NCBI RefSeq assembly: GCF_001427635.1
Contig: NZ_LMHA01000001.1
Span: 1,959,133 to 2,023,132, forward strand
Direction: 5' to 3'
DNA length: 64,000 nt
DNA from: Pseudoxanthomonas sp. Root65
GTDB taxonomy: Bacteria > Pseudomonadota > Gammaproteobacteria > Xanthomonadales > Xanthomonadaceae
In this document: positions 1 through 64,000 of the stretch, piece after piece
Layout: every line of letters starts with the position of its first letter
Position numbering within the stretch: the stretch's first letter is position 1
Position numbers and translations under genes: made by a program
The notes under the pieces: model-generated
What the model was told of the DNA's origin: nothing
What the model saw: the letters and a program-made list of their open reading frames with translations, nothing else
The model's database searches: none

Positions 1-77
1 AACCAGCGCCGTCGCCAGCCGTCCTCGGTGGCGGGATTGAGCTGGGGGTCCGAGAACAGGCGCGGCTGGAACTTCAT
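1..77 (-). CDS. N-terminal fragment of an unidentified protein, cut by the window edge
   Basis: An ATG on the minus strand at 77..75 opens a frame that stays open to the left edge. The first residues read MKFQPRLFSDPQLNPATEDG. It is divergent from argD, with about 105 bases between the two start codons. Only 25 codons are visible, so no family can be assigned. The start is chosen because it is the first ATG in a frame that looks coding and there is no competing gene. Confidence 0.4.
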   Translation of the reverse strand, partial: MKFQPRLFSDPQLNPATEDGWRRRW

Positions 78-182
78 GGGGCGCCATGATGCACCAACGC
101 GCCGCCACCTGCCTTGCGACCCGCCTGCGGTGCCTGCCCGCATGCGTCACAATACGTTCCCCCTCCTGCTGCCCGCCTGCTC

Positions 183-1406
183 ATGAGCGCCACGACTTCC
201 GATCTGCTGTCGAACGGACAGCGCTACTACCTGCCGGTCTATCGTCCGCGCGAGGTGATCCTGGAGCGCGGCCAGGGCGCACGGGTGTGGGACAGCGAGG
301 GCCGCGAATACCTGGACCTGTCCGCCGGCATCGCCGTCTGCGGCCTGGGCCACAACGATCCTGAACTGGTCGCCGCGCTGACCGAACAGGCCGGCAAGCT
401 GTGGCACACCAGCAACGTCTTCTACAGCGAGCCGCCGCTGCGATTGGCCGAAGAACTGGTCACCGCGTCGCGCTTCGCCGAGCGCGTGTTCCTGTGCAAT
501 TCCGGTGCGGAAGCGAATGAGGCGGCGATCAAGCTGGTGCGCAAGTGGGCGTCCTCGCAAGGACGCGCGCCGGACCAGCGTGTCATCGTGACCTTCCGCG
601 GCAGTTTCCACGGTCGCACCCTGGCCGCCGTCACCGCGACCGCGCAGCCCAAGTACCAGGAAGGCTACGAACCGCTGCCGGGCGGTTTCCGCTACGTCGA
701 CTTCAACGACCTGACCCAGCTCGAGATCGCCATGTCCTGCGGCGACGTGGCCGCGGTGATGCTGGAACCGGTGCAGGGCGAGGGCGGCGTGATGCCGGCC
801 GCGTCCGGCTTCCTGCGCGGCGTGCGCGAGCTGTGCGACCACCACGGCGCGCTGCTGGTACTGGACGAGATCCAGGCCGGCATGGGCCGCACCGGCACGT
901 TGTTCGCGCACTGGCAGGATGGCGTGGTGCCGGACATCGTGACGCTGGCCAAGGCGCTGGGCGGTGGTTTTCCCATCGGTGCGATGCTGGCCGGTCCCAA
1001 GGTGGCCGGGGTGATGCAGTTCGGCGCGCACGGCACCACTTTCGGCGGCAATCCGTTGGCGGCGGCGGTGGCGCGCGTGGCGCTGCGCAAGCTGGCGTCC
1101 CCGCAGATCGCCAACAATGTGGCGCGGCAGTCGGCGGCGCTGCGCAAGGGACTGGAGGCGATCAATGCCGAACTCGGCCTGTTCTCCCAGGTGCGCGGCC
1201 GTGGCCTGATGCTGGGCGCGGTATTGAACGCGAAGTACGCAGGGCGCGCCGGCGAGGTGCTGGACCTGGCCGCCGCGCAGGGCCTGCTGATGCTGCAGGC
1301 CGGCCCCGACGTGCTGCGCTTCGTGCCGTCGCTCAACATCACCGATGCGGAAGTCGCCGACGGGCTGGCCCGCCTGCATGCGGCCTTGCGTGCCTTCGCC
1401 GCCTGA
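183..1406 (+). CDS. argD: Acetylornithine aminotransferase (PLP class III)
   Basis: This class III PLP aminotransferase of 407 residues would convert N-acetylglutamate semialdehyde to N-acetylornithine in arginine synthesis, in the cytoplasm. Visible family signs are SGAEANEAAIK near residue 105, VLDEIQAGMGRTG, and the Schiff-base lysine at about residue 257 in TLAKALGGGFP. Length matches the ArgD family (about 400). The start at 183 (MSATTSDLL) is preferred because an upstream in-frame ATG at 114 adds a low-complexity tail with no family similarity. Related enzymes also accept succinylornithine or succinyldiaminopimelate, so a broader role is possible. It stands alone; no other arginine gene is adjacent. 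Confidence 0.9.
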   Translation: MSATTSDLLSNGQRYYLPVYRPREVILERGQGARVWDSEGREYLDLSAGIAVCGLGHNDPELVAALTEQAGKLWHTSNVFYSEPPLRLAEELVTASRFAERVFLCNSGAEANEAAIKLVRKWASSQGRAPDQRVIVTFRGSFHGRTLAAVTATAQPKYQEGYEPLPGGFRYVDFNDLTQLEIAMSCGDVAAVMLEPVQGEGGVMPAASGFLRGVRELCDHHGALLVLDEIQAGMGRTGTLFAHWQDGVVPDIVTLAKALGGGFPIGAMLAGPKVAGVMQFGAHGTTFGGNPLAAAVARVALRKLASPQIANNVARQSAALRKGLEAINAELGLFSQVRGRGLMLGAVLNAKYAGRAGEVLDLAAAQGLLMLQAGPDVLRFVPSLNITDAEVADGLARLHAALRAFAA

Positions 1407-1418
1407 GCGGTGATGCGG

Positions 1419-2699
1419 TCAGGTCGCGGGGAGGGTAAGCCGCGCGACCGTCTGGCCGGACACGCCGTCGATCTGCAGCGCGATGCCGTGCCGTTCGCAC
1501 AGGCGCCGCACGATCGACAGCCCCAGACCGAAGCCGTTGCTGTCGGCGCCCTTGGCGAAGGGTGCGAAGTCCTCCTCGCGCACGCCGTGGCCGGGATTGG
1601 CGATGCGCAGCGTGCGGCCTTCCATGTCGATGACGATGCGCCCCCCACGGGTATGCGCGAAGGCGTTGCCGACCAGGTTCGACAGTAGGATGTTGAGCAC
1701 GGTCGCCGGCAGCGTGGCGACGACGTCGGCCGGGACCTCGACCTGCACCTCGACGGGCTTGTGCTCCAGCAGCGGCGACTGCTCGACGATGACGCGTTCC
1801 AGTAACGGCAGCACCGGGACCGACAACGCCGCTTCGGTGGAGGTCTGCTCCCGCGCCAGCGAGAGCAGCAGTGCCACGGTCTGCTCCAGGTGGAGCGACG
1901 ACTGCGCGATGTGATCCACGTGGCGGCGCGCGGCGTCGGAGAGTCCGGTCTCCATGCCCAAGCGCTCCGTCGCCGTACGGATCACCGTCAGCGGTGTGCG
2001 CAGTTCGTGGCTGGCATCGCGGGTGAATTCCCGCTCGCGCTCGACGAAGTCGCGCACGCGCGCGATCAGGTCGTCGAGCCGGCGCGCAACCACGCCCACC
2101 TCGTCGTCCGGGAAACCGGCGGCGAAGCCGGGTGGCAGCCGGTCCGGCGTGGCGTCGCCCACGGCATCGGCCAGCCGCGACAGCGGTGCGGTGGTGCGGC
2201 GCGCCAGCCAGCCGCCCAGCAGCAAAGCGAGCACCACCATCGCGACCCCGGACCACGCCAGCACTTGCAGGATCTGCGCGCGCATCGGCCGGACGACGAG
2301 CAGCGTGCTGACTTCGGCGACCAGCCACGCGGGCGGTTCGCCCGCAGCGGGCGCGCGCAGCGGGCGCAGATGGTAATGACGGCCGTCGGCGCCAGCGACT
2401 TCGCGCCGACGCGGCTCCGCGCGCAGCACGTCGCCGATGCGGTCCGGCAAGGCCGACGTCGTCGCCACCACCGACATGAAGCCGTCGCGCGGCGTGGTCC
2501 AGTGACCATGTTCGCGGTGGTAGGCCTGCTGTGCGGCGACTTCGCGGTCCAGCATGGTCTCGAACAGCTGGTCTTCCACCGCGTACACGAACAGCAGCAG
2601 GTACAGCGCGAACACGGTGGCGACCAGCACCGTGAAGCCGGCGAACGCGAGCATCAGGCGGTTGCGCAGGCGACGGCGCGGCAGGCGGGATGTCGTCAT
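1419..2699 (-). CDS. Membrane sensor histidine kinase
   Basis: A 426-residue sensor kinase. It has a transmembrane segment at about residues 15-37, a periplasmic loop of about 100 residues, and a second transmembrane segment at about 140-165. A HAMP-like linker follows, then a HisKA box with phosphoacceptor His231 in ASHELRTPLTV. The HATPase domain shows an N box in LLSNLVGNAFAH and a G box in GFGLGLSIVRRL. It would autophosphorylate and pass phosphate to the regulator encoded just upstream. Its ATG overlaps the regulator stop by 4 bases, so the two are translationally coupled. The signal is not evident from sequence. A longer in-frame extension upstream is rejected because it runs through the regulator gene. 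Confidence 0.9.
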   Translation of the reverse strand: MTTSRLPRRRLRNRLMLAFAGFTVLVATVFALYLLLFVYAVEDQLFETMLDREVAAQQAYHREHGHWTTPRDGFMSVVATTSALPDRIGDVLRAEPRRREVAGADGRHYHLRPLRAPAAGEPPAWLVAEVSTLLVVRPMRAQILQVLAWSGVAMVVLALLLGGWLARRTTAPLSRLADAVGDATPDRLPPGFAAGFPDDEVGVVARRLDDLIARVRDFVEREREFTRDASHELRTPLTVIRTATERLGMETGLSDAARRHVDHIAQSSLHLEQTVALLLSLAREQTSTEAALSVPVLPLLERVIVEQSPLLEHKPVEVQVEVPADVVATLPATVLNILLSNLVGNAFAHTRGGRIVIDMEGRTLRIANPGHGVREEDFAPFAKGADSNGFGLGLSIVRRLCERHGIALQIDGVSGQTVARLTLPAT

Positions 2700-3385
2700 G
2701 CGTCGGTTTCCAGCCGGAAGCCGACGCCGTGCACGGTCTTCAGCATCGACGTGGCGAACGGTTTGTCCAGCACCTGCCGCAGCAGGTAGAGATGGGTGCG
2801 CAACGGATCGGACTCCGGCGGCGCGTCGTCCCACAACCGCTGGACCAGGTCGCTGCGCGTCAGCGTGCGCGGCCAGGCTTCGGCCAGCGCCAGCAGGATC
2901 TGGTAACTGGTGGCGTGCAGGTCCAGCTCGCGTCCGTCGCGGGTGGCGCGGCCGTGGCGTCGATCGATATGCAGCGTACCGATCTGCAGCACGTGCGTCT
3001 GGCCCGCGCGGTGCCGCTGCGACAGGGCGATACAGCGCGCCAGCAGTTCCGCACCGGCGAACGGCTTGACCAGGTAGTCGTCGGCACCGGCGCGGAACCC
3101 GTGCAGCTTGTCGTCCAGCGCATCGCGCGCGGTCAGCATCAGCACCGGCACGTGGCGGTCGGCTTCGGCGCGCAGGCGTTCGCACAGGCGCAGGCCATCC
3201 AGGCCCGGCAGGCCGAGGTCCAGCACCAGCACATCGGGCGGCGAGGCCAATGCCATCTGCAGCCCGCTCAAGCCGTCGCCGGCGAAGTCGGCCTCGATGC
3301 CTTCCGCCGACAGCAGCCCGTGCAGCTGCGCGCGCAGCAGCGGGTTGTCCTCGATCACCAGGAGGCGCAGCGGGGAAGGCGTCAC
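2696..3385 (-). CDS. OmpR/PhoB-family response regulator
   Basis: A 229-residue response regulator with an N-terminal receiver domain (acidic pair E12/D13, phosphoacceptor D56 in VLDLGLPG, lysine in YLVKPF near 106). The C-terminal winged helix is OmpR type (DLVQRLWDDAPPESDPLRTH, then VHGVGFRLE). It starts with GTG at 3385. That start lies 3 bases after the stop of the DJ-1-like gene and ends overlapping the kinase start, so the three genes read as one operon. It presumably binds DNA as a phosphorylated dimer. Targets are unknown; the DJ-1-like gene in the same operon is an obvious candidate. Confidence 0.9.
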   Translation of the reverse strand: MTPSPLRLLVIEDNPLLRAQLHGLLSAEGIEADFAGDGLSGLQMALASPPDVLVLDLGLPGLDGLRLCERLRAEADRHVPVLMLTARDALDDKLHGFRAGADDYLVKPFAGAELLARCIALSQRHRAGQTHVLQIGTLHIDRRHGRATRDGRELDLHATSYQILLALAEAWPRTLTRSDLVQRLWDDAPPESDPLRTHLYLLRQVLDKPFATSMLKTVHGVGFRLETDA

Positions 3386-3388
3386 GGT

Positions 3389-4504
3389 TCAGCCGTCGAT
3401 GCGTTGCAGGAGGGCCTTAGCTTCCGCCATGTCGGGCGTGGCGGCCAGCACGCGCTGCACCAGGGCCTTGGCCTGCTCCCGCTCGCCCAGCCGCAGGTGG
3501 GCCTCGGCAGCGCCCAGTTTCAGCTGCGGCTGCGTCATGTACGGCATCGCCAGTTGCATCAGCTGCAGCGCATGCCGCACGTCGTCGTCGCTGGACGCAG
3601 CCTGCGCCTGGTAATACCCCAGCAGGCCGAGCAGGTCGACGTGGTAGCGCGCCGTGTCCTTGGCCAGGGCGTCGGCGACGTCCTGCGCACGCCCCTCGCG
3701 CGCCTGGGCCGCGAGCGCCATCGTCAACTCGTCGCGCCACGGCGTACGGGCGACCGGCGTGCGGCCGGTGGCGCGCACGATGGCCTCGGCGACGGCCGGG
3801 GTGGAGTAGGGGTTCTGGCCAGTGACCAGGCGTCCGTCGACGACCACCTTCGACATCATCAGCGGCGCTTCGTGCCAGCGTGCGCCGCGCTCGCGCAGCC
3901 TGTCTTCCAGCAGCCACGGGAATTCCTTCGCCCATCGCTTGCCGAACAGGGCTTCCTCTTCGTTGGTGAACCCGGTGACGTTCCTGCCGTGCACCAACGA
4001 GGCGCCATTGCGCAGGCGCACGTCGGCCAATGCGGCCGGACCATGGCAGACCGCTCCGATCACCGCACCGCCGTCGTACGCATCGGCCAGCAGCGATTGC
4101 AGCGCCGGGTCGCGCGGCAGGTCGAACATCGCACCCTTGCCGCCGACCACGTAGACGGCGGTGTAGTCCGTCGCCTTCACGTCGCCGGTCTTGCGCGTGT
4201 CGGCCAGCACGCGCATGGCATCGGCGTCGGCGAGCAGGGCCGCATTGAACGGTTCCTGCGGGTTGTACTTGTCGGCTTCCACCGCACCGCCCTGCGGACT
4301 GGCGACGTCGACCGCGAAGCCGTTCGCCTTGAAGATCAGCCAGGCCTGCGAGAGTTCGTCGAATTCATAGCCGGGACGGGTCTTGCCCTGCTCGCGGCCT
4401 TCGCCACTGACGACGATCAGGAGGCGGCCGGCCTCGGCGGCGTGGAGGGGTGCGATGGCGGCGAGCAGCAGGCCGGCCAGCAGGATGCGTGCGGGGAAGG
4501 ACAT
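3389..4504 (-). CDS. Exported DJ-1/PfpI-like protein with C-terminal TPR-like region
   Basis: A 371-residue protein. It has a signal peptide (about residues 1-24, ending near HAAEA) and a DJ-1/PfpI/Hsp31-like domain (about 26-235) with the nucleophile elbow GAVCHGPAAL, Cys153 followed by His154, and a candidate acidic partner in GYEFDEL. After about residue 250 an alpha-helical region resembles a TPR-like repeat (QPQLKLGAAEAHLRLGEREQAKALVQRVL). Family members act as glyoxalase III-like, deglycase or chaperone proteins. The activity here is not predictable, but export would place it in the periplasm. Start 4504 is chosen over one nine codons upstream because it begins directly at the signal peptide. 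It is the first gene of an operon with the two-component system. Confidence 0.8.
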   Translation of the reverse strand: MSFPARILLAGLLLAAIAPLHAAEAGRLLIVVSGEGREQGKTRPGYEFDELSQAWLIFKANGFAVDVASPQGGAVEADKYNPQEPFNAALLADADAMRVLADTRKTGDVKATDYTAVYVVGGKGAMFDLPRDPALQSLLADAYDGGAVIGAVCHGPAALADVRLRNGASLVHGRNVTGFTNEEEALFGKRWAKEFPWLLEDRLRERGARWHEAPLMMSKVVVDGRLVTGQNPYSTPAVAEAIVRATGRTPVARTPWRDELTMALAAQAREGRAQDVADALAKDTARYHVDLLGLLGYYQAQAASSDDDVRHALQLMQLAMPYMTQPQLKLGAAEAHLRLGEREQAKALVQRVLAATPDMAEAKALLQRIDG

Positions 4505-4574
4505 GACGGCAGGTCTCCGGTGAGTGGCCACCAGTGTCCCGTCGCCGCATCAATCAAGCGTCAAACGTTACGGT

Positions 4575-5204
4575 TCACCAGCCGGTCTGCGGCCCGAACA
4601 CGTACCGCTTCAGCGCCTTGCCCAGGCTGCGCCCGTCGGTGACGGTCTCCGCATGCAGACCCGCCTCGCGTGCGCCCTGTACGTTGGTGAACAGGTCATC
4701 GACGAACAGCGTGCTGGCCGCGTCCCAGCCGAGCAGGTCGAGCGCATGCGCGAACGTGGACGGTGCCGGCTTGCGCCGCTGCATGCCGCCGCTGGTCAGC
4801 ACGCGGCCTTCGATGCGGGCCGCCAGCGGCGCGACGATGCGCGGAATGGCCTGCGCCATCAGCGCGCCGTTGTTGGTCAGCACGCCCATCGTCACGTCCG
4901 CGTGCAGTGCGGCGATGCGCGCCAGTACGTCGTCGAGCGCCGTGCTGGCGGCTATCCGCGAGGCGATCCAGGCGTCTTCGTCGATTGTCGCGCCGAGACC
5001 CTCGCCCAGCCGTCGCAGGTAGGTCGCGGTGTCGATGGCACCGCTGTCGTACTCGGCTTCCAGGCCGGAGACGAACAGCGTCGTGCGCACCTGCTCGTGT
5101 TCGCAGCCGGCATGCGCCGCGAGGTGCGCGATGCGCACCTCGTGCCGGTAGTGCGCCAGGACGCCGTCGAAATCGAACAGCACCTGGTGGATGCGGGGCT
5201 TCAT
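4575..5204 (-). CDS. HAD-superfamily hydrolase
   Basis: This HAD phosphatase-type protein of 209 residues shows the motif I aspartates D11 and D13 in FDFDGVLA, a motif II threonine in GVLTNNGAL, a motif III lysine near RKPAPSTF, and motif IV acidic residues in [10 protein letters not shown] helical cap between motifs I and II fits subfamily IA, which includes epoxide hydrolase N-terminal-like and phosphoglycolate phosphatase-like members. Its ATG overlaps the hemL stop by 4 bases, so it is co-translated with hemL. Substrate unknown; small phosphorylated metabolites are typical. Confidence 0.85.
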
Positions 5205-6493
5205 CCCGCGGCGACGACCTGGAAGGCTTCGCGCGCGGCGGCCAGCGTCGCCTCGATCACCTCCGGCGTATGCGCGCTGGACATGAAGCCGGCCTCGAAC
5301 GCCGACGGCGCCAGGTACACGCCGCGCTCCAGCATGGCGTGGAAGAAGCGGTTGAACGCGGCGGTGTCGCAGGCCACGGCCTGTGCGTAGGTGTCGACCT
5401 GCTGGTCGGTGAAGAACAGGCCGAACATCGCGCCGACGCGCGTGGTGGTCAGCGGCACGCCTGCCTCGCGCGCGGCGGCTTCCATGCCTTCGCACAGCGT
5501 CGCCGTCGCGGCGGCGAGACCGTCGTGGAAGCCCGGCGCCTGGATCAGCTCCAGCATCGCCAAGCCTGCGGCCATCGCCACCGGATTGCCGCTCAGCGTG
5601 CCAGCCTGGTAGATCGGGCCGGCCGGCGCGATCTGCTGCATCAGGTCGCGGCGGCCGCCGTACGCGCCCACCGGCATGCCGCCGCCGATGATCTTGCCGA
5701 AGGTGGTGAGGTCGGGCGTGATGCCGTAATGCGCCTGCGCGCCGCCGAGGGCGACGCGGAAGCCGGTCATCACTTCGTCAAAGATCAGCAGCGCGCCATG
5801 CTGCGTGCACAGCGCACGCAGGTGCTGCAGATAGCCTTCGCGCGGCGGCAGGCAGTTGGCGTTGCCGACGACGGGTTCGATGATCAGGCAGGCAATCTCG
5901 CCGCCGTACTGCTCGAACATCGCGGTGGCGCCGTCGAAATCGTTGTAGCTCAGCGTCAGCGTGAGCTCGCTCAGGCCCGCTGGCACGCCGGGCGACGTCG
6001 GCACGCCCAGCGTCAGCATGCCGCTGCCGGCCTTCACCAGGAAGGAGTCGCCGTGGCCGTGGTAGCAACCCTCGAACTTGACGATGCGGTTGCGGCCGGT
6101 CGCGCCGCGCGCCAGCCGGATCGCCGACAGCGTGGCTTCGGTGCCGGAGTTGACCATGCGCACCATCTCGCACGACGGCACCAGCCGCGTGAGGGTGTCC
6201 GCCATGGTCACTTCGGCTGGGCACGGCGCGCCGTACGACAGGCCGTTCTGGATCGCCGCCTGTACCGCGTCGCGCACCGTCGGATGGTTGTGGCCGACGA
6301 TCATCGGGCCCCACGAGCCCACGTAGTCGATGTAGCGGTTGCCATCCACGTCATGCAGGTACGCGCCATCGGCGCGCTGCACGAAGAACGGTTCGCCCCC
6401 GACCGACTTGAACGCGCGCACCGGCGAATTGACGCCGCCGGGCAGCAGCTGCTGGGCGCGGGCGAAGAGGGCGTGGGACTGGTCGTGGTTCAT
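5201..6493 (-). CDS. hemL: Glutamate-1-semialdehyde 2,1-aminomutase
   Basis: A class III PLP enzyme of 430 residues that converts glutamate-1-semialdehyde to 5-aminolevulinate, the last step of the C5 route to tetrapyrroles. The N-terminus reads [18 protein letters not shown], a hallmark of HemL. The catalytic lysine is about residue 267 in [17 protein letters not shown]. Length matches the family (about 430). The start at 6493 is preferred over an upstream extension that would read through a REP palindrome. It lies downstream of thiE on the same strand with that REP between them, and is followed with 4-base overlap by the HAD gene. Confidence 0.95.
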
Positions 6494-6520
6494 GGGAGGG
6501 TCCAGAAGAAGGGAAATCGT

Positions 6521-6591
6521 CCTGTGGGAGCGACGTAAGTCGCGATGAACCACCATCGGCCCATCATCGCGACTTACGTCGCTCCCACAGG
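6521..6591. repeat. REP-like perfect inverted repeat, GTGGGAGCGACG family, copy 1
   Basis: Two 27-base arms (6521-6547 and 6565-6591) are perfect reverse complements around a 17-base loop. Each arm contains GTGGGAGCGACGTAAGTCGC. The same unit recurs near 7500, 13578 and 32468, with degenerate forms near 11333 and 12600. This is the paired arrangement of REP/BIME elements. It sits between the thiE stop and the hemL start and could form a strong hairpin in their transcript. Confidence 0.9.
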
Positions 6592-6595
6592 AGTA

Positions 6596-7234
6596 TCAGG
6601 CTCGGTCAAATCCTGCTCGGTAGGCCTGCGCAGCGGCCATCGGATCGGCCGCCTCGAACACGCCGCCGATCACGGCGACCAGGTCGGCGCCGGCAGTGAC
6701 CAGCGGGCCCATATTGTCCGGCGTTATGCCGCCTATCGCCACCCGCGGAACGTCCAGGGTCGCGGCATTGGTCAGCAGGGCGGGCGTGGCGCGGCGCGTG
6801 GTGAGCTTGCTGGTGGTGGGGAAGAAGGCGCCGAAGGCGACGTAGCTGGCGCCTGCGGCCACCGCGCGTTCGGCCAGCATCGCGTCGTCGTAGCACGAGG
6901 CGCCGACGATGGCATGCGGGCCCAGGCGGCGGCGTGCGGCGGCGAGGTCGCCGTCGTCTTCGCCCAGATGGACGCCGGCGGCGCCGACGGCCTCGGCCAG
7001 TTCGAGATCGTCGTTGATGATCAGTGGCACGTCCGCCTGCGCGCACAGCCGCTGCAGTGCCGTGGCCTGGGCATGGCGGAGGCCGGCGTCCGCGTTTTTC
7101 TGCCGGTACTGCAGCCAGGTCGCCTGCGGCAGCACCGCCGCCACGCGGGCCAGCAGGCGCGCGGTGTCGGGTTCTTCCGGGGTGATCAGGTACAGCCCGC
7201 GGGCAGGGCGGACGGACGGCGGCAGCGAGGTCAT
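6596..7234 (-). CDS. thiE: Thiamine-phosphate synthase
   Basis: A 212-residue TIM-barrel enzyme that joins HMP pyrophosphate and the thiazole phosphate to give thiamine phosphate. Visible motifs are [11 protein letters not shown] (phosphate-binding region), [30 protein letters not shown] and the C-terminal phosphate loop AIGGITPDN. The start at 7234 ([10 protein letters not shown]) matches the family N-terminus better than an ATG twelve codons upstream. The gene is divergent from rubredoxin, with only 65 bases between starts. I saw no TPP-riboswitch core (CTGAGA) in that gap. Confidence 0.93.
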
Positions 7235-7299
7235 CGGCGAACTTCCGGTGCGTGGGCGGCGATGGGACAATGGCCGCTCCTTCCAGCCGGCATTATCCG

Positions 7300-7491
7300 A
7301 TGACCGACGCCACCACCACCATCTTCCGCACCTGGATGTGCGTGGTCTGCGGTTTCATCTACGACGAGGCCGAGGGGCTGCCCGAAGAAGGCATCGCCCC
7401 CGGCACGCGCTGGGACGACATCCCGGCCGACTGGACCTGCCCCGATTGCGGCGTGGGCAAGGACGATTTCGAGATGGTGGAGCTGGACTGA
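7300..7491 (+). CDS. Rubredoxin
   Basis: A 63-residue one-iron electron carrier. It has the two CPxCG-like knuckles that bind the Fe(Cys)4 centre: Cys14/Cys17 in [14 protein letters not shown] and Cys47/Cys50 in [13 protein letters not shown]. The size is typical. The start at 7300 is chosen because upstream codons in the same frame overlap the divergent thiE start region. In relatives rubredoxin passes electrons to alkane hydroxylases or oxidative-stress reductases; no partner is adjacent here. Confidence 0.93.
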
Positions 7492-7499
7492 GCGGTCGT

Positions 7500-7565
7500 T
7501 GTGGGAGCGACGTAAGTCGCGATGACGCGCCGCGGAGGATCATCGCGACTTACGTCGCTCCCACA
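7500..7565. repeat. REP-like perfect inverted repeat, GTGGGAGCGACG family, copy 2
   Basis: Perfect 26-base arms at 7500-7525 and 7540-7565 enclose a 14-base loop. The arm sequence is almost the same as copy 1. It lies between the convergent rubredoxin and SirB1-type genes, where it could act as a bidirectional transcription stop or mRNA stabiliser. Confidence 0.9.
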
Positions 7566-7585
7566 TCCGTCTCCAGCGGCGCGCA

Positions 7586-8434
7586 TCAATGCATCCGCGA
7601 CGTACGGACCGCGCTGAGCTCCACCAGTTGCTCCCGCATCGCCGGCGCATCGTTCGCTTCCGGCACCAGGTGCAGGTAACGGGCCAGGTCGCGTTGCGCG
7701 CCGGCCTTGTAGTCCATCTTCAGGTAGGCCAGGCCGCGGTCGCGCAGCGCTTCGGGCTGGTCGGGGGTCAGCTTCAGCACGCGATCAGCACTGCGCGCGG
7801 CACGATCCCATTCCTCGCGCTCGGCGTAGACGCCGTGCAGGTTGCGCAGGGTGCGTACCAGAATGGCGCGGGGCGAGGCGGGGTTGAGGATATGCAGCAG
7901 CGCGTTGTCGTCGGGCACATCGCCGCCCAGGTGAGGCTTGGCGCGTTCGCGCAGTTCGTCCACGCCCAGCGGCCGGCCACCGTTGAACGGGTCCATGACC
8001 AGCAGGCCGTCGTCGACCGGCAGGCGGACCAGGAAATGGCCGGGGAAGGACACGCCATCCAGCGGTACGCCAAGCCGGCGCGCGACTTCGATCTGCACCA
8101 TCGCCAGCGACACCGGATTGCCGAGCCGGCGCTCGAACACCTGGTTCAGATAGCTGTTGCGCGGGTCGTAGTACTCGTCGTGGTTGCCGGTGTAGCCCAG
8201 CTCGTCGAACAGATGCCGGTTGATCGCCGCCATTTTCAGCGGCCACGGTTCGATGGTGTCGATCTCGTGGCGCAGGTGCCCGGCATGGCTCTGGACCAGC
8301 GTGTCGTACAGGTCGGCGTCGAGATCGGGGTATTCATCGCGCGCGATCAGCAGCGCGGTCTCCAGCAGCGGCACGGTGTCATCCGCCAGGCCGGCCAACG
8401 CATTCCATTCCGGCAATGTCAGTCGATCCCCCAT
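7586..8434 (-). CDS. SirB1-family protein (transglutaminase-like plus TPR)
   Basis: A 282-residue cytoplasmic protein of the SirB1/UPF0162 type. The N-terminal two thirds are a transglutaminase-like domain (YYDPRNSYLNQVFERRLGNP, then VSFPGHFLVR and MDPFNGGR). The C-terminus has TPR-like helices (RNLHGVYAEREEWDRAARSADRVL). Its biochemical role is unsettled; homologues often neighbour prmC/hemK or release-factor genes, but not here. ATG 8434 is chosen over a GTG two codons upstream. It converges with rubredoxin across a REP pair. Confidence 0.85.
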   Translation of the reverse strand: MGDRLTLPEWNALAGLADDTVPLLETALLIARDEYPDLDADLYDTLVQSHAGHLRHEIDTIEPWPLKMAAINRHLFDELGYTGNHDEYYDPRNSYLNQVFERRLGNPVSLAMVQIEVARRLGVPLDGVSFPGHFLVRLPVDDGLLVMDPFNGGRPLGVDELRERAKPHLGGDVPDDNALLHILNPASPRAILVRTLRNLHGVYAEREEWDRAARSADRVLKLTPDQPEALRDRGLAYLKMDYKAGAQRDLARYLHLVPEANDAPAMREQLVELSAVRTSRMH

Positions 8435-8472
8435 GGCCACAGACTGCGGCCATTCGCCGCCACAATCAAGCC

Positions 8473-8919
8473 TCAGCGGACGGGCGGAATGCCCTTTCCG
8501 AAACCCAGTTCAGCACCGTCCTGCAGCTTCAGGCGCTCGGCTTCGCCGGCATTGAGCTCCAGCACGTAGCGGGCCGGCTGGGCGCTGGGGTAGGTCGGGC
8601 AGCTGTCGCCGCCGGAGCAGGGCGGCACGTTGCGCTGCTGGCTCACCAGTTTGCGTGCGCTGTCGAAGTACAGGATGTCGAGCGGGATGCGCGTGTTCTT
8701 CATCCAGTAGGCCAGCGGTTCTTCGGCGTCGTGGATGAACAGCATGCCGGTGCCGGCCGCCAGCTCATCGCGGAACATCAGCCCGCGCGCGCGCTCGGTA
8801 TCGTCGTCCGCGATCTCCACCGTGAAGCGCTCGCCACCGACTTCGACCCAGGGGCCCCCATTGGCGCAGGCGCTGAGGAGGAGGGCGAAAGCGACGACGA
8901 ACACCTGGCAAAGACGCAT
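8473..8919 (-). CDS. DUF192-family lipoprotein
   Basis: A 148-residue protein with a lipoprotein signal peptide (LLLSAC, lipid-modified Cys18). A DUF192 domain follows, marked by ERARGLMFRDELAAGTGMLF and YWMKNTRIPLDILYFD, with the C-terminal AGEAERLKLQDGAELGF. It would sit on the periplasmic face of a membrane. The domain is widespread and functionally uncharacterised. It is upstream of the SirB1-type gene, 38 bases apart on the same strand. Confidence 0.85.
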   Translation of the reverse strand: MRLCQVFVVAFALLLSACANGGPWVEVGGERFTVEIADDDTERARGLMFRDELAAGTGMLFIHDAEEPLAYWMKNTRIPLDILYFDSARKLVSQQRNVPPCSGGDSCPTYPSAQPARYVLELNAGEAERLKLQDGAELGFGKGIPPVR

Positions 8920-8980
8920 GTCGAAATCCGACGGCAGGAAGAGGTCCCTAGTGTAGCGCCAGCGTCGCAGGCGGCCGCCG

Positions 8981-9415
8981 TCAGCGCAGCGGCAACCGCG
9001 CCGCCACGCGTTCGGCCACCTGCGGGTTATCGCGGTAGTACGCGGCGTTGTCGGCCAGTGCCTGCCAGCGCTGTTGGTCCTCCACGTGGTGGCGCAGCTG
9101 GCGGACGACGCCCGTCAGCAACCGCCGATGGCTGGCTCCTTCCGCGCGCTGGGCGAGGTGCAGCAGGTCGAGCAGCAGCAGGATGCCGTCGTGGTTGCGT
9201 TCGGCTTGGCGTCGGGCGGCCAGGAACAGACGGTCGAGGCCTGCGGGCGGCAGGCGCGCGAGGCCGGGGTCGGCGAGGCTGTGGCCGGGGTCTGCCTGCA
9301 GCAGGTGCAGCGCATCGTCGAGCGATGGCGGCGGTGCCTCGCGCGGCAGCAGCGGGAGGCCGTCCGCGTCGTCGGGCGGGAGCAGGTCTTGGGTGTCACG
9401 ATCCTTCGAGGTCAT
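8981..9415 (-). CDS. Uncharacterised protein, 144 residues
   Basis: I do not recognise a family. The protein is acidic and leucine-rich, with a disordered N-terminus (SKDRDTQDLLPPDDADG) and a helical remainder (DRLFLAARRQAERNHDGILLLLDLLHLAQ and RWQALADNAAYYRDNP). There is no signal peptide or transmembrane segment. Codon use is like its neighbours and the reading frame is the only plausible one in this stretch. The start at 9415 is the first ATG giving a compact protein; an extension to 9487 is possible. It is divergent from the HTH gene at 9565. Confidence 0.6.
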   Translation of the reverse strand: MTSKDRDTQDLLPPDDADGLPLLPREAPPPSLDDALHLLQADPGHSLADPGLARLPPAGLDRLFLAARRQAERNHDGILLLLDLLHLAQRAEGASHRRLLTGVVRQLRHHVEDQQRWQALADNAAYYRDNPQVAERVAARLPLR

Positions 9416-9564
9416 CGGCGTCTTCCTGTGTCCGTGGGTGGCCTTGCATCGTGCGAAGGTCCAGCTGTGCGCACGGTGCGGGGCCACTCTATGAACTCAA
9501 AAAGTGCGCGTCAATTAACTTGGATAGTGAATATGTGTGATTTCACGCCGCTAACGTTGCCGAC

Positions 9565-9951
9565 ATGGGCAACGAGCGCGAAAAATTCTCGCAACGGCTG
9601 GCGAATGCCATGCAGCAGGCGGGCTACGACGTGCGTCCGAAGGTGCTGTTCAATCTGTTCAACAGCCACTATCGCGGCCGTTCGGTCACATTCCAGACGA
9701 CCTCGCGCTGGTTGTCCGGCAAGGCGATCCCCGCGCAGGACAAACTGCAGGTGATCGCGGACCTGCTGGGCGTGGAACCGCAGGCGTTGCGCTTCGGGAC
9801 CTCCGCGCGGTCGCGCGTGGCAGAGACGCGTGCCGCATGGCCTGCCGGCGTCGGCAGCCGCGAACGCCACGTCATCGACGCGTATCTGCAGCTGCCTGCG
9901 AAGAAGCGCGAGCTGGTCGGCGATCTGGTCAAGGCGCTGTCGGATGGCTGA
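9565..9951 (+). CDS. Small helix-turn-helix DNA-binding protein
   Basis: A 128-residue protein. Its N-terminal half looks like an XRE-type repressor-like HTH: FSQRLANAMQQAGY, then SHYRGRSVTFQTTSRWLSG as the recognition region, then IPAQDKLQVIADLLGVEPQAL. The C-terminal half (ERHVIDAYLQLPAKKRELVG) resembles the tail of small phage-repressor-like regulators. No good Shine-Dalgarno sequence precedes the ATG. The 150 bases upstream are noticeably more AT-rich than the surroundings, as expected for a self-regulated promoter. Target unknown. Confidence 0.7.
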   Translation: MGNEREKFSQRLANAMQQAGYDVRPKVLFNLFNSHYRGRSVTFQTTSRWLSGKAIPAQDKLQVIADLLGVEPQALRFGTSARSRVAETRAAWPAGVGSRERHVIDAYLQLPAKKRELVGDLVKALSDG

Positions 9952-9969
9952 CCTCGCCCGCGGCCGTGC

Positions 9970-10644
9970 TCAGTCGCCGGCGACGAAGTACTGGATGCGC
10001 CAGCGCCCGTCACCCTCGCTCACGAGTGAGAGCCGGTAGTCGAGCGGGCTCCGCAGCAGCGTGCCGGCGACATAACCCTGCTGGCCCGATGCCAGGCGTA
10101 CATGCACCCAGCCGGGCGTGGACGCGCCGGTGGCGTCATCGAGGGCCGTCAGCACTACGTGGCTGACCCGCGTGACGACCGGCGCCTGCGGACCGGGTTG
10201 CGCCCTCACCGCGACATCGCGGCCCAGCACGACTTGTGCGTCGAACACGTCGATGTCGGCGGGATAAGGCAGGCAGAACACGTAGGGCGCGCAGTAGATG
10301 TCCTTGCCTTCTTCGCTCCGGGCGACACCCGGTAGCGCAAGCAGGGCGTCCAGCACGCGCCACAGCGCGCGCGTGGCGGCGGCATCGGTGGCCCAGACGG
10401 CGTCGAAACCCTGCGGTCCGCTGTCGCCGCCGAAACTCAGCGTGGTGTCCTCGCGCACGTGCGCGCGCAGCGCCTGAAGGTCGCGCGCCGCCACGATCCG
10501 TTGCAGCTCGTCGCGCATCGCTTCGGCGGCCGGCGGCAGTGCCTCCGCCGGTGGCGCGAGAACGGGATCGTTCCCCGCCGCGGCGCTGCCGGCCGCCATC
10601 AGCAGGGCGAACAGCAGGGCACGTGCAGCGGGCATCGGGTGCAT
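9970..10644 (-). CDS. Exported protein with SH3-like domain
   Basis: A 224-residue protein with a signal peptide (ARALLFALLMAAGSAAAG). A helical N-terminal half is followed by a bacterial SH3-like segment (VVLGRDVAVRAQPGPQAPVV through PGWVHVRLASGQQGYVAG). A lone pair of cysteines in DIYCAPYVFCLPYP could form a disulfide, consistent with a periplasmic location. Function unknown; SH3_3-type domains often bind cell-wall peptides. It lies 4 bases after the rpiA stop and is probably co-transcribed with it. Confidence 0.75.
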   Translation of the reverse strand: MHPMPAARALLFALLMAAGSAAAGNDPVLAPPAEALPPAAEAMRDELQRIVAARDLQALRAHVREDTTLSFGGDSGPQGFDAVWATDAAATRALWRVLDALLALPGVARSEEGKDIYCAPYVFCLPYPADIDVFDAQVVLGRDVAVRAQPGPQAPVVTRVSHVVLTALDDATGASTPGWVHVRLASGQQGYVAGTLLRSPLDYRLSLVSEGDGRWRIQYFVAGD

Positions 10645-10648
10645 CGTG

Positions 10649-11299
10649 TCAGCTGAGGACGCGCGGCGGCTCGCCGCCGACGATCACGATGTCCGCCGGA
10701 CGGCGGGCGAACAGGCCCACCGCGACCACGCCCGGAATCTGGTTGATCTCGCGCTCCATCGCCACCGGATCGGTGATCGACAGGTTGTGGATATCCAGCA
10801 CCACGTTGCCGTTGTCGGTGGTCACGCCGTCGCGCCACACCGGCTGGCCGCCGGTCAGAGCGAGGATTTCGCGCGCCACCAGGCTGCGCGCCATCGGAAT
10901 CACTTCCACCGGCAGCGGGAACCTGCCCAGCACGGGCACCTGCTTGCTCGGGTCGATGATGCAGACGAACTGCTTGCTGGCTTCGGCGATGATCTTCTCG
11001 CGCGTCAGCGCCGCGCCACCACCCTTGATGAGCCGCTTGTGCGGATCGCACTCGTCGGCGCCGTCCACATATAGCGACAGCGTGCCGGTGTGGTTGAGGT
11101 CGAGCACCTCGATGCCGTGCTGCTTCAGGCGCGCCGTGCTCTGTTCGGAACTGGACACCGCGCCCTTGATGCGGTCCTTGATCGCGCCCAGTGCATCGAT
11201 GAAATACGCCACGGTGGAACCGGTGCCGACGCCGACGATCATGCCGTCCTCGACGAACTCGATGGCCTTCTCGCCGGCCAGGCGCTTTGCTTCGCTCAT
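10649..11299 (-). CDS. rpiA: Ribose-5-phosphate isomerase A
   Basis: A 216-residue enzyme interconverting ribose-5-phosphate and ribulose-5-phosphate in the pentose phosphate pathway. Diagnostic motifs are [16 protein letters not shown] (phosphate loop), [10 protein letters not shown] (catalytic acid region) and [13 protein letters not shown]. Length matches RpiA (about 215-220). ATG 11299 begins with [12 protein letters not shown], as in relatives; an upstream extension would run through a degenerate REP. Confidence 0.95.
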
Positions 11300-11332
11300 G
11301 GATTGAACACTCGTGTAAAGGAGGAGGGGCGG

Positions 11333-11463
11333 TGTGGGAGCGACGTCAGTCGCGACCGGGAAGATGGAACATCGGGAATCCGGTGCGGCAGGGAGGAGGC
11401 ATTCACCGTGCTGCGGCTTTCCTGTCCTCCACGGCACACGGTCGCGACTGGCGTCGCGCCTAC
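11333..11463. repeat. Degenerate GTGGGAGCGACG-type REP pair with a long loop
   Basis: The left unit (11333-11357) has GTGGGAGCGACGTCAGTCGC. The right unit (11439-11463) is a diverged reverse complement (GTCGCGACTGGCGTCGCGCC), and about 80 unrelated bases separate them. It lies between the EVE-domain gene and rpiA on the minus strand. It looks like an older copy of the family seen at 6521 and 7500. Confidence 0.6.
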
Positions 11464-11474
11464 GGGGGGTGCGG

Positions 11475-11938
<464 letters not shown>

Positions 11939-11942
<4 letters not shown>

Positions 11943-12538
11943 GGCGGGGCGTCCTGCAGGGAAGGGGAAAGCAGTGTGGCGCGCTCGGTGCAGACCGCGT
12001 CCAGCGGCACGTCCCAAGGCTGCGCGTCGAGGGCGTCGACGCGCTGCGCCTCGAAGCCCACGCCCACCAGCCATGGCGGCGCGGGGCGCTGCAGGCGTGG
12101 CGCCAGCGTGCGGTCGTACCAGCCGCCGCCCATGCCGAGACGGTGCCCGGCAAGGTCGAAGCCGACCAGCGGCACCACGATCATGGCCATATCGGCGGCG
12201 GAAAGGCCCGAACGCGGGTCCACGTCCGGCTCCGGGATGCCGTAGCGGTTGGTCACCAGCGCATCGCCCGGTCGCCACGGCACGAAGCGCAGCGTGGTGT
12301 CGTCCGAGAGCACGGGTAGACAGTAGACCAGCGGCGGCGGCAGCCGCAGCTGCCAGCTGTGCAGGCCGATCTCGCCATCCATCGCCCAGTAGCCGGCCAC
12401 GTAGCCGCGGGTGGGGAAGAACGGCAGCGCCAGCAGGCGTGCGGCCAGTGCATCGGCGCCGGCGATCCGTTCGGCGGCGGGCAGTGCCCGACGACGGGCA
12501 CGCAATTCGCGTCGCAGCGCATCGCGCTCGACGGTCAT
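11939..12538 (-). CDS. fau: 5-formyltetrahydrofolate cyclo-ligase
   Basis: A 199-residue ATP-dependent enzyme converting 5-formyl-THF to 5,10-methenyl-THF. The hallmark loop GMGGGWYDRTL near residue 145 and the preceding VVPLVGFDLAGHRLG identify the family. The N-terminus (RDALRRELRARRRAL) is the usual arginine-rich helix. Its position downstream of zapA and the 6S RNA gene is the conserved gammaproteobacterial arrangement, which supports both assignments. Confidence 0.93.
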
Positions 12539-12743
12539 GGCGAAGAAGGGGAAGGAACAGGCATGCGCGAATTTTACGGCATGCGCACCGGCGTTGCCGG
12601 TGGGACCGCGGGAGCGGCGTCAGTCACGGCCCTGTGCGTCGGATCCCTTGTGCAATCGGCTTCGTTTCGAAGTCATCCCGCTCAAGGGCGGGTGCGACAG
12701 GACCGGCCGGGTCGCGGCTGATGCCGCTGCCGCGGGAAAAAAT
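12539..12743. other. Non-coding spacer between fau and 6S RNA with a degenerate REP
   Basis: No convincing gene. Around 12609-12630 there is a decayed REP unit (GCGGGAGCGGCGTCAGTC). A short inverted repeat around ATGCGCGAATTTTACGGCAT is near 12562. The run of A on the plus strand at 12737-12742 reads as a T-run on the minus strand and forms the terminator tail of the 6S gene. Confidence 0.5.
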
Positions 12744-12931
12744 ACGTCCTCCGCCATGCACGATGTTCGCGAAACGACCTTGAACCCGGGGTTCAAGTGG
12801 GAAGGTTGGGCAACCATCGGGCTTTCCGCTGCGAGGCAGACTTGCACTCCCGGTAACCGTCACCCTCCCGTGGTCGTAATTAAGGGACAAGGCGAATGTT
12901 TGCGCTCACTGTCGAGTACAGCAGAGGACGC
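12744..12931 (-). ncRNA. ssrS: 6S RNA
   Basis: About 188 bases on the minus strand between zapA and fau, the standard location. The 5' end (CGTCCTCTGC, near 12930) pairs with the 3' end (GGAGGACG, near 12746), giving the closing stem. The 3' half carries the conserved CTTGAACCCCGGGTTCAAGG hairpin (12780-12799). A T-run follows the 3' end. A promoter -10 box TATACT lies at 12943..12938. 6S RNA mimics open promoter DNA and sequesters sigma-70 RNA polymerase in stationary phase. Exact ends are estimated from the closing stem. Confidence 0.88.
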
Positions 12932-12937
12932 GAAGCC

Positions 12938-12943
12938 AGTATA
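12938..12943 (-). promoter_or_regulatory. -10 box of the 6S RNA promoter
   Basis: TATACT on the minus strand, 7 bases before the inferred 6S 5' end. The -35 position about 17 bases upstream is poor (CTAGGC), so the promoter may depend on another element. Confidence 0.6.
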
Positions 12944-13014
12944 GCGAGTGGGGATTTTTTGCCTAGCCCGTTCGTCGGCGGATTCAGTGCGCAGTCGGCG
13001 ACGTGCGCACGGCG

Positions 13015-13311
13015 TTACGGTGTGCCGAGCACGCTGTCCAGTTTGCGGTGCAGGTCCTGCAGCGTGCGTTCCACGTCGCGGTTGCGCGCGTGCTGCTCAT
13101 CGCGCAGCTGCTGCAATTCGTGTGCCAGATTGAGCGCGGCCAGCACGGCGATGCGGTCCACCGCCGCCATACGGTTGCTGCCGCGCACTTCGCGCATGCG
13201 GCTGTCCAGCAGTTTGGCCGCCGCCATCAGGCTGGAGCGCTCATCGGGCGCGACGCCGACGGTGTATTCGCGGTCCAGCAGGTGGACGCTGACCGGCTCG
13301 TTGGCGCTCAC
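13015..13311 (-). CDS. zapA: Cell division protein ZapA
   Basis: A 98-residue FtsZ-ring stabilising protein. It has the compact N-terminal domain (VSVHLLDREYTVGVAPDE, then LLDSRMREVRGSNRMAAVDRIAVLAALNLAHEL) followed by a coiled coil (QQLRDEQHARNRDVERTLQDLHRKL). ZapA tetramers crosslink FtsZ filaments at midcell. The start is GTG at 13311, overlapping the upstream TIGR02449-type gene by 4 bases; a much longer in-frame extension is a shadow of that gene. The 6S RNA gene lies downstream. Confidence 0.9.
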   Translation of the reverse strand: MSANEPVSVHLLDREYTVGVAPDERSSLMAAAKLLDSRMREVRGSNRMAAVDRIAVLAALNLAHELQQLRDEQHARNRDVERTLQDLHRKLDSVLGTP

Positions 13312-13529
13312 GTGTGCTGCTCCAGGGATTTCAGGCGGCTGATCATCGCTTCCACCCGCGAACGCGCCTGTTCGTTCTTGGCCAGCAGCTGCGAACGCTC
13401 GCCGATCAGGTGTTCCTGCTGCTGGCGCAGGCTGCGGTTTTCGTCGGCCAGCCGCTGGCAGCGGTCCGCCACCTCCTGGATGCGCGTGCTGAGCGCGCGG
13501 AGCTGATCGAGGAGTTCGACGGTATCCAT
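13308..13529 (-). CDS. TIGR02449-type small coiled-coil protein upstream of zapA
   Basis: A 73-residue, wholly coiled-coil protein (LLDQLRALSTRIQEVADRCQ onward through the C-terminus) with regular heptads and glutamine/arginine-rich character. Proteins of this kind precede zapA in many xanthomonads and pseudomonads (TIGR02449, by recollection). They resemble ZapB in size and helicity, so a division-ring role is plausible inference. It is translationally coupled to zapA by overlap. Confidence 0.75.
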   Translation of the reverse strand: MDTVELLDQLRALSTRIQEVADRCQRLADENRSLRQQQEHLIGERSQLLAKNEQARSRVEAMISRLKSLEQHT

Positions 13530-13577
13530 GACGGGCACGATAGGCATGCGGTCGGTGGGCGGTCAAGCGGCCGGGGC

Positions 13578-13637
13578 TGCGGGAGCGACGTCAGTCGCGA
13601 TACCGGGCCCCCGATCGCGACTGACGCCGCTCCCACA
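13578..13637. repeat. REP-like inverted repeat, GTGGGAGCGACG family, copy 3
   Basis: 24-base arms at 13578-13601 and 13614-13637 match with two mismatches around a 12-base loop. It sits immediately after the GGDEF-EAL stop and before the TIGR02449-type gene on the same strand, so it may end the upstream transcript. Confidence 0.85.
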
Positions 13638-13644
13638 AGGCAGT

Positions 13645-15903
13645 TCAGGACGCGACGCGGATCCCCGAGCCGGGGTAGTAATCGCGGATGAAGCGCAGGC
13701 ACTGGTCGGCGCCCAGCGCCTGCGAGACCCAGTGGCCCTGCACCTCGTCGCAGCCGTGGTTGCGCAGGAACTCGTACTGGTCCCAGGTTTCCACGCCTTC
13801 GGCCACCACTTTCAGCGCCAGCGACTGGCCCATGGTGATGATGGTGCTGGTGATCGCTTCGTCGTCGGTGTCGTGGGTCAGGTCGCTGATGAACTCGCGG
13901 TCGATCTTCAGCGTGGTCAGCGGCAGCCGCTTCAGGTAGGCCAGCGACGAATAGCCGGTGCCGAAGTCGTCGATCGCCAGCGAGATGCCCAGCCGGCGAC
14001 AGGCGCGCAGGGTGTCGGCGTTCTGCTCGGGGCTGGCCATCACCACGCTCTCGGTCAGCTCCAGCTCCAGCCGGTTGGCCGGCACGCCGGTTTCCTCCAG
14101 CGCACGCGCCACCACCGTCTGCAGGTCGCCGCGCTGCAGCTGGGTGGCGGACACGTTCACCGCCACGCTGAGCTCTTCCAGGCCGGCGTCGTGCCACTCG
14201 CGCAGGGTCAGGCAGGCGTTGCGCAGCGCCCAGGCGCCGAGTTCGAGGATCATTCCCGACTCTTCGGCCAGCGGGATGAACTGCGCAGGCGAGACCATGC
14301 CGAATTCCTTGCTGTCCCAGCGCAGCAGCGCCTCCACGCCGGTGATCCGCTGGCGCGAGATCGACAGGCGCGGCTGGAACACCAGCGACAGCTCGTTGCG
14401 GTCGATCGCGCGGCGCAGCGCGCTGGCGAGGATGGCGCGATGGCGGTTCTTCTCGTCCATCGACTCCGAATACACCTGGTAGGTGTGCCGTCCCATCGCC
14501 TTGGCCTGGTACATGGCGGTGTCGGCGTGCTTGAGCAGCTCGGTCGGCACCTGGGCATGCTCGGGATACAGGCTGATGCCGATAGACGGCGACACCGCCA
14601 GCTCCAGCCGCTCGCCGAAGTTCAGCGGCGTGCGGAAGGCGTGGATGATGCGCTGGGCCACGTCCTCGGCATCGGGCATGCCGTTGATGTCCTCGAGCAC
14701 CACGGTGAACTCGTCGCCGCTCAGGCGCGCCACCGTGTGCTGCGTGCCCACGGTCTGCTGCACGCGCGCGGCCGCCGAGCGCAGGATGCGGTCGCCGGTG
14801 GCGTGGCCGAGCGAATCGTTGATGTCCTTGAAGCGGTCCAGGTCGATGAACAGCACCGCGACATGCCCGTGCTCGCGGCGTGCCCGCACGATCGCGCGCG
14901 ACAGGCGCTCGGACAGCAGCGAGCGGTTGGGCAGGCTGGTCAGGGTGTCGTAGTTGGCCAGGTAGCGCAGTTCCTGTTCGGCGCGCTTCTGCTCGGTGAT
15001 GTCGGTGAGCACCTGCACGTACAGCGGACGCTCGCCGCTGGCATCGGGCACCACGTTGGTCTCGATCCGGCAGAGGATTTCCTCGCCGTCCTTGCGCACC
15101 TTCCAGATCTCGCCCGACCAGCGCCCGGTCAGGCGCAGCTCGCGGTGCATGCGCTCGAAGAACGAATCCTCGTGCTGGTCGCTGTCCAGCATGGTCATCG
15201 GCTGGCCGATGACTTCCTCTTCCGCATACCCGGTGATGCGGGTGAAGGCCGGGTTGATGGTGATGAACTGGTGCGCCCAGTCCAGCACGGCCACCGCCTC
15301 GTTCATGCTGCGCATCACTTCGCCGGCGATGCGGTGCTCGTACTCGGCGTTGCGGCTGGCGGTGATGTCGCGGGCGGTGCCGGCGATGCGGATCGGCTGG
15401 CCTTCACCGTCGCGCTCGACCACGCGGCCGCGGGCACGCACCCACACCCAGGTGCCGTTGCCCTGCATGTCCATGCGGTGTTCTGACATGAAGAGCGGCG
15501 TCTTGCCCTGCAGGTGCTGGCGCAGGCGTTCCTGCACCAGCGGCAGGTCTTCGTCGTGGATGGTGGGCACTTCGCCCTGGCGCGTGAGCACGGTGATGTC
15601 GGCGGTCTGCACGGCGGTTTCGTCCGCGCGCATGCGGTAGAGCCGGCGCTGCACCAGGTCGTAGTCCCAGAACTGCTCGCCCGAGGCCCACAGCGCCAGC
15701 TTCAGGCGCTCGTCGCGGTTGCGCAGGGTTTCGCTGCGCAGCGGCTCCTGCGGCGCCTGCCGGCTCGCCAGCCAGGCCTGCCACCAGCGGCGCGTGCCGA
15801 TCACGATCACGCCCACCAGTACCACGCCCGCCAGTCCCATGGCCAGCCGGGACGACAGCGGGGACGCCGTTGCCAGAATTGCAGCGACAGGAAGGGCGTG
15901 CAT
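13645..15903 (-). CDS. PAS-GGDEF-EAL cyclic di-GMP signalling protein
   Basis: A 752-residue protein. An N-terminal transmembrane helix (about residues 20-38) is followed by two PAS domains (about 60-200 and 200-320). The GGDEF domain has its signature as SGDEF at 395-399. The EAL domain has Glu524 in GVEALLRW and intact DDFGTGYSS and EGVET motifs. The EAL half looks catalytically competent, so phosphodiesterase activity is likely. SGDEF is a tolerated variant, so cyclase or GTP-sensing activity remains possible. ATG 15903 is chosen as the start just before the membrane helix. It is divergent from UPF0149-pepP. Confidence 0.9.
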   Translation of the reverse strand: MHALPVAAILATASPLSSRLAMGLAGVVLVGVIVIGTRRWWQAWLASRQAPQEPLRSETLRNRDERLKLALWASGEQFWDYDLVQRRLYRMRADETAVQTADITVLTRQGEVPTIHDEDLPLVQERLRQHLQGKTPLFMSEHRMDMQGNGTWVWVRARGRVVERDGEGQPIRIAGTARDITASRNAEYEHRIAGEVMRSMNEAVAVLDWAHQFITINPAFTRITGYAEEEVIGQPMTMLDSDQHEDSFFERMHRELRLTGRWSGEIWKVRKDGEEILCRIETNVVPDASGERPLYVQVLTDITEQKRAEQELRYLANYDTLTSLPNRSLLSERLSRAIVRARREHGHVAVLFIDLDRFKDINDSLGHATGDRILRSAAARVQQTVGTQHTVARLSGDEFTVVLEDINGMPDAEDVAQRIIHAFRTPLNFGERLELAVSPSIGISLYPEHAQVPTELLKHADTAMYQAKAMGRHTYQVYSESMDEKNRHRAILASALRRAIDRNELSLVFQPRLSISRQRITGVEALLRWDSKEFGMVSPAQFIPLAEESGMILELGAWALRNACLTLREWHDAGLEELSVAVNVSATQLQRGDLQTVVARALEETGVPANRLELELTESVVMASPEQNADTLRACRRLGISLAIDDFGTGYSSLAYLKRLPLTTLKIDREFISDLTHDTDDEAITSTIITMGQSLALKVVAEGVETWDQYEFLRNHGCDEVQGHWVSQALGADQCLRFIRDYYPGSGIRVAS

Positions 15904-16039
15904 GGAGGGGGACGATCGTCCGCGGTGTAGGCAATACGCGAGTTTAGGCATGCGCAGACACGCACAACAAGGAGGGCGGCGGGTTTTCGTTGGTACACTT
16001 GCACGGGTGTCCGAAACCCTTGGCGGATTGCGTTCTCTT

Positions 16040-16582
16040 ATGCCCGACCTTCCCGAAATCGCCGATGTCGCGGCCGCGTCCCGCCAGCTTGGCCTGGCCA
16101 TGGACGCATCGGAACTGCATGGCGCGCTGTGCGGCTGGCTGGCCGGCGGCGGCACCGCCGACGACACCTGGCTGGCGCGCGCGCTGGCCGACGACCAGCT
16201 GCCGGCACCGGCATCCGGGAGTGCGCTGGACCAGTTGCGCCAGTGCGCCGTCGCCCAACTGGAAGACCGCAGCTTCGCCTTCGATCTGCTGCTGCCTGCC
16301 GCGGACCGCCCGCTGGATGAGCGCGCGGAAGCGCTGTTCGCATGGTGCCAGGGATTCCTGGGTGCGTTCGGACTGGCCGCGGGCGCCTCGCCGCCGCTGT
16401 CGGAGGAAGGTCAGGAGGCGTTGCAGGATCTCGCACGCCTGGCCCAGGCCTCGCCCGAGAGCAGCGATGACGAGGAAGACGAGGACGCGCTGGCCGAACT
16501 GGAAGAATTCGTCCGCGTCGCCGTCCTGCTGCTGCATGGCGACTGCGTGCTCGGGCCCCGGCATCGCCGGAGCCTGAACTGA
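16040..16582 (+). CDS. UPF0149 (YgfB/YecA-like) protein
   Basis: A 180-residue acidic protein. It has the family N-terminus (PEIADVAAASRQLGLAMDASELHGALCGWLAGG), a middle AWCQGFLGAFGLA and an acidic C-terminal helix (DDEEDEDALAELEEFVRVAVLLL). Function is unclear in most species; YgfB represses ampicillin-resistance regulation in Pseudomonas. The stop overlaps the pepP ATG by one base (TGATG), the same pairing as ygfB-pepP in E. coli. Confidence 0.85.
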   Translation: MPDLPEIADVAAASRQLGLAMDASELHGALCGWLAGGGTADDTWLARALADDQLPAPASGSALDQLRQCAVAQLEDRSFAFDLLLPAADRPLDERAEALFAWCQGFLGAFGLAAGASPPLSEEGQEALQDLARLAQASPESSDDEEDEDALAELEEFVRVAVLLLHGDCVLGPRHRRSLN

Positions 16583-17904
16583 TGAAGGCGGTCGCCGGCA
16601 TCGGCGCGGCGGAGTTCGCGCGCCGCCGCAGGCAGCTGATGCGCCTGGCCGGCAACGACGCCATCCTGGTGCTGCCCGCCGCCGCCGAGCGCGTGCGCAG
16701 CCACGACACCCATTACCCGTACCGGCAGGATTCGGACTTCTGGTACCTCAGCGGCTTTCCCGAACCGGAGGCGGTGCTGGTACTAGTGCCGGGCCGCAAG
16801 CATGGCGAGACGATCCTGTTCTGCCGCGAGCGCGATCCCGAGCGCGAAGGCTGGGACGGTCCGCGCGCCGGCCAGGACGGTGCCGTCAACGACTACGGCA
16901 TGGACGATGCCTACCCGATCGACGACCTGGACGAGATCCTGCCCGGCCTGCTGGAAGGCCGCTCACGCGTCTACTACCACTTCGGCCGCGATGCCGACTT
17001 CGACCTCAAGCTGATCGGCTGGGTGCGCCACGTGCGTGCGCACATCAAGCAGGGCGCGCAGCCGCCGCACGAGTTCCTCGAACTCGGCCACCTGCTGCAC
17101 GACCTGCGGCTGTTCAAGTCGAAGGACGAGATCAAGCTGATGCAGCGCGCCGCCGACATCAGCGTGGACGCGCACCGCGCGGCGATGCGCGCAGCGCGTC
17201 CCGGCATCCGCGAGTACGAACTGCAGGCCGACCTGGAGCGCGTGTTCCGCGCCAACGACGCCTGGCCGGCCTACAACAGCATCGTCGGCGCCGGCCGCAA
17301 CGCCTGCGTACTGCATTACCGCGCCAACACCGCGCAGGCGCGCGACGGCGAGCTGGTGCTGATCGACGCCGGCGCCGAGTACCGCGGCTATGCCGCCGAC
17401 ATCACCCGCACGTTCCCGGTCAACGGCCGCTTCACGCCTGCGCAGCGCGCGCTGCACGACCTGGTCGGCGAGGCGCAGAAAGCCGCACTGGCCTGCGCCC
17501 GCGTCGGCGTGCCGTACGAGGCCGGTCACGTGGCGGCGGTCGAAACGCTGACCGAGGGTCTGCTCAAGCTCGGCCTGCTGAAGGGCAAGCTGGAAAAGAA
17601 CCTGGCCGAAGGCAGCTACCGCCGCTTCTACCGCCACAAGACCGGCCACTGGCTGGGCCTGGACGTGCACGACGTGGGCGACTACCGCATCGACGGCCAG
17701 TCGCGGCTGCTGGAAGCCGGCATGGTCTTCACCATCGAGCCCGGCCTGTACGTCGGCCACGACGACGTGACGGTCGACGCCAAGTGGCGCGGCATCGGCA
17801 TCCGCACCGAGGACGACGTGCTGGTCACTGCCGGCAAGCCGGTGGTGCTGACCGACGCGCTGGCGCGCAGCGCCGACGAGATCGAAGCGGCAATGGCGGG
17901 GTGA
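16582..17904 (+). CDS. pepP: Xaa-Pro aminopeptidase P
   Basis: A 440-residue M24B metallopeptidase that removes N-terminal residues preceding proline. The N-terminal creatinase-like domain (about 1-170) includes YPYRQDSDFWYLSGFPEPEA. The catalytic pita-bread domain carries the dimetal ligands in LIDAGAEYRGYAADITRT, HWLGLDVHDVGDY, TIEPGLYVG and GIRTEDDVLV. Length matches PepP (about 440). In E. coli the operon continues into ubiH and visC; here it ends in a non-coding repeat region instead. Confidence 0.93.
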   Translation: MKAVAGIGAAEFARRRRQLMRLAGNDAILVLPAAAERVRSHDTHYPYRQDSDFWYLSGFPEPEAVLVLVPGRKHGETILFCRERDPEREGWDGPRAGQDGAVNDYGMDDAYPIDDLDEILPGLLEGRSRVYYHFGRDADFDLKLIGWVRHVRAHIKQGAQPPHEFLELGHLLHDLRLFKSKDEIKLMQRAADISVDAHRAAMRAARPGIREYELQADLERVFRANDAWPAYNSIVGAGRNACVLHYRANTAQARDGELVLIDAGAEYRGYAADITRTFPVNGRFTPAQRALHDLVGEAQKAALACARVGVPYEAGHVAAVETLTEGLLKLGLLKGKLEKNLAEGSYRRFYRHKTGHWLGLDVHDVGDYRIDGQSRLLEAGMVFTIEPGLYVGHDDVTVDAKWRGIGIRTEDDVLVTAGKPVVLTDALARSADEIEAAMAG

Positions 17905-18274
17905 GAGGGACGCGCCGCGCGAGGCCATTTTCCTCGCCGCCAAGCCTCCGAGCCTCGACGCCGCACCACACAGGTTCGACGCCAAGGCAAAAAGCCCTGC
18001 GCCCGGAGCGGAAAAGGTCGACCGCAAGGCAAAAAGCCTCGCCGTCTCACGCGAATCGTCGCCGAGCCGAAGCTTTTTGCCTCGTCGTCTCACCTTCGAG
18101 CTTCGCGGGCGAGGTTCAAAGCCATGGCGGCGAAGCAAACTGCCTTGCGGTCGAGGAAAAAAGCCTCGTCATCTCACCTCAATGCCTTGCGCCCGCCCCA
18201 TCGTGGGGCGGTTTCTCACACAAAAGGCGTGAGAGGCCTGCGTGCCCAGACGCCGGCGTGCCGGTCGCGGCAGG
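17905..18274. repeat. 370-base non-coding region with a degenerate repeated module
   Basis: No gene is supported. A short module recurs: AAGGCAAAAAGCC at 17984-17996 and 18026-18038, its reverse complement-like GCTTTTTGCCTCG at 18072-18084, and GAGGAAAAAAGCCTCG at 18153-18168. Three of these are followed within a few bases by a CGTCTCAC or CATCTCAC tract. A stem CGCCCCA/TGGGGCG at 18194-18210 followed by GTTTCTC could be a weak terminator for pepP. This is where ubiH would lie in E. coli-type order. Confidence 0.55.
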
Positions 18275-19510
18275 CTACGTCGCTCCATCGGGGTGGCCCG
18301 GCGCGCGCGAGGCCGCGGGCAGCGCCAGGGACACGACTGCCGCCAGCAGGATCAGCGACGCGGAGATCGCCAGGCACGCCGTGAGGCCCCACGTCTGGAA
18401 GACCCAGCCCGACAGCACGGTGCCCAGCAGGCGGCCCATCGCGTTGGCCATGTAGTAGAACCCGACGTCGAGCGACACGCCGTCCTCGTTGGCGTAGCTG
18501 ACGATCAGGTAGCTGTGCAGGGCGGAGTTGAGCGCGAACAGCACGCCGAACACCGTCAGCCCGATCACCAGCACCCCGCTGGGCGAGGTGCCGTAGGCAA
18601 GCAGCGCCGCCATCACGGCGGGAACCGCGGCCAGGACGAACGCCCACCCGGTCGCCGCACGACCGTCGGGTACCTTGCCCACCTTCCGGCCGGTCAGGTA
18701 GGGCGCGAACGACTGCACCACGCCGTAGCCGATGATCCACGCGGCGAGGAAGCCGCCGACCTGCCAGAAATCCCATCCGAGCGTGGCGGCCAGGAATACC
18801 GGCAGCGCGACCACGAACCAGACATCGCGCGCACCGAACAGGCACATGCGCGCCGCCGACAGCAGGTTGATGGCGCGGCTCTTGGAAAAGATGTCGCGGA
18901 ATTTCGGCTTGGCCTTCGCCTTGCCCAGGTCGCGCTTCAGCAGCACCAGACTGAGCATCCATACCAGCAGCAGCGCGCCGGCCATCACGGCCACCGCGGT
19001 CGCAAAGCCGAGCGTGGTCAACAGCGCGCCGCCGAGGAAGAAGCCGATGCCCTTCAGCGCGTTCTTCGATCCCGTCAGCGCCGCCACCCACCGGTACAGC
19101 GTGCCCTGTTGCTCGCCCGGCACCAGCAGCTTGATGCTGCTCTTGGCGCTCATCTTGTTGAGGTCCTTGGCGACGCCGGACAGCGCCTGCGCCGCCATCA
19201 CCCACGGCACCGTCAGCCACACCGCCGGCACCAGCAGCATGGACAGCGCGATGACCTGCATGGCCAGCCCGATGTTCATGGTCCGGTTGAGCCCGATCCG
19301 GGCGCCCAGCCAGCCGCCGACCAGGTTGGTGATGACGCCGAAGACTTCGTAGAACAGGAACAGCATCGCGATCTGCAGCGGGCTGTAGCCCAGCTGGTGG
19401 AAGTGCAGCACCACCAGCATGCGCAGCGCGCCATCGGTCAGGGTGAAGGCCCAGTAGTTGCCGGTGATCAGCAGGTACTGGCGGACATCGGCCGACAGGC
19501 GCGCGAGCAT
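18275..19510 (-). CDS. arsJ: ArsJ-type organoarsenical efflux MFS transporter
   Basis: A 411-residue polytopic membrane protein with roughly ten to twelve hydrophobic helices, of major facilitator type. Segments such as FLFYEVFGVITNLVGGWLG, AQALSGVAKDLNKMSAKSS and FVVALPVFLAATLGWDFWQ match ArsJ as I recall it. ArsJ exports 1-arseno-3-phosphoglycerate, which GAPDH makes from arsenate and glyceraldehyde-3-phosphate. The product hydrolyses outside, so arsenate is removed without reduction. The gapdh gene ends 5 bases upstream, and the pairing itself supports the call. A long in-frame extension into gapdh is a shadow. Confidence 0.9.
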   Translation of the reverse strand: MLARLSADVRQYLLITGNYWAFTLTDGALRMLVVLHFHQLGYSPLQIAMLFLFYEVFGVITNLVGGWLGARIGLNRTMNIGLAMQVIALSMLLVPAVWLTVPWVMAAQALSGVAKDLNKMSAKSSIKLLVPGEQQGTLYRWVAALTGSKNALKGIGFFLGGALLTTLGFATAVAVMAGALLLVWMLSLVLLKRDLGKAKAKPKFRDIFSKSRAINLLSAARMCLFGARDVWFVVALPVFLAATLGWDFWQVGGFLAAWIIGYGVVQSFAPYLTGRKVGKVPDGRAATGWAFVLAAVPAVMAALLAYGTSPSGVLVIGLTVFGVLFALNSALHSYLIVSYANEDGVSLDVGFYYMANAMGRLLGTVLSGWVFQTWGLTACLAISASLILLAAVVSLALPAASRAPGHPDGAT

Positions 19511-19515
19511 CGGGG

Positions 19516-20520
19516 TCAGCCCGCCTTGCCGACCAGCTGCACGAGTTCGGCGGTACGGTTCACGTAGCCCCACTCGTTGTCGTACCAGGCGTACAGCTTC
19601 ACCTGCGTGCCGTTGATCACCATGGTGGACAGCGCATCGATGATGCTGGAGCGCGGGTCGGTGCGGTAGTCGATGGACACCAGCGGACGTGCCTCGTAGC
19701 CGAGGATGCCGGCCAGTTCGCCCTCGGCCGCGCGCTGCAGCAGCGCGTTCACTTCCTCCACCGTGGTCGCACGTTCCACTTCGAACACGCAGTCGGTCAG
19801 CGACGCATTGGTCAGCGGCACGCGCACGGCGTGACCGTTCAAGCGACCCTTCAACTCGGGAAAGATCTCGGCAATGGCGGTGGCCGAGCCGGTCGAGGTC
19901 GGGATCAGGCTGCTGCCGCACGCGCGTGCCCGGCGCAGGTCCTTGTGCGGCGCGTCCACGATCACCTGCGTATTGGTCAGGCTGTGGAGGGTGGTGAGGC
20001 TGCCGTGGCGGATGCCGATGCCTTCGTGGATCACCTTGACCACCGGCGCGAAGCAGTTGGTCGTGCACGAGGCGGCGGAGACGATGCGATGCTGCGCCGG
20101 ATCGAAGCGGTGATGGTTCACGCCGACCACCACATCGAGCACGCCGGGCGACTTCACCGGCGCCGTCACGACGACGCGTTTCACGCCCTGGTCCAGATAA
20201 GGCTGCAGCACGTCCGGCTTGCGGAACTTGCCGGATGACTCGATGACCACGTCGCAGCCGGACCAGTCGGTGGCCGCGATCTCCGTGTTCCGTGTCACCG
20301 GGATGCGTTTGCCCTCGATCACCAGTGCGTCGCCGTCGGCGTGGATGTCGCGGTCCCAGCGGCCGTGGATCGAATCGAATGCCAGCAGGTGCGCCAGCGT
20401 GGCGGCGTCGCCTGCGGGGTCGTTGATCTGGACGAACTGGAGGTCGGGATGTTCCCAGGCCGCACGCAGGGTGAGGCGGCCCATGCGGCCGAAGCCGTTG
20501 ATGCCAACGCGGAGGGTCAT
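19516..20520 (-). CDS. ArsJ-associated glyceraldehyde-3-phosphate dehydrogenase
   Basis: A 334-residue type I GAPDH. It has the NAD-binding N-terminus [12 protein letters not shown], catalytic Cys152 in SAASCTTNC, His179 and the C-terminal [10 protein letters not shown]. All catalytic residues are intact. Its location between arsC and arsJ marks it as the arsenate-handling paralogue rather than the glycolytic one. With arsenate in place of phosphate it forms 1-arseno-3-phosphoglycerate, the ArsJ substrate. ATG 20520 matches the family start. Confidence 0.92.
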
Positions 20521-20570
20521 GAAGGAGGCTTTCGTTCAGTGGGGAAGAGGAAGAGGGAAGTGGATCCGGA

Positions 20571-21065
20571 TCACGACGCCGTGCCGATCTCGCGGACCCG
20601 GGTTTCCAGTGCCAGGCGGTCCAGCGCCTCCGGTTGCAGCGCCATCAGCAACGACAGGCGATGCTGGAGCAACTGGAGCGCCTTGCCGAAGGCCTTGTGC
20701 ACCTGCTCCTGCGAGCCGGCCACGGAGGCGGGATCTTCGATGCCCCAGTGCGCGGTCACCGGATGGCCGGGCCAGAGCGGACACGCCTCACCGGCGGCCT
20801 TGTCGCAGACGGTGATGATCAGGTCCATCGGCGGCGCATCCGGCGTGGCGAATTCGTCCCAGGGCTTGCTGCGCAAGCCGTCCGTCGCGATGCCCGCTTC
20901 GTCCAGCACCTGCAATGCCATCGGGTGTACGCGCCCGCGCGGATGGCTGCCCGCGCTGTAGGCGCGGAAGCGGCTCTTGGCCACTTGGTTGGCCAGGGCT
21001 TCGGCCAGGATGCTGCGGGCGGAATTTCCCGTGCACAGGAACAGCAGGTTGTAGGGGCGGTCCAT
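20571..21065 (-). CDS. arsC: Arsenate reductase, low-molecular-weight phosphatase fold
   Basis: A 164-residue protein of the arsenate reductase branch of low-molecular-weight tyrosine phosphatases. The P-loop LFLCTGNSARS places nucleophile Cys11. Cys87 and Cys95 in TVCDKAAGEACPLWPG provide the resolving pair that separates ArsC from plain phosphatases. It reduces arsenate to arsenite, which Acr3 exports. Reductant (thioredoxin or glutaredoxin) cannot be told from sequence. About 20 extra C-terminal residues extend beyond the minimal fold. Confidence 0.92.
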   Translation of the reverse strand: MDRPYNLLFLCTGNSARSILAEALANQVAKSRFRAYSAGSHPRGRVHPMALQVLDEAGIATDGLRSKPWDEFATPDAPPMDLIITVCDKAAGEACPLWPGHPVTAHWGIEDPASVAGSQEQVHKAFGKALQLLQHRLSLLMALQPEALDRLALETRVREIGTAS

Positions 21066-21086
21066 GGGATGTCCTGAAGGGTGGGA

Positions 21087-22163
21087 TTAGGCGCGGCGTT
21101 CGTACCAGGGCTTCGACGCGTTGACGATGCGCACGACGGACAACATCACCGGCACTTCCACCAGCACACCGACGACGGTGGCCAGTGCCGCACCCGAGTG
21201 CACGCCGAAGACGCCTATCGCGGTAGCGACCGCGAGCTCGAAGAAGTTGCTGGCGCCGATCAGCGCCGAGGGGCCGGCCACGCAGTGCGCGACGCCGAGC
21301 TTGCGATTGAGCCAGTACGACACGCCTGCGTTGAGATACACCTGGATCAGGATCGGCACCGCCAGCAGGGCGATGATCAGCGGCTGGTCGACGATCTGTC
21401 GGCCCTGGAATCCGAACAGCAGCACCAGTGTCACCAGCAGCGCGCCCAGCGACACCGGCCCCAGCCGTTTCAGCAGCGCCTGCAGCGACGCGTCGCCGCC
21501 GGTGCGCAGCACCCAGCGCCGCACCAGCAGCGCCACGATCACCGGCACCACGATGTACAGCCCCACCGAGATCAGCAGCGTCGACCAGGGCACCGTGATG
21601 GAGGAGATGCCCAGCAACAGCCCCACGATCGGTGCGAACGCCACCACCATGATCGCGTCGTTCAACGCCACCTGGCTCAAGGTGAAGCGCGGCTCGCCGT
21701 CGCAGAGGTGGCTCCACACGAACACCATCGCCGTGCACGGCGCCGCCGCCAGCAGGATCAGGCCGGCGACGTAGGAATCGATCTGCGCGGCCGGCAGATG
21801 GTCGGCAAAGACATGGCGGATGAAGATCCACGCCAGCAGCGCCATCGAGAACGGTTTGATGGCCCAGTTCACGAACACCGTGACGCCGATGCCCTTCCAG
21901 TGCTGCCGGACCTCGCCCATCGCGGCGAAGTCGATCTTCAGCAGCATCGGGATGATCATCAGCCAGATCAGCAGGGCGACCGGCAGATTGACCTTGGCGA
22001 CTTCGAGCGCGCCCAGCGTTTCGAAGGCCGCCGGAACGAGGTAGCCCAGGCCGGTGCCGACCCCGATGCAGAGCACGACCCACAGCGTCAGGTGGCGCTC
22101 GAACGCGCCCATCCGTTGCGACAGGGGCACGGCCCTGGACGACGCGGCGGGCGATGCCGTCAT
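21087..22163 (-). CDS. acr3: Arsenite efflux transporter, Acr3 family
   Basis: A 358-residue inner-membrane protein with about ten transmembrane helices. The conserved cysteine in LLAAAPCTAMVFVWSHLCDG is the essential thiolate of Acr3, and NDAIMVVAFAPIVGLLLG is typical of the family. It extrudes arsenite using the proton motive force. The start at 22163 overlaps the arsR stop by 4 bases, indicating coupled translation. An upstream extension is a shadow of arsR. Confidence 0.93.
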   Translation of the reverse strand: MTASPAASSRAVPLSQRMGAFERHLTLWVVLCIGVGTGLGYLVPAAFETLGALEVAKVNLPVALLIWLMIIPMLLKIDFAAMGEVRQHWKGIGVTVFVNWAIKPFSMALLAWIFIRHVFADHLPAAQIDSYVAGLILLAAAPCTAMVFVWSHLCDGEPRFTLSQVALNDAIMVVAFAPIVGLLLGISSITVPWSTLLISVGLYIVVPVIVALLVRRWVLRTGGDASLQALLKRLGPVSLGALLVTLVLLFGFQGRQIVDQPLIIALLAVPILIQVYLNAGVSYWLNRKLGVAHCVAGPSALIGASNFFELAVATAIGVFGVHSGAALATVVGVLVEVPVMLSVVRIVNASKPWYERRA

Positions 22164-22498
22164 CCGCGCGTCTTCCTGGCCTTGCTCGCGGCGGGCAAGC
22201 AGGCCTTGTCGGCCTTGCCGCCACAGCAATTGTGGGTCAGGAATTCGATCAGCTCGTTCATTTGCCCGAAGTCCGCCCGGTAACAGATGTAGCGGCCACG
22301 CTGTTCCCCTTCGATGAGACCGGCATTGCTCAGTTCCTTCAGATGGAACGACAGCGTGGCGCCGGGAAGCGACAGCGCTTCGGCGATCTCCCCGACCATC
22401 CGGCCCTCGGGCCCTGCCTCGACCAGCAGGCGGAAGACGGAGAGGCGGGTGGTCTGACCCAGGGCGGCCAGGGCGGCGGTTGCGGTCTTTATTTCCAT
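22160..22498 (-). CDS. arsR: ArsR-family arsenite-responsive repressor
   Basis: A 112-residue winged-helix repressor (LGQTTRLSVFRLLVEAGPEGRM; LSLPGATLSFHLKELSNAGLI as the recognition region). It lacks the CxC pair of E. coli ArsR in the DNA-binding helix. Instead it has Cys91, Cys92 and Cys100 near the C-terminus, the arrangement known from Acidithiobacillus ferrooxidans ArsR (Cys95/96/102). Those residues probably bind arsenite. It is the first gene of arsR-acr3-arsC-gapdh-arsJ and divergent from arsH. Confidence 0.93.
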   Translation of the reverse strand: MEIKTATAALAALGQTTRLSVFRLLVEAGPEGRMVGEIAEALSLPGATLSFHLKELSNAGLIEGEQRGRYICYRADFGQMNELIEFLTHNCCGGKADKACLPAASKARKTRG

Positions 22499-22516
22499 TA
22501 AACTAGAATATTGGAA
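22493..22516. promoter_or_regulatory. Candidate ArsR operator in the arsR/arsH divergent region
   Basis: TTCCA (22493-22497) and TGGAA (22512-22516) form an inverted repeat with a 14-base AT-rich centre containing TAGAATATT. It covers the arsR start codon and the -10 regions of both divergent promoters. This is a suitable place for one repressor dimer to shut off both transcripts. The assignment is inference. Confidence 0.45.
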
Positions 22517-22533
22517 TAAACGAAGCGTAGCAA
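22505..22533 (-). promoter_or_regulatory. Promoter of the arsR operon, apparently giving a leaderless mRNA
   Basis: On the minus strand TTGCTA (22533..22528) and TATTCT (22510..22505) are separated by exactly 17 bases, a good sigma-70 pair. Only 6 bases follow the -10 box before the arsR ATG, so transcription should start at or next to the A of the start codon. No Shine-Dalgarno is present, as expected for a leaderless message. Confidence 0.6.
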
Positions 22534-22539
22534 TCTTCC

Positions 22540-23256
22540 ATGACAGAAATGCGACTGCCTCATGTGGTGTCGGCGGCCCTCGACGTGCCGGGCGGCGACA
22601 GGCTCGGCCTGGCCGGTCCCGGTCATCCGCCGCGCATCCTGATCCTCTACGGCTCGCTGCGGCCGCAGTCCTTCAGCCGCAAGCTGGCGCTGGAAGCCGA
22701 GCGCCTGCTGCAGCACTTCGGGGCGGAGACGCGGGTGTTCGATCCCCACGACCTGCCGCTGCTGGACAGCGTGGGCAAGGACCATCCCAAGGTGCAGGAA
22801 CTGCGCGCGCTTTCCGAATGGTCCGAAGGCCAGGTGTGGGTCAGCCCGGAGCGCCATGGCACGCTCACCGCCGTGTTCAAGAACCAGATCGACTGGCTGC
22901 CGCTGGAAGACGGCGGCATGCGTCCCACGCAGGGCCGCACCCTGGCGGTCATGCAGGTCTGCGGCGGCTCCCAGTCATTCAACGTGGTCAACGCCCTGCG
23001 TGTGCTGGGCCGCTGGATGCGGATGGTGACGATCCCCAACCAGTCTTCCGTACCAAAGGCCTGGCAGGAGTTCGACGACGAAGGACGGATGAAGCCTTCT
23101 TCCTACTACGATCGTGTGGTCGACGTGATGGAAGAGCTGGTGAAGTTCACCCTCATGGTGCGCGGCCACAGCGCCTACCTGACCAGCCGCTACAGCGAGC
23201 GGAAGGGCGACCTGGCCGCACGGGAACTGGCGTCCGCATCCGCGGCCGTCGAATGA
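22540..23256 (+). CDS. arsH: ArsH, NADPH-dependent FMN oxidoreductase
   Basis: A 238-residue flavodoxin-like protein. The FMN phosphate loop is in [39 protein letters not shown] and [23 protein letters not shown] are hallmark ArsH segments. ArsH oxidises trivalent methylated and aromatic arsenicals to less toxic pentavalent forms. It is divergent from arsR with 41 bases between the start codons, so both share one control region. Length is normal. Confidence 0.95.
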
Positions 23257-23329
23257 CGCAGCGGTCGTCCCGGGCTCATCCATCGCCGGACATCCCGCGC
23301 AACCGCGGCAACGCGCGTCAGTGCTCGCC

Positions 23330-23713
23330 CTAGCGCCAGGCTGCCGGCGTTTCGTTGGTCACGTCCTGCGCGCGGGCGGGCGCGGCTTCCAGCGGCCGGA
23401 TTTCCAGGCTCAGCCCGTACGCGAGGCAGGGGTTCTGCGCCGCGATCCGCGCGGCGTCGTCCAGCGACTCCGCGACGATGAACCAGTAGCCACCCACCAG
23501 CTCCTTCGCCTCGGCAAACGGACCGTCGGTGATCCCGTTGCGTGAGACCTGTTTGCCGCGATTCTCCAGCCGGCTGCCAGGCTTGAGCACGCCCTCGGCC
23601 ACGCCCCGCTCGTACCACGTATAGAAACGGTCGATAGCGTCCTGCACGTCTTCTTTCGAAGCGGTCTCGTCCCACTGGCCACGGGAAATGAGGAGGTAGT
23701 CGGAAGTCGTCAT
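23330..23713 (-). CDS. YCII-related domain protein
   Basis: A 127-residue ferredoxin-like alpha/beta protein. Its segments (TSDYLLISRGQWDETASKED, VTDGPFAEAKE-like GITDGPFAEAKELVGGYWFI and ESLDDAARIAAQNP) match YCII/DGPF proteins. These are often encoded with extracytoplasmic-function sigma factors, but none is adjacent here. Function unknown. The start at 23713 begins at the conserved domain; an in-frame ATG five codons upstream is the alternative. Confidence 0.8.
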   Translation of the reverse strand: MTTSDYLLISRGQWDETASKEDVQDAIDRFYTWYERGVAEGVLKPGSRLENRGKQVSRNGITDGPFAEAKELVGGYWFIVAESLDDAARIAAQNPCLAYGLSLEIRPLEAAPARAQDVTNETPAAWR

Positions 23714-23755
23714 CAACGTATCTCGCAAATGGATGGCGGGAGGTGGCGGCGTGCG

Positions 23756-23971
23756 TCAGCGGGTGCGGTCGTGGCGCCATTCCCAGATCAGCCCGGTGAT
23801 CAGGCCAGTCACACCAATACCCATGCCGAGGATGGTGGCGATGTTCGATTCATTGCCGAGGGTATACACCCCGAAGCCGAGCCCGACGCCGGCGATCAGG
23901 CAGACCCAGAAGCGCCAGGACAGGAACAGGTCCAGGAGGTCGAGCAGATCGAGAGCATCGAAGAGCGCCAT
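23756..23971 (-). CDS. Small membrane protein, 71 residues
   Basis: Not a recognised family. After an amphipathic leucine/aspartate-rich start (MALFDALDLLDLLDLF) there are two hydrophobic helices (WRFWVCLIAGVGLGFGVYTL and IATILGMGIGVTGLITGLIW) and a charged tail. It probably inserts in the inner membrane as a hairpin. It is 29 bases downstream of the MAPEG gene on the same strand. Confidence 0.55.
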   Translation of the reverse strand: MALFDALDLLDLLDLFLSWRFWVCLIAGVGLGFGVYTLGNESNIATILGMGIGVTGLITGLIWEWRHDRTR

Positions 23972-24000
23972 GCGAGCTTCCGTGGGGTGCGATGTGCGGA

Positions 24001-24423
24001 TTATGCGCGGACCAGCACCGCTCGCAGCAGCAGGCCCCACATTCCGAGTACGGCGACGAAGTTCGCAGTGAACACCAGCCCGCGCAGGCGCACGTTCGTC
24101 GTGAGCACCTGCACGCCGCTGTGCAGCAGGCGGCCACCGACAAAGACCCAGGCCAACGCGATGGCGGTCGTGCCGGTACCGAGCAGCATCAGCACGACGC
24201 AGGCGATGTGGAAGAACAGTGGCCACTCGAACTGGTTGGACAGGTTGGCGCTGAGGCGTGGCTCGACCTTCACCCACGGGTTGCTGCCGTCCGCGCGACG
24301 GCCGATTCCCCAGATCGCTGGCGCACGCGCGATCGTCAGCAGGACGTAGAGGAACGCGGCGAGCGCGACGTGCGCCGTCATCGGCAGCAGCAGGGCGGTA
24401 TCCAGCGGCGCGAGCGACGTCAT
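24001..24423 (-). CDS. MAPEG-family membrane protein
   Basis: A 140-residue protein with four predicted transmembrane helices. It has the MAPEG-like central motif (RLSANLSNQFEWPLFFHIAC) followed by VFVGGRLLHSGVQ. MAPEG proteins include microsomal glutathione transferases; bacterial members of this branch have no assigned substrate. Its ATG overlaps the stop of the upstream zinc-ribbon gene by 4 bases. Confidence 0.78.
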   Translation of the reverse strand: MTSLAPLDTALLLPMTAHVALAAFLYVLLTIARAPAIWGIGRRADGSNPWVKVEPRLSANLSNQFEWPLFFHIACVVLMLLGTGTTAIALAWVFVGGRLLHSGVQVLTTNVRLRGLVFTANFVAVLGMWGLLLRAVLVRA

Positions 24424-24815
24424 GGCAGCGGCGGATTCGCTAGGTAGGCCGCACCGAGGGCGGCGAACAGGCCGAGCAGGATGAAAAAGCCGTACTGCAG
24501 GCGGAACGGGATGGCTGGTTTGCCGTAACGCTGCTCGGCCTGCTGCCGGTCCAGTCGCCAGCCGTGATTGCATTCGGGGCAGGCGAGTTGGTAACGCCGG
24601 CCGTAGACGAAGCCGAACAGCAGATCGAACTCGCCGTACTTGTAAGCGAGCTGCGGCTCGAAGTCGCGCTCATCGTTGCAGTGCGGGCAATGCTGCGGCT
24701 CCGGCTCCCCCACCGGTACCACGCGCTCACCTTGGCCGATCATGAACATCATGGGCGGTATCCCATTGCCGGCATGCACATTCTCCTGCGGATCGGAAGG
24801 ATTCTGTGGTGGCAT
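24420..24815 (-). CDS. Uncharacterised zinc-ribbon membrane protein
   Basis: A 131-residue protein. It carries two CxxC pairs, CPHC and CPEC, about 40 residues apart, likely a zinc ribbon. A C-terminal transmembrane helix (YGFFILLGLFAALGAAYLA) follows. The ribbon should face the cytoplasm if the helix is a tail anchor. The start is uncertain: ATG 24815 gives a proline-rich leader, and ATG codons near 24752 (MMFMIGQG) are a good alternative. It is coupled by overlap to the MAPEG gene. Confidence 0.6.
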   Translation of the reverse strand: MPPQNPSDPQENVHAGNGIPPMMFMIGQGERVVPVGEPEPQHCPHCNDERDFEPQLAYKYGEFDLLFGFVYGRRYQLACPECNHGWRLDRQQAEQRYGKPAIPFRLQYGFFILLGLFAALGAAYLANPPLP

Positions 24816-24867
24816 CGGGCCAGGGTCAAACCGATGCCGCAGTGCCTGTATCCAAGACGGTGCCGAT

Positions 24868-25161
24868 TCAATCCCCGTCACCGCCGCCGCACTCGCCGAT
24901 GCCATGCTCGTCCGGCTTTCCGTCCACGGCACACGGGCCGTCAACGAATGCGGTCTTGTCCACCGTCAAGTCTTCGTCACGTGATTGCGACGCCACGAAC
25001 GTCAGGCAGACAATGGCGCCGACGACGGGAATCAGCCAGACGACGAGCAGTTGCAGGATGCGCTGCGTGCCGTTGAAGCTGGGGCTTCGCAGGACAACGA
25101 CGGTGCTGACGGTGTTCAGCGTCGCTACGAGCAGCAGCCCGAGGATCACAAGCGATGCCAT
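24868..25161 (-). CDS. Small membrane protein, 97 residues
   Basis: Two hydrophobic helices (LVILGLLLVATLNTVSTVVVL and ILQLLVVWLIPVVGAIVCL) are followed by an acidic cytoplasmic or periplasmic tail rich in Asp/Glu/Gly. The helix pair with WLIPVVGAI resembles phospholipase D N-terminal (PLDc_N-like) modules, a weak resemblance. No function is assigned. It lies 52 bases upstream of the zinc-ribbon gene on the same strand. Confidence 0.55.
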   Translation of the reverse strand: MASLVILGLLLVATLNTVSTVVVLRSPSFNGTQRILQLLVVWLIPVVGAIVCLTFVASQSRDEDLTVDKTAFVDGPCAVDGKPDEHGIGECGGGDGD

Positions 25162-25321
25162 CGAATCCCCTTCATCACTTCGGTAACCGAAACCGGAAGC
25201 TTGAGGAAGCCCTCAAGCCTTCAGTATGTGCAACCCGGGTAAGCGTACCGCACCCGGGACGCTTTGCAGCCGAAGACATGGAACTCCGGGTGTGGCCGAT
25301 GGCCTCAACCGGGCTACGACA

Positions 25322-25876
25322 TTACGTATCCAGAATGATCGTACCTGTCAGGTCGGCTTGGCGGGGGCGGTAGCCGCGAGCAATCAGTGCGCAGGCCAGT
25401 GCCGCCGTGCGTTCCTGCCTACGCGAACCTTGGCCAGCAAAGAGCGCCAAATCCCCCTCCTGCAGGGATTGTGCGATGTCCGGTCCTGCGATGCCGGAGA
25501 CTAGACGCGAGGCCTCGTCCATTTCCTGTGGCTCGGGGTGCTTCGGCAAATTGGCGAGGGCGGCGGGATGGCTGAAGGCGAATTCGTGCGCGTGGTTCGA
25601 AGCGAGCAAGGTGTCGATGTCTGCCCCACTGGCGCGGTCGTTGGGAGAGCTCGCCTCAATGTCCAAGGCACCCCTGAGCAGATTCGCGGTCACGCAGGTA
25701 TCGCGAGCGCTTCCCTTGGCCGCATCCACCAGTCTGATCTTGACGTAATGAGGCGAGGTGGACGTCGAACGCATGGCGTCGAGGAACGCGTCATGGTCCT
25801 GCATGCCAACATCCTGGCACGCGCAAGACGCAACCAGGAAGGCGCACAACCCGAGATTCACGCGATATCCGGCCAT
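25322..25876 (-). CDS. Uncharacterised lipoprotein, 184 residues
   Basis: The N-terminus (NLGLCAFLVASCAC) is a lipoprotein signal peptide with lipobox VASC. The remainder is an unrecognised, probably helical domain with RLVDAAKGSARDTCVTANLL and DLALFAGQGSRRQERTAALA. Base composition is a little lower in GC than its neighbours, so recent acquisition is possible. The start at 25876 is set at the signal peptide; an upstream ATG at 25924 overlaps pepQ. Confidence 0.6.
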   Translation of the reverse strand: MAGYRVNLGLCAFLVASCACQDVGMQDHDAFLDAMRSTSTSPHYVKIRLVDAAKGSARDTCVTANLLRGALDIEASSPNDRASGADIDTLLASNHAHEFAFSHPAALANLPKHPEPQEMDEASRLVSGIAGPDIAQSLQEGDLALFAGQGSRRQERTAALACALIARGYRPRQADLTGTIILDT

Positions 25877-25907
25877 GGCTCCCCCTGCTGACGTGCCATT
25901 CCTGGCG

Positions 25908-27248
25908 CTACTTTGCTTCCGCAAACGCCGGCCGCGTCAGGTTGTCGGCATCGCCCTCGGTGCACAGCACTTCGTCCTCGATGCGGATGCCGCCGTAGGG
26001 GCGGAAGGCATCGACGCGTGCCCAGTCGACGCTGTCGGCGTGGCCGTTCTTCTTCACCTCGTCCAGCAGCAGGTCGATGAAGTACAGGCCGGGTTCGATG
26101 GTGACCACCATGCCGGGTTCCAGCACGCGGGTCATGCGCAGGTAGGGGTGGCCGGCGGGGCGTTCGATGCGGCCGCCGCGGTCGCTGGCGGCGAAACCGG
26201 CCACGTCGTGCACCTGCAGGCCGATGGGGTGACCGAGGCCGTGCGGGAAGAAGGCAGCGCTGACGCCGGTGGCCACCGCCGCTTCCGGCGACACGGTGAT
26301 CACGCCGAAGTCCTTCAGGATGCCCATCAGCGTGTGGTGCGCGTCCACGTGCAGTTGCTTGTAGTCCACGTTCGCGCGCACGCCGGCGCACATGCGCTGC
26401 TGCGCGGCGTCGACGGCGTCGATCAGCGCCTGGAACTCGCTGCCGGTGTCGTACGCGTAGGTGCGGGTGATGTCGCTGGCGTAACCATGGAAGCTGGCGC
26501 CGGCATCGATCAGGAAACTGCGCAGCGGGTCGGGCGCAACGCGCTGCAGTTCCATGTAGTGGAGGATCGCCGCGTGCTCGTTGAGGCCGATGATGTTGCC
26601 GTAGGGAAGGTCGTTGGCGTCCTGGCCGACGGCGGTGCAATAGGCCATGTGGATGCCGAATTCGCTCTGCCCGGCGCGGAAGGCGGCTTCGGCGGCGCGG
26701 TGGCCACGCACGGCCAGGCGCTGTGCCTGCCGCATCAACGCGATCTCGTACGGCGTCTTGTACGAGCGCTGGTACTCCAGGTACTGGATCACCGGTTCGG
26801 GATTGTTCGGCACATGGTCGCCGAGCGCGCTTTGCGGCTCGCCGAGGATCGCGCTGCGTGCGGCCGGCGGCAGCAGGGCGCTGGCCTCTTCCGGCTTGCG
26901 GATGATGTGGACGTCGACGTGGTCCACCCACCAGCCACTCGGTGCATCCGGCACCACATGCCAGTAGTCGAACGGCTGGTAGAAGATCACCTTCGGCCGC
27001 TGGCCCGGCGTGTACACCAGCCAGCTGTACGGCAGGCGCGTGAGCGGCAGCCAGGCCTTGAACTGCGGGTTGACCGCATACGGATAGTCGCGGTCGTCGA
27101 AGACCTGCCAATGCTGCGTGCCGCTGGGCACGACCAGATGGTCGAAGCCGCCGCGCGCCAGCGCTTCGTCCGCGCGCCGCTTCATCGTCGCCAGGTGGTC
27201 GGCGTACAGCGGGACGAGGTCGGTGTCGAAGGAGGCGGGTGCGTTCAT
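25908..27248 (-). CDS. pepQ: Xaa-Pro dipeptidase
   Basis: A 446-residue M24B metallopeptidase of the prolidase type, cleaving X-Pro dipeptides. Metal ligands are in FLIDAGASFHGYASDITRT, FFPHGLGHPIGLQVHD, TIEPGLYFID and GGIRIEDEVLCTEG. The N-terminal domain has VVPSGTQHWQVFDDRDYPY and YQPFDYWHVVP, as in PepQ. Length matches PepQ (about 440), and these motifs separate it from PepP at 16582. The start at 27248 (MNAPASF) is preferred. Confidence 0.93.
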   Translation of the reverse strand: MNAPASFDTDLVPLYADHLATMKRRADEALARGGFDHLVVPSGTQHWQVFDDRDYPYAVNPQFKAWLPLTRLPYSWLVYTPGQRPKVIFYQPFDYWHVVPDAPSGWWVDHVDVHIIRKPEEASALLPPAARSAILGEPQSALGDHVPNNPEPVIQYLEYQRSYKTPYEIALMRQAQRLAVRGHRAAEAAFRAGQSEFGIHMAYCTAVGQDANDLPYGNIIGLNEHAAILHYMELQRVAPDPLRSFLIDAGASFHGYASDITRTYAYDTGSEFQALIDAVDAAQQRMCAGVRANVDYKQLHVDAHHTLMGILKDFGVITVSPEAAVATGVSAAFFPHGLGHPIGLQVHDVAGFAASDRGGRIERPAGHPYLRMTRVLEPGMVVTIEPGLYFIDLLLDEVKKNGHADSVDWARVDAFRPYGGIRIEDEVLCTEGDADNLTRPAFAEAK

Positions 27249-27327
27249 GGCGGCGGCTCGTACGAATGAACCGCCATTCTGCCGCAATCGTTCCGCGCGG
27301 GCCTTGCGGGGATGGTCGCCTGGCGCG

Positions 27328-27675
27328 CTATTCGGCCTCGGGACCGGCAGCCACCCACTGGCGCAGGCGTTCCAGCGGCTCGCGGTCGATGGTCAGGAAG
27401 CGCAGGCCGGCGAAGGCCTGGCCGGGGGTGTTGGCCGGCGCCGACCAGACCAGGTGCGCGCCCACGTCGATGGGCTGGTCCTGGCCGCGCGCATCCTGCA
27501 GGTGGAAGCGCAACTGGTACAGCGCGTCGTCGACCACCGGTTCGGTGGCGACCAGCAGCATGCCCGATTCGGACAGATTCCCCAGCCGGCCGATCACCTG
27601 TTCGGTCATCAGGTCGAACACGGCGACCGGCTTGGCCACGGCGCGCCGGCGGGCACGGCGGAACTCGCGCATCAT
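27328..27675 (-). CDS. PilZ-domain protein
   Basis: A 115-residue PilZ domain. The cyclic di-GMP binding residues are recognisable as an arginine-rich N-terminus (REFRRARRRAVAK) and the GNLSESGMLLVA loop (variant of D/NxSxxG). The C-terminal part contains GAHLVWSAPANTPGQAFAGLRFL. It overlaps the DUF1631 stop by 4 bases, so the two proteins are made together. A longer reading frame upstream is a shadow of DUF1631. Confidence 0.85.
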   Translation of the reverse strand: MMREFRRARRRAVAKPVAVFDLMTEQVIGRLGNLSESGMLLVATEPVVDDALYQLRFHLQDARGQDQPIDVGAHLVWSAPANTPGQAFAGLRFLTIDREPLERLRQWVAAGPEAE

Positions 27676-30200
27676 GCGGCGTCTCCTGCGGGTTCGCCGC
27701 CGCGGCCGGTGAGGCTGCGCAGCGCGCTGAGGGTGGCGTTCCAGGCACGGTCGATCAGGCGGCCACGATCCTCGGTGACCACCTGCGCCTGGCCCTTGGC
27801 CATGAGGTGGGCGAGCGTGTCCAGCGAGTGCTCGCCGACGCGCTGGCCGCGCTGGTTGACGAACAGGGCATTGCCGGTGACTGGGCTGAACCACGACAGG
27901 CGCTGGCGCTGCACGTCGCCCTGCTGGTTGCGGGTGAACTCGAACCAGGTGCCGAACGGCAGCGTGCGCAGGTAGTCGTAGCACTCCTGTTCCTGCGGCG
28001 TGCGCGGCTGTACCGGCTTCTTCTTCACCTCGCCCTGGCCGCCCAGGCGGGCGCGTGCCTTCAGGCGGGCGGTCAACTCGGTGCGCGAGGTGCTCTCGTC
28101 TTCCTCGGCGCTGGACAGCCGACGCGCGATCGCCGCGGCTTCGTCCTCGTGGTAGCCCACCTGGACCAGCGATTTTTCGATCTTGCCCGCCAGCGCCGGG
28201 TCGGGCGGCTGCGCGGTGGTGGTGGCCGCGACGATCTCCAGCGTGGTCTGCAGCTGGTCGGCCCATTCGGTGGACGACTCGCCGTTGCGCAACTGGGTGA
28301 GCGTCAGTACGTCGGCCCAGGCCTGGCTGAGCAGGGCCTGCACGAACTTCTGCGGCTTGGCCTCGGCCATGGCCGATTCGATGGTATCCACGGCCCGCTG
28401 CTTGGCGATCTCCAGCCGGTCCTTGCCGCGCGCGGCCTCGATCTGCCGGCGTTCGGCCAGTTCGGCCTTGCGCGCAGCCGCCTGCAGGTGCTGCTGCACG
28501 TCGCGGTTGGCGTCCTCGAAGACCGTCTCGTCGCCTTCGTACGTCTCGACGACGGTTTCGACGGCCTTGTGCAGGCGCTGCACCAGGTGGGGATCGACGT
28601 CGTCGTCGCCCAGCCAGGTGGCGCCGGACTCGGCCACCGTATTGAGGAGGTCGCGCGCGGGATGCTGGGCGCGCAGGAAGAAATTGCGGTCGCGCAGCGC
28701 GGCCTGCACGACCGGCACCTGCAGCCGCACCAGCATGTCGGCGGCGGGCGCATCGTGCTGCACTTCGCGCTCGATCTCGTTGTACAGCAGGTCGAGCAGC
28801 TCGAAGGTGTCCGAATCCGCGCTGGCCAGCGTGGCGCCGGGGCCATGGGTGGCGCGGACCTCGGCGAGCATGACCTGCTGCAGGTCGGCCACGGTACGGC
28901 GCGGCTGGTCAGGCGTGCGCGCGGGCAAGGGCGCCTTCTGCAGGGTCTGCAGCGTGCCCAGCACGTCGGGGGTGGGCAGCAGGCGACGCGGAGCGGGCGT
29001 GTCGGGCGATCCGCCGCCTTGCGGGCTGCCCGATCCGCCCCCGCCACCTCCGTGACCACTACTGCCACCACCAGCGCCGCCACCGGGCGCTCCGTCACCG
29101 TGCCCGGAGCGCCGCGCGCCGCTGCCGGAGTTCCCGCTGGCACGATCGGAGAGAGGGGCAAGCTCGCCTGCCTGGGCCAGTGCATCGGCCTGCAGACCAC
29201 CGCGACGGATGGAGAGCAGTTTCTGCAGCACCTCGAACGAGCCGGCCATCGCCTGCGCCGGCTCGCCGCTGGCGGCCGCGTCGGCAGGTGCGTCGCCGGT
29301 GGCGGCGGTCGCCGAAGACGCGATCTGGCCGTCGCCGTCATGGGTGCCAGTCAGTGCGCCGGCCACCGCGTGCAGCTGTTCGGGCGACAGCGTGGCCCAG
29401 TGCGAGCCGCCGGACGGGCTCTGCCAACTGGTCATCGGTCGCGCGCCACCGCGTGCCTCATCGCTCGGTGGACGCACGATCTCGAGGTTGCGCGCGCGTC
29501 GCGGCGTGTAGACCAGGCCGGGCAGGATGCCCTCGCGGGTCAGGAACTGGTTCACCGTGTTCGCCCACTCGGTGTAATTCAGCATCACCTTGTGGTCGAA
29601 GCTGCGATACAGCACCAGTTGCGCGTCGATGGACAGGTCGAGGCACTGGGCCGCGTCCTTCAGAAGGTGGCACAGGCGGTACGGCCCCAGCGGCAGTGTC
29701 TCCGCGTCGTAGGCCGGGCGGCAGGCGAGCACGCCGAACCGCTGGCCCAGCATCATGATCTGCGCATTGCCGCGCTGCTCGTGCCGGCGCGCGACTTCGC
29801 GCAGCACGATCTCCTGGTCCATCACCGCGTCCTCGACCAGGGTCAGCGTCTGGTAGTCCAGCTTGGCCTGCGGCTGCTCGCTCGTCGGCCGCGTGCTGCG
29901 GATGCCCGCCAGCGTCGCCTCCAGCGCGAACATGTAGTGCGGCACCAGGTCGCCGCGGTTCTTCTGCAGCGAGCGGAGGTCCACGAAGATCTGCGCCTGC
30001 GCATTGTTGCTGCGGGCCTGCTCGGCCTGCTTGAACAACTGCTGCTCGAACTCCACCAGCATGCCGTTCAGTGCCGACACGAAATCCGTGGCGATATGGT
30101 CCAGCAGGTTCTGCAGTACGCGCCGCACGCGCGGCGGCAGGGCCGACGATGCGATCGTGGTCGGCGCGGCAGCGGACGTAGGCGGTCGTGTCGCGGTCAT
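27672..30200 (-). CDS. DUF1631-family protein
   Basis: An 842-residue cytoplasmic protein with the family N-terminal helical domain (VRRVLQNLLDHIATDFVSAL, LRSLQKNRGDLVPHYMFALE). A long low-complexity Gly/Ser/Pro linker spans roughly residues 350-405. A C-terminal helical region (FLRAQHPARDLLNTVAESGATW, then AAARKAELAERRQIEAARGKDRLEIAKQRA, coiled-coil like) ends near LPFGTWFEFTRN. This last segment resembles a PilZ-like beta region. Biochemical function is unknown; pairing with a PilZ protein suggests a link to cyclic di-GMP signalling (inference). Confidence 0.85.
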   Translation of the reverse strand: MTATRPPTSAAAPTTIASSALPPRVRRVLQNLLDHIATDFVSALNGMLVEFEQQLFKQAEQARSNNAQAQIFVDLRSLQKNRGDLVPHYMFALEATLAGIRSTRPTSEQPQAKLDYQTLTLVEDAVMDQEIVLREVARRHEQRGNAQIMMLGQRFGVLACRPAYDAETLPLGPYRLCHLLKDAAQCLDLSIDAQLVLYRSFDHKVMLNYTEWANTVNQFLTREGILPGLVYTPRRARNLEIVRPPSDEARGGARPMTSWQSPSGGSHWATLSPEQLHAVAGALTGTHDGDGQIASSATAATGDAPADAAASGEPAQAMAGSFEVLQKLLSIRRGGLQADALAQAGELAPLSDRASGNSGSGARRSGHGDGAPGGGAGGGSSGHGGGGGGSGSPQGGGSPDTPAPRRLLPTPDVLGTLQTLQKAPLPARTPDQPRRTVADLQQVMLAEVRATHGPGATLASADSDTFELLDLLYNEIEREVQHDAPAADMLVRLQVPVVQAALRDRNFFLRAQHPARDLLNTVAESGATWLGDDDVDPHLVQRLHKAVETVVETYEGDETVFEDANRDVQQHLQAAARKAELAERRQIEAARGKDRLEIAKQRAVDTIESAMAEAKPQKFVQALLSQAWADVLTLTQLRNGESSTEWADQLQTTLEIVAATTTAQPPDPALAGKIEKSLVQVGYHEDEAAAIARRLSSAEEDESTSRTELTARLKARARLGGQGEVKKKPVQPRTPQEQECYDYLRTLPFGTWFEFTRNQQGDVQRQRLSWFSPVTGNALFVNQRGQRVGEHSLDTLAHLMAKGQAQVVTEDRGRLIDRAWNATLSALRSLTGRGGEPAGDAA

Positions 30201-30291
30201 CGGTGCAGTGGGCTCCCCTGTAGCCGCATCATTATCACACCCTGTGTTGCCTGCGCACCCCTCCCTCGGCGTGCGTGCGGACCGGTGCGGA

Positions 30292-31446
30292 TCAGGGCTC
30301 CAGGAACAGTTCGATCACATCGTTGGTGAACCGCCGTCCCAGCGCCGTGGGGCGCACATGGGTCTCGGACAGGTCCAGCCAGCCGCGCTGCAAGGCCTGT
30401 TCCAGCGCCGGCGCGATGGCCGTCAGAGGCAAGCCGGTGGTGGCGGTGAAATCGGCCAGCGCGAAGCCTTCCTGCAGCCGCAGCGCGTTGAGCATGAACT
30501 CGAACGGCCGGCGATCGGGGCTGATGTCGTCGTCGCCCCCGATGGCCTGGGGAGTGCCGGCGATGGCCAGGTAGGTCGCCGGATGCTTGACCTTCCAGCG
30601 CCGCAGGATCTGTTGCGTGGCGCCGAGGGTGATCTTGCCGTGCGCACCGGCGCCGATGCCGATGTAATCACCGTAACGCCAATAGTTGAGGTTGTGCGCG
30701 CAGCGCCGACCCGGGCGTGCGTATGCGCTGACCTCGTAGTGCGCGTAGCCCGCATCCGCCAGCAAGGCCTGGCAGTGCTCCTGCATGTCCCAGGCATGGT
30801 CGTCGTCGGGGATGCCCTGCGGCGGTCGCGCGAAGAACACCGTGTTCGGCTCCAGCGTCAGCTGGTAGTGCGAAACATGCGCCGGCTGCAGGGCAAAGGC
30901 GCGCTGCAGGTCGTGCTCGGCCATCGCCAGCGTCTGCCCGGGCAGGGCGTACATCAAGTCGAGGTTGAGGTTGTCGAAGCCGGCATCCTGCGCCAGTTTG
31001 ACCGCCTGCTCGGCTTCGCGGCTGTCGTGGATGCGGCCGAGTTTCTCCAGGCTCGCATCGTCGAAACTCTGGATGCCGAAGCTGATGCGGTTCACCCCGG
31101 CCGCGCGATAGCTCTCGAAACGGCCATGCTCGGCGGTGCCGGGATTGGTCTCCAGCGTGATCTCCAGCCCCGGTGCGAAGCGAAGCCGGCTGCTGGCGCC
31201 CTGCAGGAAGCGGTCGATCGCTTCCGGCGGAAACAGGCTGGGCGTACCCCCGCCGAAGAACACGCTGTGTACGGTGCGCCCCCAGACCAGTGGCAGGTCC
31301 TGGTCCAGGTCGCGCAGCAGCGCATCGACGTAATCGTCGAACGGCAGCGCGCCGTTGCCCTGGTGCGAATTGAAGTCGCAGTACGGACATTTGCGCACGC
31401 ACCACGGCAGGTGCACGTACAGCGACAGGGGCGGCGGGATCAGCAT
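30292..31446 (-). CDS. hemW: Heme chaperone HemW (radical SAM)
   Basis: A 384-residue radical SAM protein. The [4Fe-4S] cluster motif is Cys16/Cys20/Cys23 in WCVRKCPYCDFNSH. VFFGGGTPSLFPP and the C-terminal HNLNYWRYGDYIGIGAGAHG mark the HemN/HemW group. HemW binds and inserts heme rather than decarboxylating coproporphyrinogen. The position directly after rdgB (3 bases) is the widespread rdgB-hemW order. Confidence 0.92.
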   Translation of the reverse strand: MLIPPPLSLYVHLPWCVRKCPYCDFNSHQGNGALPFDDYVDALLRDLDQDLPLVWGRTVHSVFFGGGTPSLFPPEAIDRFLQGASSRLRFAPGLEITLETNPGTAEHGRFESYRAAGVNRISFGIQSFDDASLEKLGRIHDSREAEQAVKLAQDAGFDNLNLDLMYALPGQTLAMAEHDLQRAFALQPAHVSHYQLTLEPNTVFFARPPQGIPDDDHAWDMQEHCQALLADAGYAHYEVSAYARPGRRCAHNLNYWRYGDYIGIGAGAHGKITLGATQQILRRWKVKHPATYLAIAGTPQAIGGDDDISPDRRPFEFMLNALRLQEGFALADFTATTGLPLTAIAPALEQALQRGWLDLSETHVRPTALGRRFTNDVIELFLEP

Positions 31447-31449
31447 GGG

Positions 31450-32043
31450 TCAGGGCAGGTCGCGCAGCCGCTGCTTCAGTCCGGCCAGGGCCTTCCCGCG
31501 ATGGCTGATGCGGTTCTTCTCGTCCAGCGGCATCTCTGCCGCGGTCTGCCCGCGTTGCGGGTCGAAGAACACCGGATCGTAGCCGTGTCCGCCGCTGCCG
31601 CGGCGCTCGTGCAGGATGCACCCGCGCCATTCACCTTCGACGATCAGCGGCTGCGGATCGTGCGCGTGGCGCAGCAGCACCAGCACGCAGTAGAAGTGCG
31701 CACCGCGCTGCTCGGCGGCGACGTCCTTCAAGGTGTCCAGCAGCTTGTCGATGTTGCGTCCGGCGTTGCCGTGCTCGGCGGCGTAACGCGCCGAATACAG
31801 GCCGGGCGCGCCATTGAGCGCATCCACGCAGATGCCGGAGTCGTCCGCCAGCGCGGGCAGTCCGGTCTGCAGGCTGGCGTGGCGGGCCTTGATCAGCGCG
31901 TTCTCGACGAAGGTGGTGCCGGTTTCGTCGGCATCCTCCACGCCCAGGTCGGACTGCGCGACGAGTTCGATGCCGGTGTCGGCCAGCAGGCCGCGGAGTT
32001 CTTCCAGCTTGCCCTGGTTGGAGGAGGCGAGGACGAGTTTCAT
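31450..32043 (-). CDS. rdgB: dITP/XTP pyrophosphatase
   Basis: A 197-residue Ham1/RdgB NTP pyrophosphatase that removes dITP, ITP and XTP from nucleotide pools. The N-terminus KLVLASSNQGKLEELRGLL, ALADDSGICVDAL and GHGYDPVFF are diagnostic. Length is as expected (about 197). It is co-transcribed with the VOC gene upstream (6 bases) and hemW downstream. Confidence 0.95.
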   Translation of the reverse strand: MKLVLASSNQGKLEELRGLLADTGIELVAQSDLGVEDADETGTTFVENALIKARHASLQTGLPALADDSGICVDALNGAPGLYSARYAAEHGNAGRNIDKLLDTLKDVAAEQRGAHFYCVLVLLRHAHDPQPLIVEGEWRGCILHERRGSGGHGYDPVFFDPQRGQTAAEMPLDEKNRISHRGKALAGLKQRLRDLP

Positions 32044-32049
32044 GATCGA

Positions 32050-32442
32050 TCAGCCCTTCGGTTGCAGCAGGTCCCAGCGGTTGCCGTAGGCATCGCGGAA
32101 CACCGCGACGGTGGCGTAGGGCTCCTCACGCGGGGTTTCGAGGAATTCGATGCCGGCGGCGGTCATGCGCGCATGGTCGCGCCAGAAGTCGTCGGTCTGC
32201 AGGAAGAATCCCACCCGTCCACCGGTCTGGTCGCCGATGCGCGCACGCTGCTCGTCCGTGCTTGCGACAGCCAGCAACAGGTCGGTGCTGCCGTCGCCCG
32301 CGGGCGCCACCCGCACCCAGCGCTTGCCGCCACCCAGATCGGTGTCCTCGCGCAGCGCGAAGCCCAGCGCATCGCGGTAATGCGCGATGGCGCGGTCGTA
32401 GTCGTCGACGAGCAGGGTGACCAGGCTGAGGAGCTGTGGCAT
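32050..32442 (-). CDS. VOC-superfamily (glyoxalase-like) protein
   Basis: A 130-residue protein with one vicinal-oxygen-chelate fold, two beta-alpha-beta-beta-beta modules: SLVTLLVDDYDRAIAHYRDALGF and then GRVGFFLQTDDFWRDHARM. The terminal VAVFRDAYGNRWDLLQP is typical of the family. Members include glyoxalases, bleomycin-binding proteins and dioxygenases; this one cannot be specified. It sits between rph and rdgB on the same strand, separated from rph by a REP. Confidence 0.85.
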   Translation of the reverse strand: MPQLLSLVTLLVDDYDRAIAHYRDALGFALREDTDLGGGKRWVRVAPAGDGSTDLLLAVASTDEQRARIGDQTGGRVGFFLQTDDFWRDHARMTAAGIEFLETPREEPYATVAVFRDAYGNRWDLLQPKG

Positions 32443-32467
32443 CGATGGACTCTGATCGTGGAGGGGG

Positions 32468-32534
32468 TGTGGGAGCGACGTCAGTCGCGATGAGGCTTTA
32501 CCGACGGGCTATCGCGACTGACGTCGCTCCCACA
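32468..32534. repeat. REP-like perfect inverted repeat, GTGGGAGCGACG family, copy 4
   Basis: 24-base arms at 32468-32491 and 32511-32534 are perfect reverse complements with a 19-base loop. It is in the 100-base space after the rph stop (minus strand), upstream of the VOC start. As with the others it could form a 3' mRNA hairpin. Confidence 0.9.
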
Positions 32535-32542
32535 GGAAAACA

Positions 32543-33268
32543 TCAGCCCGCCAGCGCCGCCCGCTGCGCAGCGAACAGCTCGCCGATGCCCTTCTCGCCC
32601 AGCGCGAGCAGCGCATCCAGTTCGTCGCGGCGGAAGGCATGGCCTTCGGCCGTGCCCTGCAGCTCGATGAAGCCGCCGCCGTCGTTCATCACCAGGTTCA
32701 TGTCGGTGTCGCAGTCGCTGTCCTCGGGGTAATCCAGATCCAGCACCGGCACGCCGCGGTAAATGCCCACCGAGACGGCGGCCACGGCGCCATGCACCAC
32801 GTCGCGCTTGATGTCATTGCGCGACTTCAGCCAGTTCACCGCATCCACCAGCGCCACGTAGGCGCCAGTGATGGCGGCCGTGCGGGTGCCGCCGTCGGCC
32901 TGCAGCACATCGCAATCCAGGGTGATGGTGCGCTCGCCCAGTGCGCCGCGGTCCACGCAGGCGCGCAGGGTGCGGCCGATCAGGCGCTGGATCTCCAGCG
33001 TGCGTCCGCTCTGTTTGCCGCGCGAGGCTTCGCGGTCGCTGCGGGTGTGGGTGGAGCGCGGCAACATGCCGTACTCGGCGGTGACCCAGCCTTCGCCCTT
33101 GCCGCGCAGGAAGCCCGGCACCTTGTTCTCCACGGTCGCCGTGCACAGCACGCGGGTGTGGCCGAAGCTGACCAGCACCGAGCCCTCCGCGTGGCGGGTG
33201 TAGTTGCGCAGGATGCTGACATCGCGCATCTGGTCGGGCTGGCGGCCACTGGGGCGGGAGAAGGACAT
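32543..33268 (-). CDS. rph: Ribonuclease PH
   Basis: A 241-residue phosphorolytic 3'-5' exonuclease that trims tRNA 3' ends. [20 protein letters not shown] at the N-terminus, [39 protein letters not shown] and [20 protein letters not shown] are the family blocks. Length is normal (about 240). The full C-terminus is present, unlike the truncated E. coli K-12 allele. It is divergent from yicC, with 110 bases between starts. Confidence 0.95.
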
Positions 33269-33378
33269 GGGGACATCCGCAATGAGGGGGTCGAAGTCTA
33301 CCAGTCCGCCCGTCCGCGCCCGGCCGGCGCCGTGCAGGCTGCTAAGATGCGCCGCTCACTGATCCGATGGGCACCTGC

Positions 33379-34239
33379 ATGATCCGCAGCATGACGGCAT
33401 TCGCCACCGGCGAACGCGCCACCGAGGGCGGCACGCTGGCGGCCGAACTGCGCGCGGTCAACCACCGCTTCCTGGAACTGGGCGTGCGCCTGCCGGACGA
33501 ACTGCGCGCGCTGGAGCCGGCCCTGCGCGAGCGCGTGGCGTCCCGCGTCTCCCGCGGCAAGCTGGACCTGACCTTGCGCCTGCGTGCCCCCGAGGGCGAG
33601 GGCGCCCTGCAGATCAACCCGCGCGTGATCGCGCAGCTGTCGGAACTGGCGATGGACCTGTCGCTGCGCCTGCCCAACCTGCGCACCGAACTGACCGACC
33701 TGCTGCAGTTCCCCGGCGTGCTGCAGAGCAAGGGCGTGGACATGGAGGCGCTGCAGGCCGAGGCGCTGGCACTGCTGGATGCAGTGCTGGACCAGTTCGT
33801 CGCCGCGCGCGAGCGCGAGGGCGGCAAGCTGGTGGCGGCCATCCTGGAACGCGTGGACGGCATCGCCGCGCTGGCGGCCGACGTCCGCACACTGATTCCG
33901 CAGATCCGCGCCGGCCAGCGGCAGAAGCTGGAAGCGCGCCTGGCCGACGTGGCGCAGAACATGGAACAGGGCCGGCTGGAGCAGGAACTGGTGATGTGGC
34001 TGCAGAAGCTCGACGTGGACGAGGAGCTCGACCGCCTCGACAGCCACGTCAAGGAGATCCGCCGCGTGTTCACCCAGAAGGAACCGCAGGGCCGCCGGCT
34101 GGACTTCCTGCTGCAGGAATTCAACCGCGAAGCGAACACCCTTGGCTCCAAGTCCGTCGACGTCCGCACCACCAATATCGCGGTGGAGCTGAAGGTGCTG
34201 ATCGACCAGATCCGCGAACAGGTGCAGAACATTGAGTAG
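33379..34239 (+). CDS. yicC: YicC-family endoribonuclease
   Basis: A 286-residue protein with the YicC N-terminus IRSMTAFATGERATEGG, RAVNHRFLELGVRLPDE, and the C-terminal DUF1732 region (DEELDRLDSHVKEIRRVFTQ, GRRLDFLLQEFNREANTLGSKS). YicC proteins act as endoribonucleases in E. coli. The start at 33379 is favoured over 33367 and 33391 because the family begins MIRSMTAFA. It precedes gmk, a common neighbour. Confidence 0.92.
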   Translation: MIRSMTAFATGERATEGGTLAAELRAVNHRFLELGVRLPDELRALEPALRERVASRVSRGKLDLTLRLRAPEGEGALQINPRVIAQLSELAMDLSLRLPNLRTELTDLLQFPGVLQSKGVDMEALQAEALALLDAVLDQFVAAREREGGKLVAAILERVDGIAALAADVRTLIPQIRAGQRQKLEARLADVAQNMEQGRLEQELVMWLQKLDVDEELDRLDSHVKEIRRVFTQKEPQGRRLDFLLQEFNREANTLGSKSVDVRTTNIAVELKVLIDQIREQVQNIE

Positions 34240-34240
34240 C

Positions 34241-34378
34241 CGGGATTCGGCATTCGGGATTGGGGATTCGACAACAGCCGGCGTTGCCGCTATCGGGATG
34301 CATCCATGAATCAGATTTCCACTTCCACGGGTGCCGATTCGGCGAATCCCGAGTCCCGAATCCCGAATCCCGCCCCCG
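34241..34378. repeat. Repeat of GGGATTCGGGATT-type units spanning the yicC-gmk junction
   Basis: Units of GGGATTCGG / GGGATTGGG occur at about 34243-34268. Their reverse complements (CGAATCCCGAGTCCCGAATC and following) lie at about 34337-34370. The right-hand group is inside the gmk reading frame and encodes the N-terminal residues ANPESRIPNP. The two groups could pair as a stem-loop that contains the gmk start codon at 34306. Such motifs recur between genes in xanthomonads (general recollection). Confidence 0.75.
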
Positions 34379-34995
34379 CGCAGCGGGGGACGCTCTACAT
34401 CGTCGCGGCCCCATCGGGTGCAGGCAAGAGCAGCATCGTCAACGCGGTGCTGGCGCGCGATGCCGACATCGCGCTGTCCATCTCGTTCACCTCGCGCGGC
34501 GCGCGCCCGGGCGAGCGGCATGCGCAGCACTACCACTTCATCACCGCCGACGAATTCAAGGCGATGATCCGGGCCGGCGACTTCTTCGAGTACGCCGAAG
34601 TCCACGGCGACTGGAAGGGCACCGCGCGCCAGTCGGTCGAGCCGCAACTGGCGGCCGGCAAGGACGTGCTGCTGGAGATCGACTGGCAAGGCGCGCGGCA
34701 GGTGCGCGAGAAGGTGCCGGAGGCGGTCAGCGTGTTCATCCTGCCGCCCTCGCGCGACGCGCTGGAGCAGCGCATGCGCGCCCGCGGGCAGGACAGCGAG
34801 GAGGTCATCCAGCGCCGTCTGGCGGCCGCGCGCGAGGAGATGTCGCACTACGCCGAGTTCGACTACGTCATCGTCAACGACGTGTTCGAGGCCGCCGTCG
34901 AGCAGATGCACGCCATCTTCACCGCCAGCCGCCTGCGCCGGGAGGCACAGGACATGCGCCACGCCGGACTGATCGCGGCGCTGCTGGCCGAGTAG
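34306..34995 (+). CDS. gmk: Guanylate kinase with repeat-derived N-terminal extension
   Basis: A 229-residue GMP kinase (GMP + ATP to GDP + ADP). The P-loop is APSGAGKSS at about residues 35-43, followed by ISFTSRGARPGERH and HFITADEFKAMIRAGDFFEYA. The lid and base-binding regions look intact. The usual Gmk begins a few residues before GTLYIV. Here about 25 extra residues precede it, and their DNA is a run of ATTCGGGATT-type repeat. No ATG, GTG or TTG lies between 34306 and the conserved core, so the extension cannot be dropped by choosing a later start. Confidence 0.93.
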   Translation: MNQISTSTGADSANPESRIPNPAPAQRGTLYIVAAPSGAGKSSIVNAVLARDADIALSISFTSRGARPGERHAQHYHFITADEFKAMIRAGDFFEYAEVHGDWKGTARQSVEPQLAAGKDVLLEIDWQGARQVREKVPEAVSVFILPPSRDALEQRMRARGQDSEEVIQRRLAAAREEMSHYAEFDYVIVNDVFEAAVEQMHAIFTASRLRREAQDMRHAGLIAALLAE

Positions 34996-35104
34996 CGCCC
35001 GACTCCGAGCGCTGAAAACCGGCGTGGAGGAGCGGCGGAGCAGGCCCCGCTCTACGGTTGCGCAGTCGACTTCACCTTTAAATCCTTGATTTTGAAGGAA
35101 AGGC

Positions 35105-35133
35105 TTGCATTGTTCCGGCCGGCTGCCTACAAT
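35105..35133 (+). promoter_or_regulatory. Promoter of rpoZ-spoT
   Basis: TTGCAT (35105-35110) and TACAAT (35128-35133) are separated by 17 bases, a near-consensus sigma-70 promoter. The bases after the -10 box are GC-rich (CCCGGCCCC). Such discriminators are typical of promoters inhibited by (p)ppGpp. Feedback from the operon's own product SpoT is therefore plausible (inference). Confidence 0.75.
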
Positions 35134-35186
35134 CCCGGCCCCTTTCCGTATTCACTGCGCGGCCTGTCTGGTCGCCGGGAGCCCGC

Positions 35187-35486
35187 ATGGCCCGCATTAC
35201 CGTCGAAGATTGCCTGGAAGTCGTAGATAACCGTTTCGATCTGGTCACGATGGCCGCCAAGCGCGCCCGCCAGCTGGCGAACGGCGTGGAGCCGACCATC
35301 GACAACAGCGAACACCAGGACAAGCCGACCGTGCTGGCGCTGCGCGAGATCGCCGCCCGCAGGATCGACAACGAACTGATCGACCGCGTCGAGAAAGCCG
35401 AGCGCGAGCGCGCCGAGCGTGAGGCGCTGGAGTGGGCCGCCGCTGAAGTGGTGGCCGACGACGACCTGTCGAAGGGCGACGACTGA
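35187..35486 (+). CDS. rpoZ: RNA polymerase omega subunit
   Basis: A 99-residue omega subunit with the family core [29 protein letters not shown] and [14 protein letters not shown], then an acidic tail. Omega helps assemble beta' and forms part of the ppGpp site 1 with it; the N-terminal residues that contact ppGpp (ARITVED) are present. It lies between gmk and spoT, as in most gammaproteobacteria. Confidence 0.96.
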
Positions 35487-35530
35487 TCGCTCTCGACTAA
35501 CGTTCCGATCGGAACGGATGATCGACGGAA

Positions 35531-35551
35531 GGCCCGCGCAAGCGGGCTTTC
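35531..35551 (+). terminator. Hairpin between rpoZ and spoT, possible attenuator
   Basis: GGCCCGC and GCGGGCTTT form a 7-base-pair stem around a short GCAA loop, followed by TTTCCGCGTTT. The T tract is short, so it may end only part of the transcripts and lower spoT expression relative to rpoZ. Confidence 0.5.
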
Positions 35552-35611
35552 CGCGTTTCAGGGCGCCGCAAGCGCGTTGCCGTGGCGACGTGACTGGCAT
35601 AGTCTGGCGGC

Positions 35612-37783
35612 ATGAATTCAGGCCGTACCGCCAAGGCACTCCGCAGCCCCGCGTCGTCGCGTGACGAGGGTGTGCCCGAGTACGTCGCCCAGTTCGAGAA
35701 AACGGCGTCGTATCTGCCGAAGGAGCAGCTGCCGCTGCTGCGGCGCGCCTGGGAAGTCGGGGCCGCCGCGCACGCCGGACAGACCCGCAAATCCGGCGAG
35801 CCCTACATCACCCATCCGGTCGCCGTGGCCGGCGTACTGGCCGAACTGGGCATGGACGCCGAGACGCTGATCGCGGCGATCCTGCACGACACCATCGAGG
35901 ACACGCCGTTGACCGGTGTCGACATCGCCGCCGAGTTCGGCGAGTCGGTCGCCGAACTGGTGGAAGGCGTCACCAAGCTGGACAAGCTGAAGTTCCGCGA
36001 CCGCCAGGAGGCGGCCGCCGAGAGCTTCCGCAAGATGCTGCTGGCCATGTCGCGCGACCTGCGCGTGATCATGATCAAGCTGGCCGACCGCCTGCACAAC
36101 ATGCGCACGCTGGGCGCGCAGAGCGCCGAGGCCCGCGGGCGCATCGCCCGTGAGACGTTGGAGATCTACGCGCCCATCGCGCAGCGGCTGGGCATGAACC
36201 TGGTCAAGTCGGAGCTGCAGGACCTCGGTTTCCGCGCGCTGCATCCGTGGCGGCACGCGGTGATCGAGAAGCACATCCGCAGCCAGCCGGTGATGCGCCG
36301 CGAGTCGATGGCGCAGATCGAAGCGCACCTGTCGCAGCGTCTGGCCAAGGAAGGGATCGAACATCGCCTGGTCAGCCGGGTGAAGACCCCCTGGAGCATC
36401 TACAACAAGATGCTCGGCGAGGGCAAAAGCTTCGACCGGGTGATGGACGTGTTCGGCTTCCGCGTGGTGGTCGACTCGGTGCCGGACTGCTACCACGCGC
36501 TCGGCGCCGCGCACGCGCAGTACAAGCCGCTGGACGGGCGCTTCCGCGATTTCATCGCCATCCCGAAGGCCAACGGTTACCAGTCGCTGCACACGGTGCT
36601 GTTCGGTCCGTACGGGTCGCCGATCGAAGTGCAGATCCGCACCACGGAGATGGACCTGATCGCCGAGCGCGGCATCGCCGCGCACTGGACCTACAAGTTC
36701 GGCACCGATTCGCCGAACAGCGCGCAGAACCGCGCGCATGCGTGGATCGTGGAACTGATCGACAACCAGCGCGCCGCCGGTTCGTCGCTGGAGTTCCTGG
36801 ACAACGTCAAGGTCGACCTGTTCCCGGACGAGGTCTATCTGTTCACGCCGAAGGGCAAGATCCTCTCGCTGCCGCGCAACGCCACCGCGCTGGACTTCGC
36901 CTATGCGGTGCACACCGACGTCGGCAACCAGGCGGTCGCTTCGCGCGTGGACAAGAAGCTGGTACCGCTGCGCACCAAGCTGGTCAGCGGCCAGAGCGTG
37001 GAGATCATCACCGCCAAGTCGGCGGCGCCGAAGCCGCAGTGGCTGGAGTTCGTGGTCACCAGCAAGGCGCGCACCGCGATCCGCCACCAGCTCAAGCAGC
37101 TGGAACACGAGGACGCCGTACAGCTCGGCCACCGCATGCTCGACCGTGCGCTGGAGGACCTCGACAGTTCGCTCGAACGCCTGCCGCAGCAGCGCCTGGA
37201 GGCCTTCCTCAGCGAGCACAAGTATCCGCGCCTGGAAGCCTTCCTGGCCGACGTGGCGCTCGGCAACTGGATGCCGTCGCAGGCGGCGCAGGCGCTGACC
37301 GCGTTCGCCGAACTGCGCGCCGGCGGGCATTCCAAGCATTCGCAGGAAAAGATCCTGATCACCGGTGGCGAGCGCGGCGTGGTCAGTTTCGCGCAGTGCT
37401 GCCAGCCGATCCCCGGCGACGAGATCATGGGCTACCACACGGCCGGCAAGGGCATCGTGGTGCACCGGCTGGATTGCCCCAACGTTACCGAGTTCCGCAA
37501 GTCGCCCGAACGCTGGGTGCCGATCGCGTGGGATGCCAAGGTCACCGGCGACTACGATGCCGCGCTGCTGATCGACGTGGAGAACCGCCCTGGCGTGCTG
37601 GCGCAGGTCGCCGCCGCGGTCGCCAAGAGCCTGTCCAACATCGAGCGCGTCGAGTACCTGGAGCGCGACATCAACGTCGCCGTGCTGCGCTTCTCGATCC
37701 AGGTGCGCGACCGCAACCATCTGGCGGAAGTGATGCGCCGGCTGCGGCGTCTCAATGTCGTGCACGGCGTGCGGCGGCAATGA
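35612..37783 (+). CDS. spoT: Bifunctional (p)ppGpp synthetase/hydrolase
   Basis: A 723-residue RelA/SpoT protein. The hydrolase domain has the intact HD motif His92/Asp93 in LHDTIED. The synthetase domain contains VKTPWSIYNKM and GYQSLHTVLFGPYG. Then come a TGS domain (VYLFTPKGKILSLPRNATALDFAYAVHT), a conserved-cysteine region (VSFAQCCQPIPGDEIMGY) and a C-terminal ACT domain (VENRPGVLAQVAAAVAKSLSNI). It makes and degrades (p)ppGpp in starvation. Presence of the HD motif marks it as SpoT/Rel rather than RelA. Confidence 0.95.
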   Translation: MNSGRTAKALRSPASSRDEGVPEYVAQFEKTASYLPKEQLPLLRRAWEVGAAAHAGQTRKSGEPYITHPVAVAGVLAELGMDAETLIAAILHDTIEDTPLTGVDIAAEFGESVAELVEGVTKLDKLKFRDRQEAAAESFRKMLLAMSRDLRVIMIKLADRLHNMRTLGAQSAEARGRIARETLEIYAPIAQRLGMNLVKSELQDLGFRALHPWRHAVIEKHIRSQPVMRRESMAQIEAHLSQRLAKEGIEHRLVSRVKTPWSIYNKMLGEGKSFDRVMDVFGFRVVVDSVPDCYHALGAAHAQYKPLDGRFRDFIAIPKANGYQSLHTVLFGPYGSPIEVQIRTTEMDLIAERGIAAHWTYKFGTDSPNSAQNRAHAWIVELIDNQRAAGSSLEFLDNVKVDLFPDEVYLFTPKGKILSLPRNATALDFAYAVHTDVGNQAVASRVDKKLVPLRTKLVSGQSVEIITAKSAAPKPQWLEFVVTSKARTAIRHQLKQLEHEDAVQLGHRMLDRALEDLDSSLERLPQQRLEAFLSEHKYPRLEAFLADVALGNWMPSQAAQALTAFAELRAGGHSKHSQEKILITGGERGVVSFAQCCQPIPGDEIMGYHTAGKGIVVHRLDCPNVTEFRKSPERWVPIAWDAKVTGDYDAALLIDVENRPGVLAQVAAAVAKSLSNIERVEYLERDINVAVLRFSIQVRDRNHLAEVMRRLRRLNVVHGVRRQ

Positions 37784-37784
37784 C

Positions 37785-37912
37785 GTAGGGCGGGCCTTGG
37801 CCCGCCGTCTTCATGCCTGTGCCTGCGACGATGGCGACTAATGTCCATCGCCTGCACCGATCAATGCCATTGCGATCCGAGTGATCGCGTTGGCAGGCCA
37901 AGGCCCGCCCTA
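37785..37912. repeat. GTAG-headed REP pair in inverted orientation
   Basis: Left unit GTAGGGCGGGCCTTGGCCCG (37785-37806) is itself a palindrome. The right unit (37892-37912) is its reverse complement with one mismatch, 85 bases away. The GTAG head with a self-complementary GC-rich body matches the general design of REP sequences, such as the SMAG elements of Stenotrophomonas. It fills the spoT-ridA gap. The 85-base loop shows no gene. Confidence 0.8.
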
Positions 37913-37945
37913 TTTAGAATCCGGGTATCCACACGGGAGTCACGA

Positions 37946-38329
37946 ATGACCAAGCAGATCATCCACACCGACCAGGCGCCCGCGGCCATCGGCCCGTACT
38001 CGCAAGCGGTGCGCGCCGGCAACACGGTGTACTTCTCCGGGCAGATCCCGCTGGATCCGGCGACCGGCAACCTGGTCGACGGCGACATCACCGTGCAGGC
38101 GCGCCGCGCCTTCGACAACCTGAAGGCTGTGGCGGAAGCCGCAGGCGGTTCGCTCGACCGCATCGTGCGACTGGGTCTGTACCTGACCGACCTGTCGCAG
38201 TTCGCGGCGGTCAATGCGGTGATGCAGGACTACTTCGCGGCGCCGTATCCCGCGCGCTCGACGATCGAGGTCTCCGGACTGCCGAAAGGTGCGGCCTTCG
38301 AAGTCGATGCGGTGATGCTGCTGGACTGA
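37946..38329 (+). CDS. ridA: RidA-family reactive imine deaminase
   Basis: A 127-residue YjgF/YER057c/UK114 protein that hydrolyses reactive enamine/imine intermediates from PLP enzymes. The signature is AAPYPARSTIEVSGLPKGA with the arginine that binds substrate carboxylate. PYSQAVRAGNTVYFSGQIPLDP lies near the N-terminus. Length is typical. The start at 37946 is the family start. It follows spoT, as in related genomes. Confidence 0.94.
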   Translation: MTKQIIHTDQAPAAIGPYSQAVRAGNTVYFSGQIPLDPATGNLVDGDITVQARRAFDNLKAVAEAAGGSLDRIVRLGLYLTDLSQFAAVNAVMQDYFAAPYPARSTIEVSGLPKGAAFEVDAVMLLD

Positions 38330-38342
38330 GGGCGGAGGCGTC

Positions 38343-38425
38343 GTAGGGCCGAGCTTGCTCGGCTCCGCATGCCTTCAGGCATGTCGTCGACACAGCAAAA
38401 GACAGCGGAGCACGCTCCGCTCTAC
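38343..38425. repeat. GTAG-headed REP pair at the ridA/AraC-type gene junction
   Basis: The left unit is GTAGGGCCGAGCTTGCTCGG (38343-38366). The right unit is the opposite-strand GTAGAGCGGAGCGTGCTCCG (38425..38404). Each body is a hairpin. The TAG of the right unit is the stop codon of the AraC-type gene (38422-38424), so the element has supplied or replaced the end of that gene. Confidence 0.75.
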
Positions 38426-39459
38426 GCGGGCGAGCGTCGGGTCTCGCTCGGCGTATGCCCGGTCCAGCGCTTGAACGCGCGGCGGAACTCGCGCACGTCG
38501 TTGAAGCCGATCTGGCTGCCGACGGCGGCGATGGTGGTTTCGGCATCCTGCAGCAGCTCCAGTGCCCGTTCGGTGCGCACGCGATCGTGGATGGCGCTGA
38601 ACGTGGTGCCTTCCTCGGCAAGCTGGCGGCGCAGGGTGCGCTCGCTCAGGTGCAGCGCTTCGGCGACGTCAGTCATCTGCGGGTTGTCGCGCAGCCGCGG
38701 GCGCAGCTGGCGTTCGACCGCCGCGGTGGTTTCGCCGCGCAGCGACATCGCGGTGAGCTGTGCGCGGCACAGGGCCAGCGCCTGCCGCGAGGTCACCGGG
38801 TTGTAGCTGGCGAACGGGAGCTCCAGCCAACGCCGGTCCACCACCATCGCGTGCTGGGGCTGGTCGAAGCGGACCTCGCAACCGAACAGGTCGTCATAGC
38901 GCGCGGCATAACGCGGTGCCGGATAACCGAGTTCCAGCCGCAGCGGACGGAACGCCGGCCCCGCCAGTTCGCGGGCCAGCATCAGTGTGCTGGCGAACAT
39001 CTCCTCGCACAGGAACGGCAGCAGGTCGGTGGCCTCCTCCGGTGCGGTCGCCACCACGGCGAGGCTGCCGTCGTCGCGGTCCTGCAGGTCCAGGTCCATC
39101 AGCGGGCCGAGGTTGCGCTGGTACTCCAGGCCGATCTGCACGGCGTCGCCGAACGTCGGCGCGGTCTTCATCGCCAGTCCGAGCAGGCCGAAGTTGCCGC
39201 CGTTCTGCTTCTCGCCCATCGCCAGGCCCACGCCGTCAATCGGCAGCGTCGGCAGGGCACGGCGGATGATCTCGCTGGCCTGGCGGTAGGACACGCGCGC
39301 CTGCGGATCGTGGATCTCCTGCACGTTCAGTCGCATGCCGGCGAACCAGCTTTCCGCCTTCACGCCGAATTCGCCGGCCAGCAGCACCAGGCCGCACAGC
39401 ATGTTGGTGGGCAGGTTGGCGATCGACAGGCGATGGCCCAGTCCGGTCTTCCAGCGCAT
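38422..39459 (-). CDS. AraC-family regulator with N-terminal Arabinose_bd-type domain
   Basis: A 345-residue regulator. The N-terminal about 200 residues resemble the Arabinose_bd (PF12625-like) domain of the OruR-type group (IDGVGLAMGEKQNGGNFGLLGLAM, LLPFLCEEMFASTLMLAREL). The C-terminal two-helix-turn-helix domain has MTDVAEALHLSERTLRRQL and then IAAVGSQIGFNDVREFRRAFKRWTG. It is divergent from the beta-helix/cytochrome/receptor genes, with about 117 bases between start codons, and probably controls them. The inducer is unknown. Confidence 0.85.
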   Translation of the reverse strand: MRWKTGLGHRLSIANLPTNMLCGLVLLAGEFGVKAESWFAGMRLNVQEIHDPQARVSYRQASEIIRRALPTLPIDGVGLAMGEKQNGGNFGLLGLAMKTAPTFGDAVQIGLEYQRNLGPLMDLDLQDRDDGSLAVVATAPEEATDLLPFLCEEMFASTLMLARELAGPAFRPLRLELGYPAPRYAARYDDLFGCEVRFDQPQHAMVVDRRWLELPFASYNPVTSRQALALCRAQLTAMSLRGETTAAVERQLRPRLRDNPQMTDVAEALHLSERTLRRQLAEEGTTFSAIHDRVRTERALELLQDAETTIAAVGSQIGFNDVREFRRAFKRWTGHTPSETRRSPA

Positions 39460-39576
39460 CGAAGCCCTCCAGCTTGTCCGCTTTACCCCCCGTAGTATGC
39501 CGCTCCCGCCCTCCGTGCGGCACCTGCCCGCGCACCAGACTGCGGGGCACTACGCAGGCGTATGGGAGGGGACCTC

Positions 39577-40809
39577 ATGCAACGCACCATGTCCGTGGCG
39601 GTGACCGGCGCGTTGGCGCTGCTGGCCTGCGCCTGCCAGAAGGCGCCGGAAGCTGAACCCGTCGCGGCCGCCGACGCCGCCTTCGCGACGGCCCTGCAGG
39701 AGCGCCTGCTGGACGCCAGGCCCGGCGACGTCATCGAGATCCCGGCCGGTCGCCATGCCTTCGACCGCAGCCTCAGCCTGCGCGCCGACGGCGTGACCAT
39801 CCGCGGTGCCGGCATGGACAAGAGCGTGCTGAGCTTCAAGGGACAGAAGGCCGGCGCCGAGGGCCTGCTGGTCAACGGCAACGACTTCACCATCGAGAAC
39901 CTCACCATCGAGGATTCCAGGGGCGACGGGCTGAAGATCAGCGAGTCGTCGAACATCACCATCCGTGGCGTCAAGGTGCAATGGACCGGCGGTCCCAGCA
40001 CCAAGAACGGCGCCTACGGCATCTATCCGGTACTGACGAAGAACGTGCTGATCGAGGACACGGTGTCCATCGGCGCGTCCGACGCCGGCATCTACGTGGG
40101 CCAGTCCGACGGCGTGATCGTACGGCGCAGCCGTGCCGAGCAGAACGTGGCCGGCATCGAGATCGAGAACACCATCAACGCCGATGTCTACGAGAACGTG
40201 GCCACCGGCAATACCGGCGGCATCCTGGTCTTCAACATGCCCGGCTTGTCGCAGCAGGGCGGCAACATCCGCGTCTATGCGAACAAGGTGATCGCCAACA
40301 ACCACGAGAACTTCGGCGCGAAGGGCACGCCGGTGGCCAGCGTGCCGGCCGGGTCGGGCATCGTCATCAATTCCAACGACGACATCGAAGTGTTCGGCAA
40401 CGAGATCCGCGACAACGCGACCGCCAACATCATCGTCTCCAGCGTCTATTCCACCGGCTACAAGGACAGCAGCGCGTCGCCGAACTTCGATCCATACCCC
40501 GAGCGCATCTTCATCCATGGCAACACGCTGTCCGGGGGTGGCGATTCGCCGGATGGCTTCGACCTGAAGGCGCTGAAGGTCGCTACCTACGGCCTGCGCG
40601 GCACCTTCCCCGACGTGCTGTGGGATGGCTACTTCAACCAGGAGCGCGTGGTGGACGGCCGGAAAGTCGGGCCGCAGATCTGCCTGCGCGACGTCAACGG
40701 CGTGGTCAATGCGGACGGTCCGGGCGGCTACAAGAACCCGAGCAAGGACGCCCAGCTCCACGATTGCGAACTGCCGCGCCTGCCGGCGGTCGATCTGAAG
40801 CGCGGTTGA
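39577..40809 (+). CDS. Parallel beta-helix lipoprotein
   Basis: A 410-residue protein with a lipoprotein signal (ALALLACAC). The body is right-handed parallel beta-helix sequence from about residue 60 to 330, with repeats such as NDFTIENLTIEDSRGDGLKI, DAGIYVGQSDGVIVRRSRAE and NVAGIEIENTINADVYENV. It matches my recollection of the beta_helix_1 family (TIGR03805), found in pairs with a c-type cytochrome-like protein and without known function. A good ribosome site (GGAGGGGA) precedes ATG 39577. The next gene starts 9 bases downstream. Confidence 0.85.
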   Translation: MQRTMSVAVTGALALLACACQKAPEAEPVAAADAAFATALQERLLDARPGDVIEIPAGRHAFDRSLSLRADGVTIRGAGMDKSVLSFKGQKAGAEGLLVNGNDFTIENLTIEDSRGDGLKISESSNITIRGVKVQWTGGPSTKNGAYGIYPVLTKNVLIEDTVSIGASDAGIYVGQSDGVIVRRSRAEQNVAGIEIENTINADVYENVATGNTGGILVFNMPGLSQQGGNIRVYANKVIANNHENFGAKGTPVASVPAGSGIVINSNDDIEVFGNEIRDNATANIIVSSVYSTGYKDSSASPNFDPYPERIFIHGNTLSGGGDSPDGFDLKALKVATYGLRGTFPDVLWDGYFNQERVVDGRKVGPQICLRDVNGVVNADGPGGYKNPSKDAQLHDCELPRLPAVDLKRG

Positions 40810-40818
40810 GGCGAGCGC

Positions 40819-41994
40819 ATGCGGTTGCGCGCGGCGGTGTTGCTGGTGGTCCTTGCGGCCGGGGTGGCGCTGTCCGCGTGCCGACCGGCATCGCGCGTGC
40901 AGTTCTTCGCCGAAGGCCAGCCGGCCACGCTGGACGAATGGGGCGTGCTGCGGATCGAAGACGGTCGCCTGCATCTCAACGAAGGCGTCGTGCCCTACGA
41001 TCTCAACACGCCGTTGTTCAGCGACTACGCGCACAAGCTGCGCACCGTCTGGATGCCGGCCGGCACCTCGGCGACGTACCGGCCGGAACAGAGCTTCGAC
41101 TTTCCCGTCGGCACCATCCTCACCAAGACGTTCTACTACCCGCTGCCCCAAGGAGAAGCGTGGGACGGCAGGTCGGTCGCACGCACGCTGCCCTCGCAGT
41201 CGTCGCTCGAAGCGGAAACACTGGACCTTGCGAAGGTGCGGCTGATCGAGACGCGGCTGCTGGTCCATCGCGCCGAAGGCTGGGTCGCCTTGCCCTATGT
41301 GTGGAACGACGCGCAGACCGCCGCCACGCTGAAGCGCACGGGCGAGCTGGTCGAACTCGAGCTGGTCGATGCGCAGGGCCAGCGTCAGGCGGCGAACTAC
41401 CAGGTGCCGGACCAGAACCAGTGCGGCGGCTGTCATATCACCGACAACAAGTCGCGCAGGCTGCTGCCGATCGGGCCGAAGGCGCGGCATCTGAATCGCG
41501 ATTTCGACTACGCGGGCGGCAAGGAAAACCAACTGGCGCATCTGGTCCGCATCGGTTACCTGACGGGCATGCCGGCGAATGCGCCGCGTCTTGCGGACGC
41601 GATTGATGCCGAAGCCCCGCTCGATGCCCGCGCCCGCGCCTATCTGGACATCAACTGCGGCCACTGCCACAGCGCCACCGGCCCGGCCATCACGTCCGGC
41701 CTGTGGCTGGACGCGCACACGCAGGACCGGCTGAAGCTGGGTTTCTGCAAGCAGCCGATCGCGGCGGGCAAGGGCACGGGCAACCGCTTGTACGACATCG
41801 TCCCGGGGCGTGCGGCCGATTCCATCTTCGATTACCGGTTGGACAGCGATGATCCCGCGATCATGATGCCGGAGCTGGGGCGCTCGGTCGTGCATCGGGA
41901 AGGGGTCGAACTGATCCGCGCCTGGATCAATGCGCAGGCAGGCAGCTGCGACACGGCGACGGCGACAGGTAGTGAACCACCGCCGGCCAGCTGA
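40819..41994 (+). CDS. Diheme c-type cytochrome lipoprotein, SO2930/TIGR03806-like
   Basis: A 391-residue protein. The lipobox (ALSAC, Cys21) predicts membrane anchoring on the periplasmic side or outer membrane. Two heme c sites are seen: Cys202-Cys205-His206 (CGGCH) and Cys280-Cys283-His284 (CGHCH). PEQSFDFPVGTILTKTFYYP and GYLTGMPANAPRL are distinctive. MMPELGRS near the C-terminus offers a distal methionine ligand. It matches the partner family of the beta-helix protein (SO2930/HNE_0200 type, by recollection). Neither substrate nor electron partner is known. Confidence 0.85.
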   Translation: MRLRAAVLLVVLAAGVALSACRPASRVQFFAEGQPATLDEWGVLRIEDGRLHLNEGVVPYDLNTPLFSDYAHKLRTVWMPAGTSATYRPEQSFDFPVGTILTKTFYYPLPQGEAWDGRSVARTLPSQSSLEAETLDLAKVRLIETRLLVHRAEGWVALPYVWNDAQTAATLKRTGELVELELVDAQGQRQAANYQVPDQNQCGGCHITDNKSRRLLPIGPKARHLNRDFDYAGGKENQLAHLVRIGYLTGMPANAPRLADAIDAEAPLDARARAYLDINCGHCHSATGPAITSGLWLDAHTQDRLKLGFCKQPIAAGKGTGNRLYDIVPGRAADSIFDYRLDSDDPAIMMPELGRSVVHREGVELIRAWINAQAGSCDTATATGSEPPPAS

Positions 41995-42029
41995 GGCCGG
42001 TATCCGTACAACGCTTCCGGGAGGGCGTG

Positions 42030-44480
42030 ATGAAAGTGATGCAACGGAATCTGGTCGTGGGGCTTCGGCGGGCGCTGTTCGGCAGTTGCGTGGTGCTCGG
42101 TGCGAGCGGCACGGCGTGGGCGCAGGCAACGCCCGAGGGCGAACAGCAGGCCACCAACCTCGACACCATCACCGTCACCGCGCAAAGTCGGCAGCAGGAG
42201 CTGCAGGATGTGCCGATCGCGCTGCAGGTCGTCGACCAGCAGCTGCTCGACGATGTCGCGGCGGAGAACCTGGGCGACATCGATGCCTTCGTGCCCGGCC
42301 TGGTGGTCGACGCCGCCCAGCCCACGCAACCTTCGTTCCGCCTGCGCGGCGTGGAAACCAGCGACTTCGGCATCGGCACCGATCCGGCGGTGGGCATCTT
42401 CGTCGATGGCGTCTACGGCGGCCGCGGCGGCGGCGTGCTGCTGCCGTTCCTCGATGTCGAGCGCATCGAGGTGCTGAAGGGGCCGCAGGGCACCTTGTTC
42501 GGCCGCAACACCGCCGCGGGTGCGATCTCGCTGGTGACCCGCCGGCCGCAGGACGAGACCGAAGCGCGCCTGCGGCTGCGACTCGGCAACTACGGCAAGC
42601 AGTACGTCGACGCGATGTGGAACATCCCCGTCAGCGACGTCTCGGCCTTCCGCGTGAACGCGCTGTTCAACCACAGCGACGGCTGGTTCCAGGACGGCGC
42701 GACCGGCAAGGATCTCGGCGGCGAGAACGTGTGGGCCGCGCGCGCGGCGTGGCAGCTGCGCATCGGCGACAACACCACGGCGCTGCTGAGCTGGGACCAC
42801 GAAAGCCTGGACCAGAACGGCCGCGTCACCACCGGTATCGTGCCGTTGCCGGCCTATCCGCAGCGACCGCCCGTGCCGGTCGATCCGGACGACTACCTCG
42901 ATCCGCGCAAGGTCCCGACCTACAGCGATGCGAACAACGCCGAGTGGCGCACGTTCGATGGCGTCACCCTGATCATCGATCACGCGTTTTCCTGGGGAAA
43001 TCTGACCTCGACTTCGTCGTGGCGCGAGTACGACTCGCTGAACCAGACCGAAGAGGACGGCACCAACCGCGCCGACCTGTACATTGACTCGGTCAACACC
43101 GAGAGCAACGAGACCTTCTACCAGGAGTTCAAGTTCGCCGGCAGCAACGCGCGTATGGACTGGGTGGCCGGTGCCAGCTTCTTCAAGGAGGACGCGCGCC
43201 AGACCAGCGAGGTGAACACCAATACCGAGGCGGTGGACAACATCGTGCGCAACCTCGGCATCGCGCCGACGCCGGACGGCAGCCTGTTCGGCTTCACCTC
43301 GCTGCTGGCGCAGATGAACGGCATCCCCGTCTCGCTGGTCGGCGACCGCTGGAACGAGCGCTTCAACAACACGCTGTCGACCAACGCCTACGCGGCGTTC
43401 GGCGATGTCATCTGGCGCGCGACCGATCGGCTCAATCTGACTTTCGGTCTGCGCTACACCCGCGACGAGAAGGATTTCACCTGGCTCAACACGCCGCGCA
43501 ATGCGCCGGAGCTGGAAGCCAAGCTGGCGCTGCTGGAGTCGCTGGGCTTCTTCGCCGCGCTGGGGCAGCTGGGCATCCCGATCAGCCGCGAGACGCTGAC
43601 CTTCGACATGGCGTTCATCGATCCGCCGGCCATCGTCAACAAGGGCGTGCTGGTGCGCGACAAGCGCAGCTGGAGCGATGTCAGCCCGCGCTTCGTCGTC
43701 GACTACCACCTCGACGACAACACCATGGTGTTCGGTTCGCTGGCCAAGGGCTACAAGGCCGGCGGCTTCAATGCACTGCAGATCGGTCCGGCGTTCGAGA
43801 ACGAGGATGTCTGGAACCTGGAAGCCGGCATCAAGCAGTCGTTCGGGCGCTTCGCCTGGAACGCGTCGCTGTTCCACTACCGCTACGACAACCGGCAGTC
43901 CGTGCGGTTGATCGATCCCGACCCTAACAATCCGGTCGACATCCCGCGTTTCGTGTTCGACACCGGCGATCTGGAAGCCACCGGCCTCGACGTGGACCTG
44001 CGCTGGAAGGTGACGGATGCCTTCACCCTGGATGCCCAGGCCGAGTGGATCGATTCCAAGTACAAGGACTACGTCACGCCCGAAGGCGTGGACCTGGACG
44101 GCGAGCCGACCGGCGAGCCGCGTTTCACCGCCTCGTTCGGTGCGGCCTACCAGGTCGACCTGGCCGCGCACGGCGCGTTGCGCATCTCGGCGCGGCACGC
44201 TTATCGCGGCCGCAGCCGCTGCAACGCCGGATCGGACCTGCAGGGCGATTGCGGGGTCAACGCGCTGCTCGACATCGGCGAGGCGCGCGACCGCACCGAC
44301 CTGCGGATCGGCTGGACCGCGCCGCAAGGGCACTGGAGCTGGGCGATCTACGGCAACAACGTGTTCGACAACCAGTACGTGAAAGGCCTGAACACCTATG
44401 GCCGCGGACCGCTGGGACTGGTGGGTGCCACCATCACCGAGCCGCGCACCTACGGCATGGAAGTGGCCGTGAAGTTCTGA
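42030..44480 (+). CDS. TonB-dependent outer-membrane receptor
   Basis: An 816-residue outer-membrane receptor. Signal peptide about 1-30 (ends GTAWA). A TonB box-like LDTITVTAQ near residue 42 follows. The plug domain (LQDVPIALQVVDQQLL, VERIEVLKGPQGTLFGRNTAAGAI) ends near 170, and the beta-barrel closes with a terminal phenylalanine (YGMEVAVKF). The plug/barrel style resembles the large TBDT family of xanthomonads and sphingomonads that import carbohydrates, aromatics or lipids. Substrate unknown. ATG 42030 follows GGGAGGG; a GTG is one codon upstream. It shares the strand with the cytochrome gene, 35 bases apart. Confidence 0.9.
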   Translation: MKVMQRNLVVGLRRALFGSCVVLGASGTAWAQATPEGEQQATNLDTITVTAQSRQQELQDVPIALQVVDQQLLDDVAAENLGDIDAFVPGLVVDAAQPTQPSFRLRGVETSDFGIGTDPAVGIFVDGVYGGRGGGVLLPFLDVERIEVLKGPQGTLFGRNTAAGAISLVTRRPQDETEARLRLRLGNYGKQYVDAMWNIPVSDVSAFRVNALFNHSDGWFQDGATGKDLGGENVWAARAAWQLRIGDNTTALLSWDHESLDQNGRVTTGIVPLPAYPQRPPVPVDPDDYLDPRKVPTYSDANNAEWRTFDGVTLIIDHAFSWGNLTSTSSWREYDSLNQTEEDGTNRADLYIDSVNTESNETFYQEFKFAGSNARMDWVAGASFFKEDARQTSEVNTNTEAVDNIVRNLGIAPTPDGSLFGFTSLLAQMNGIPVSLVGDRWNERFNNTLSTNAYAAFGDVIWRATDRLNLTFGLRYTRDEKDFTWLNTPRNAPELEAKLALLESLGFFAALGQLGIPISRETLTFDMAFIDPPAIVNKGVLVRDKRSWSDVSPRFVVDYHLDDNTMVFGSLAKGYKAGGFNALQIGPAFENEDVWNLEAGIKQSFGRFAWNASLFHYRYDNRQSVRLIDPDPNNPVDIPRFVFDTGDLEATGLDVDLRWKVTDAFTLDAQAEWIDSKYKDYVTPEGVDLDGEPTGEPRFTASFGAAYQVDLAAHGALRISARHAYRGRSRCNAGSDLQGDCGVNALLDIGEARDRTDLRIGWTAPQGHWSWAIYGNNVFDNQYVKGLNTYGRGPLGLVGATITEPRTYGMEVAVKF

Positions 44481-44507
44481 GCCGCGCGGCGACGCGCTGG
44501 ACGTGGG

Positions 44508-44536
44508 CCCCGGCATCGTGAGATGCCGGGGTTTTT
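44508..44536 (+). terminator. Rho-independent terminator after the TonB-dependent receptor
   Basis: A perfect 10-base-pair stem (CCCCGGCATC / GATGCCGGGG) with loop GTGA is followed by TTTTT. It closes the beta-helix/cytochrome/receptor operon before recG. Confidence 0.9.
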
Positions 44537-44566
44537 GTTTGGCGGCGTTCCCGGCATCCTTGTGCG

Positions 44567-46672
44567 ATGCCTGCACGTCGCGACACGCCTGCCATCGAAC
44601 TTTCCGCCGAACCGTTGAGTCGCCTGCCCGGCGTGGGGCCGCGCGTGGCGGAGAAGCTCGCGGCGCGCGGACTGGTGACGATGCAGGACCTGTGGCTGCA
44701 CCTGCCGCTGCGTTACGAAGACCGCACGGCGATCACGCCGATCCGCCTGCTGCAGCCCGGTGTGCCGGCGCAGGTGGAAGGGCGCGTGGAAGCGGTGGAG
44801 CGCGGCTTCCGCTATCGGCCCGTCCTGCGGGTGGCAGTGGCCGACGACGGACAGGGCTCGCTGGTGCTGCGCTTCTTCCATTTCCGCGCCGCACAGGTGG
44901 CGCAGTTCGCGGTCGGCACGCGCATCCGGTGCTACGGCACGCCCAAGCCCGGCCAGAACGGTCTCGAAATCATCCACCCCAGCTATCGCGTGCTCGGCGA
45001 TGACGACGACGCGGCGTTGGGCGAGGCACTGGATCCGGTCTATCCCGCGATCGAAGGGCTGGGGCCGGCGAGCATCCGCAAGCTGGTCGGACAGGCGCTG
45101 GAACGGCTGCCGGACAATGATCAGCTCGAACTGCTGCCCGCCACGCTGCTTGAGGGCCTCGGCTTGCCCTCGCTGCGGCAGGCCCTGCTCACCATGCACC
45201 GGCCGCCCCGCGATGCGGACGTCGCGGCGCTCGCACTCGGCACGCATCCCGCGCAACGCCGGCTGGCGATCGAGGAACTGCTGGCGCACCACCTGAGCCT
45301 GCGCCGGCAACGGCTGGCGTTGCAACAGCATCGTGCGCCGGCACTGAAAGGCAAGGGCGCGTTGGTGAAGGCGCTGGTCAAGGCCTTGCCGTTCACGCTG
45401 ACGGGCGCGCAGCAGCGCGTGTTCGCGCAGATCCGCGAGGACATCGGCAAGCCAACGCCGATGATGCGGCTCGTGCAGGGCGACGTGGGCAGCGGCAAGA
45501 CCGTGGTCGCCGCGCTGGCGGGCATGCTGGCGGTCGAGGCGGGCAAGCAGGTGGCATTGGCCGCACCCACCGAACTGCTGGCCGAGCAACACCTGGCCAA
45601 CCTGCGCGCCTGGCTGGAGCCGCTGGGCGTGCGCGTGGCTTGGCTGGCCGGCAAGGTCACCGGCAAGGCGCGCGCGACGGTGCTGGCACAGGTCGCATCG
45701 GGCGAAGCGCAGGTGGTGGTGGGCACGCACGCGCTGATGCAGGAGGCGGTGACCTTCCACGACTTGGGCCTGGCCATCGTCGACGAGCAGCACCGCTTCG
45801 GCGTGCACCAGCGACTGGCGCTGCGCGACAAGGGCGCGGGCGCCAACCGCGTACCGCACCAGCTAGTCATGACCGCCACGCCGATTCCGCGCACGCTGGC
45901 GATGGCCGCCTATGCGGATCTGGACGTGTCCGCCATCGATGAACTGCCGCCGGGCCGCACGCCGGTGCAGACCGTGGCACTGAGCGCGGAGCGCCGGCCG
46001 GAACTGGTCGAACGCATCCGCACGGCCTGTGCGGAGGGCCGGCAGGCGTATTGGGTCTGCACGCTGATCGACGACAGCGACGAGGTGGTCGCGCAGGCGG
46101 CACAGACCACGTTCGAGGCGCTGTCGGCGTCCCTGTCGGAGGCGCGCGTGGCGCTGGTGCACGGGCGCATGAAGGCGGCCGACAAGCAGGCCACGATGCG
46201 CCGCTTCAAGCAGGGCGAGATCGACCTGCTGGTGGCCACCACGGTGATTGAGGTCGGTGTCGACGTGCCTAACGCCTCGCTGATGATCATCGAGAACGCC
46301 GAGCGGCTGGGGCTGGCGCAGCTGCACCAGTTGCGCGGTCGTGTCGGCCGCGGCGCGACCGCGTCCACCTGCGTGCTGATGTACCAGCCGCCGCTGTCGA
46401 TGATGGCCAAGCACCGGCTGGCGACGATGCGCGAAACCAACGATGGCTTCGTCATTGCCGAGAAGGACCTGGAACTGCGCGGCCCCGGCGAACTGCTGGG
46501 AACGCGACAGACCGGTCTGGCGGCGTTCCGCGTGGCCGACCTGGCGCGCGATGCGGGCCTGCTGCCGCAGGTGCACGCACTGGCGGAGCGCCTGCTGGCC
46601 GACGCTCCCGCCACGGCGGACCGCGTGATCCAGCGCTGGGTCGGCGGCGCTGCTCGCTACGCATCGGCGTAG
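44567..46672 (+). CDS. recG: ATP-dependent DNA helicase RecG
   Basis: A 701-residue helicase that remodels stalled replication forks and branched DNA. The N-terminal wedge/OB domain spans about 1-260. Walker A is GDVGSGKT with Lys311; the DEQH box is residues 406-409. RecG-type motifs MTATPIPRTLAMAAYADLDV and the C-terminal QLHQLRGRVGRG are present. In E. coli the order is spoT-trmH-recG; here ridA and the inserted AraC/beta-helix module lie between. Its TAG stop is inside a GTAG sequence. Confidence 0.95.
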   Translation: MPARRDTPAIELSAEPLSRLPGVGPRVAEKLAARGLVTMQDLWLHLPLRYEDRTAITPIRLLQPGVPAQVEGRVEAVERGFRYRPVLRVAVADDGQGSLVLRFFHFRAAQVAQFAVGTRIRCYGTPKPGQNGLEIIHPSYRVLGDDDDAALGEALDPVYPAIEGLGPASIRKLVGQALERLPDNDQLELLPATLLEGLGLPSLRQALLTMHRPPRDADVAALALGTHPAQRRLAIEELLAHHLSLRRQRLALQQHRAPALKGKGALVKALVKALPFTLTGAQQRVFAQIREDIGKPTPMMRLVQGDVGSGKTVVAALAGMLAVEAGKQVALAAPTELLAEQHLANLRAWLEPLGVRVAWLAGKVTGKARATVLAQVASGEAQVVVGTHALMQEAVTFHDLGLAIVDEQHRFGVHQRLALRDKGAGANRVPHQLVMTATPIPRTLAMAAYADLDVSAIDELPPGRTPVQTVALSAERRPELVERIRTACAEGRQAYWVCTLIDDSDEVVAQAAQTTFEALSASLSEARVALVHGRMKAADKQATMRRFKQGEIDLLVATTVIEVGVDVPNASLMIIENAERLGLAQLHQLRGRVGRGATASTCVLMYQPPLSMMAKHRLATMRETNDGFVIAEKDLELRGPGELLGTRQTGLAAFRVADLARDAGLLPQVHALAERLLADAPATADRVIQRWVGGAARYASA

Positions 46673-46813
46673 CGTCGCGCAGCGCCGACCTTGCCCGGCT
46701 TTCCGGATGGCGACAGAGGCAGCCGAGCGGGCGCCGCGCTACGCAGAGCCCTGCGCTTCCCTGTCGTCGCCGGCGATGCGAGACTCGGTGGCCAAGACGA
46801 CGAAGAGAAGATG

Positions 46814-47752
46814 ATGAGCGAGAAGATTCCCCTGCTGATCGACACCGACCCCGGCGTCGACGATGCCCTGGCGTTGCTGATGGCGTTCAACGATGCGCGC
46901 CATGACATCGTCGGTCTGACCATCGCGGCGGGCAACGTGGGCCTGCAGCACACCGTGCGCAATGCATTGAAGCTGTGCGAAGTCGCCGGCCGCGACGATA
47001 TCCCCGTGTTCGCCGGTGCGCCGGCGCCGTTGCTGCACCCGTCGCCGGATGCGGGCTATGTGCACGGGCAGGACGGCTTCGGTGATGTCGGCTTCCCGCC
47101 CGCGGCGCGCCAGGCAGAGGCCGAACACGCTGCATTGGCGATCCTGCGACTGTCGCACGAACACGCGGGCCGGCTGGTGCTGGTCGCACTGGGGCCGCTG
47201 ACCAACATCGCGCTGGCGCTCAAGCTGGACCCGACGCTGCCGCAGCGGATTGCGCGCTTCGTGGTGATGGGCGGCGCGGTGACCTGTCACGGCAACATCA
47301 CCCCGGCCGCCGAGTTCAATTTCTACTTCGACCCCGAAGCCGCGCACCTGGTCCTCGAGGCCTTCGACCATTACGACCTGGCCGACTGGGAAGCCACTAT
47401 CGCCCATGGCCTGCACCACGAGCGAGTGGCGGGCTGGCTGCGGGCCGATGCCGACCGCGCCCGGTTCTACGACCGCATTTCCGAGAAGACCCGGCTGTGG
47501 TCGGCTGACCGCCGCGGCGACCACTGGTATGCGGCCGACGCCCTGGCCATGGCCTTCGTGCTGGCGCCCGAGGGGGCGCTGGAACTGGCCGAGCGACCGC
47601 TGGCCATCGAGCTGCAGGGCGCCCATGCCCGCGGCGCCTCGATCGTCGACTGGCGCCGGGAGGGTGGCCGGCCCGACAAGGCCAACATCCTGCTGCGCTA
47701 CGACCAGGCCCGCTTCGAGGCCCTGATCGAGGCGGCCCTGGCCGCCGGCTGA
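46814..47752 (+). CDS. Inosine-uridine preferring nucleoside hydrolase
   Basis: A 312-residue nucleoside hydrolase. The calcium-binding aspartates are in [19 protein letters not shown], and [20 protein letters not shown] is the second family block. It cleaves ribonucleosides to base and ribose for salvage. Exact preference is not readable. ATG 46814 is chosen over 46811 because it gives better spacing to the purine-rich GAGAAG. It precedes the L31 gene. Confidence 0.88.
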
Positions 47753-47826
47753 GGGCAGGCTTGCACGGGCTTGGCGGGGCGGTTTACAATGCCGCTCTTC
47801 CATTTCCGCTACACGGTGTTACCGCC

Positions 47827-48069
47827 ATGAAGGCCGACATCCATCCGAATTACCGCGAAGTCGTCTTCCACGACGTGACCTCCGATTTCAAGTTCCTGAC
47901 CCGCTCCACGCTGGGCAGCAAGGAAACGACGAAGTGGGAAGACGGCAACGACTACCCGCTGATCAAGGTCGAAATCTCCTCGGCTTCGCACCCGTTCTAC
48001 ACGGGCAAGCACAAGGTCATCGACACCAGCGGCCGCATCGACAAGTTCCAGAAGCGCTACGCGCGCTGA
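47827..48069 (+). CDS. rpmE2: Ribosomal protein L31, type B
   Basis: An 80-residue type B L31 ([58 protein letters not shown]). It has no cysteine, so it is the zinc-free form that can replace the zinc-binding L31 when zinc is scarce. No Zur-type operator was evident upstream. A TACAAT box (47784-47789) is a plausible -10. It follows the nucleoside hydrolase on the same strand by 74 bases. Confidence 0.92.
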
Positions 48070-48328
48070 TCGAACCGTCGTTCGCCTGATCCGCCTGCGG
48101 CCGCGCCTTGTGCGCGGCCGTTCGCGTTTGCGCACGCACGATCGTGCAGCGTGCCGGAACGCAGGGTTGCGTCGGCGACCTCATTCTTTGGTCTGACTTT
48201 GGTGCGGTATCGAGCGACGGCTCCAGAGCGCTGTGCGATAATTCGGTTCATCCAAGGCTCATCGCCTGGACTCCCGTCACGCGCCGACCGGACCTCCGGC
48301 GGCGTTACCCCACGAAGGAGCGCACACT
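48070..48328. other. Intergenic region upstream of gltA
   Basis: No gene is supported in these 259 bases. A GC-rich hairpin (CGGCCGCGC / GCGCGGCCG) near 48097-48119 may act as a weak terminator for rpmE2. GATAAT at 48237-48242 is a candidate -10 for gltA, but its -35 is poor. AAGGAG at 48315-48320 is the gltA ribosome site. Confidence 0.5.
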
Positions 48329-49618
<1,290 letters not shown>

Positions 49619-49635
49619 TCCTGCAGAGCGAGCAG

Positions 49636-49664
49636 AAAAGGCCCCGGAAGGGGCCTTTTCTTTG
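49636..49664. terminator. Bidirectional terminator between gltA and the isochorismatase gene
   Basis: A perfect 10-base-pair stem (AAAAGGCCCC / GGGGCCTTTT, 49636-49645 and 49650-49659) with loop GGAA is followed by CTTTG. A-run and T-run flanks make it work on both strands, serving these convergent genes. Confidence 0.88.
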
Positions 49665-49670
49665 CGCGTG

Positions 49671-50171
49671 TCAGGCGTCGGCTTGCACCGTGACGCGGGT
49701 GGACAGGGCATGCAGGGCGAAGCCGTGGATCGCCTCGTTGAGGGTGGTTGTGCAGTCCGACACGACGCTGACGTCGTAGCGCTCGGCTGCCGGTGACAGC
49801 GCGGTGAACACCACGCAGTTCTGCGTCATCATGCCCGCGATGCGCAGGCGGGTGACGCCCAGGTCCGCCAGCAGGTCGGAAAGTCCGGTCTGGTGGAAGC
49901 TGTCGGCATGCTGCTTCACGACCACGGGTGCGTCGGGCGCTGCGGCCAGGATGTCCGCGTGGATGCCGGCGCCGTGCGTGCCGGCCCGGAACAATGGGCT
50001 GTCCGCGGAAACGGCGACATGCTGGACCAGCACCACGGCCTCGCCACGGGCGCGGGCCCGACCGATGGCGGCGACCGTGGCGTCGAGGGTGGCCTCGGCA
50101 TTCCAGAGTGGGAATGCGCCATCGGCGAAGTAATCGTTCTGGACATCGATGATGAGCAGGGCGGTGGTCAT
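49671..50171 (-). CDS. Isochorismatase-fold cysteine hydrolase
   Basis: A 166-residue isochorismatase-like amidase. The catalytic triad is recognisable as Asp9 (ALLIIDVQNDYF), a lysine in VVVKQHADSF near 85, and a cysteine in GMMTQNCVVFTA near 118. Relatives include nicotinamidases and N-carbamoyl hydrolases; the substrate is unknown. The divergent Lrp-like gene 106 bases away is a plausible regulator. Confidence 0.87.
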   Translation of the reverse strand: MTTALLIIDVQNDYFADGAFPLWNAEATLDATVAAIGRARARGEAVVLVQHVAVSADSPLFRAGTHGAGIHADILAAAPDAPVVVKQHADSFHQTGLSDLLADLGVTRLRIAGMMTQNCVVFTALSPAAERYDVSVVSDCTTTLNEAIHGFALHALSTRVTVQADA

Positions 50172-50277
50172 GCGTTACCTTGAAGGGGAAGGGACTGCGC
50201 CATGCTATGGACGGGCCGCCTCGGCGGTAATTGCAGCCCGCAAGAAGCGGCACCGTTTTCCTTGAGGATCGAAAGAC

Positions 50278-50682
50278 ATGCCCCTCGACAAGATGGACCG
50301 GACCATCCTCGCGGCCCTCGGGCACGATGGCCGCATGACCTGGCAGGCCGTTGGCCGCCAGGTGCACCTGACGGGACAGGCGGTGGCCACGCGCGTTCAG
50401 CAGATGGTGGATGACGGCACGATCCGGGGATTCACGGTGCTGCGCGGCGACCTGCGGCGCTACTTCATCACGGTGTTCATGGACAGCCCGCAGTTCGATG
50501 CGTTCGAGGCGTTCCTGCAGGCGCATGCGGACGTGGAGAGCGCCAGCAAGATCGCCGGCGAGGGCTGCTACCACGTGACGCTGGCCTGCGGCGGAGACGC
50601 GGACCTGGACACGTTCACCCAGTCGCTGCTGCGTTATGGCCGCTACAAGGTCGCCAGCGAGATGCGCTGCGTGAAGCCGTAA
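50278..50682 (+). CDS. Lrp/AsnC-family transcriptional regulator
   Basis: A 134-residue protein with the N-terminal winged HTH (LDKMDRTILAALGHDGRM, LTGQAVATRVQQMVDDGTIRGF) and a C-terminal AsnC/RAM effector domain (HADVESASKIAGEGCYHVTL). It is divergent from the isochorismatase-fold hydrolase, which suggests that gene as a target and an amino-acid-like ligand (inference). Confidence 0.9.
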   Translation: MPLDKMDRTILAALGHDGRMTWQAVGRQVHLTGQAVATRVQQMVDDGTIRGFTVLRGDLRRYFITVFMDSPQFDAFEAFLQAHADVESASKIAGEGCYHVTLACGGDADLDTFTQSLLRYGRYKVASEMRCVKP

Positions 50683-50691
50683 ACGCACGCC

Positions 50692-51348
50692 TCAGCGGCG
50701 CGCGATTTCCTGCTCGTAGCCCGCGATGTCTTCTTCGGCGAGCAGCTGGCGCAGTTGCGTGGCGGATGCCCGCCGCATCGGCTTCTCGTCGACACTGGAA
50801 AGCGGCGCCTGCCGCAACGCGTCGTGCGGCAGCACCGTCAGGTCGAAGCTCAGCTCTTCGGCGCTGAACACCCAGACCGGCAGGTCGGCGACACGCTCCC
50901 GGTCGATGCGCAGCCGACGCTCGCGCGAGTCGGCGGGGATGCGATGTTCCTCCAGGAAGCGGGTCACCGCGTCCGGATCATCGCTGTGGACATGCAGGTG
51001 GACGGGCGTGCTGGCATCGGCCGTGCCCTCGAGCACCGGACCGACCAACCGCGGCGAGAATCCCGAGAGGAAGTCCAGCGCGCGCAATGCCGCCTCGCGT
51101 CGCTGCCGCAGACCCGCCACGTGCGCCTCGCCGGCGAACAGGCGCTGGTACTCGCGCAGTGCGTCTTCGATCTCGCGGTTGCGGGGCAGGGAGGCGTCGT
51201 CGTGGATGCCCAGCCGGCTGGCGGCCTTGAGCTTGGCCTGGTGGAAGTCGCGGATGCCGCCTTCGGCCATCAGCCGGGCGGCCTCGTGCGCCAGTCGCTG
51301 GCGGCGTTCGCGGGTGCGTGTTTCGGCGTGCTGACGGGCGTGGTGCAT
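50692..51348 (-). CDS. Uncharacterised protein, 218 residues
   Basis: I do not recognise the family with certainty. It starts with a strongly basic helix (ARQHAETRTRERRQRLAHEAARLMAEGG). A middle part PRLVGPVLEGTADASTPVHL and VHSDDPDAVTRFLEEHRIPA could be a nucleotidyltransferase-like or other alpha/beta fold, and PVWVFSAEELSFDLTVL follows. No signal peptide, transmembrane segment or obvious catalytic triad. Reading frame and codon use are convincing and the position, between the Lrp-like gene and PBP1A, is stable in appearance. Confidence 0.65.
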   Translation of the reverse strand: MHHARQHAETRTRERRQRLAHEAARLMAEGGIRDFHQAKLKAASRLGIHDDASLPRNREIEDALREYQRLFAGEAHVAGLRQRREAALRALDFLSGFSPRLVGPVLEGTADASTPVHLHVHSDDPDAVTRFLEEHRIPADSRERRLRIDRERVADLPVWVFSAEELSFDLTVLPHDALRQAPLSSVDEKPMRRASATQLRQLLAEEDIAGYEQEIARR

Positions 51349-51452
51349 GGGGAGCCTCCGCGTCGAAACTGACCGCGAATGTACACCATGTCCCCGACGT
51401 GTCCATGACGGCGCAGGCGCGCCGTCATGCGGTCTTCAGCGGAGAAGCACGA

Positions 51453-53876
51453 TCAGAAGATGTCGAAGGCTTCTTCGTCCGGTACGGCGTCTTCGGGGCC
51501 GTACAGGTCGTAGTCCTGGATGCGGTCCATGTCTTCGATCTTCACCCACTCGGTCACGCCGTTGAGGGTGGCCTGCACCATGCCGTCGGGCGGATCGTTC
51601 GCCGCGACCGGTGCGTCCTTCAGCGCCGCGCGCATGTACTCGATCCAGATCGGCAGGGCGGCCTTGCCGCCGTACTCGCGATAGCCCAGCGACTGGAAGT
51701 TGTCGCGACCCACCCACACCACCGTGGCGTAGGTGCCGCCGAAGCCGCCGAACCAGGCGTCGCGATGGTCGTTGGTCGAGCCGGTCTTGCCGCCCACGTC
51801 TTCGCGCCCCAGCACCTTGGCCGCCGTGCCGGTGCCGCGCTGGACCACGTCGCGCATCATCGACACCAGCTGGTAGGCGGTGCGCTCGTCGATCGCGCGC
51901 GGTGCAGTCACCGCATTCGGGTCGGCCGGCTTCTCTTCGGCCTTGGGCGCCTGCGTCGCGGCAGCCGCGGGCTTGGGTGCCTGCGCAGGACCGAAATTGA
52001 AGCCGTCCACCACCTGTGCGGTCGCCGTGCCGGTGCCGGTCTGACCCGCGCCGCAGCCACGGCAGGCGACGGCCGGGTTCTCCTTGAACACCACGTTGCC
52101 TTCGCGGTCCTTGACCTGGTCGATGAACCACGGCGTCACGCGCGAGCCGCCGTTGGCGAACACCGCATAGCCGCGCGCCACCGACAGCGGCGTCAGCGAT
52201 GCGGTGCCCAGCGACATCGACAGGTTGGGCGGCAGTTCGGCCTCGTCGAAGCCGAACTGGCTGATGTAGGTGCGCGCGAACGGCACGCCGATGCCGTCGA
52301 GCAGGCGCACCGACACCAGGTTCCGCGACTGCACGAGGGCCTCGCGCAGGCGCATCGGGCCGCGGAAGCCGCCGCCGTCGTTCTGCGGGCGCCACATGTG
52401 GCCGCGGCGGTCGCGGAACACGACCGGGGCGTCCAGTACGATCGAGGCCGGATTGAAGCCCTTCTCGAACGAGGCCGCATACAGGAACGGCTTGAAGCTG
52501 GAGCCCGGCTGGCGTCGCGCCTGCGTGGCGCGGTTGAACTTGTTGCCGGCGAAGCTGTAGCCGCCGACCAGCGCGCGGACGGCGCCGTTGTTGGCGTCCA
52601 GCGAGACCAGCGCCGCCTGCGCACGCGGGACCTGGTCGATCACGTAGGTGCCTTCGTCCTTGCCCGCCTTGATGCGGGTCAGGTCGCCGCGCTTGAGCAG
52701 CTTGGCGGGCGAGCGCCCGGTCCACTTGCTGGCGGCGACCGGCAGGGTGATCTCCTTGCCGTCGGCCATGACCACCGTCGCGCTGCCGTCGTCGGCGACG
52801 CGGGCTACCACCACCGGCAGCAGGCCGTTCTGGGCGGGAATCCCGCGCAGATGAGTGGCCAGCGCCGACGCATCGGCATCGGCGGCCACGTCGAAATGCT
52901 GTTCGACGCCGTTCCAGCCATGGCGGTGGTCGTACAGGCCCAGGCCATCGCGGACGGCGTCGTTGGCGGCGGTCTGCAGGGTGGCGTCGAGCGTGGTGGT
53001 AACGTGGTAGCCCTTGGTCAGCGCCTCCGGACCGAAGCGCGCGATCATCTCCTGCCGCACCATTTCGGCCACGTACGGGGCGTAGACCTCGATCGGCCGC
53101 TCGTGCGGCTTGGCGTGCATGGGTTCGGCCTTGGCCTGGGCGGCTTCGGCGGCGGTGATGTAGCCGTCCTCGCGCATGCGCTCGACCACGTAGGCGCTGC
53201 GCTGCTGGTTGCGCCCGGGGTTGCTGATCGGGTTGCCGCTGGAGGGGAATTTCAGGGCACTGACCAGGGTGGCCGCCTCGGCCAGCGTCAGCTGGTCCAG
53301 GGTCTTGCCGTAGTAGTACTCGGCGGCGGCGGCAACACCGTAGGAGCGGTTCCCGAAGAAGCTCTTGTTGAGGTACAGCTCCAGGATCTCGTCCTTGGTC
53401 AGCATGTTCTCGATCCGCACGGCCAGCATCATTTCCACCAGCTTGCGGGTGTAGCTGTACTCCGAGCTGAGGAACCACTGTCGGGCGACCTGCTGGGTGA
53501 TCGTGCTGCCGCCGGCCACGCGGCCTTCCTTGCGGCTGACGATCTGCCACACCGCCCGTGCGATGCCGGTCGGGTCGATGCCGTTGTGCTCGTAGAACTT
53601 GCTGTCCTCGGCGGCGATGAAGGCCTGCTTGACCCGGGCCGGGACCTGGTCGATCTGCACCGGATAGCGGCGGATCTCGCCGTACAGGCCCATCAGCCGG
53701 CCGTCGCTGGCGTAGATGTAGAGGGGTTCCTGCAGCTCGACGCTGCGCAGGGACTGGATGTCCGGGACCTTGGCCGAGACCGTGTAATACAGCACCCCCA
53801 GGCCGACTGCGCCGGCGAGGGCAAGTATCAGGAACGTGATGAGGGTCCAACGGAGAAGACGACGGAAACGGGACAT
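51453..53876 (-). CDS. mrcA: Penicillin-binding protein 1A
   Basis: An 807-residue bifunctional cell-wall synthase. A single membrane helix (about 10-33) is followed by the glycosyltransferase domain ([31 protein letters not shown]) and an OB-like insert. The transpeptidase domain has active-site Ser459/Lys462 in [11 protein letters not shown] in [10 protein letters not shown], and KTG at Lys697 (GGKTGSTND). It polymerises and crosslinks peptidoglycan. The start at 53876 ([12 protein letters not shown]) is chosen over a long upstream extension. It is divergent from pilM, a conserved arrangement. Confidence 0.95.
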
Positions 53877-53990
53877 CCAGTGCTTTCCGATTGCAGAATT
53901 CGTAACGGCAGAGTATAGATGACCGCTGGGATCGCCACAGGTGATCCCAAGGGGAACAGGGACTTGGGGAACAACCCTCGTGAAACGTGA

Positions 53991-55150
<1,160 letters not shown>

Positions 55151-55151
<1 letters not shown>

Positions 55152-55906
55152 TGGCAAAAATCAACCTACTCCCATGGCGTGCCGAACGCCGTGTGCAGCG
55201 CCAGCGCGAGTTCTATGTCATGCTCGGCGCCGCCGCGATTGCCGGCCTGCTGCTGTCGTTCCTGTTGTGGTTCCACTACGACCGCCAGGTGTCCGGCCAG
55301 ACCGAGCGCAACGATTTCCTCAAGGACGAGATCGCCAAGGTCCAGGCGCAGAACAAGGAAATCGAGAAGCTCGACGAGCAGAAGCGCCGCCTGCTGGCGC
55401 GCAAGGAAGTCATCGAGAAGCTGCAGGCCAACCGTTCGCAGATGGTCCACCTGTTCGACTCGCTGGTCCGCACCATTCCCGATGGCGTGATGCTGGCCAA
55501 CATCAAGCAGGAAGGCGAGGTGCTGACGCTGCAGGGCCGTGCCCAGTCCAATGCGCGCGTCAGTGCCTACATGCGCAATCTCGAGACCTCCGGCTGGATG
55601 ACCAAGCCCGAGCTGTCGATCATCGAAGCCAAGCCGGAAGAGGTCAAAACGCTGACCAACACCGGTGCCGGCAGCGCGCTGCCGTATGTGTTCACGCTGC
55701 AGGTCAGACTGGCCAATCCGACCGCCGAGCAGGAGGCCGAGTCCGCCGCCGCCGGTGAGGCACCCGCCGATCCGAATGCACCGGCCGCAGCACCTGCGCC
55801 CGCGCCCGCACCGCTGGAAGGCCAGCCTTCCGCGCCGGCACCCGCCGCCCCCGCGCCCGCCGCTCCGGCAGGCGCCACTCCCCCGGCTTCCGGGAGCAAC
55901 TCATGA
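55151..55906 (+). CDS. pilN: Type IV pilus assembly protein PilN
   Basis: A 251-residue inner-membrane protein. The PilM-binding INLLPWR motif lies at the N-terminus, followed by one transmembrane helix (about 22-44), a coiled coil and a ferredoxin-like domain. The C-terminus is an unusual tail of about 60 residues rich in alanine and proline (PAPAPAPLEGQPSAPAPAAP). It forms heterodimers with PilO. It overlaps pilO by 4 bases. Confidence 0.93.
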
Positions 55907-56592
55907 GCCAGAAGACCTCGCTCAAGAACCTGGACATCAACAACATTGGTGCCTGGCCCAAGAACGCCAAGATGGGGTTCTGCGTGGTGCTGGCGATCTT
56001 CATCCTCGCCATGTCCTACTTCCTCTTCGTGAGGGGCAAGACGCAGACGCTGGAGTCGCTGGAGCAGGAAGAAGTCCGCCTGCGCCAGGACTTCGAGAAG
56101 GAACAGGCCAAGGCCGCCAACCTCGAACCCCTGAAACAGCAGTTGGCGCAGATGGAGCAGGTGCTGCAGCAGATGCTGCGCCAGCTGCCCAGCAAGACCG
56201 AGATGCCGGATCTGATCATCGACATCTCGCAGACGGCGCTCTCCAGCGGCCTGACCAATGAACTGTTTCAGCCGCAACCGGAAACGCTCAAGGAGTTCTA
56301 CGCCGAGAAGCCGATCCAGCTGCGCATGGTGGGCAACTACCACCAGTTCGGCGCCTTCGTCAGTGGCGTGGCGTCGCTGCCGCGCGTGGTCATCCTGACC
56401 ATGCACGACATCTCGCTGCAGCCGAAGGAAGGCAAGGGCGGCATCAACCGTGGCGCCCTGGAGCTGTCCGGCACGGTCAAGACCTACCGCTATCTTGATG
56501 AGACCGAGGTCGCCGAGCAGGAGGCCGCGGCCGCCGAAGCGGCGAAGGCCGACGGCAAGAAGGGCGCGGCCAAGTCGGGAGGAGCCCCATGA
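55903..56592 (+). CDS. pilO: Type IV pilus assembly protein PilO
   Basis: A 229-residue inner-membrane protein. A short cytoplasmic segment (LKNLDINNIGAWPKNAKMGF) precedes one transmembrane helix (about 28-46). Then come a coiled coil (EEVRLRQDFEKEQAKAANLE) and a ferredoxin-like domain (FAEKPIQLRMVGNYHQFG-like YAEKPIQLRMVGNYHQFG, PRVVILTMHDISL). PilO joins PilN and PilP to connect the motor to the secretin. It overlaps pilP by 4 bases. Confidence 0.93.
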   Translation: MSQKTSLKNLDINNIGAWPKNAKMGFCVVLAIFILAMSYFLFVRGKTQTLESLEQEEVRLRQDFEKEQAKAANLEPLKQQLAQMEQVLQQMLRQLPSKTEMPDLIIDISQTALSSGLTNELFQPQPETLKEFYAEKPIQLRMVGNYHQFGAFVSGVASLPRVVILTMHDISLQPKEGKGGINRGALELSGTVKTYRYLDETEVAEQEAAAAEAAKADGKKGAAKSGGAP

Positions 56593-57113
56593 TGCGCAGC
56601 AACTGGCACTGGATGATCCTCGCCGTCCTCGTGACCTCCGGCTGCGCACGCGGCGTCACCAGCACGCCGGGCGATGCCCCGAACCTGGAGAAGTGGGTGG
56701 AGGACGTGCGTGCACGCCCCGCGCCGCCGCTGGAGCCGCTGCCGGTGATGCAGCAGTTCGAGACCTTCGAGTACGCCGCACAGACGTTGCGCGATCCTTT
56801 CAGCAACGCCTGGAGCAACAGCGATACGGGCGGGTTGCGGCCTGACCCGGACCGCCGCAAGGAAACACTGGAGCAGTACCCGCTGGACAGCCTGGACATG
56901 GTCGGTACGATCGGCAAGGGGGCAGGTCTGGTGGCACTGGTGATGGGACCCGACAAGGTCACCTACCGGGTACGTCCGGGGAACTATCTGGGCCAGAGCG
57001 ATGGCCGGGTCACCTCGGTCCGCGAAGATGGCGTCGAACTTGTCGAACTAGTGCCGGATGGCGCGGGCGGCTGGCTGGAACGGCCGGCATCGCTGGCGCT
57101 TGAAGATCAATGA
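56589..57113 (+). CDS. pilP: Type IV pilus lipoprotein PilP
   Basis: A 174-residue lipoprotein (VTSGCARG, lipid-modified Cys near 18). A disordered linker is followed by the HR-like beta domain (QYPLDSLDMVGTIGKGAGLV, VTYRVRPGNYLGQSDGRVTS). PilP links PilNO to the N-domains of PilQ in the periplasm. It directly precedes pilQ. Confidence 0.93.
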   Translation: MMRSNWHWMILAVLVTSGCARGVTSTPGDAPNLEKWVEDVRARPAPPLEPLPVMQQFETFEYAAQTLRDPFSNAWSNSDTGGLRPDPDRRKETLEQYPLDSLDMVGTIGKGAGLVALVMGPDKVTYRVRPGNYLGQSDGRVTSVREDGVELVELVPDGAGGWLERPASLALEDQ

Positions 57114-57127
57114 TTGGGGGATACACG

Positions 57128-59047
57128 ATGACCGCTACGAATGCCTACCGCCTGCGGCCGTCCCGGCGCCTGGCTACCTTCCGGCTCTGCTCTCTGGGGC
57201 TGGCCATCGGCCTGTTTGCCGCGGCAAGCGCTGCAGGTGCCGTCTCGCCGACGACGCATGCGACGTCCCCCGCCACCCAGTCCGCCTCCGCCGTGTCGGT
57301 GTCCAACATCGACTTCCGGCGCGGGGAAGACGGGGCCGGCCGCCTCGTGATCAAGTTCGACGGACAGGGCGCTGCGCCCGACCTGCGCAATCAGGGTGAC
57401 GGCGTGGTGGTGAGCGTCGGCAACGCCACGCTGCCGGCATCGCTGCAGCGCGCACTCAACGTGGTCGACTTCGCGACCCCGGTACAGCGCGTCGACGCCC
57501 AGAGCAAGGGCGGCGGCACGCAGCTGGTGCTCAGCACGCGCGGCGACTTCGAGTCGCTGGCGTACCAGTCCGGCAATGAATACGTCGTCGAAATCGTGCC
57601 GCGCGCGGCGCAGAAAGCCATGGGCGGCGCCAGCACGAGCTCCGGCACCAGCGCCTCGGCGGTGGTGGCCGCTGCGCAGAAGGTGGCGGCCGAAGCGCGC
57701 CGCTACAGCGGTCGCCCGGTGACGTTCAACTTCCAGGACGTGCCGGTACGCACGGTGCTGCAGCTGATCGCCGAAGAGTCGAACCTCAACATCGTCGCGT
57801 CCGACACCGTCCAGGGCAACGTCACGCTGCGGCTGGTCAACGTCCCGTGGGACCAGGCACTGGACATCGTGCTGCGCGCCAAGGGCCTGGACAAGCGCCG
57901 TGACGGCGCCGTGGTCTGGGTGGCGCCGCAGCCCGAACTGGCCAAGTTCGAGCAGGACAAGGAAGACGCCCGCATCGCGATCGAGAATCGCCAGGACATG
58001 GTCACCGACTACGTCCAGATCAACTATCACAGCGCTGCGGCGATCTTCAAGGCACTGACCGAAGCCAAGGGCATCGGCAACCAGGGCAATAGCGGTGGCG
58101 GTGGTGGTGGCGGCGGTAATCGCGATCAGGAAAATGGTTTCCTCTCGCCACGTGGACGCATCGTCGCCGACGAGCGCACCAACATGCTGATGATCAGCGA
58201 CATCCCGAAAAAGGTCGCGCAAATGCGCGAGTTGATTTCGACGATCGACCGGCCGGTCGATCAGGTGTTGATCGAAGGCCGCATCGTCATTGCAAGCGAC
58301 ACCTTCGCCCGCGATCTCGGTGCGCGGTTCGGCATCAATGGCCGCCGCGCCGGTGACCGCACGCAGATCATCGGTGGCAACATTACCGACAATGTGAATA
58401 CCGGCAACGGCGACGACCGTGTCCTGCCGCGTGATTTGAACGTCAATCTGCCTGCGGGCGGCTTCACCCAGTCGGCCGCTGGTGCGATCGCGTACACGCT
58501 GCTGGGTCGCAACTTCGACCTGGATATCGAGCTCTCGGCGATGCAGGAAGAAGGTCGCGGTGAGGTGATCTCCAATCCTCGCCTGGTGACGGCCAACCAG
58601 CGCGAGGGTGTCATCCGGCAGGGCAAGGAAATCGGCTACGTCACGATCACCGCCGGCCAGGGTGGCGTCGCCACGCCGAACGTGCAGTTCAAGGAAGCGT
58701 TGCTGGAAATGAAGGTCATGCCGACCATCACCAACGACAATCGCGTTTTCCTGAACCTGAACGTCAAGAAGGATGAGGTGGCAGAGCTGATCACACTGGA
58801 AGGCTATGGCACCGTGCCGACGATCGACAAGCGCGAAATCAACACGGCGGTGCTGGTCGAGGATGGCCAGACCGTCGTGATCGGTGGCGTGTATGAGTTC
58901 GCCGACCGCAGCAGCGTCGCAAAGGTGCCGTTCCTGGGCGACATCCCCTTCCTGGGCAACCTGTTCAAGAAGAAGGGTCGCAGCAAGGAGAAGGCAGAAC
59001 TGCTGATCTTCATTACCCCCAAGGTGTTGTCGGTCGCCAAGCGCTGA
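57128..59047 (+). CDS. pilQ: Type IV pilus secretin PilQ
   Basis: A 639-residue outer-membrane secretin. Signal peptide about 1-40. An AMIN domain (VSNIDFRRGEDGAGRLVIKF), secretin/TonB short N-domain (PVTFNFQDVPVRTVLQLIAE), N1 domain, a Gly-rich linker (about 322-335), and the secretin core (LDIELSAMQEEGRGEVISNP; VPFLGDIPFLGNLFKKKG) follow in order. It forms the pore through which pili exit. ATG 57128 has GGGGG 8 bases upstream and is preferred over ATG 57110, which overlaps the pilP stop. A terminator follows. Confidence 0.94.
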   Translation: MTATNAYRLRPSRRLATFRLCSLGLAIGLFAAASAAGAVSPTTHATSPATQSASAVSVSNIDFRRGEDGAGRLVIKFDGQGAAPDLRNQGDGVVVSVGNATLPASLQRALNVVDFATPVQRVDAQSKGGGTQLVLSTRGDFESLAYQSGNEYVVEIVPRAAQKAMGGASTSSGTSASAVVAAAQKVAAEARRYSGRPVTFNFQDVPVRTVLQLIAEESNLNIVASDTVQGNVTLRLVNVPWDQALDIVLRAKGLDKRRDGAVVWVAPQPELAKFEQDKEDARIAIENRQDMVTDYVQINYHSAAAIFKALTEAKGIGNQGNSGGGGGGGGNRDQENGFLSPRGRIVADERTNMLMISDIPKKVAQMRELISTIDRPVDQVLIEGRIVIASDTFARDLGARFGINGRRAGDRTQIIGGNITDNVNTGNGDDRVLPRDLNVNLPAGGFTQSAAGAIAYTLLGRNFDLDIELSAMQEEGRGEVISNPRLVTANQREGVIRQGKEIGYVTITAGQGGVATPNVQFKEALLEMKVMPTITNDNRVFLNLNVKKDEVAELITLEGYGTVPTIDKREINTAVLVEDGQTVVIGGVYEFADRSSVAKVPFLGDIPFLGNLFKKKGRSKEKAELLIFITPKVLSVAKR

Positions 59048-59072
59048 TCCAGGCTGTTGCAGCACACACGAG

Positions 59073-59100
59073 ACGGGCCGCTTCTGCGGCCCGTTTTGTT
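59073..59100 (+). terminator. Rho-independent terminator after pilQ
   Basis: A 9-base-pair stem (ACGGGCCGC / GCGGCCCGT) with loop TTCT is followed by TTTGTTTT. It closes the pilMNOPQ operon. Confidence 0.9.
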
Positions 59101-59216
59101 TTCGGGGCGAAGCGTCGCGAACTGGCGCTGAACCCCTGCCGTTCCGCACGGGGACGACGGGAACCCGCATGGCACACTGACGGTCCCACGCGCACCACCC
59201 GGACCGTCCTGAGCCC

Positions 59217-60206
59217 ATGGATAGCATGCCGCCCGATGCCCGCCTGTTCGATCGCTTTTCCGCCCTGCGCGCGGATCTGTCGCAGACCATCGTCGGGCAG
59301 TCGGCCCTGGTCGAGCGCCTGCTGATCGCATTGCTGGCCGATGGCCATCTGCTGGTGGAGGGCGCGCCCGGGCTGGCCAAGACCACCGCCATTCGGGCGC
59401 TGGCGTCGCGGTTGCAGGCCGAGTTCGCGCGCGTGCAGTTCACGCCCGACCTGCTGCCGGCGGACCTGACCGGCACCGAAGTGTGGCGCCCGCAAGAAGG
59501 GCGTTTCGAGTTCCAGGCGGGGCCGATCTTCCATCCGCTGCTGCTGGCCGACGAAATCAACCGCGCGCCGGCGAAGGTGCAGTCGGCGCTGCTGGAGGCC
59601 ATGGGCGAGCGGCAGGTGACCGTCGGCCGGCACACCTATCCGTTGCCGGCCCTGTTCCTTGTGATGGCGACGCAGAATCCGATCGAACAGGAGGGCACGT
59701 TTCCGCTGCCGGAAGCGCAGCTCGACCGTTTCCTGATGCACGTGAAGATCGGTTATCCGGAAGCGGCGGCCGAGGCCGACATCCTGCGCCTGGCACGCGA
59801 CCGTGCGCGTGAGCAGATGCAATCCGTTCCCGCCGCGGTCGCGCGCATGCCGCTGGAAGATGTGTTCGAGGCGCGGACGCAGGTGCTGGATCTGCACCTG
59901 GCGCCGACACTGGAGCGTTATCTGATCGAACTCGTGCTCGCCTCGCGCGATGCGTCCCGTTATGACGCATCGCTGGCGCGGCGCATCGCCTGGGGCGCGA
60001 GTCCGCGCGGCTCCATCGCCCTTGAGCGGTGCGCGCGTGCGCGCGCCTGGCTGGCGGGGCGCGATTACGTCACGCCCGACGACATCCGCGCCATCGCACC
60101 CGACGTGTTGCGCCACCGCGTGCTGCCCAGCTACGAAGCCACTGCGGAAGGCTGGGACGGCGACCGGCTGGTGAAGGCGTTGCTCGACGTGGTTCCGTTG
60201 CCCTGA
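59217..60206 (+). CDS. MoxR-family AAA+ ATPase
   Basis: A 329-residue MoxR AAA+ protein. Walker A is EGAPGLAKTTAI, Walker B is LLADEINRAPAK, sensor I is in MATQNPIEQEGTFPLPEAQL, and an arginine-finger region follows. MoxR proteins act as chaperone-like assembly factors with VWA partners. It is first of a five-gene cluster with DUF58, DUF4381 and two VWA proteins, the BatA/BatB-type arrangement. Confidence 0.92.
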   Translation: MDSMPPDARLFDRFSALRADLSQTIVGQSALVERLLIALLADGHLLVEGAPGLAKTTAIRALASRLQAEFARVQFTPDLLPADLTGTEVWRPQEGRFEFQAGPIFHPLLLADEINRAPAKVQSALLEAMGERQVTVGRHTYPLPALFLVMATQNPIEQEGTFPLPEAQLDRFLMHVKIGYPEAAAEADILRLARDRAREQMQSVPAAVARMPLEDVFEARTQVLDLHLAPTLERYLIELVLASRDASRYDASLARRIAWGASPRGSIALERCARARAWLAGRDYVTPDDIRAIAPDVLRHRVLPSYEATAEGWDGDRLVKALLDVVPLP

Positions 60207-60225
60207 GCCCGGACGGCACGGCGCC

Positions 60226-61122
60226 ATGAGCGAAGGCATCACGCCCACCCTGGCCGAGCTGATCGCGCTGCGCGCCAGCGCACAGCGGCGTCCGCCGGCG
60301 CGGCGCGGGCGTCATTCGGTCACCGGCCCCTCCGCGTCGCCGCTGCGTGGGCGCGGGATGGAATACGCGGAGTCGCGCGAATACGTCGCCGGCGACGACG
60401 TCCGCCATATCGACTGGCGCCTGACGGCCCGCAGCGGACGCACGCATACCAAACTGTTCCAGGCCGAGCGCGAGCGGCTGACGCTGATCGTGGCCGACAC
60501 GTCGCCGCTGCTGTACTTCGGCACGCGCACGCGCTTCAAGTCCGTGCAGGCCGCGCGTGCGGGCGCGGTTGCCGCCTGGCAGGCGGTGCGCGAGGGCGAT
60601 CGTCTCGCCATCCTGCGTGGCAGCATGACCGAGGCGCCGGTGCCTCCCGCCGGTGGCACGCGGGGTGCACTGCGGGTGCTAGACGCCCTGGTGCGCTGGT
60701 ATGCGATGCCACCCAAGGAGGACCTCGGCCTGGCGTTCGCGCTTGATCATGCGGCGCGTCTGTTGCGGCCGGGTTCGCGGCTGCTGGTACTCGCCGATCC
60801 GCACAGTCTGGCGTCCATTCCCGAGTCGCGATGGCCGGCGCTGGCCGCGCACCACGACGTCATCGTCCTGCTGCTGACCGATCCACTGGAAACGTCGCCG
60901 CCATTGCAGCGTCTGCCGTTCGCGCTGGGCAGCCAGCGTGTCGAACTGGACCTGGCCAGCGACGCGCAGCGCGAGGCGTGGCGTGCCGAATTCCAGCAGC
61001 CCCTCGAGCGCGCGCTCGATCGCCTGCCGGCACGCGGCGTGCAGGTGCGCACGCTGTCGACCGAGGCCTCCAGCGATGCCTGGCTGGTCGCGCTGGGTCG
61101 CGCCCAGCCGCAGGTGGCGTGA
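60226..61122 (+). CDS. DUF58-domain protein
   Basis: A 298-residue DUF58 protein of the MoxR-associated cluster. The signature GRGMEYAESREYVAGDDVRHIDWRLTARSG is present near residues 44-72. The following VWA-like half contains LIVADTSPLLYF and LVLADPHSL. DUF58 proteins are expected to interact with the MoxR ATPase and VWA partners. Function unproven. It begins 19 bases after the MoxR stop. Confidence 0.88.
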   Translation: MSEGITPTLAELIALRASAQRRPPARRGRHSVTGPSASPLRGRGMEYAESREYVAGDDVRHIDWRLTARSGRTHTKLFQAERERLTLIVADTSPLLYFGTRTRFKSVQAARAGAVAAWQAVREGDRLAILRGSMTEAPVPPAGGTRGALRVLDALVRWYAMPPKEDLGLAFALDHAARLLRPGSRLLVLADPHSLASIPESRWPALAAHHDVIVLLLTDPLETSPPLQRLPFALGSQRVELDLASDAQREAWRAEFQQPLERALDRLPARGVQVRTLSTEASSDAWLVALGRAQPQVA

Positions 61123-61124
61123 CG

Positions 61125-61580
61125 ATGCTCCTCGGCACGCTGGTGTTGCGCGATGTACACGAGCCTGCGTCGCCGTCGTGGTGGCCGCTCGCGCCGGGCT
61201 GGTGGCTGGTCGTGGCGGCCGCGCTGCTGGTGGTGGTCGGCGTGGTGGCCTGGCGCGTGCACCGGCATCGCCGGCGACAGGCGTGGTTGCGCTGGTTCGA
61301 CGCGGCCGCCGAGGCCGGCACGCCTGCCGACAAGGTGGCGGCGATGTCCGAACGGCTGCGCCGGGCCGCACGTCGACTGGATCCTGCCGCCGACCGGCTG
61401 GAAGGCGAAGCGTGGCTGGCCTTCCTGGATGGTGGGCGAGGCGACCACGCGTTCTCGCAGGGTCCCGGCCGGCTGTTGCTCGACGGTGGCTATCGCCGCG
61501 AGGTCGCTCCTGCCGACCTTATGTCGGCCACGGCGGTGGCGCGCGCGCGTTTCCTCGAACTGATGGCGGGCACGCGATGA
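61125..61580 (+). CDS. DUF4381-domain protein
   Basis: A 151-residue protein with one transmembrane helix (WWPLAPGWWLVVAAALLVVV) and a cytoplasmic arginine-rich linker. A helical C-terminal domain follows (LVLRDVHEP at the N-terminus marks the family). It overlaps the next gene by 4 bases. Such genes sit between DUF58 and VWA genes in MoxR operons. Confidence 0.85.
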   Translation: MLLGTLVLRDVHEPASPSWWPLAPGWWLVVAAALLVVVGVVAWRVHRHRRRQAWLRWFDAAAEAGTPADKVAAMSERLRRAARRLDPAADRLEGEAWLAFLDGGRGDHAFSQGPGRLLLDGGYRREVAPADLMSATAVARARFLELMAGTR

Positions 61581-62599
61581 GCCTGTCGTTGCCCGCCCTG
61601 CAGTGGCTGCAGGATGGCTATGCCGGCTTCGCGTGGCCCTGGCTGTGGCTGGCGTTTCCATTGCCGTGGCTGGCCGGCTGGCTGCTGCCGGCGCGACGTA
61701 CCCAGACCGATGCGTTGAAGGTGCCTTATGGATCTTCGGTGCAGGCGATCGCCCGCCAGGGTGGCCGCGGATTGCCCAAGCGTGCCGCCGCGCTGGCCTG
61801 GCTGGCGTGGTTCCTGCTGTGCGCGGCCGCCGCGCGGCCCCAGCAGTTCGGCGAAGCGGTGACGCCGCCGGTGAGTGGGCGCGACCTGATGCTGGCGGTG
61901 GACCTGTCGGGCAGCATGACCGAACCCGACATGGAACTGGGCGGCGCCGTGGTGGATCGGCTGACGGCGGCGAAGGCGGTGCTGGCGGACTTCCTCGACC
62001 GTCGCGAGGGCGATCGCGTCGGCCTGCTGGTGTTCGGCCAGAGTGCGTACGCGATGACACCGCTGACACGCGATCTGCAGACCGTGCGCGAGCAACTGCG
62101 CGACGCCGTCGCCGGCCTTGCCGGACGCGAGACCGCCATTGGCGACGCGATCGCCCTGGCCGTTCGCCGCCTGCGCATGCAGCAGGACGGCCAGCGCGTG
62201 CTGATCCTGCTCACCGACGGCGTCAATTCCGCCGGCGTGCTGACGCCGCAGAAGGCGGCGGAGCTGGCGAAGGAAGAACGCGTGCGCATCCACACCATCG
62301 CCTTTGGTGGCGATGGCGGCATCAGCGTGTTCGGCATTCCCCTGCCGATGCCGGCGAGCTCACCGGAGGCCATCGACGAGGCGACGCTGCGCGATGTCGC
62401 CGCGCAGACCGGCGGGCGTTTCTATCGCGCACGGGACACTCGCGAACTGGCGGGCATCTATGCCGAACTGGACCGGCTGGAGCCGGTCGAACAACCCGGC
62501 AAAGCGGTGCGTCCGCGCATCGAGCGCTATGCCTGGCCGCTCGCGGCGGCGCTCTTGGTGGCGCTGCTTGCCGTCCTGCTGCCGCGGAGGCGGGCATGA
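61577..62599 (+). CDS. BatA-type VWA membrane protein
   Basis: A 340-residue membrane protein with N-terminal helices (about 18-38 and 70-86). A von Willebrand A domain has an intact metal-ion site DLSGS (Asp109, Ser111, Ser113), with RDLQTVREQLRDAVAGLAGR and LILLTDGVNSAGVLTP. A C-terminal helix (YAWPLAAALLVALLAVLLPR) follows. The VWA would lie in the periplasm. It is coupled by 4-base overlaps to both neighbours. Confidence 0.92.
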   Translation: MSLSLPALQWLQDGYAGFAWPWLWLAFPLPWLAGWLLPARRTQTDALKVPYGSSVQAIARQGGRGLPKRAAALAWLAWFLLCAAAARPQQFGEAVTPPVSGRDLMLAVDLSGSMTEPDMELGGAVVDRLTAAKAVLADFLDRREGDRVGLLVFGQSAYAMTPLTRDLQTVREQLRDAVAGLAGRETAIGDAIALAVRRLRMQQDGQRVLILLTDGVNSAGVLTPQKAAELAKEERVRIHTIAFGGDGGISVFGIPLPMPASSPEAIDEATLRDVAAQTGGRFYRARDTRELAGIYAELDRLEPVEQPGKAVRPRIERYAWPLAAALLVALLAVLLPRRRA

Positions 62600-64000
62600 T
62601 GTTCGACTTGACCGCGCTGCATTTCCTGCGTCCGCACGGGCTGTGGGCGCTGGCGGCATTGCCCGTGCTGGCCTGGGCATGGCGGGCGCAGCGGCAGCGG
62701 CGCAGCGCGTGGCGCGGGCATGTCGATGCGCACCTGCTGCCGCATCTTCTGGTGACCGGCGGCAGCGGCGCGCGCGCAGGCGTGGTGGTCGCCGCGGTGG
62801 CCTACGTGCTCGCGGTGCTGGCCCTGGCCGGACCCAGCTGGCGCCAGGCCGATCAGCCGCTCTGGCAGGCGCAGCGTCCGCTGGTCGTCGTGCTCGACCT
62901 CTCCAGCCGGATCACTGCTGGCGATCTGCCGCCTTCGCGGCTGCTGCAGGCGCGGGCGAAGCTTGCCCAGGTGCTGCAGGCGCGCGCGGGCAGTCCCGTC
63001 GCGCTGGTCGCGTATGCGGACGATGCCTTCACGGTGACGCCGCTCACCGACGACACCGCCAACATCGGCCTGTTTCTCGATGAACTGTCGCCCGACATCA
63101 TGCCGCGGGACGGGCAACGTGCGGATCGAGGCCTCGCATGGGCGGCGCGCTTGCTGGTGCAGGCGGACGCGCGTCGCGGCGATATCCTGATCCTGACCGA
63201 CCGTGCGGACAGTGTGGCGGTGGCCGCCGCGGCGGCCGCCCGCGCGCAGGGCTATGCGGTGTCTGCGCTGGGACTGGGTACCGCGTCCGGTGCCGTCTAC
63301 CGCGGCAGCGACGGGATGATCGGACGCGCGGCGCTGGATGCCGCGTCGCTGCGCGGACTGGCGACCGCCGGCGGCGGTCGCTATCACGCACTGACCGCCG
63401 ACGACGGCGATATCGCCGCGCTGGGGGTGCGGTCGTCCGCGTTGGCGACCGAAGGTGCCACGTCGAGCGGCGGCAAGGCGTGGCGCGACGAAGGCTACTG
63501 GCTGCTTATCCCGCTGATGGCGCTCGCGTTGTTGGGCTTCCGTCGCGGCGCGGCACTCGCCCTGGTCGGCGTGTTGTGGCTGCCGATGGCGTCGCCCGCG
63601 TCTGCGGCCGGCATCGACTGGTGGCGGCGCGCCGACCAGGCGGAACACGCGCGCGTCGTGCAGGGCGTCGATGCGTACCGGCAGGGCAACTACGCCGCGG
63701 CCGAGCAGGCCTTCACCGGCGTCGACAGCGCCGAAGGCTGGTACAACCTCGGCAATGCGCTGGCGAAACAGCAGCGGTACGACGATGCCATCGCCGCCTA
63801 CGATCGCGCGCTGCGCGCGCAGCCCGGCATGCCGGATGCGGTGGCAAACCGCGCCGCCGTCGACGCCGCGCGCAAGCGGCCCCCGTCATCGGGCGAAGGG
63901 CAGGGCAAGCCGGGACAGCAGGGAGATGGAAAGCAGGGAGGCAAGGGATCGCAGGGCGATGCTAAGTCTGATCCCGGGAGCCAGAAGAATGCATCGCCTT
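62596..64000 (+). CDS. BatB/C-type VWA protein with C-terminal TPR region, cut by window edge
   Basis: A protein of at least 468 residues, incomplete at the right edge. Two N-terminal helices (to about residue 78) precede a VWA domain (about 93-260). Its metal site reads DLSSR (Asp101, Ser103, Arg105), so the third ligand is changed. A membrane helix lies near 305-325. A TPR-like region (VQGVDAYRQGNYAAAEQAFTG; GNALAKQQRYDDAIAAYDRAL) follows, then a Gly/Gln/Lys-rich linker. This VWA-TPR fusion matches BatB-BatC organisation. ATG 62596 or 62599 is the start. Confidence 0.88.
   Translation, partial: MMFDLTALHFLRPHGLWALAALPVLAWAWRAQRQRRSAWRGHVDAHLLPHLLVTGGSGARAGVVVAAVAYVLAVLALAGPSWRQADQPLWQAQRPLVVVLDLSSRITAGDLPPSRLLQARAKLAQVLQARAGSPVALVAYADDAFTVTPLTDDTANIGLFLDELSPDIMPRDGQRADRGLAWAARLLVQADARRGDILILTDRADSVAVAAAAAARAQGYAVSALGLGTASGAVYRGSDGMIGRAALDAASLRGLATAGGGRYHALTADDGDIAALGVRSSALATEGATSSGGKAWRDEGYWLLIPLMALALLGFRRGAALALVGVLWLPMASPASAAGIDWWRRADQAEHARVVQGVDAYRQGNYAAAEQAFTGVDSAEGWYNLGNALAKQQRYDDAIAAYDRALRAQPGMPDAVANRAAVDAARKRPPSSGEGQGKPGQQGDGKQGGKGSQGDAKSDPGSQKNASP

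Follow-up and report, generated by a model that had tools for sequence, protein, structure and literature searches.

A conserved block of Xanthomonadaceae encoding an AraC regulator, a beta-helix lipoprotein, a diheme cytochrome and a TonB-dependent receptor, with a possible role in oxidation at the cell envelope

Background

The polyethylene glycol (peg) operons of sphingomonads bring together a receptor, an AraC-type regulator, cytochrome-linked alcohol oxidation and an aldehyde dehydrogenase, and the alcohol dehydrogenase in them is a flavoprotein. The quinohemoprotein amine dehydrogenase (qhp) operon and other operons for periplasmic cytochrome-linked dehydrogenases have AraC-type regulators and periplasmic diheme electron transfer. 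The parallel beta-helix fold is familiar from carbohydrate binding, lyases and epimerases. Two NCBIfam families, TIGR03805 (parallel beta-helix domain-containing protein) and TIGR03806 (SO2930 family diheme c-type cytochrome), are named without a function and, by record titles, are present in Alpha-, Beta- and Gammaproteobacteria. SO_2930 has been put in an outer-membrane/extracellular column (PMC4837345), a TIGR03805-labelled gene is located within an exopolysaccharide cluster (PMC3584217) and the ped cluster is reviewed (PMC12997753). Literature searches covering titles and the openings of abstracts found no paper on the four-gene set described here, nor was a tie of the pair to a PF12625 AraC, an operator candidate, a receptor or an aldehyde dehydrogenase (ALDH) found described in these searches. 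The set lies in the window, by which we mean the whole stretch of 64,000 nucleotides from Pseudoxanthomonas sp. Root65 that was analysed.

Organisation and conservation of the four genes

A first-pass annotation of this DNA had described an AraC-type gene divergent from three same-strand genes with gaps of 9 and 35 bases, with ridA upstream and recG downstream, and the reading frames were found exactly so. The AraC-family regulator (345 aa, with PF12625 and HTH_18, from the ORF list and domain search) occupies 38422..39459 on the minus strand. On the plus strand follow a conserved operator-like element, a candidate from sequence comparison, at 39467..39518; the TIGR03805 parallel beta-helix lipoprotein, hereafter BH (410 aa, lipobox Cys 20), at 39577..40809; the TIGR03806 (SO2930-type) diheme c-type cytochrome lipoprotein, hereafter CYT (391 aa, lipobox Cys 21), at 40819..41994; and the TonB-dependent receptor, TBDR (816 aa, plug and barrel), at 42030..44480. 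The boundaries, ridA on the left (37943..38329) and recG on the right (44567..46672), are both on the plus strand and are flanks outside the unit. The BH stop at 40809 and the CYT ATG at 40819 leave the 9 bases, and the CYT stop at 41994 is followed after 35 bases by the receptor ATG at 42030, which has GGGAGG before it and is a better start than the listed GTG at 42027 (gap of 32); for BH, the ATG at 39577 with GGAGG before it is a better start than 39562. The strong terminator reported at the end of the block can be recognised as an intrinsic-terminator-like stem-loop of 13 pairs at 44505..44534 on the plus strand, but terminator-like sites as a class were no commoner in the scan than in shuffles (4 vs 4.5 +/- 2.3), and the promoter scan gave no class-level excess.

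When the two middle proteins were compared with their families, BH scored 425.7 bits with TIGR03805 (curated cut-off 141.5) and CYT scored 392.2 bits with TIGR03806 (curated cut-off 313.3). The earlier statement that such genes recur as a pair was borne out, with CYT located within 6.5 kb in all 80 named BH loci. The lipoboxes and heme sites noticed earlier are also conserved: the lipobox Cys is kept in 77/77 BH and 78/78 CYT sequences, and the two CxxCH sites of CYT, CGGCH and CGHCH, have Cys and His invariant among 78 aligned sequences. A lipobox Cys without Asp at +2 is the rule for outer-membrane lipoproteins. Asp is found at this position in none of the 77 BH and in 4 of the 78 CYT sequences, the residues in the window being Gln and Arg, and both proteins are predicted by this rule to be located in the outer membrane. 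In BH, no dehydrogenase domain or cofactor site was recognised in NCBIfam and domain profile searches. CYT had no match to PF03150 (the CCP/MauG diheme family) at E 0.001, and none of the four window proteins matched PF07995 (GSDH) at E 0.001. As a single sequence CYT matched no solved structure at E up to 1, and its profile gave only short c-type cytochrome matches around one heme site.

The regulator is a PF12625-type AraC (Arabinose_bd, 145.3 bits; HTH_18, 75.8 bits) that scores below the equivalog cut-offs of QhpR (139 of 250 bits), GliR (128.2 of 570) and CypR (114.9 of 500), and no second full-length AraC paralogue was found in this genome. Between AraC and BH lies an operator-like core, TTGTCCGCTTTACCCCCCGTAGTATGCCG (39474-39502), and the element contains two half-sites that resemble each other and are spaced by about 22 bp. 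It occurs once per genome in 29 of the 38 genomes of the genus, including all 28 with BH above its cut-off, and there were zero occurrences in the reversed control. It is also present beside the blocks in L185, L266 and L271, where neither ridA nor recG is near. The matrix did not include 5 of the 75 regions, and two included regions score low. We regard the element as a new, predicted candidate for an operon-specific operator.

All 73 fetched Xanthomonadaceae genomes or loci with CYT above its cut-off have AraC-BH-CYT-TBDR in the same order. Odd gene orders listed for L060, L067, L296 and L331 are the result of overlong called ORF extents. Chance neighbourhood is ruled out by the repetition of the order in 73 of 73 loci. 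Since AraC and the receptor accompany the pair in all of these loci, and there is a candidate for an operon-specific operator, the four genes likely form a single envelope unit in Xanthomonadaceae. Further away the pair is usually without these companions: of the 80 named loci, 50 have the pair alone, 29 have a related receptor nearby (>200 bits with a model built for it here) and 21 a related AraC.

The receptor has the plug (PF07715) and barrel (PF00593) of a TonB-dependent receptor. Within Pseudoxanthomonas, AraC, BH and CYT track the genus (0.93; flanking genes 0.89-1.0) whereas the receptor does not. In trees that omit 21 of 75 loci missing any of six near-full-length genes, the patristic correlation of BH with CYT was 0.86, compared to 0.77 for the flanking recG and spoT; that of AraC was 0.48 with BH and 0.44 with CYT, and with the flanks 0.53 and 0.55, so that AraC is no closer to the pair. 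On the question of whether receptor and regulator vary independently of the pair, the genus-level test gave a divided answer, in that the receptor sequence is exchanged independently but the receptor keeps its place.

Fusions and neighbouring genes

BH and CYT are fused in one chain in eight confirmed proteins from six other families, always with BH as the N-terminal part, and in six of the eight the CYT part is below the TIGR03806 cut-off. Being adjacent, fused in other lineages and having the most correlated distances, BH and CYT, as far as sequences can tell, behave as one unit. In 17 distinct proteins a CYT-like domain also stands C-terminal to a propeller of the GSDH/PQQ type, and in all of them it is below the TIGR03806 cut-off. 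L215 and Ruegeria pomeroyi have BH together with a c-type cytochrome and a protein of the MauG/CCP type, next to a gene of the AraC type.

An ALDH gene adjoins the receptor in 13 loci, found in Dyella, Rhodanobacter, Dokdonella, one Stenotrophomonas and some others, and the closest solved relatives of these enzymes are steroid, fatty and benzaldehyde dehydrogenases. In the genome studied here, the best ALDH relative is distant from the block and has no operator-like site in its vicinity, and the nearest ALDH-like gene has no operator-like site and, by eye, no pathway context. FadL directly precedes the BH-CYT fusion in L211, where there is a divergent PF12625 AraC, and it lies downstream in six Dyella/Rhodanobacter loci, with general synteny possible in Dyella; AtuA is upstream in one locus, L307. 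The ALDH, FadL and AtuA links are present in a minority of loci. A Novosphingobium plasmid carries ALDH, AdhP, receptor, BH and CYT, and a PQQ alcohol dehydrogenase is encoded not far from them. Compared with the ALDH of the 13 loci, the ALDHs of the plasmid show no more than 35% and 30% identity, and no match between the plasmid's AraC-type gene and the window AraC was obtained at E 1e-5. The GAF/NTF2 genes in Novosphingobium, and the radical SAM protein and mechanosensitive channel beside it in Pseudomonas loci, were read as local synteny.

Proposed function and alternatives

The gene set seems to be an undescribed route by which a compound, probably greasy and similar to an alcohol, is oxidised in the cell envelope. 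The explanation that we put forward, at about even chances of being right, is regulated import and periplasmic cytochrome-linked oxidation by a dedicated old operon, the substrate probably being a hydrophobic alcohol or aldehyde. AraC would bind a ligand and the operator-like element and activate the BH-CYT-TBDR transcript, the receptor would carry the substrate over the outer membrane, and BH-CYT, lipid-anchored on the periplasmic side, would oxidise it. BH may bind or activate the substrate on its conserved face (K120, Y150, Y173, E195, E197), and CYT would pass electrons via its two hemes to a soluble cytochrome c and from there to a terminal oxidase. An aldehyde dehydrogenase, in this genome perhaps one encoded elsewhere, would then finish the product, which is probably an aldehyde or acid. 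Among substrate classes we infer primary alcohols or aldehydes of hydrophobic character (fatty, terpenoid or aromatic) to be the likeliest. The first-pass annotation had proposed a substrate-induced uptake and oxidation unit, and oxidation gains support because of the fusions, the ALDH in 13 loci and the one annotated alcohol/aldehyde-dehydrogenase neighbourhood, but BH is without a recognised dehydrogenase domain. GSDH is a sugar-dehydrogenase family, and this counts against a hydrophobic alcohol. Other points that weigh against the explanation are the 50 named loci with the pair alone, the radical SAM and mechanosensitive-channel neighbours in Pseudomonas, the cytochrome parts below cut-off in most BH fusions and all GSDH fusions, and the distance correlations of AraC.

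A more tentative proposal, which we hold with rather low confidence, is that BH and CYT represent a new kind of periplasmic dehydrogenase. A parallel beta-helix, in place of a domain with PQQ, flavin or molybdenum, would handle the substrate and possibly be catalytic, and the diheme protein would be the built-in acceptor; a fast-exchanging TonB receptor would supply the substrate, and a one-target AraC switch would control the system. If BH is catalytic, the beta-helix fold would join the redox enzymes.

It is possible, though unlikely, that the system is one for carbohydrates, in which BH binds a polysaccharide or uronate and a sugar or sugar alcohol, brought in by the receptor, is the substrate of CYT. 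The BH profile found two solved relatives only, a mannuronan epimerase (AlgE4) and a lyase of family PL6, both weak and matching just short parts of BH; CYT-like domains are joined to glucose/sorbosone dehydrogenase domains in the propeller fusions, a pectinacetylesterase-like gene is present in L311 and in Hymenobacter there are glycoside hydrolase genes in the neighbourhood of a distant beta-helix gene. However, no glycoside hydrolase or lyase was found among the selection of neighbours identified by family search, the ALDH belongs to the fatty/steroid/benzaldehyde group and FadL precedes the fusion in L211.

Metal or siderophore uptake, in which the receptor would import a ferric complex and CYT would reduce or release the metal in the periplasm, is improbable. 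By sequence the nearest named receptors are indeed siderophore and colicin receptors, and a surface cytochrome could serve as a reductase, but the receptor scores 151.7 bits with the siderophore family TIGR01783, under its cut-off of 223.5, alcohol/aldehyde genes adjoin the block in some relatives, and the other fusion partner of the cytochrome is a dehydrogenase. We find it equally doubtful that BH is a NosD-like assembly or metal-delivery factor for CYT with no handling of substrate. In the loci read, BH has a heme protein as its neighbour, and it is weakly similar to PF05048 (43.8 bits, above the gathering score) and to the NosD model TIGR04247 (36.4 bits, far under the cut-off of 300); a single-chain BH-CYT fusion would nevertheless be unusual for a protein that serves maturation, and there are chains in which a CYT-like domain goes with GSDH in the place of BH.

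Age of the block

In the first-pass annotation the block was taken to interrupt the spoT-ridA...recG run as an insertion, and a comparison of the ridA-recG interval was suggested. When this comparison was made, the site held the block in 63 of 74 fetched loci, from 13 genera, the block was at other places in 8 of the 74, and all 14 block-free intervals that were read were cleanly empty. With one site common to so many loci and genera, and the empty intervals clean, the block is an old module, widespread in its bacterial family, and recent insertion was rejected as the chief account. The occupied and cleanly empty sites fit an old locus that underwent losses and some relocation. A mobile cassette newly inserted between ridA and recG, which the empty sites and the displaced blocks could suggest, is very improbable and already largely refuted, as the site is shared, AraC, BH and CYT track the genus like the flanking genes, inspection by eye of the ORFs listed in and beside the block revealed no transposase or integrase, and BH relatives are rare in the plasmid collection (8 of 72,556 records, none covering 80% of BH).

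Comparison with described systems

What is new here is the operator candidate, the BH-CYT and GSDH fusions, ALDH as a further gene and a receptor that does not track the genus. The function of TIGR03805/TIGR03806 thereby becomes testable through the natural fusions, a domain swap with PQQ-type dehydrogenases, the operator candidate and a substrate shortlist. The window proteins agree with the NCBIfam pair in that they are neighbours and that each scores above its curated cut-off. In the GSDH-TIGR03806 fusions, the domain that handles the substrate is followed on its C-terminal side by a cytochrome module matching the same model, whereas in the window the propeller is replaced by a beta-helix lipoprotein on a chain of its own and CYT, unlike the cytochrome domains of the fusions, is above the cut-off. 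The loci of Ruegeria pomeroyi and L215 also have a beta-helix gene, an AraC-type gene and a gene for a diheme protein in one cluster, but the diheme protein of L215 belongs to PF03150, another family than CYT, and that of R. pomeroyi is annotated as a cytochrome c peroxidase and is separated from the beta-helix by a TPR gene. With qhp the block has in common an AraC-type switch, QhpR being the best NCBIfam match of the regulator, and, as proposed, diheme electron transfer in the periplasm, but none of the four window proteins was recognised as a Qhp subunit, and they include a beta-helix and a TonB receptor instead. The likeness to the peg operons extends to the receptor, the AraC-type regulator, the proposed cytochrome-linked alcohol oxidation and the aldehyde dehydrogenase of some loci, and the difference is that BH-CYT would replace the flavoprotein alcohol dehydrogenase.

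The four-gene block and its site in Xanthomonadaceae

The arrangement described in the first-pass annotation is present in the window: an AraC-type regulator gene (PF12625; 38422-39459, minus strand) is divergent from three genes on the opposite strand which encode, in order, a TIGR03805 parallel beta-helix lipoprotein (BH; better start ATG at 39577), a TIGR03806 diheme c-type cytochrome lipoprotein (CYT) and a TonB-dependent receptor (better start ATG at 42030), a terminator-like stem of 13 pairs (44505-44534) lies 3' of the receptor gene, and ridA and recG flank the block. A perfect palindrome, GCCGAGC-TT-GCTCGGC (38348-38363), the sole one in the window and REP-like by look, lies between ridA and the AraC gene. 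With 93% identity between the window BH and that of Pseudoxanthomonas japonensis, the genome probably belongs to this genus. The lipobox Cys is kept in 77 of 77 BH and 78 of 78 CYT sequences and is followed by Asp at +2 in 0 and 4 of them, respectively, which by the +2 Asp sorting rule for lipoproteins suggests that both proteins may be anchored in the outer membrane.

CYT scored above the cut-off in 74 of 297 Xanthomonadaceae genomes, that of the window among them. The loci of the other 73 were compared along with five weaker ones, two further weak ones being left out. The order and orientation of the four genes were identical in all 73 over-cut-off loci, and in one (L104) the receptor match was split in two pieces. 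Among the weaker loci, L116, L118, L119 and L120 have nothing but a distant CYT-like gene, and L117 (genome G313) has the block as fragments only, which fits decay or an assembly error.

In the 74 loci the block lies between ridA and recG in 63 (13 genera), beside one flank only in 3 and elsewhere in 8. In a sample of 12 genomes without the block (12 genera) and 2 that have it at another place, ridA directly adjoined recG in 14 of 14 intervals, with spoT present at 13 (it was not seen in L258). The interval is thus found both occupied and empty across the family, but this pattern does not support the proposed insertion as something recent: with 63 of 74 loci in 13 genera at one site and all empty sites clean, the block locus is old in Xanthomonadaceae, with clean losses and some relocation. 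A panB-like gene, recognised by eye, is near the blocks of L083 and L266, which both lie outside ridA-recG and each include an aldehyde dehydrogenase (ALDH) gene.

Inheritance of the genes

Trees were made for the 54 of 75 loci in which each of the six genes is close to full length. The patristic distance correlation was highest for BH and CYT (0.86), that of the flanking recG and spoT being 0.77. Of 51 splits, AraC shared 33 with BH and 36 with CYT, BH and CYT shared 34, and recG and spoT 30. For the receptor the number was 17-22, whichever gene it was compared with. Distances and splits disagree in places for AraC and the receptor: the distances of AraC correlate no better with those of BH (0.48) and CYT (0.44) than with those of the flanking genes (0.53, 0.55), and those of the receptor correlate better with the flanks (0.51, 0.52) than with BH (0.35) and CYT (0.31). 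Among the nearest 15 relatives, the mean genus share for 16 Pseudoxanthomonas members was 0.89 for recG, 1.0 for spoT and 0.93 for AraC, BH and CYT, and 0.44 for the receptor. A segment of about 160 residues (about 400-560) in the L087 receptor is 54-64% identical and the rest 91-100%, which looks like the exchange of part of the barrel. The low genus share and this segment show that the receptor has been swapped in place. The first-pass idea of one system, which independent variation of the receptor would undermine, therefore stands in part: the receptor sequence is swapped independently of the pair (0.44 against 0.93), but the receptor is still in order in 73 of 73 loci. The receptor is nonetheless a family of its own, the next-best receptor of the window's genome being 33% identical to it. 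A second full-length AraC of the block kind was not found in that genome.

A candidate operator between AraC and BH

A 12-mer of the conserved element at 39467-39518 was found (with up to 2 mismatches, on either strand) in 64 of 75 AraC-BH intergenic regions, compared to 18, 22 and 16 regions for the best 12-mer in three shuffled sets. A matrix trained on 70 of the 75 regions, the window itself included, scores 62 at 39467, compared with -3.5 for the second-best position in the window; two members score just 7 and 20. Within the element, two half-sites resemble each other at a spacing of about 22 bp (p = 0.0024 by column permutation for offsets of 20-23, and p = 0.03 when any offset of 8-33 is allowed), and the natural reading is that it is a candidate AraC-type binding site. 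It also lies beside the blocks of L185, L266 and L271, where neither ridA nor recG is near, and the matrix gave no site above 18 bits in the Dyella, Rhodanobacter and Dokdonella loci. Exactly one match to the operator pattern was found in 29 of 38 genus genomes (reversed control, 0), namely all 28 with BH above the cut-off and G013. This last genome has a perfect match (contig C36:31851-31879) yet no TIGR03805 hit, perhaps a solo operator remaining after operon loss.

BH and CYT as a probable redox unit

BH and CYT are joined in one chain, BH first, in L178, L183, L210, L211, L216, L128, L146 and L136, and L180 is probably a like fusion by length and homology; going by their handle labels the fusion loci span six families. 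BH is above the cut-off in 8 of 8 confirmed fusions and CYT in L178 and L183 only. A class-wide search of 369 genomes gave CYT-like matches in 39. Among the 26 loci examined outside the own order (L124-L149), 3 are above the cut-off as separate genes adjoining BH (L124-L126, seen in L212-L214), the CYT-like domain lies behind a PF07995 PQQ-type glucose/sorbosone dehydrogenase (GSDH) propeller in 17 and behind BH in 3, and in the remaining 3 neither partner shares its reading frame. The propeller was called by Pfam above the gathering score in 8 and by an NCBIfam model below its cut-off in the other 9, and in all 17 the CYT-like domain is below the TIGR03806 cut-off. L149 has several TIGR03806-like genes or pieces in succession on one contig. 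In L215 and in Ruegeria pomeroyi BH is clustered with a CCP/MauG-type protein and with cytochrome c, and an AraC-type gene is present in each; such clusters in L215 and L365 form a parallel arrangement, perhaps a separate system.

BH and CYT thus probably form one redox unit. Since CYT-like domains are fused to BH or GSDH and BH is found beside other cytochromes, the simplest reading is that CYT would be the electron acceptor and BH the substrate handler. Some invariant BH residues lie on successive turns (K120, Y150, Y173, E195, E197) and would form a ladder, as judged by eye from the register of the repeats. A bolder reading is that BH is a putative beta-helix dehydrogenase.

Possible substrate and overall reading

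An ALDH gene is directly 3' of the receptor in 12 loci and between the receptor and BH in a 13th, L319; the search model consisted of 12 of these 13 neighbours and a second L300 gene, L083 being an independent find. No NCBIfam cut-off was reached by these neighbours. The best NCBIfam model was benzaldehyde dehydrogenase MdlD in 3 of the 4 cluster-1 neighbours scanned, the fourth (L323, outside the count of 13) being a succinate-semialdehyde dehydrogenase. The nearest solved relatives of the L281 ALDH are steroid, unnamed, fatty and class-3 aldehyde dehydrogenases. FadL is 3' of ALDH in six Dyella/Rhodanobacter loci and directly 5' of the fusion in L211 (a divergent AraC, then SDR, DUF1989, a small ORF, FadL and BH-CYT). 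In L307 the block is preceded by AtuA, an SDR and a Coq4-like gene, and some 2.5 kb 3' of its ALDH is an acyl-CoA dehydrogenase gene; no further AtuA was found among the other fetched loci searched. The Novosphingobium plasmid pABRDHK22 (L364) has the annotated order ALDH, AdhP, receptor, BH, CYT, and the receptor adjoining BH-CYT is the closest there to that of the window. Nearby are another receptor, an ALDH, an AraC-type gene, a PQQ alcohol dehydrogenase and an amine dehydrogenase subunit; the ALDHs on the plasmid are not close to the ALDH of the 13 loci, nor is its AraC-type gene close to that of the window. The receptor gene that adjoins BH-CYT, at 9985-13777 of the plasmid, is broken by an IS5-family transposase gene. 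Taken together, these gene contexts favour hydrophobic alcohols or aldehydes as possible substrates, but they stem from a minority of loci, and the GSDH fusion partners point to sugars and count against it.

Further points weigh against this reading. The pair is without companions in 50 of 80 named loci, the best 80 of at least 581 confirmed matches. When 40 loci were sampled more widely (L178-L217), 5 had a related receptor near the pair and 1 a related AraC (above 200 bits), and Pseudomonas pair loci have unrelated neighbours. BH has no known catalytic cofactor. A TetR gene lies between the pair and a close receptor 3' of it in Kordiimonas (2 loci), Maricaulis and Hyphomonas, so the type of regulator is exchangeable. 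As a whole, the four genes are a genuine and old unit that has a candidate switch of its own and is best read as a putative receptor-fed periplasmic oxidation system. No description of the four-gene unit as a system was found in the literature searched; the TIGR03805 and TIGR03806 families of the pair are already known by name.
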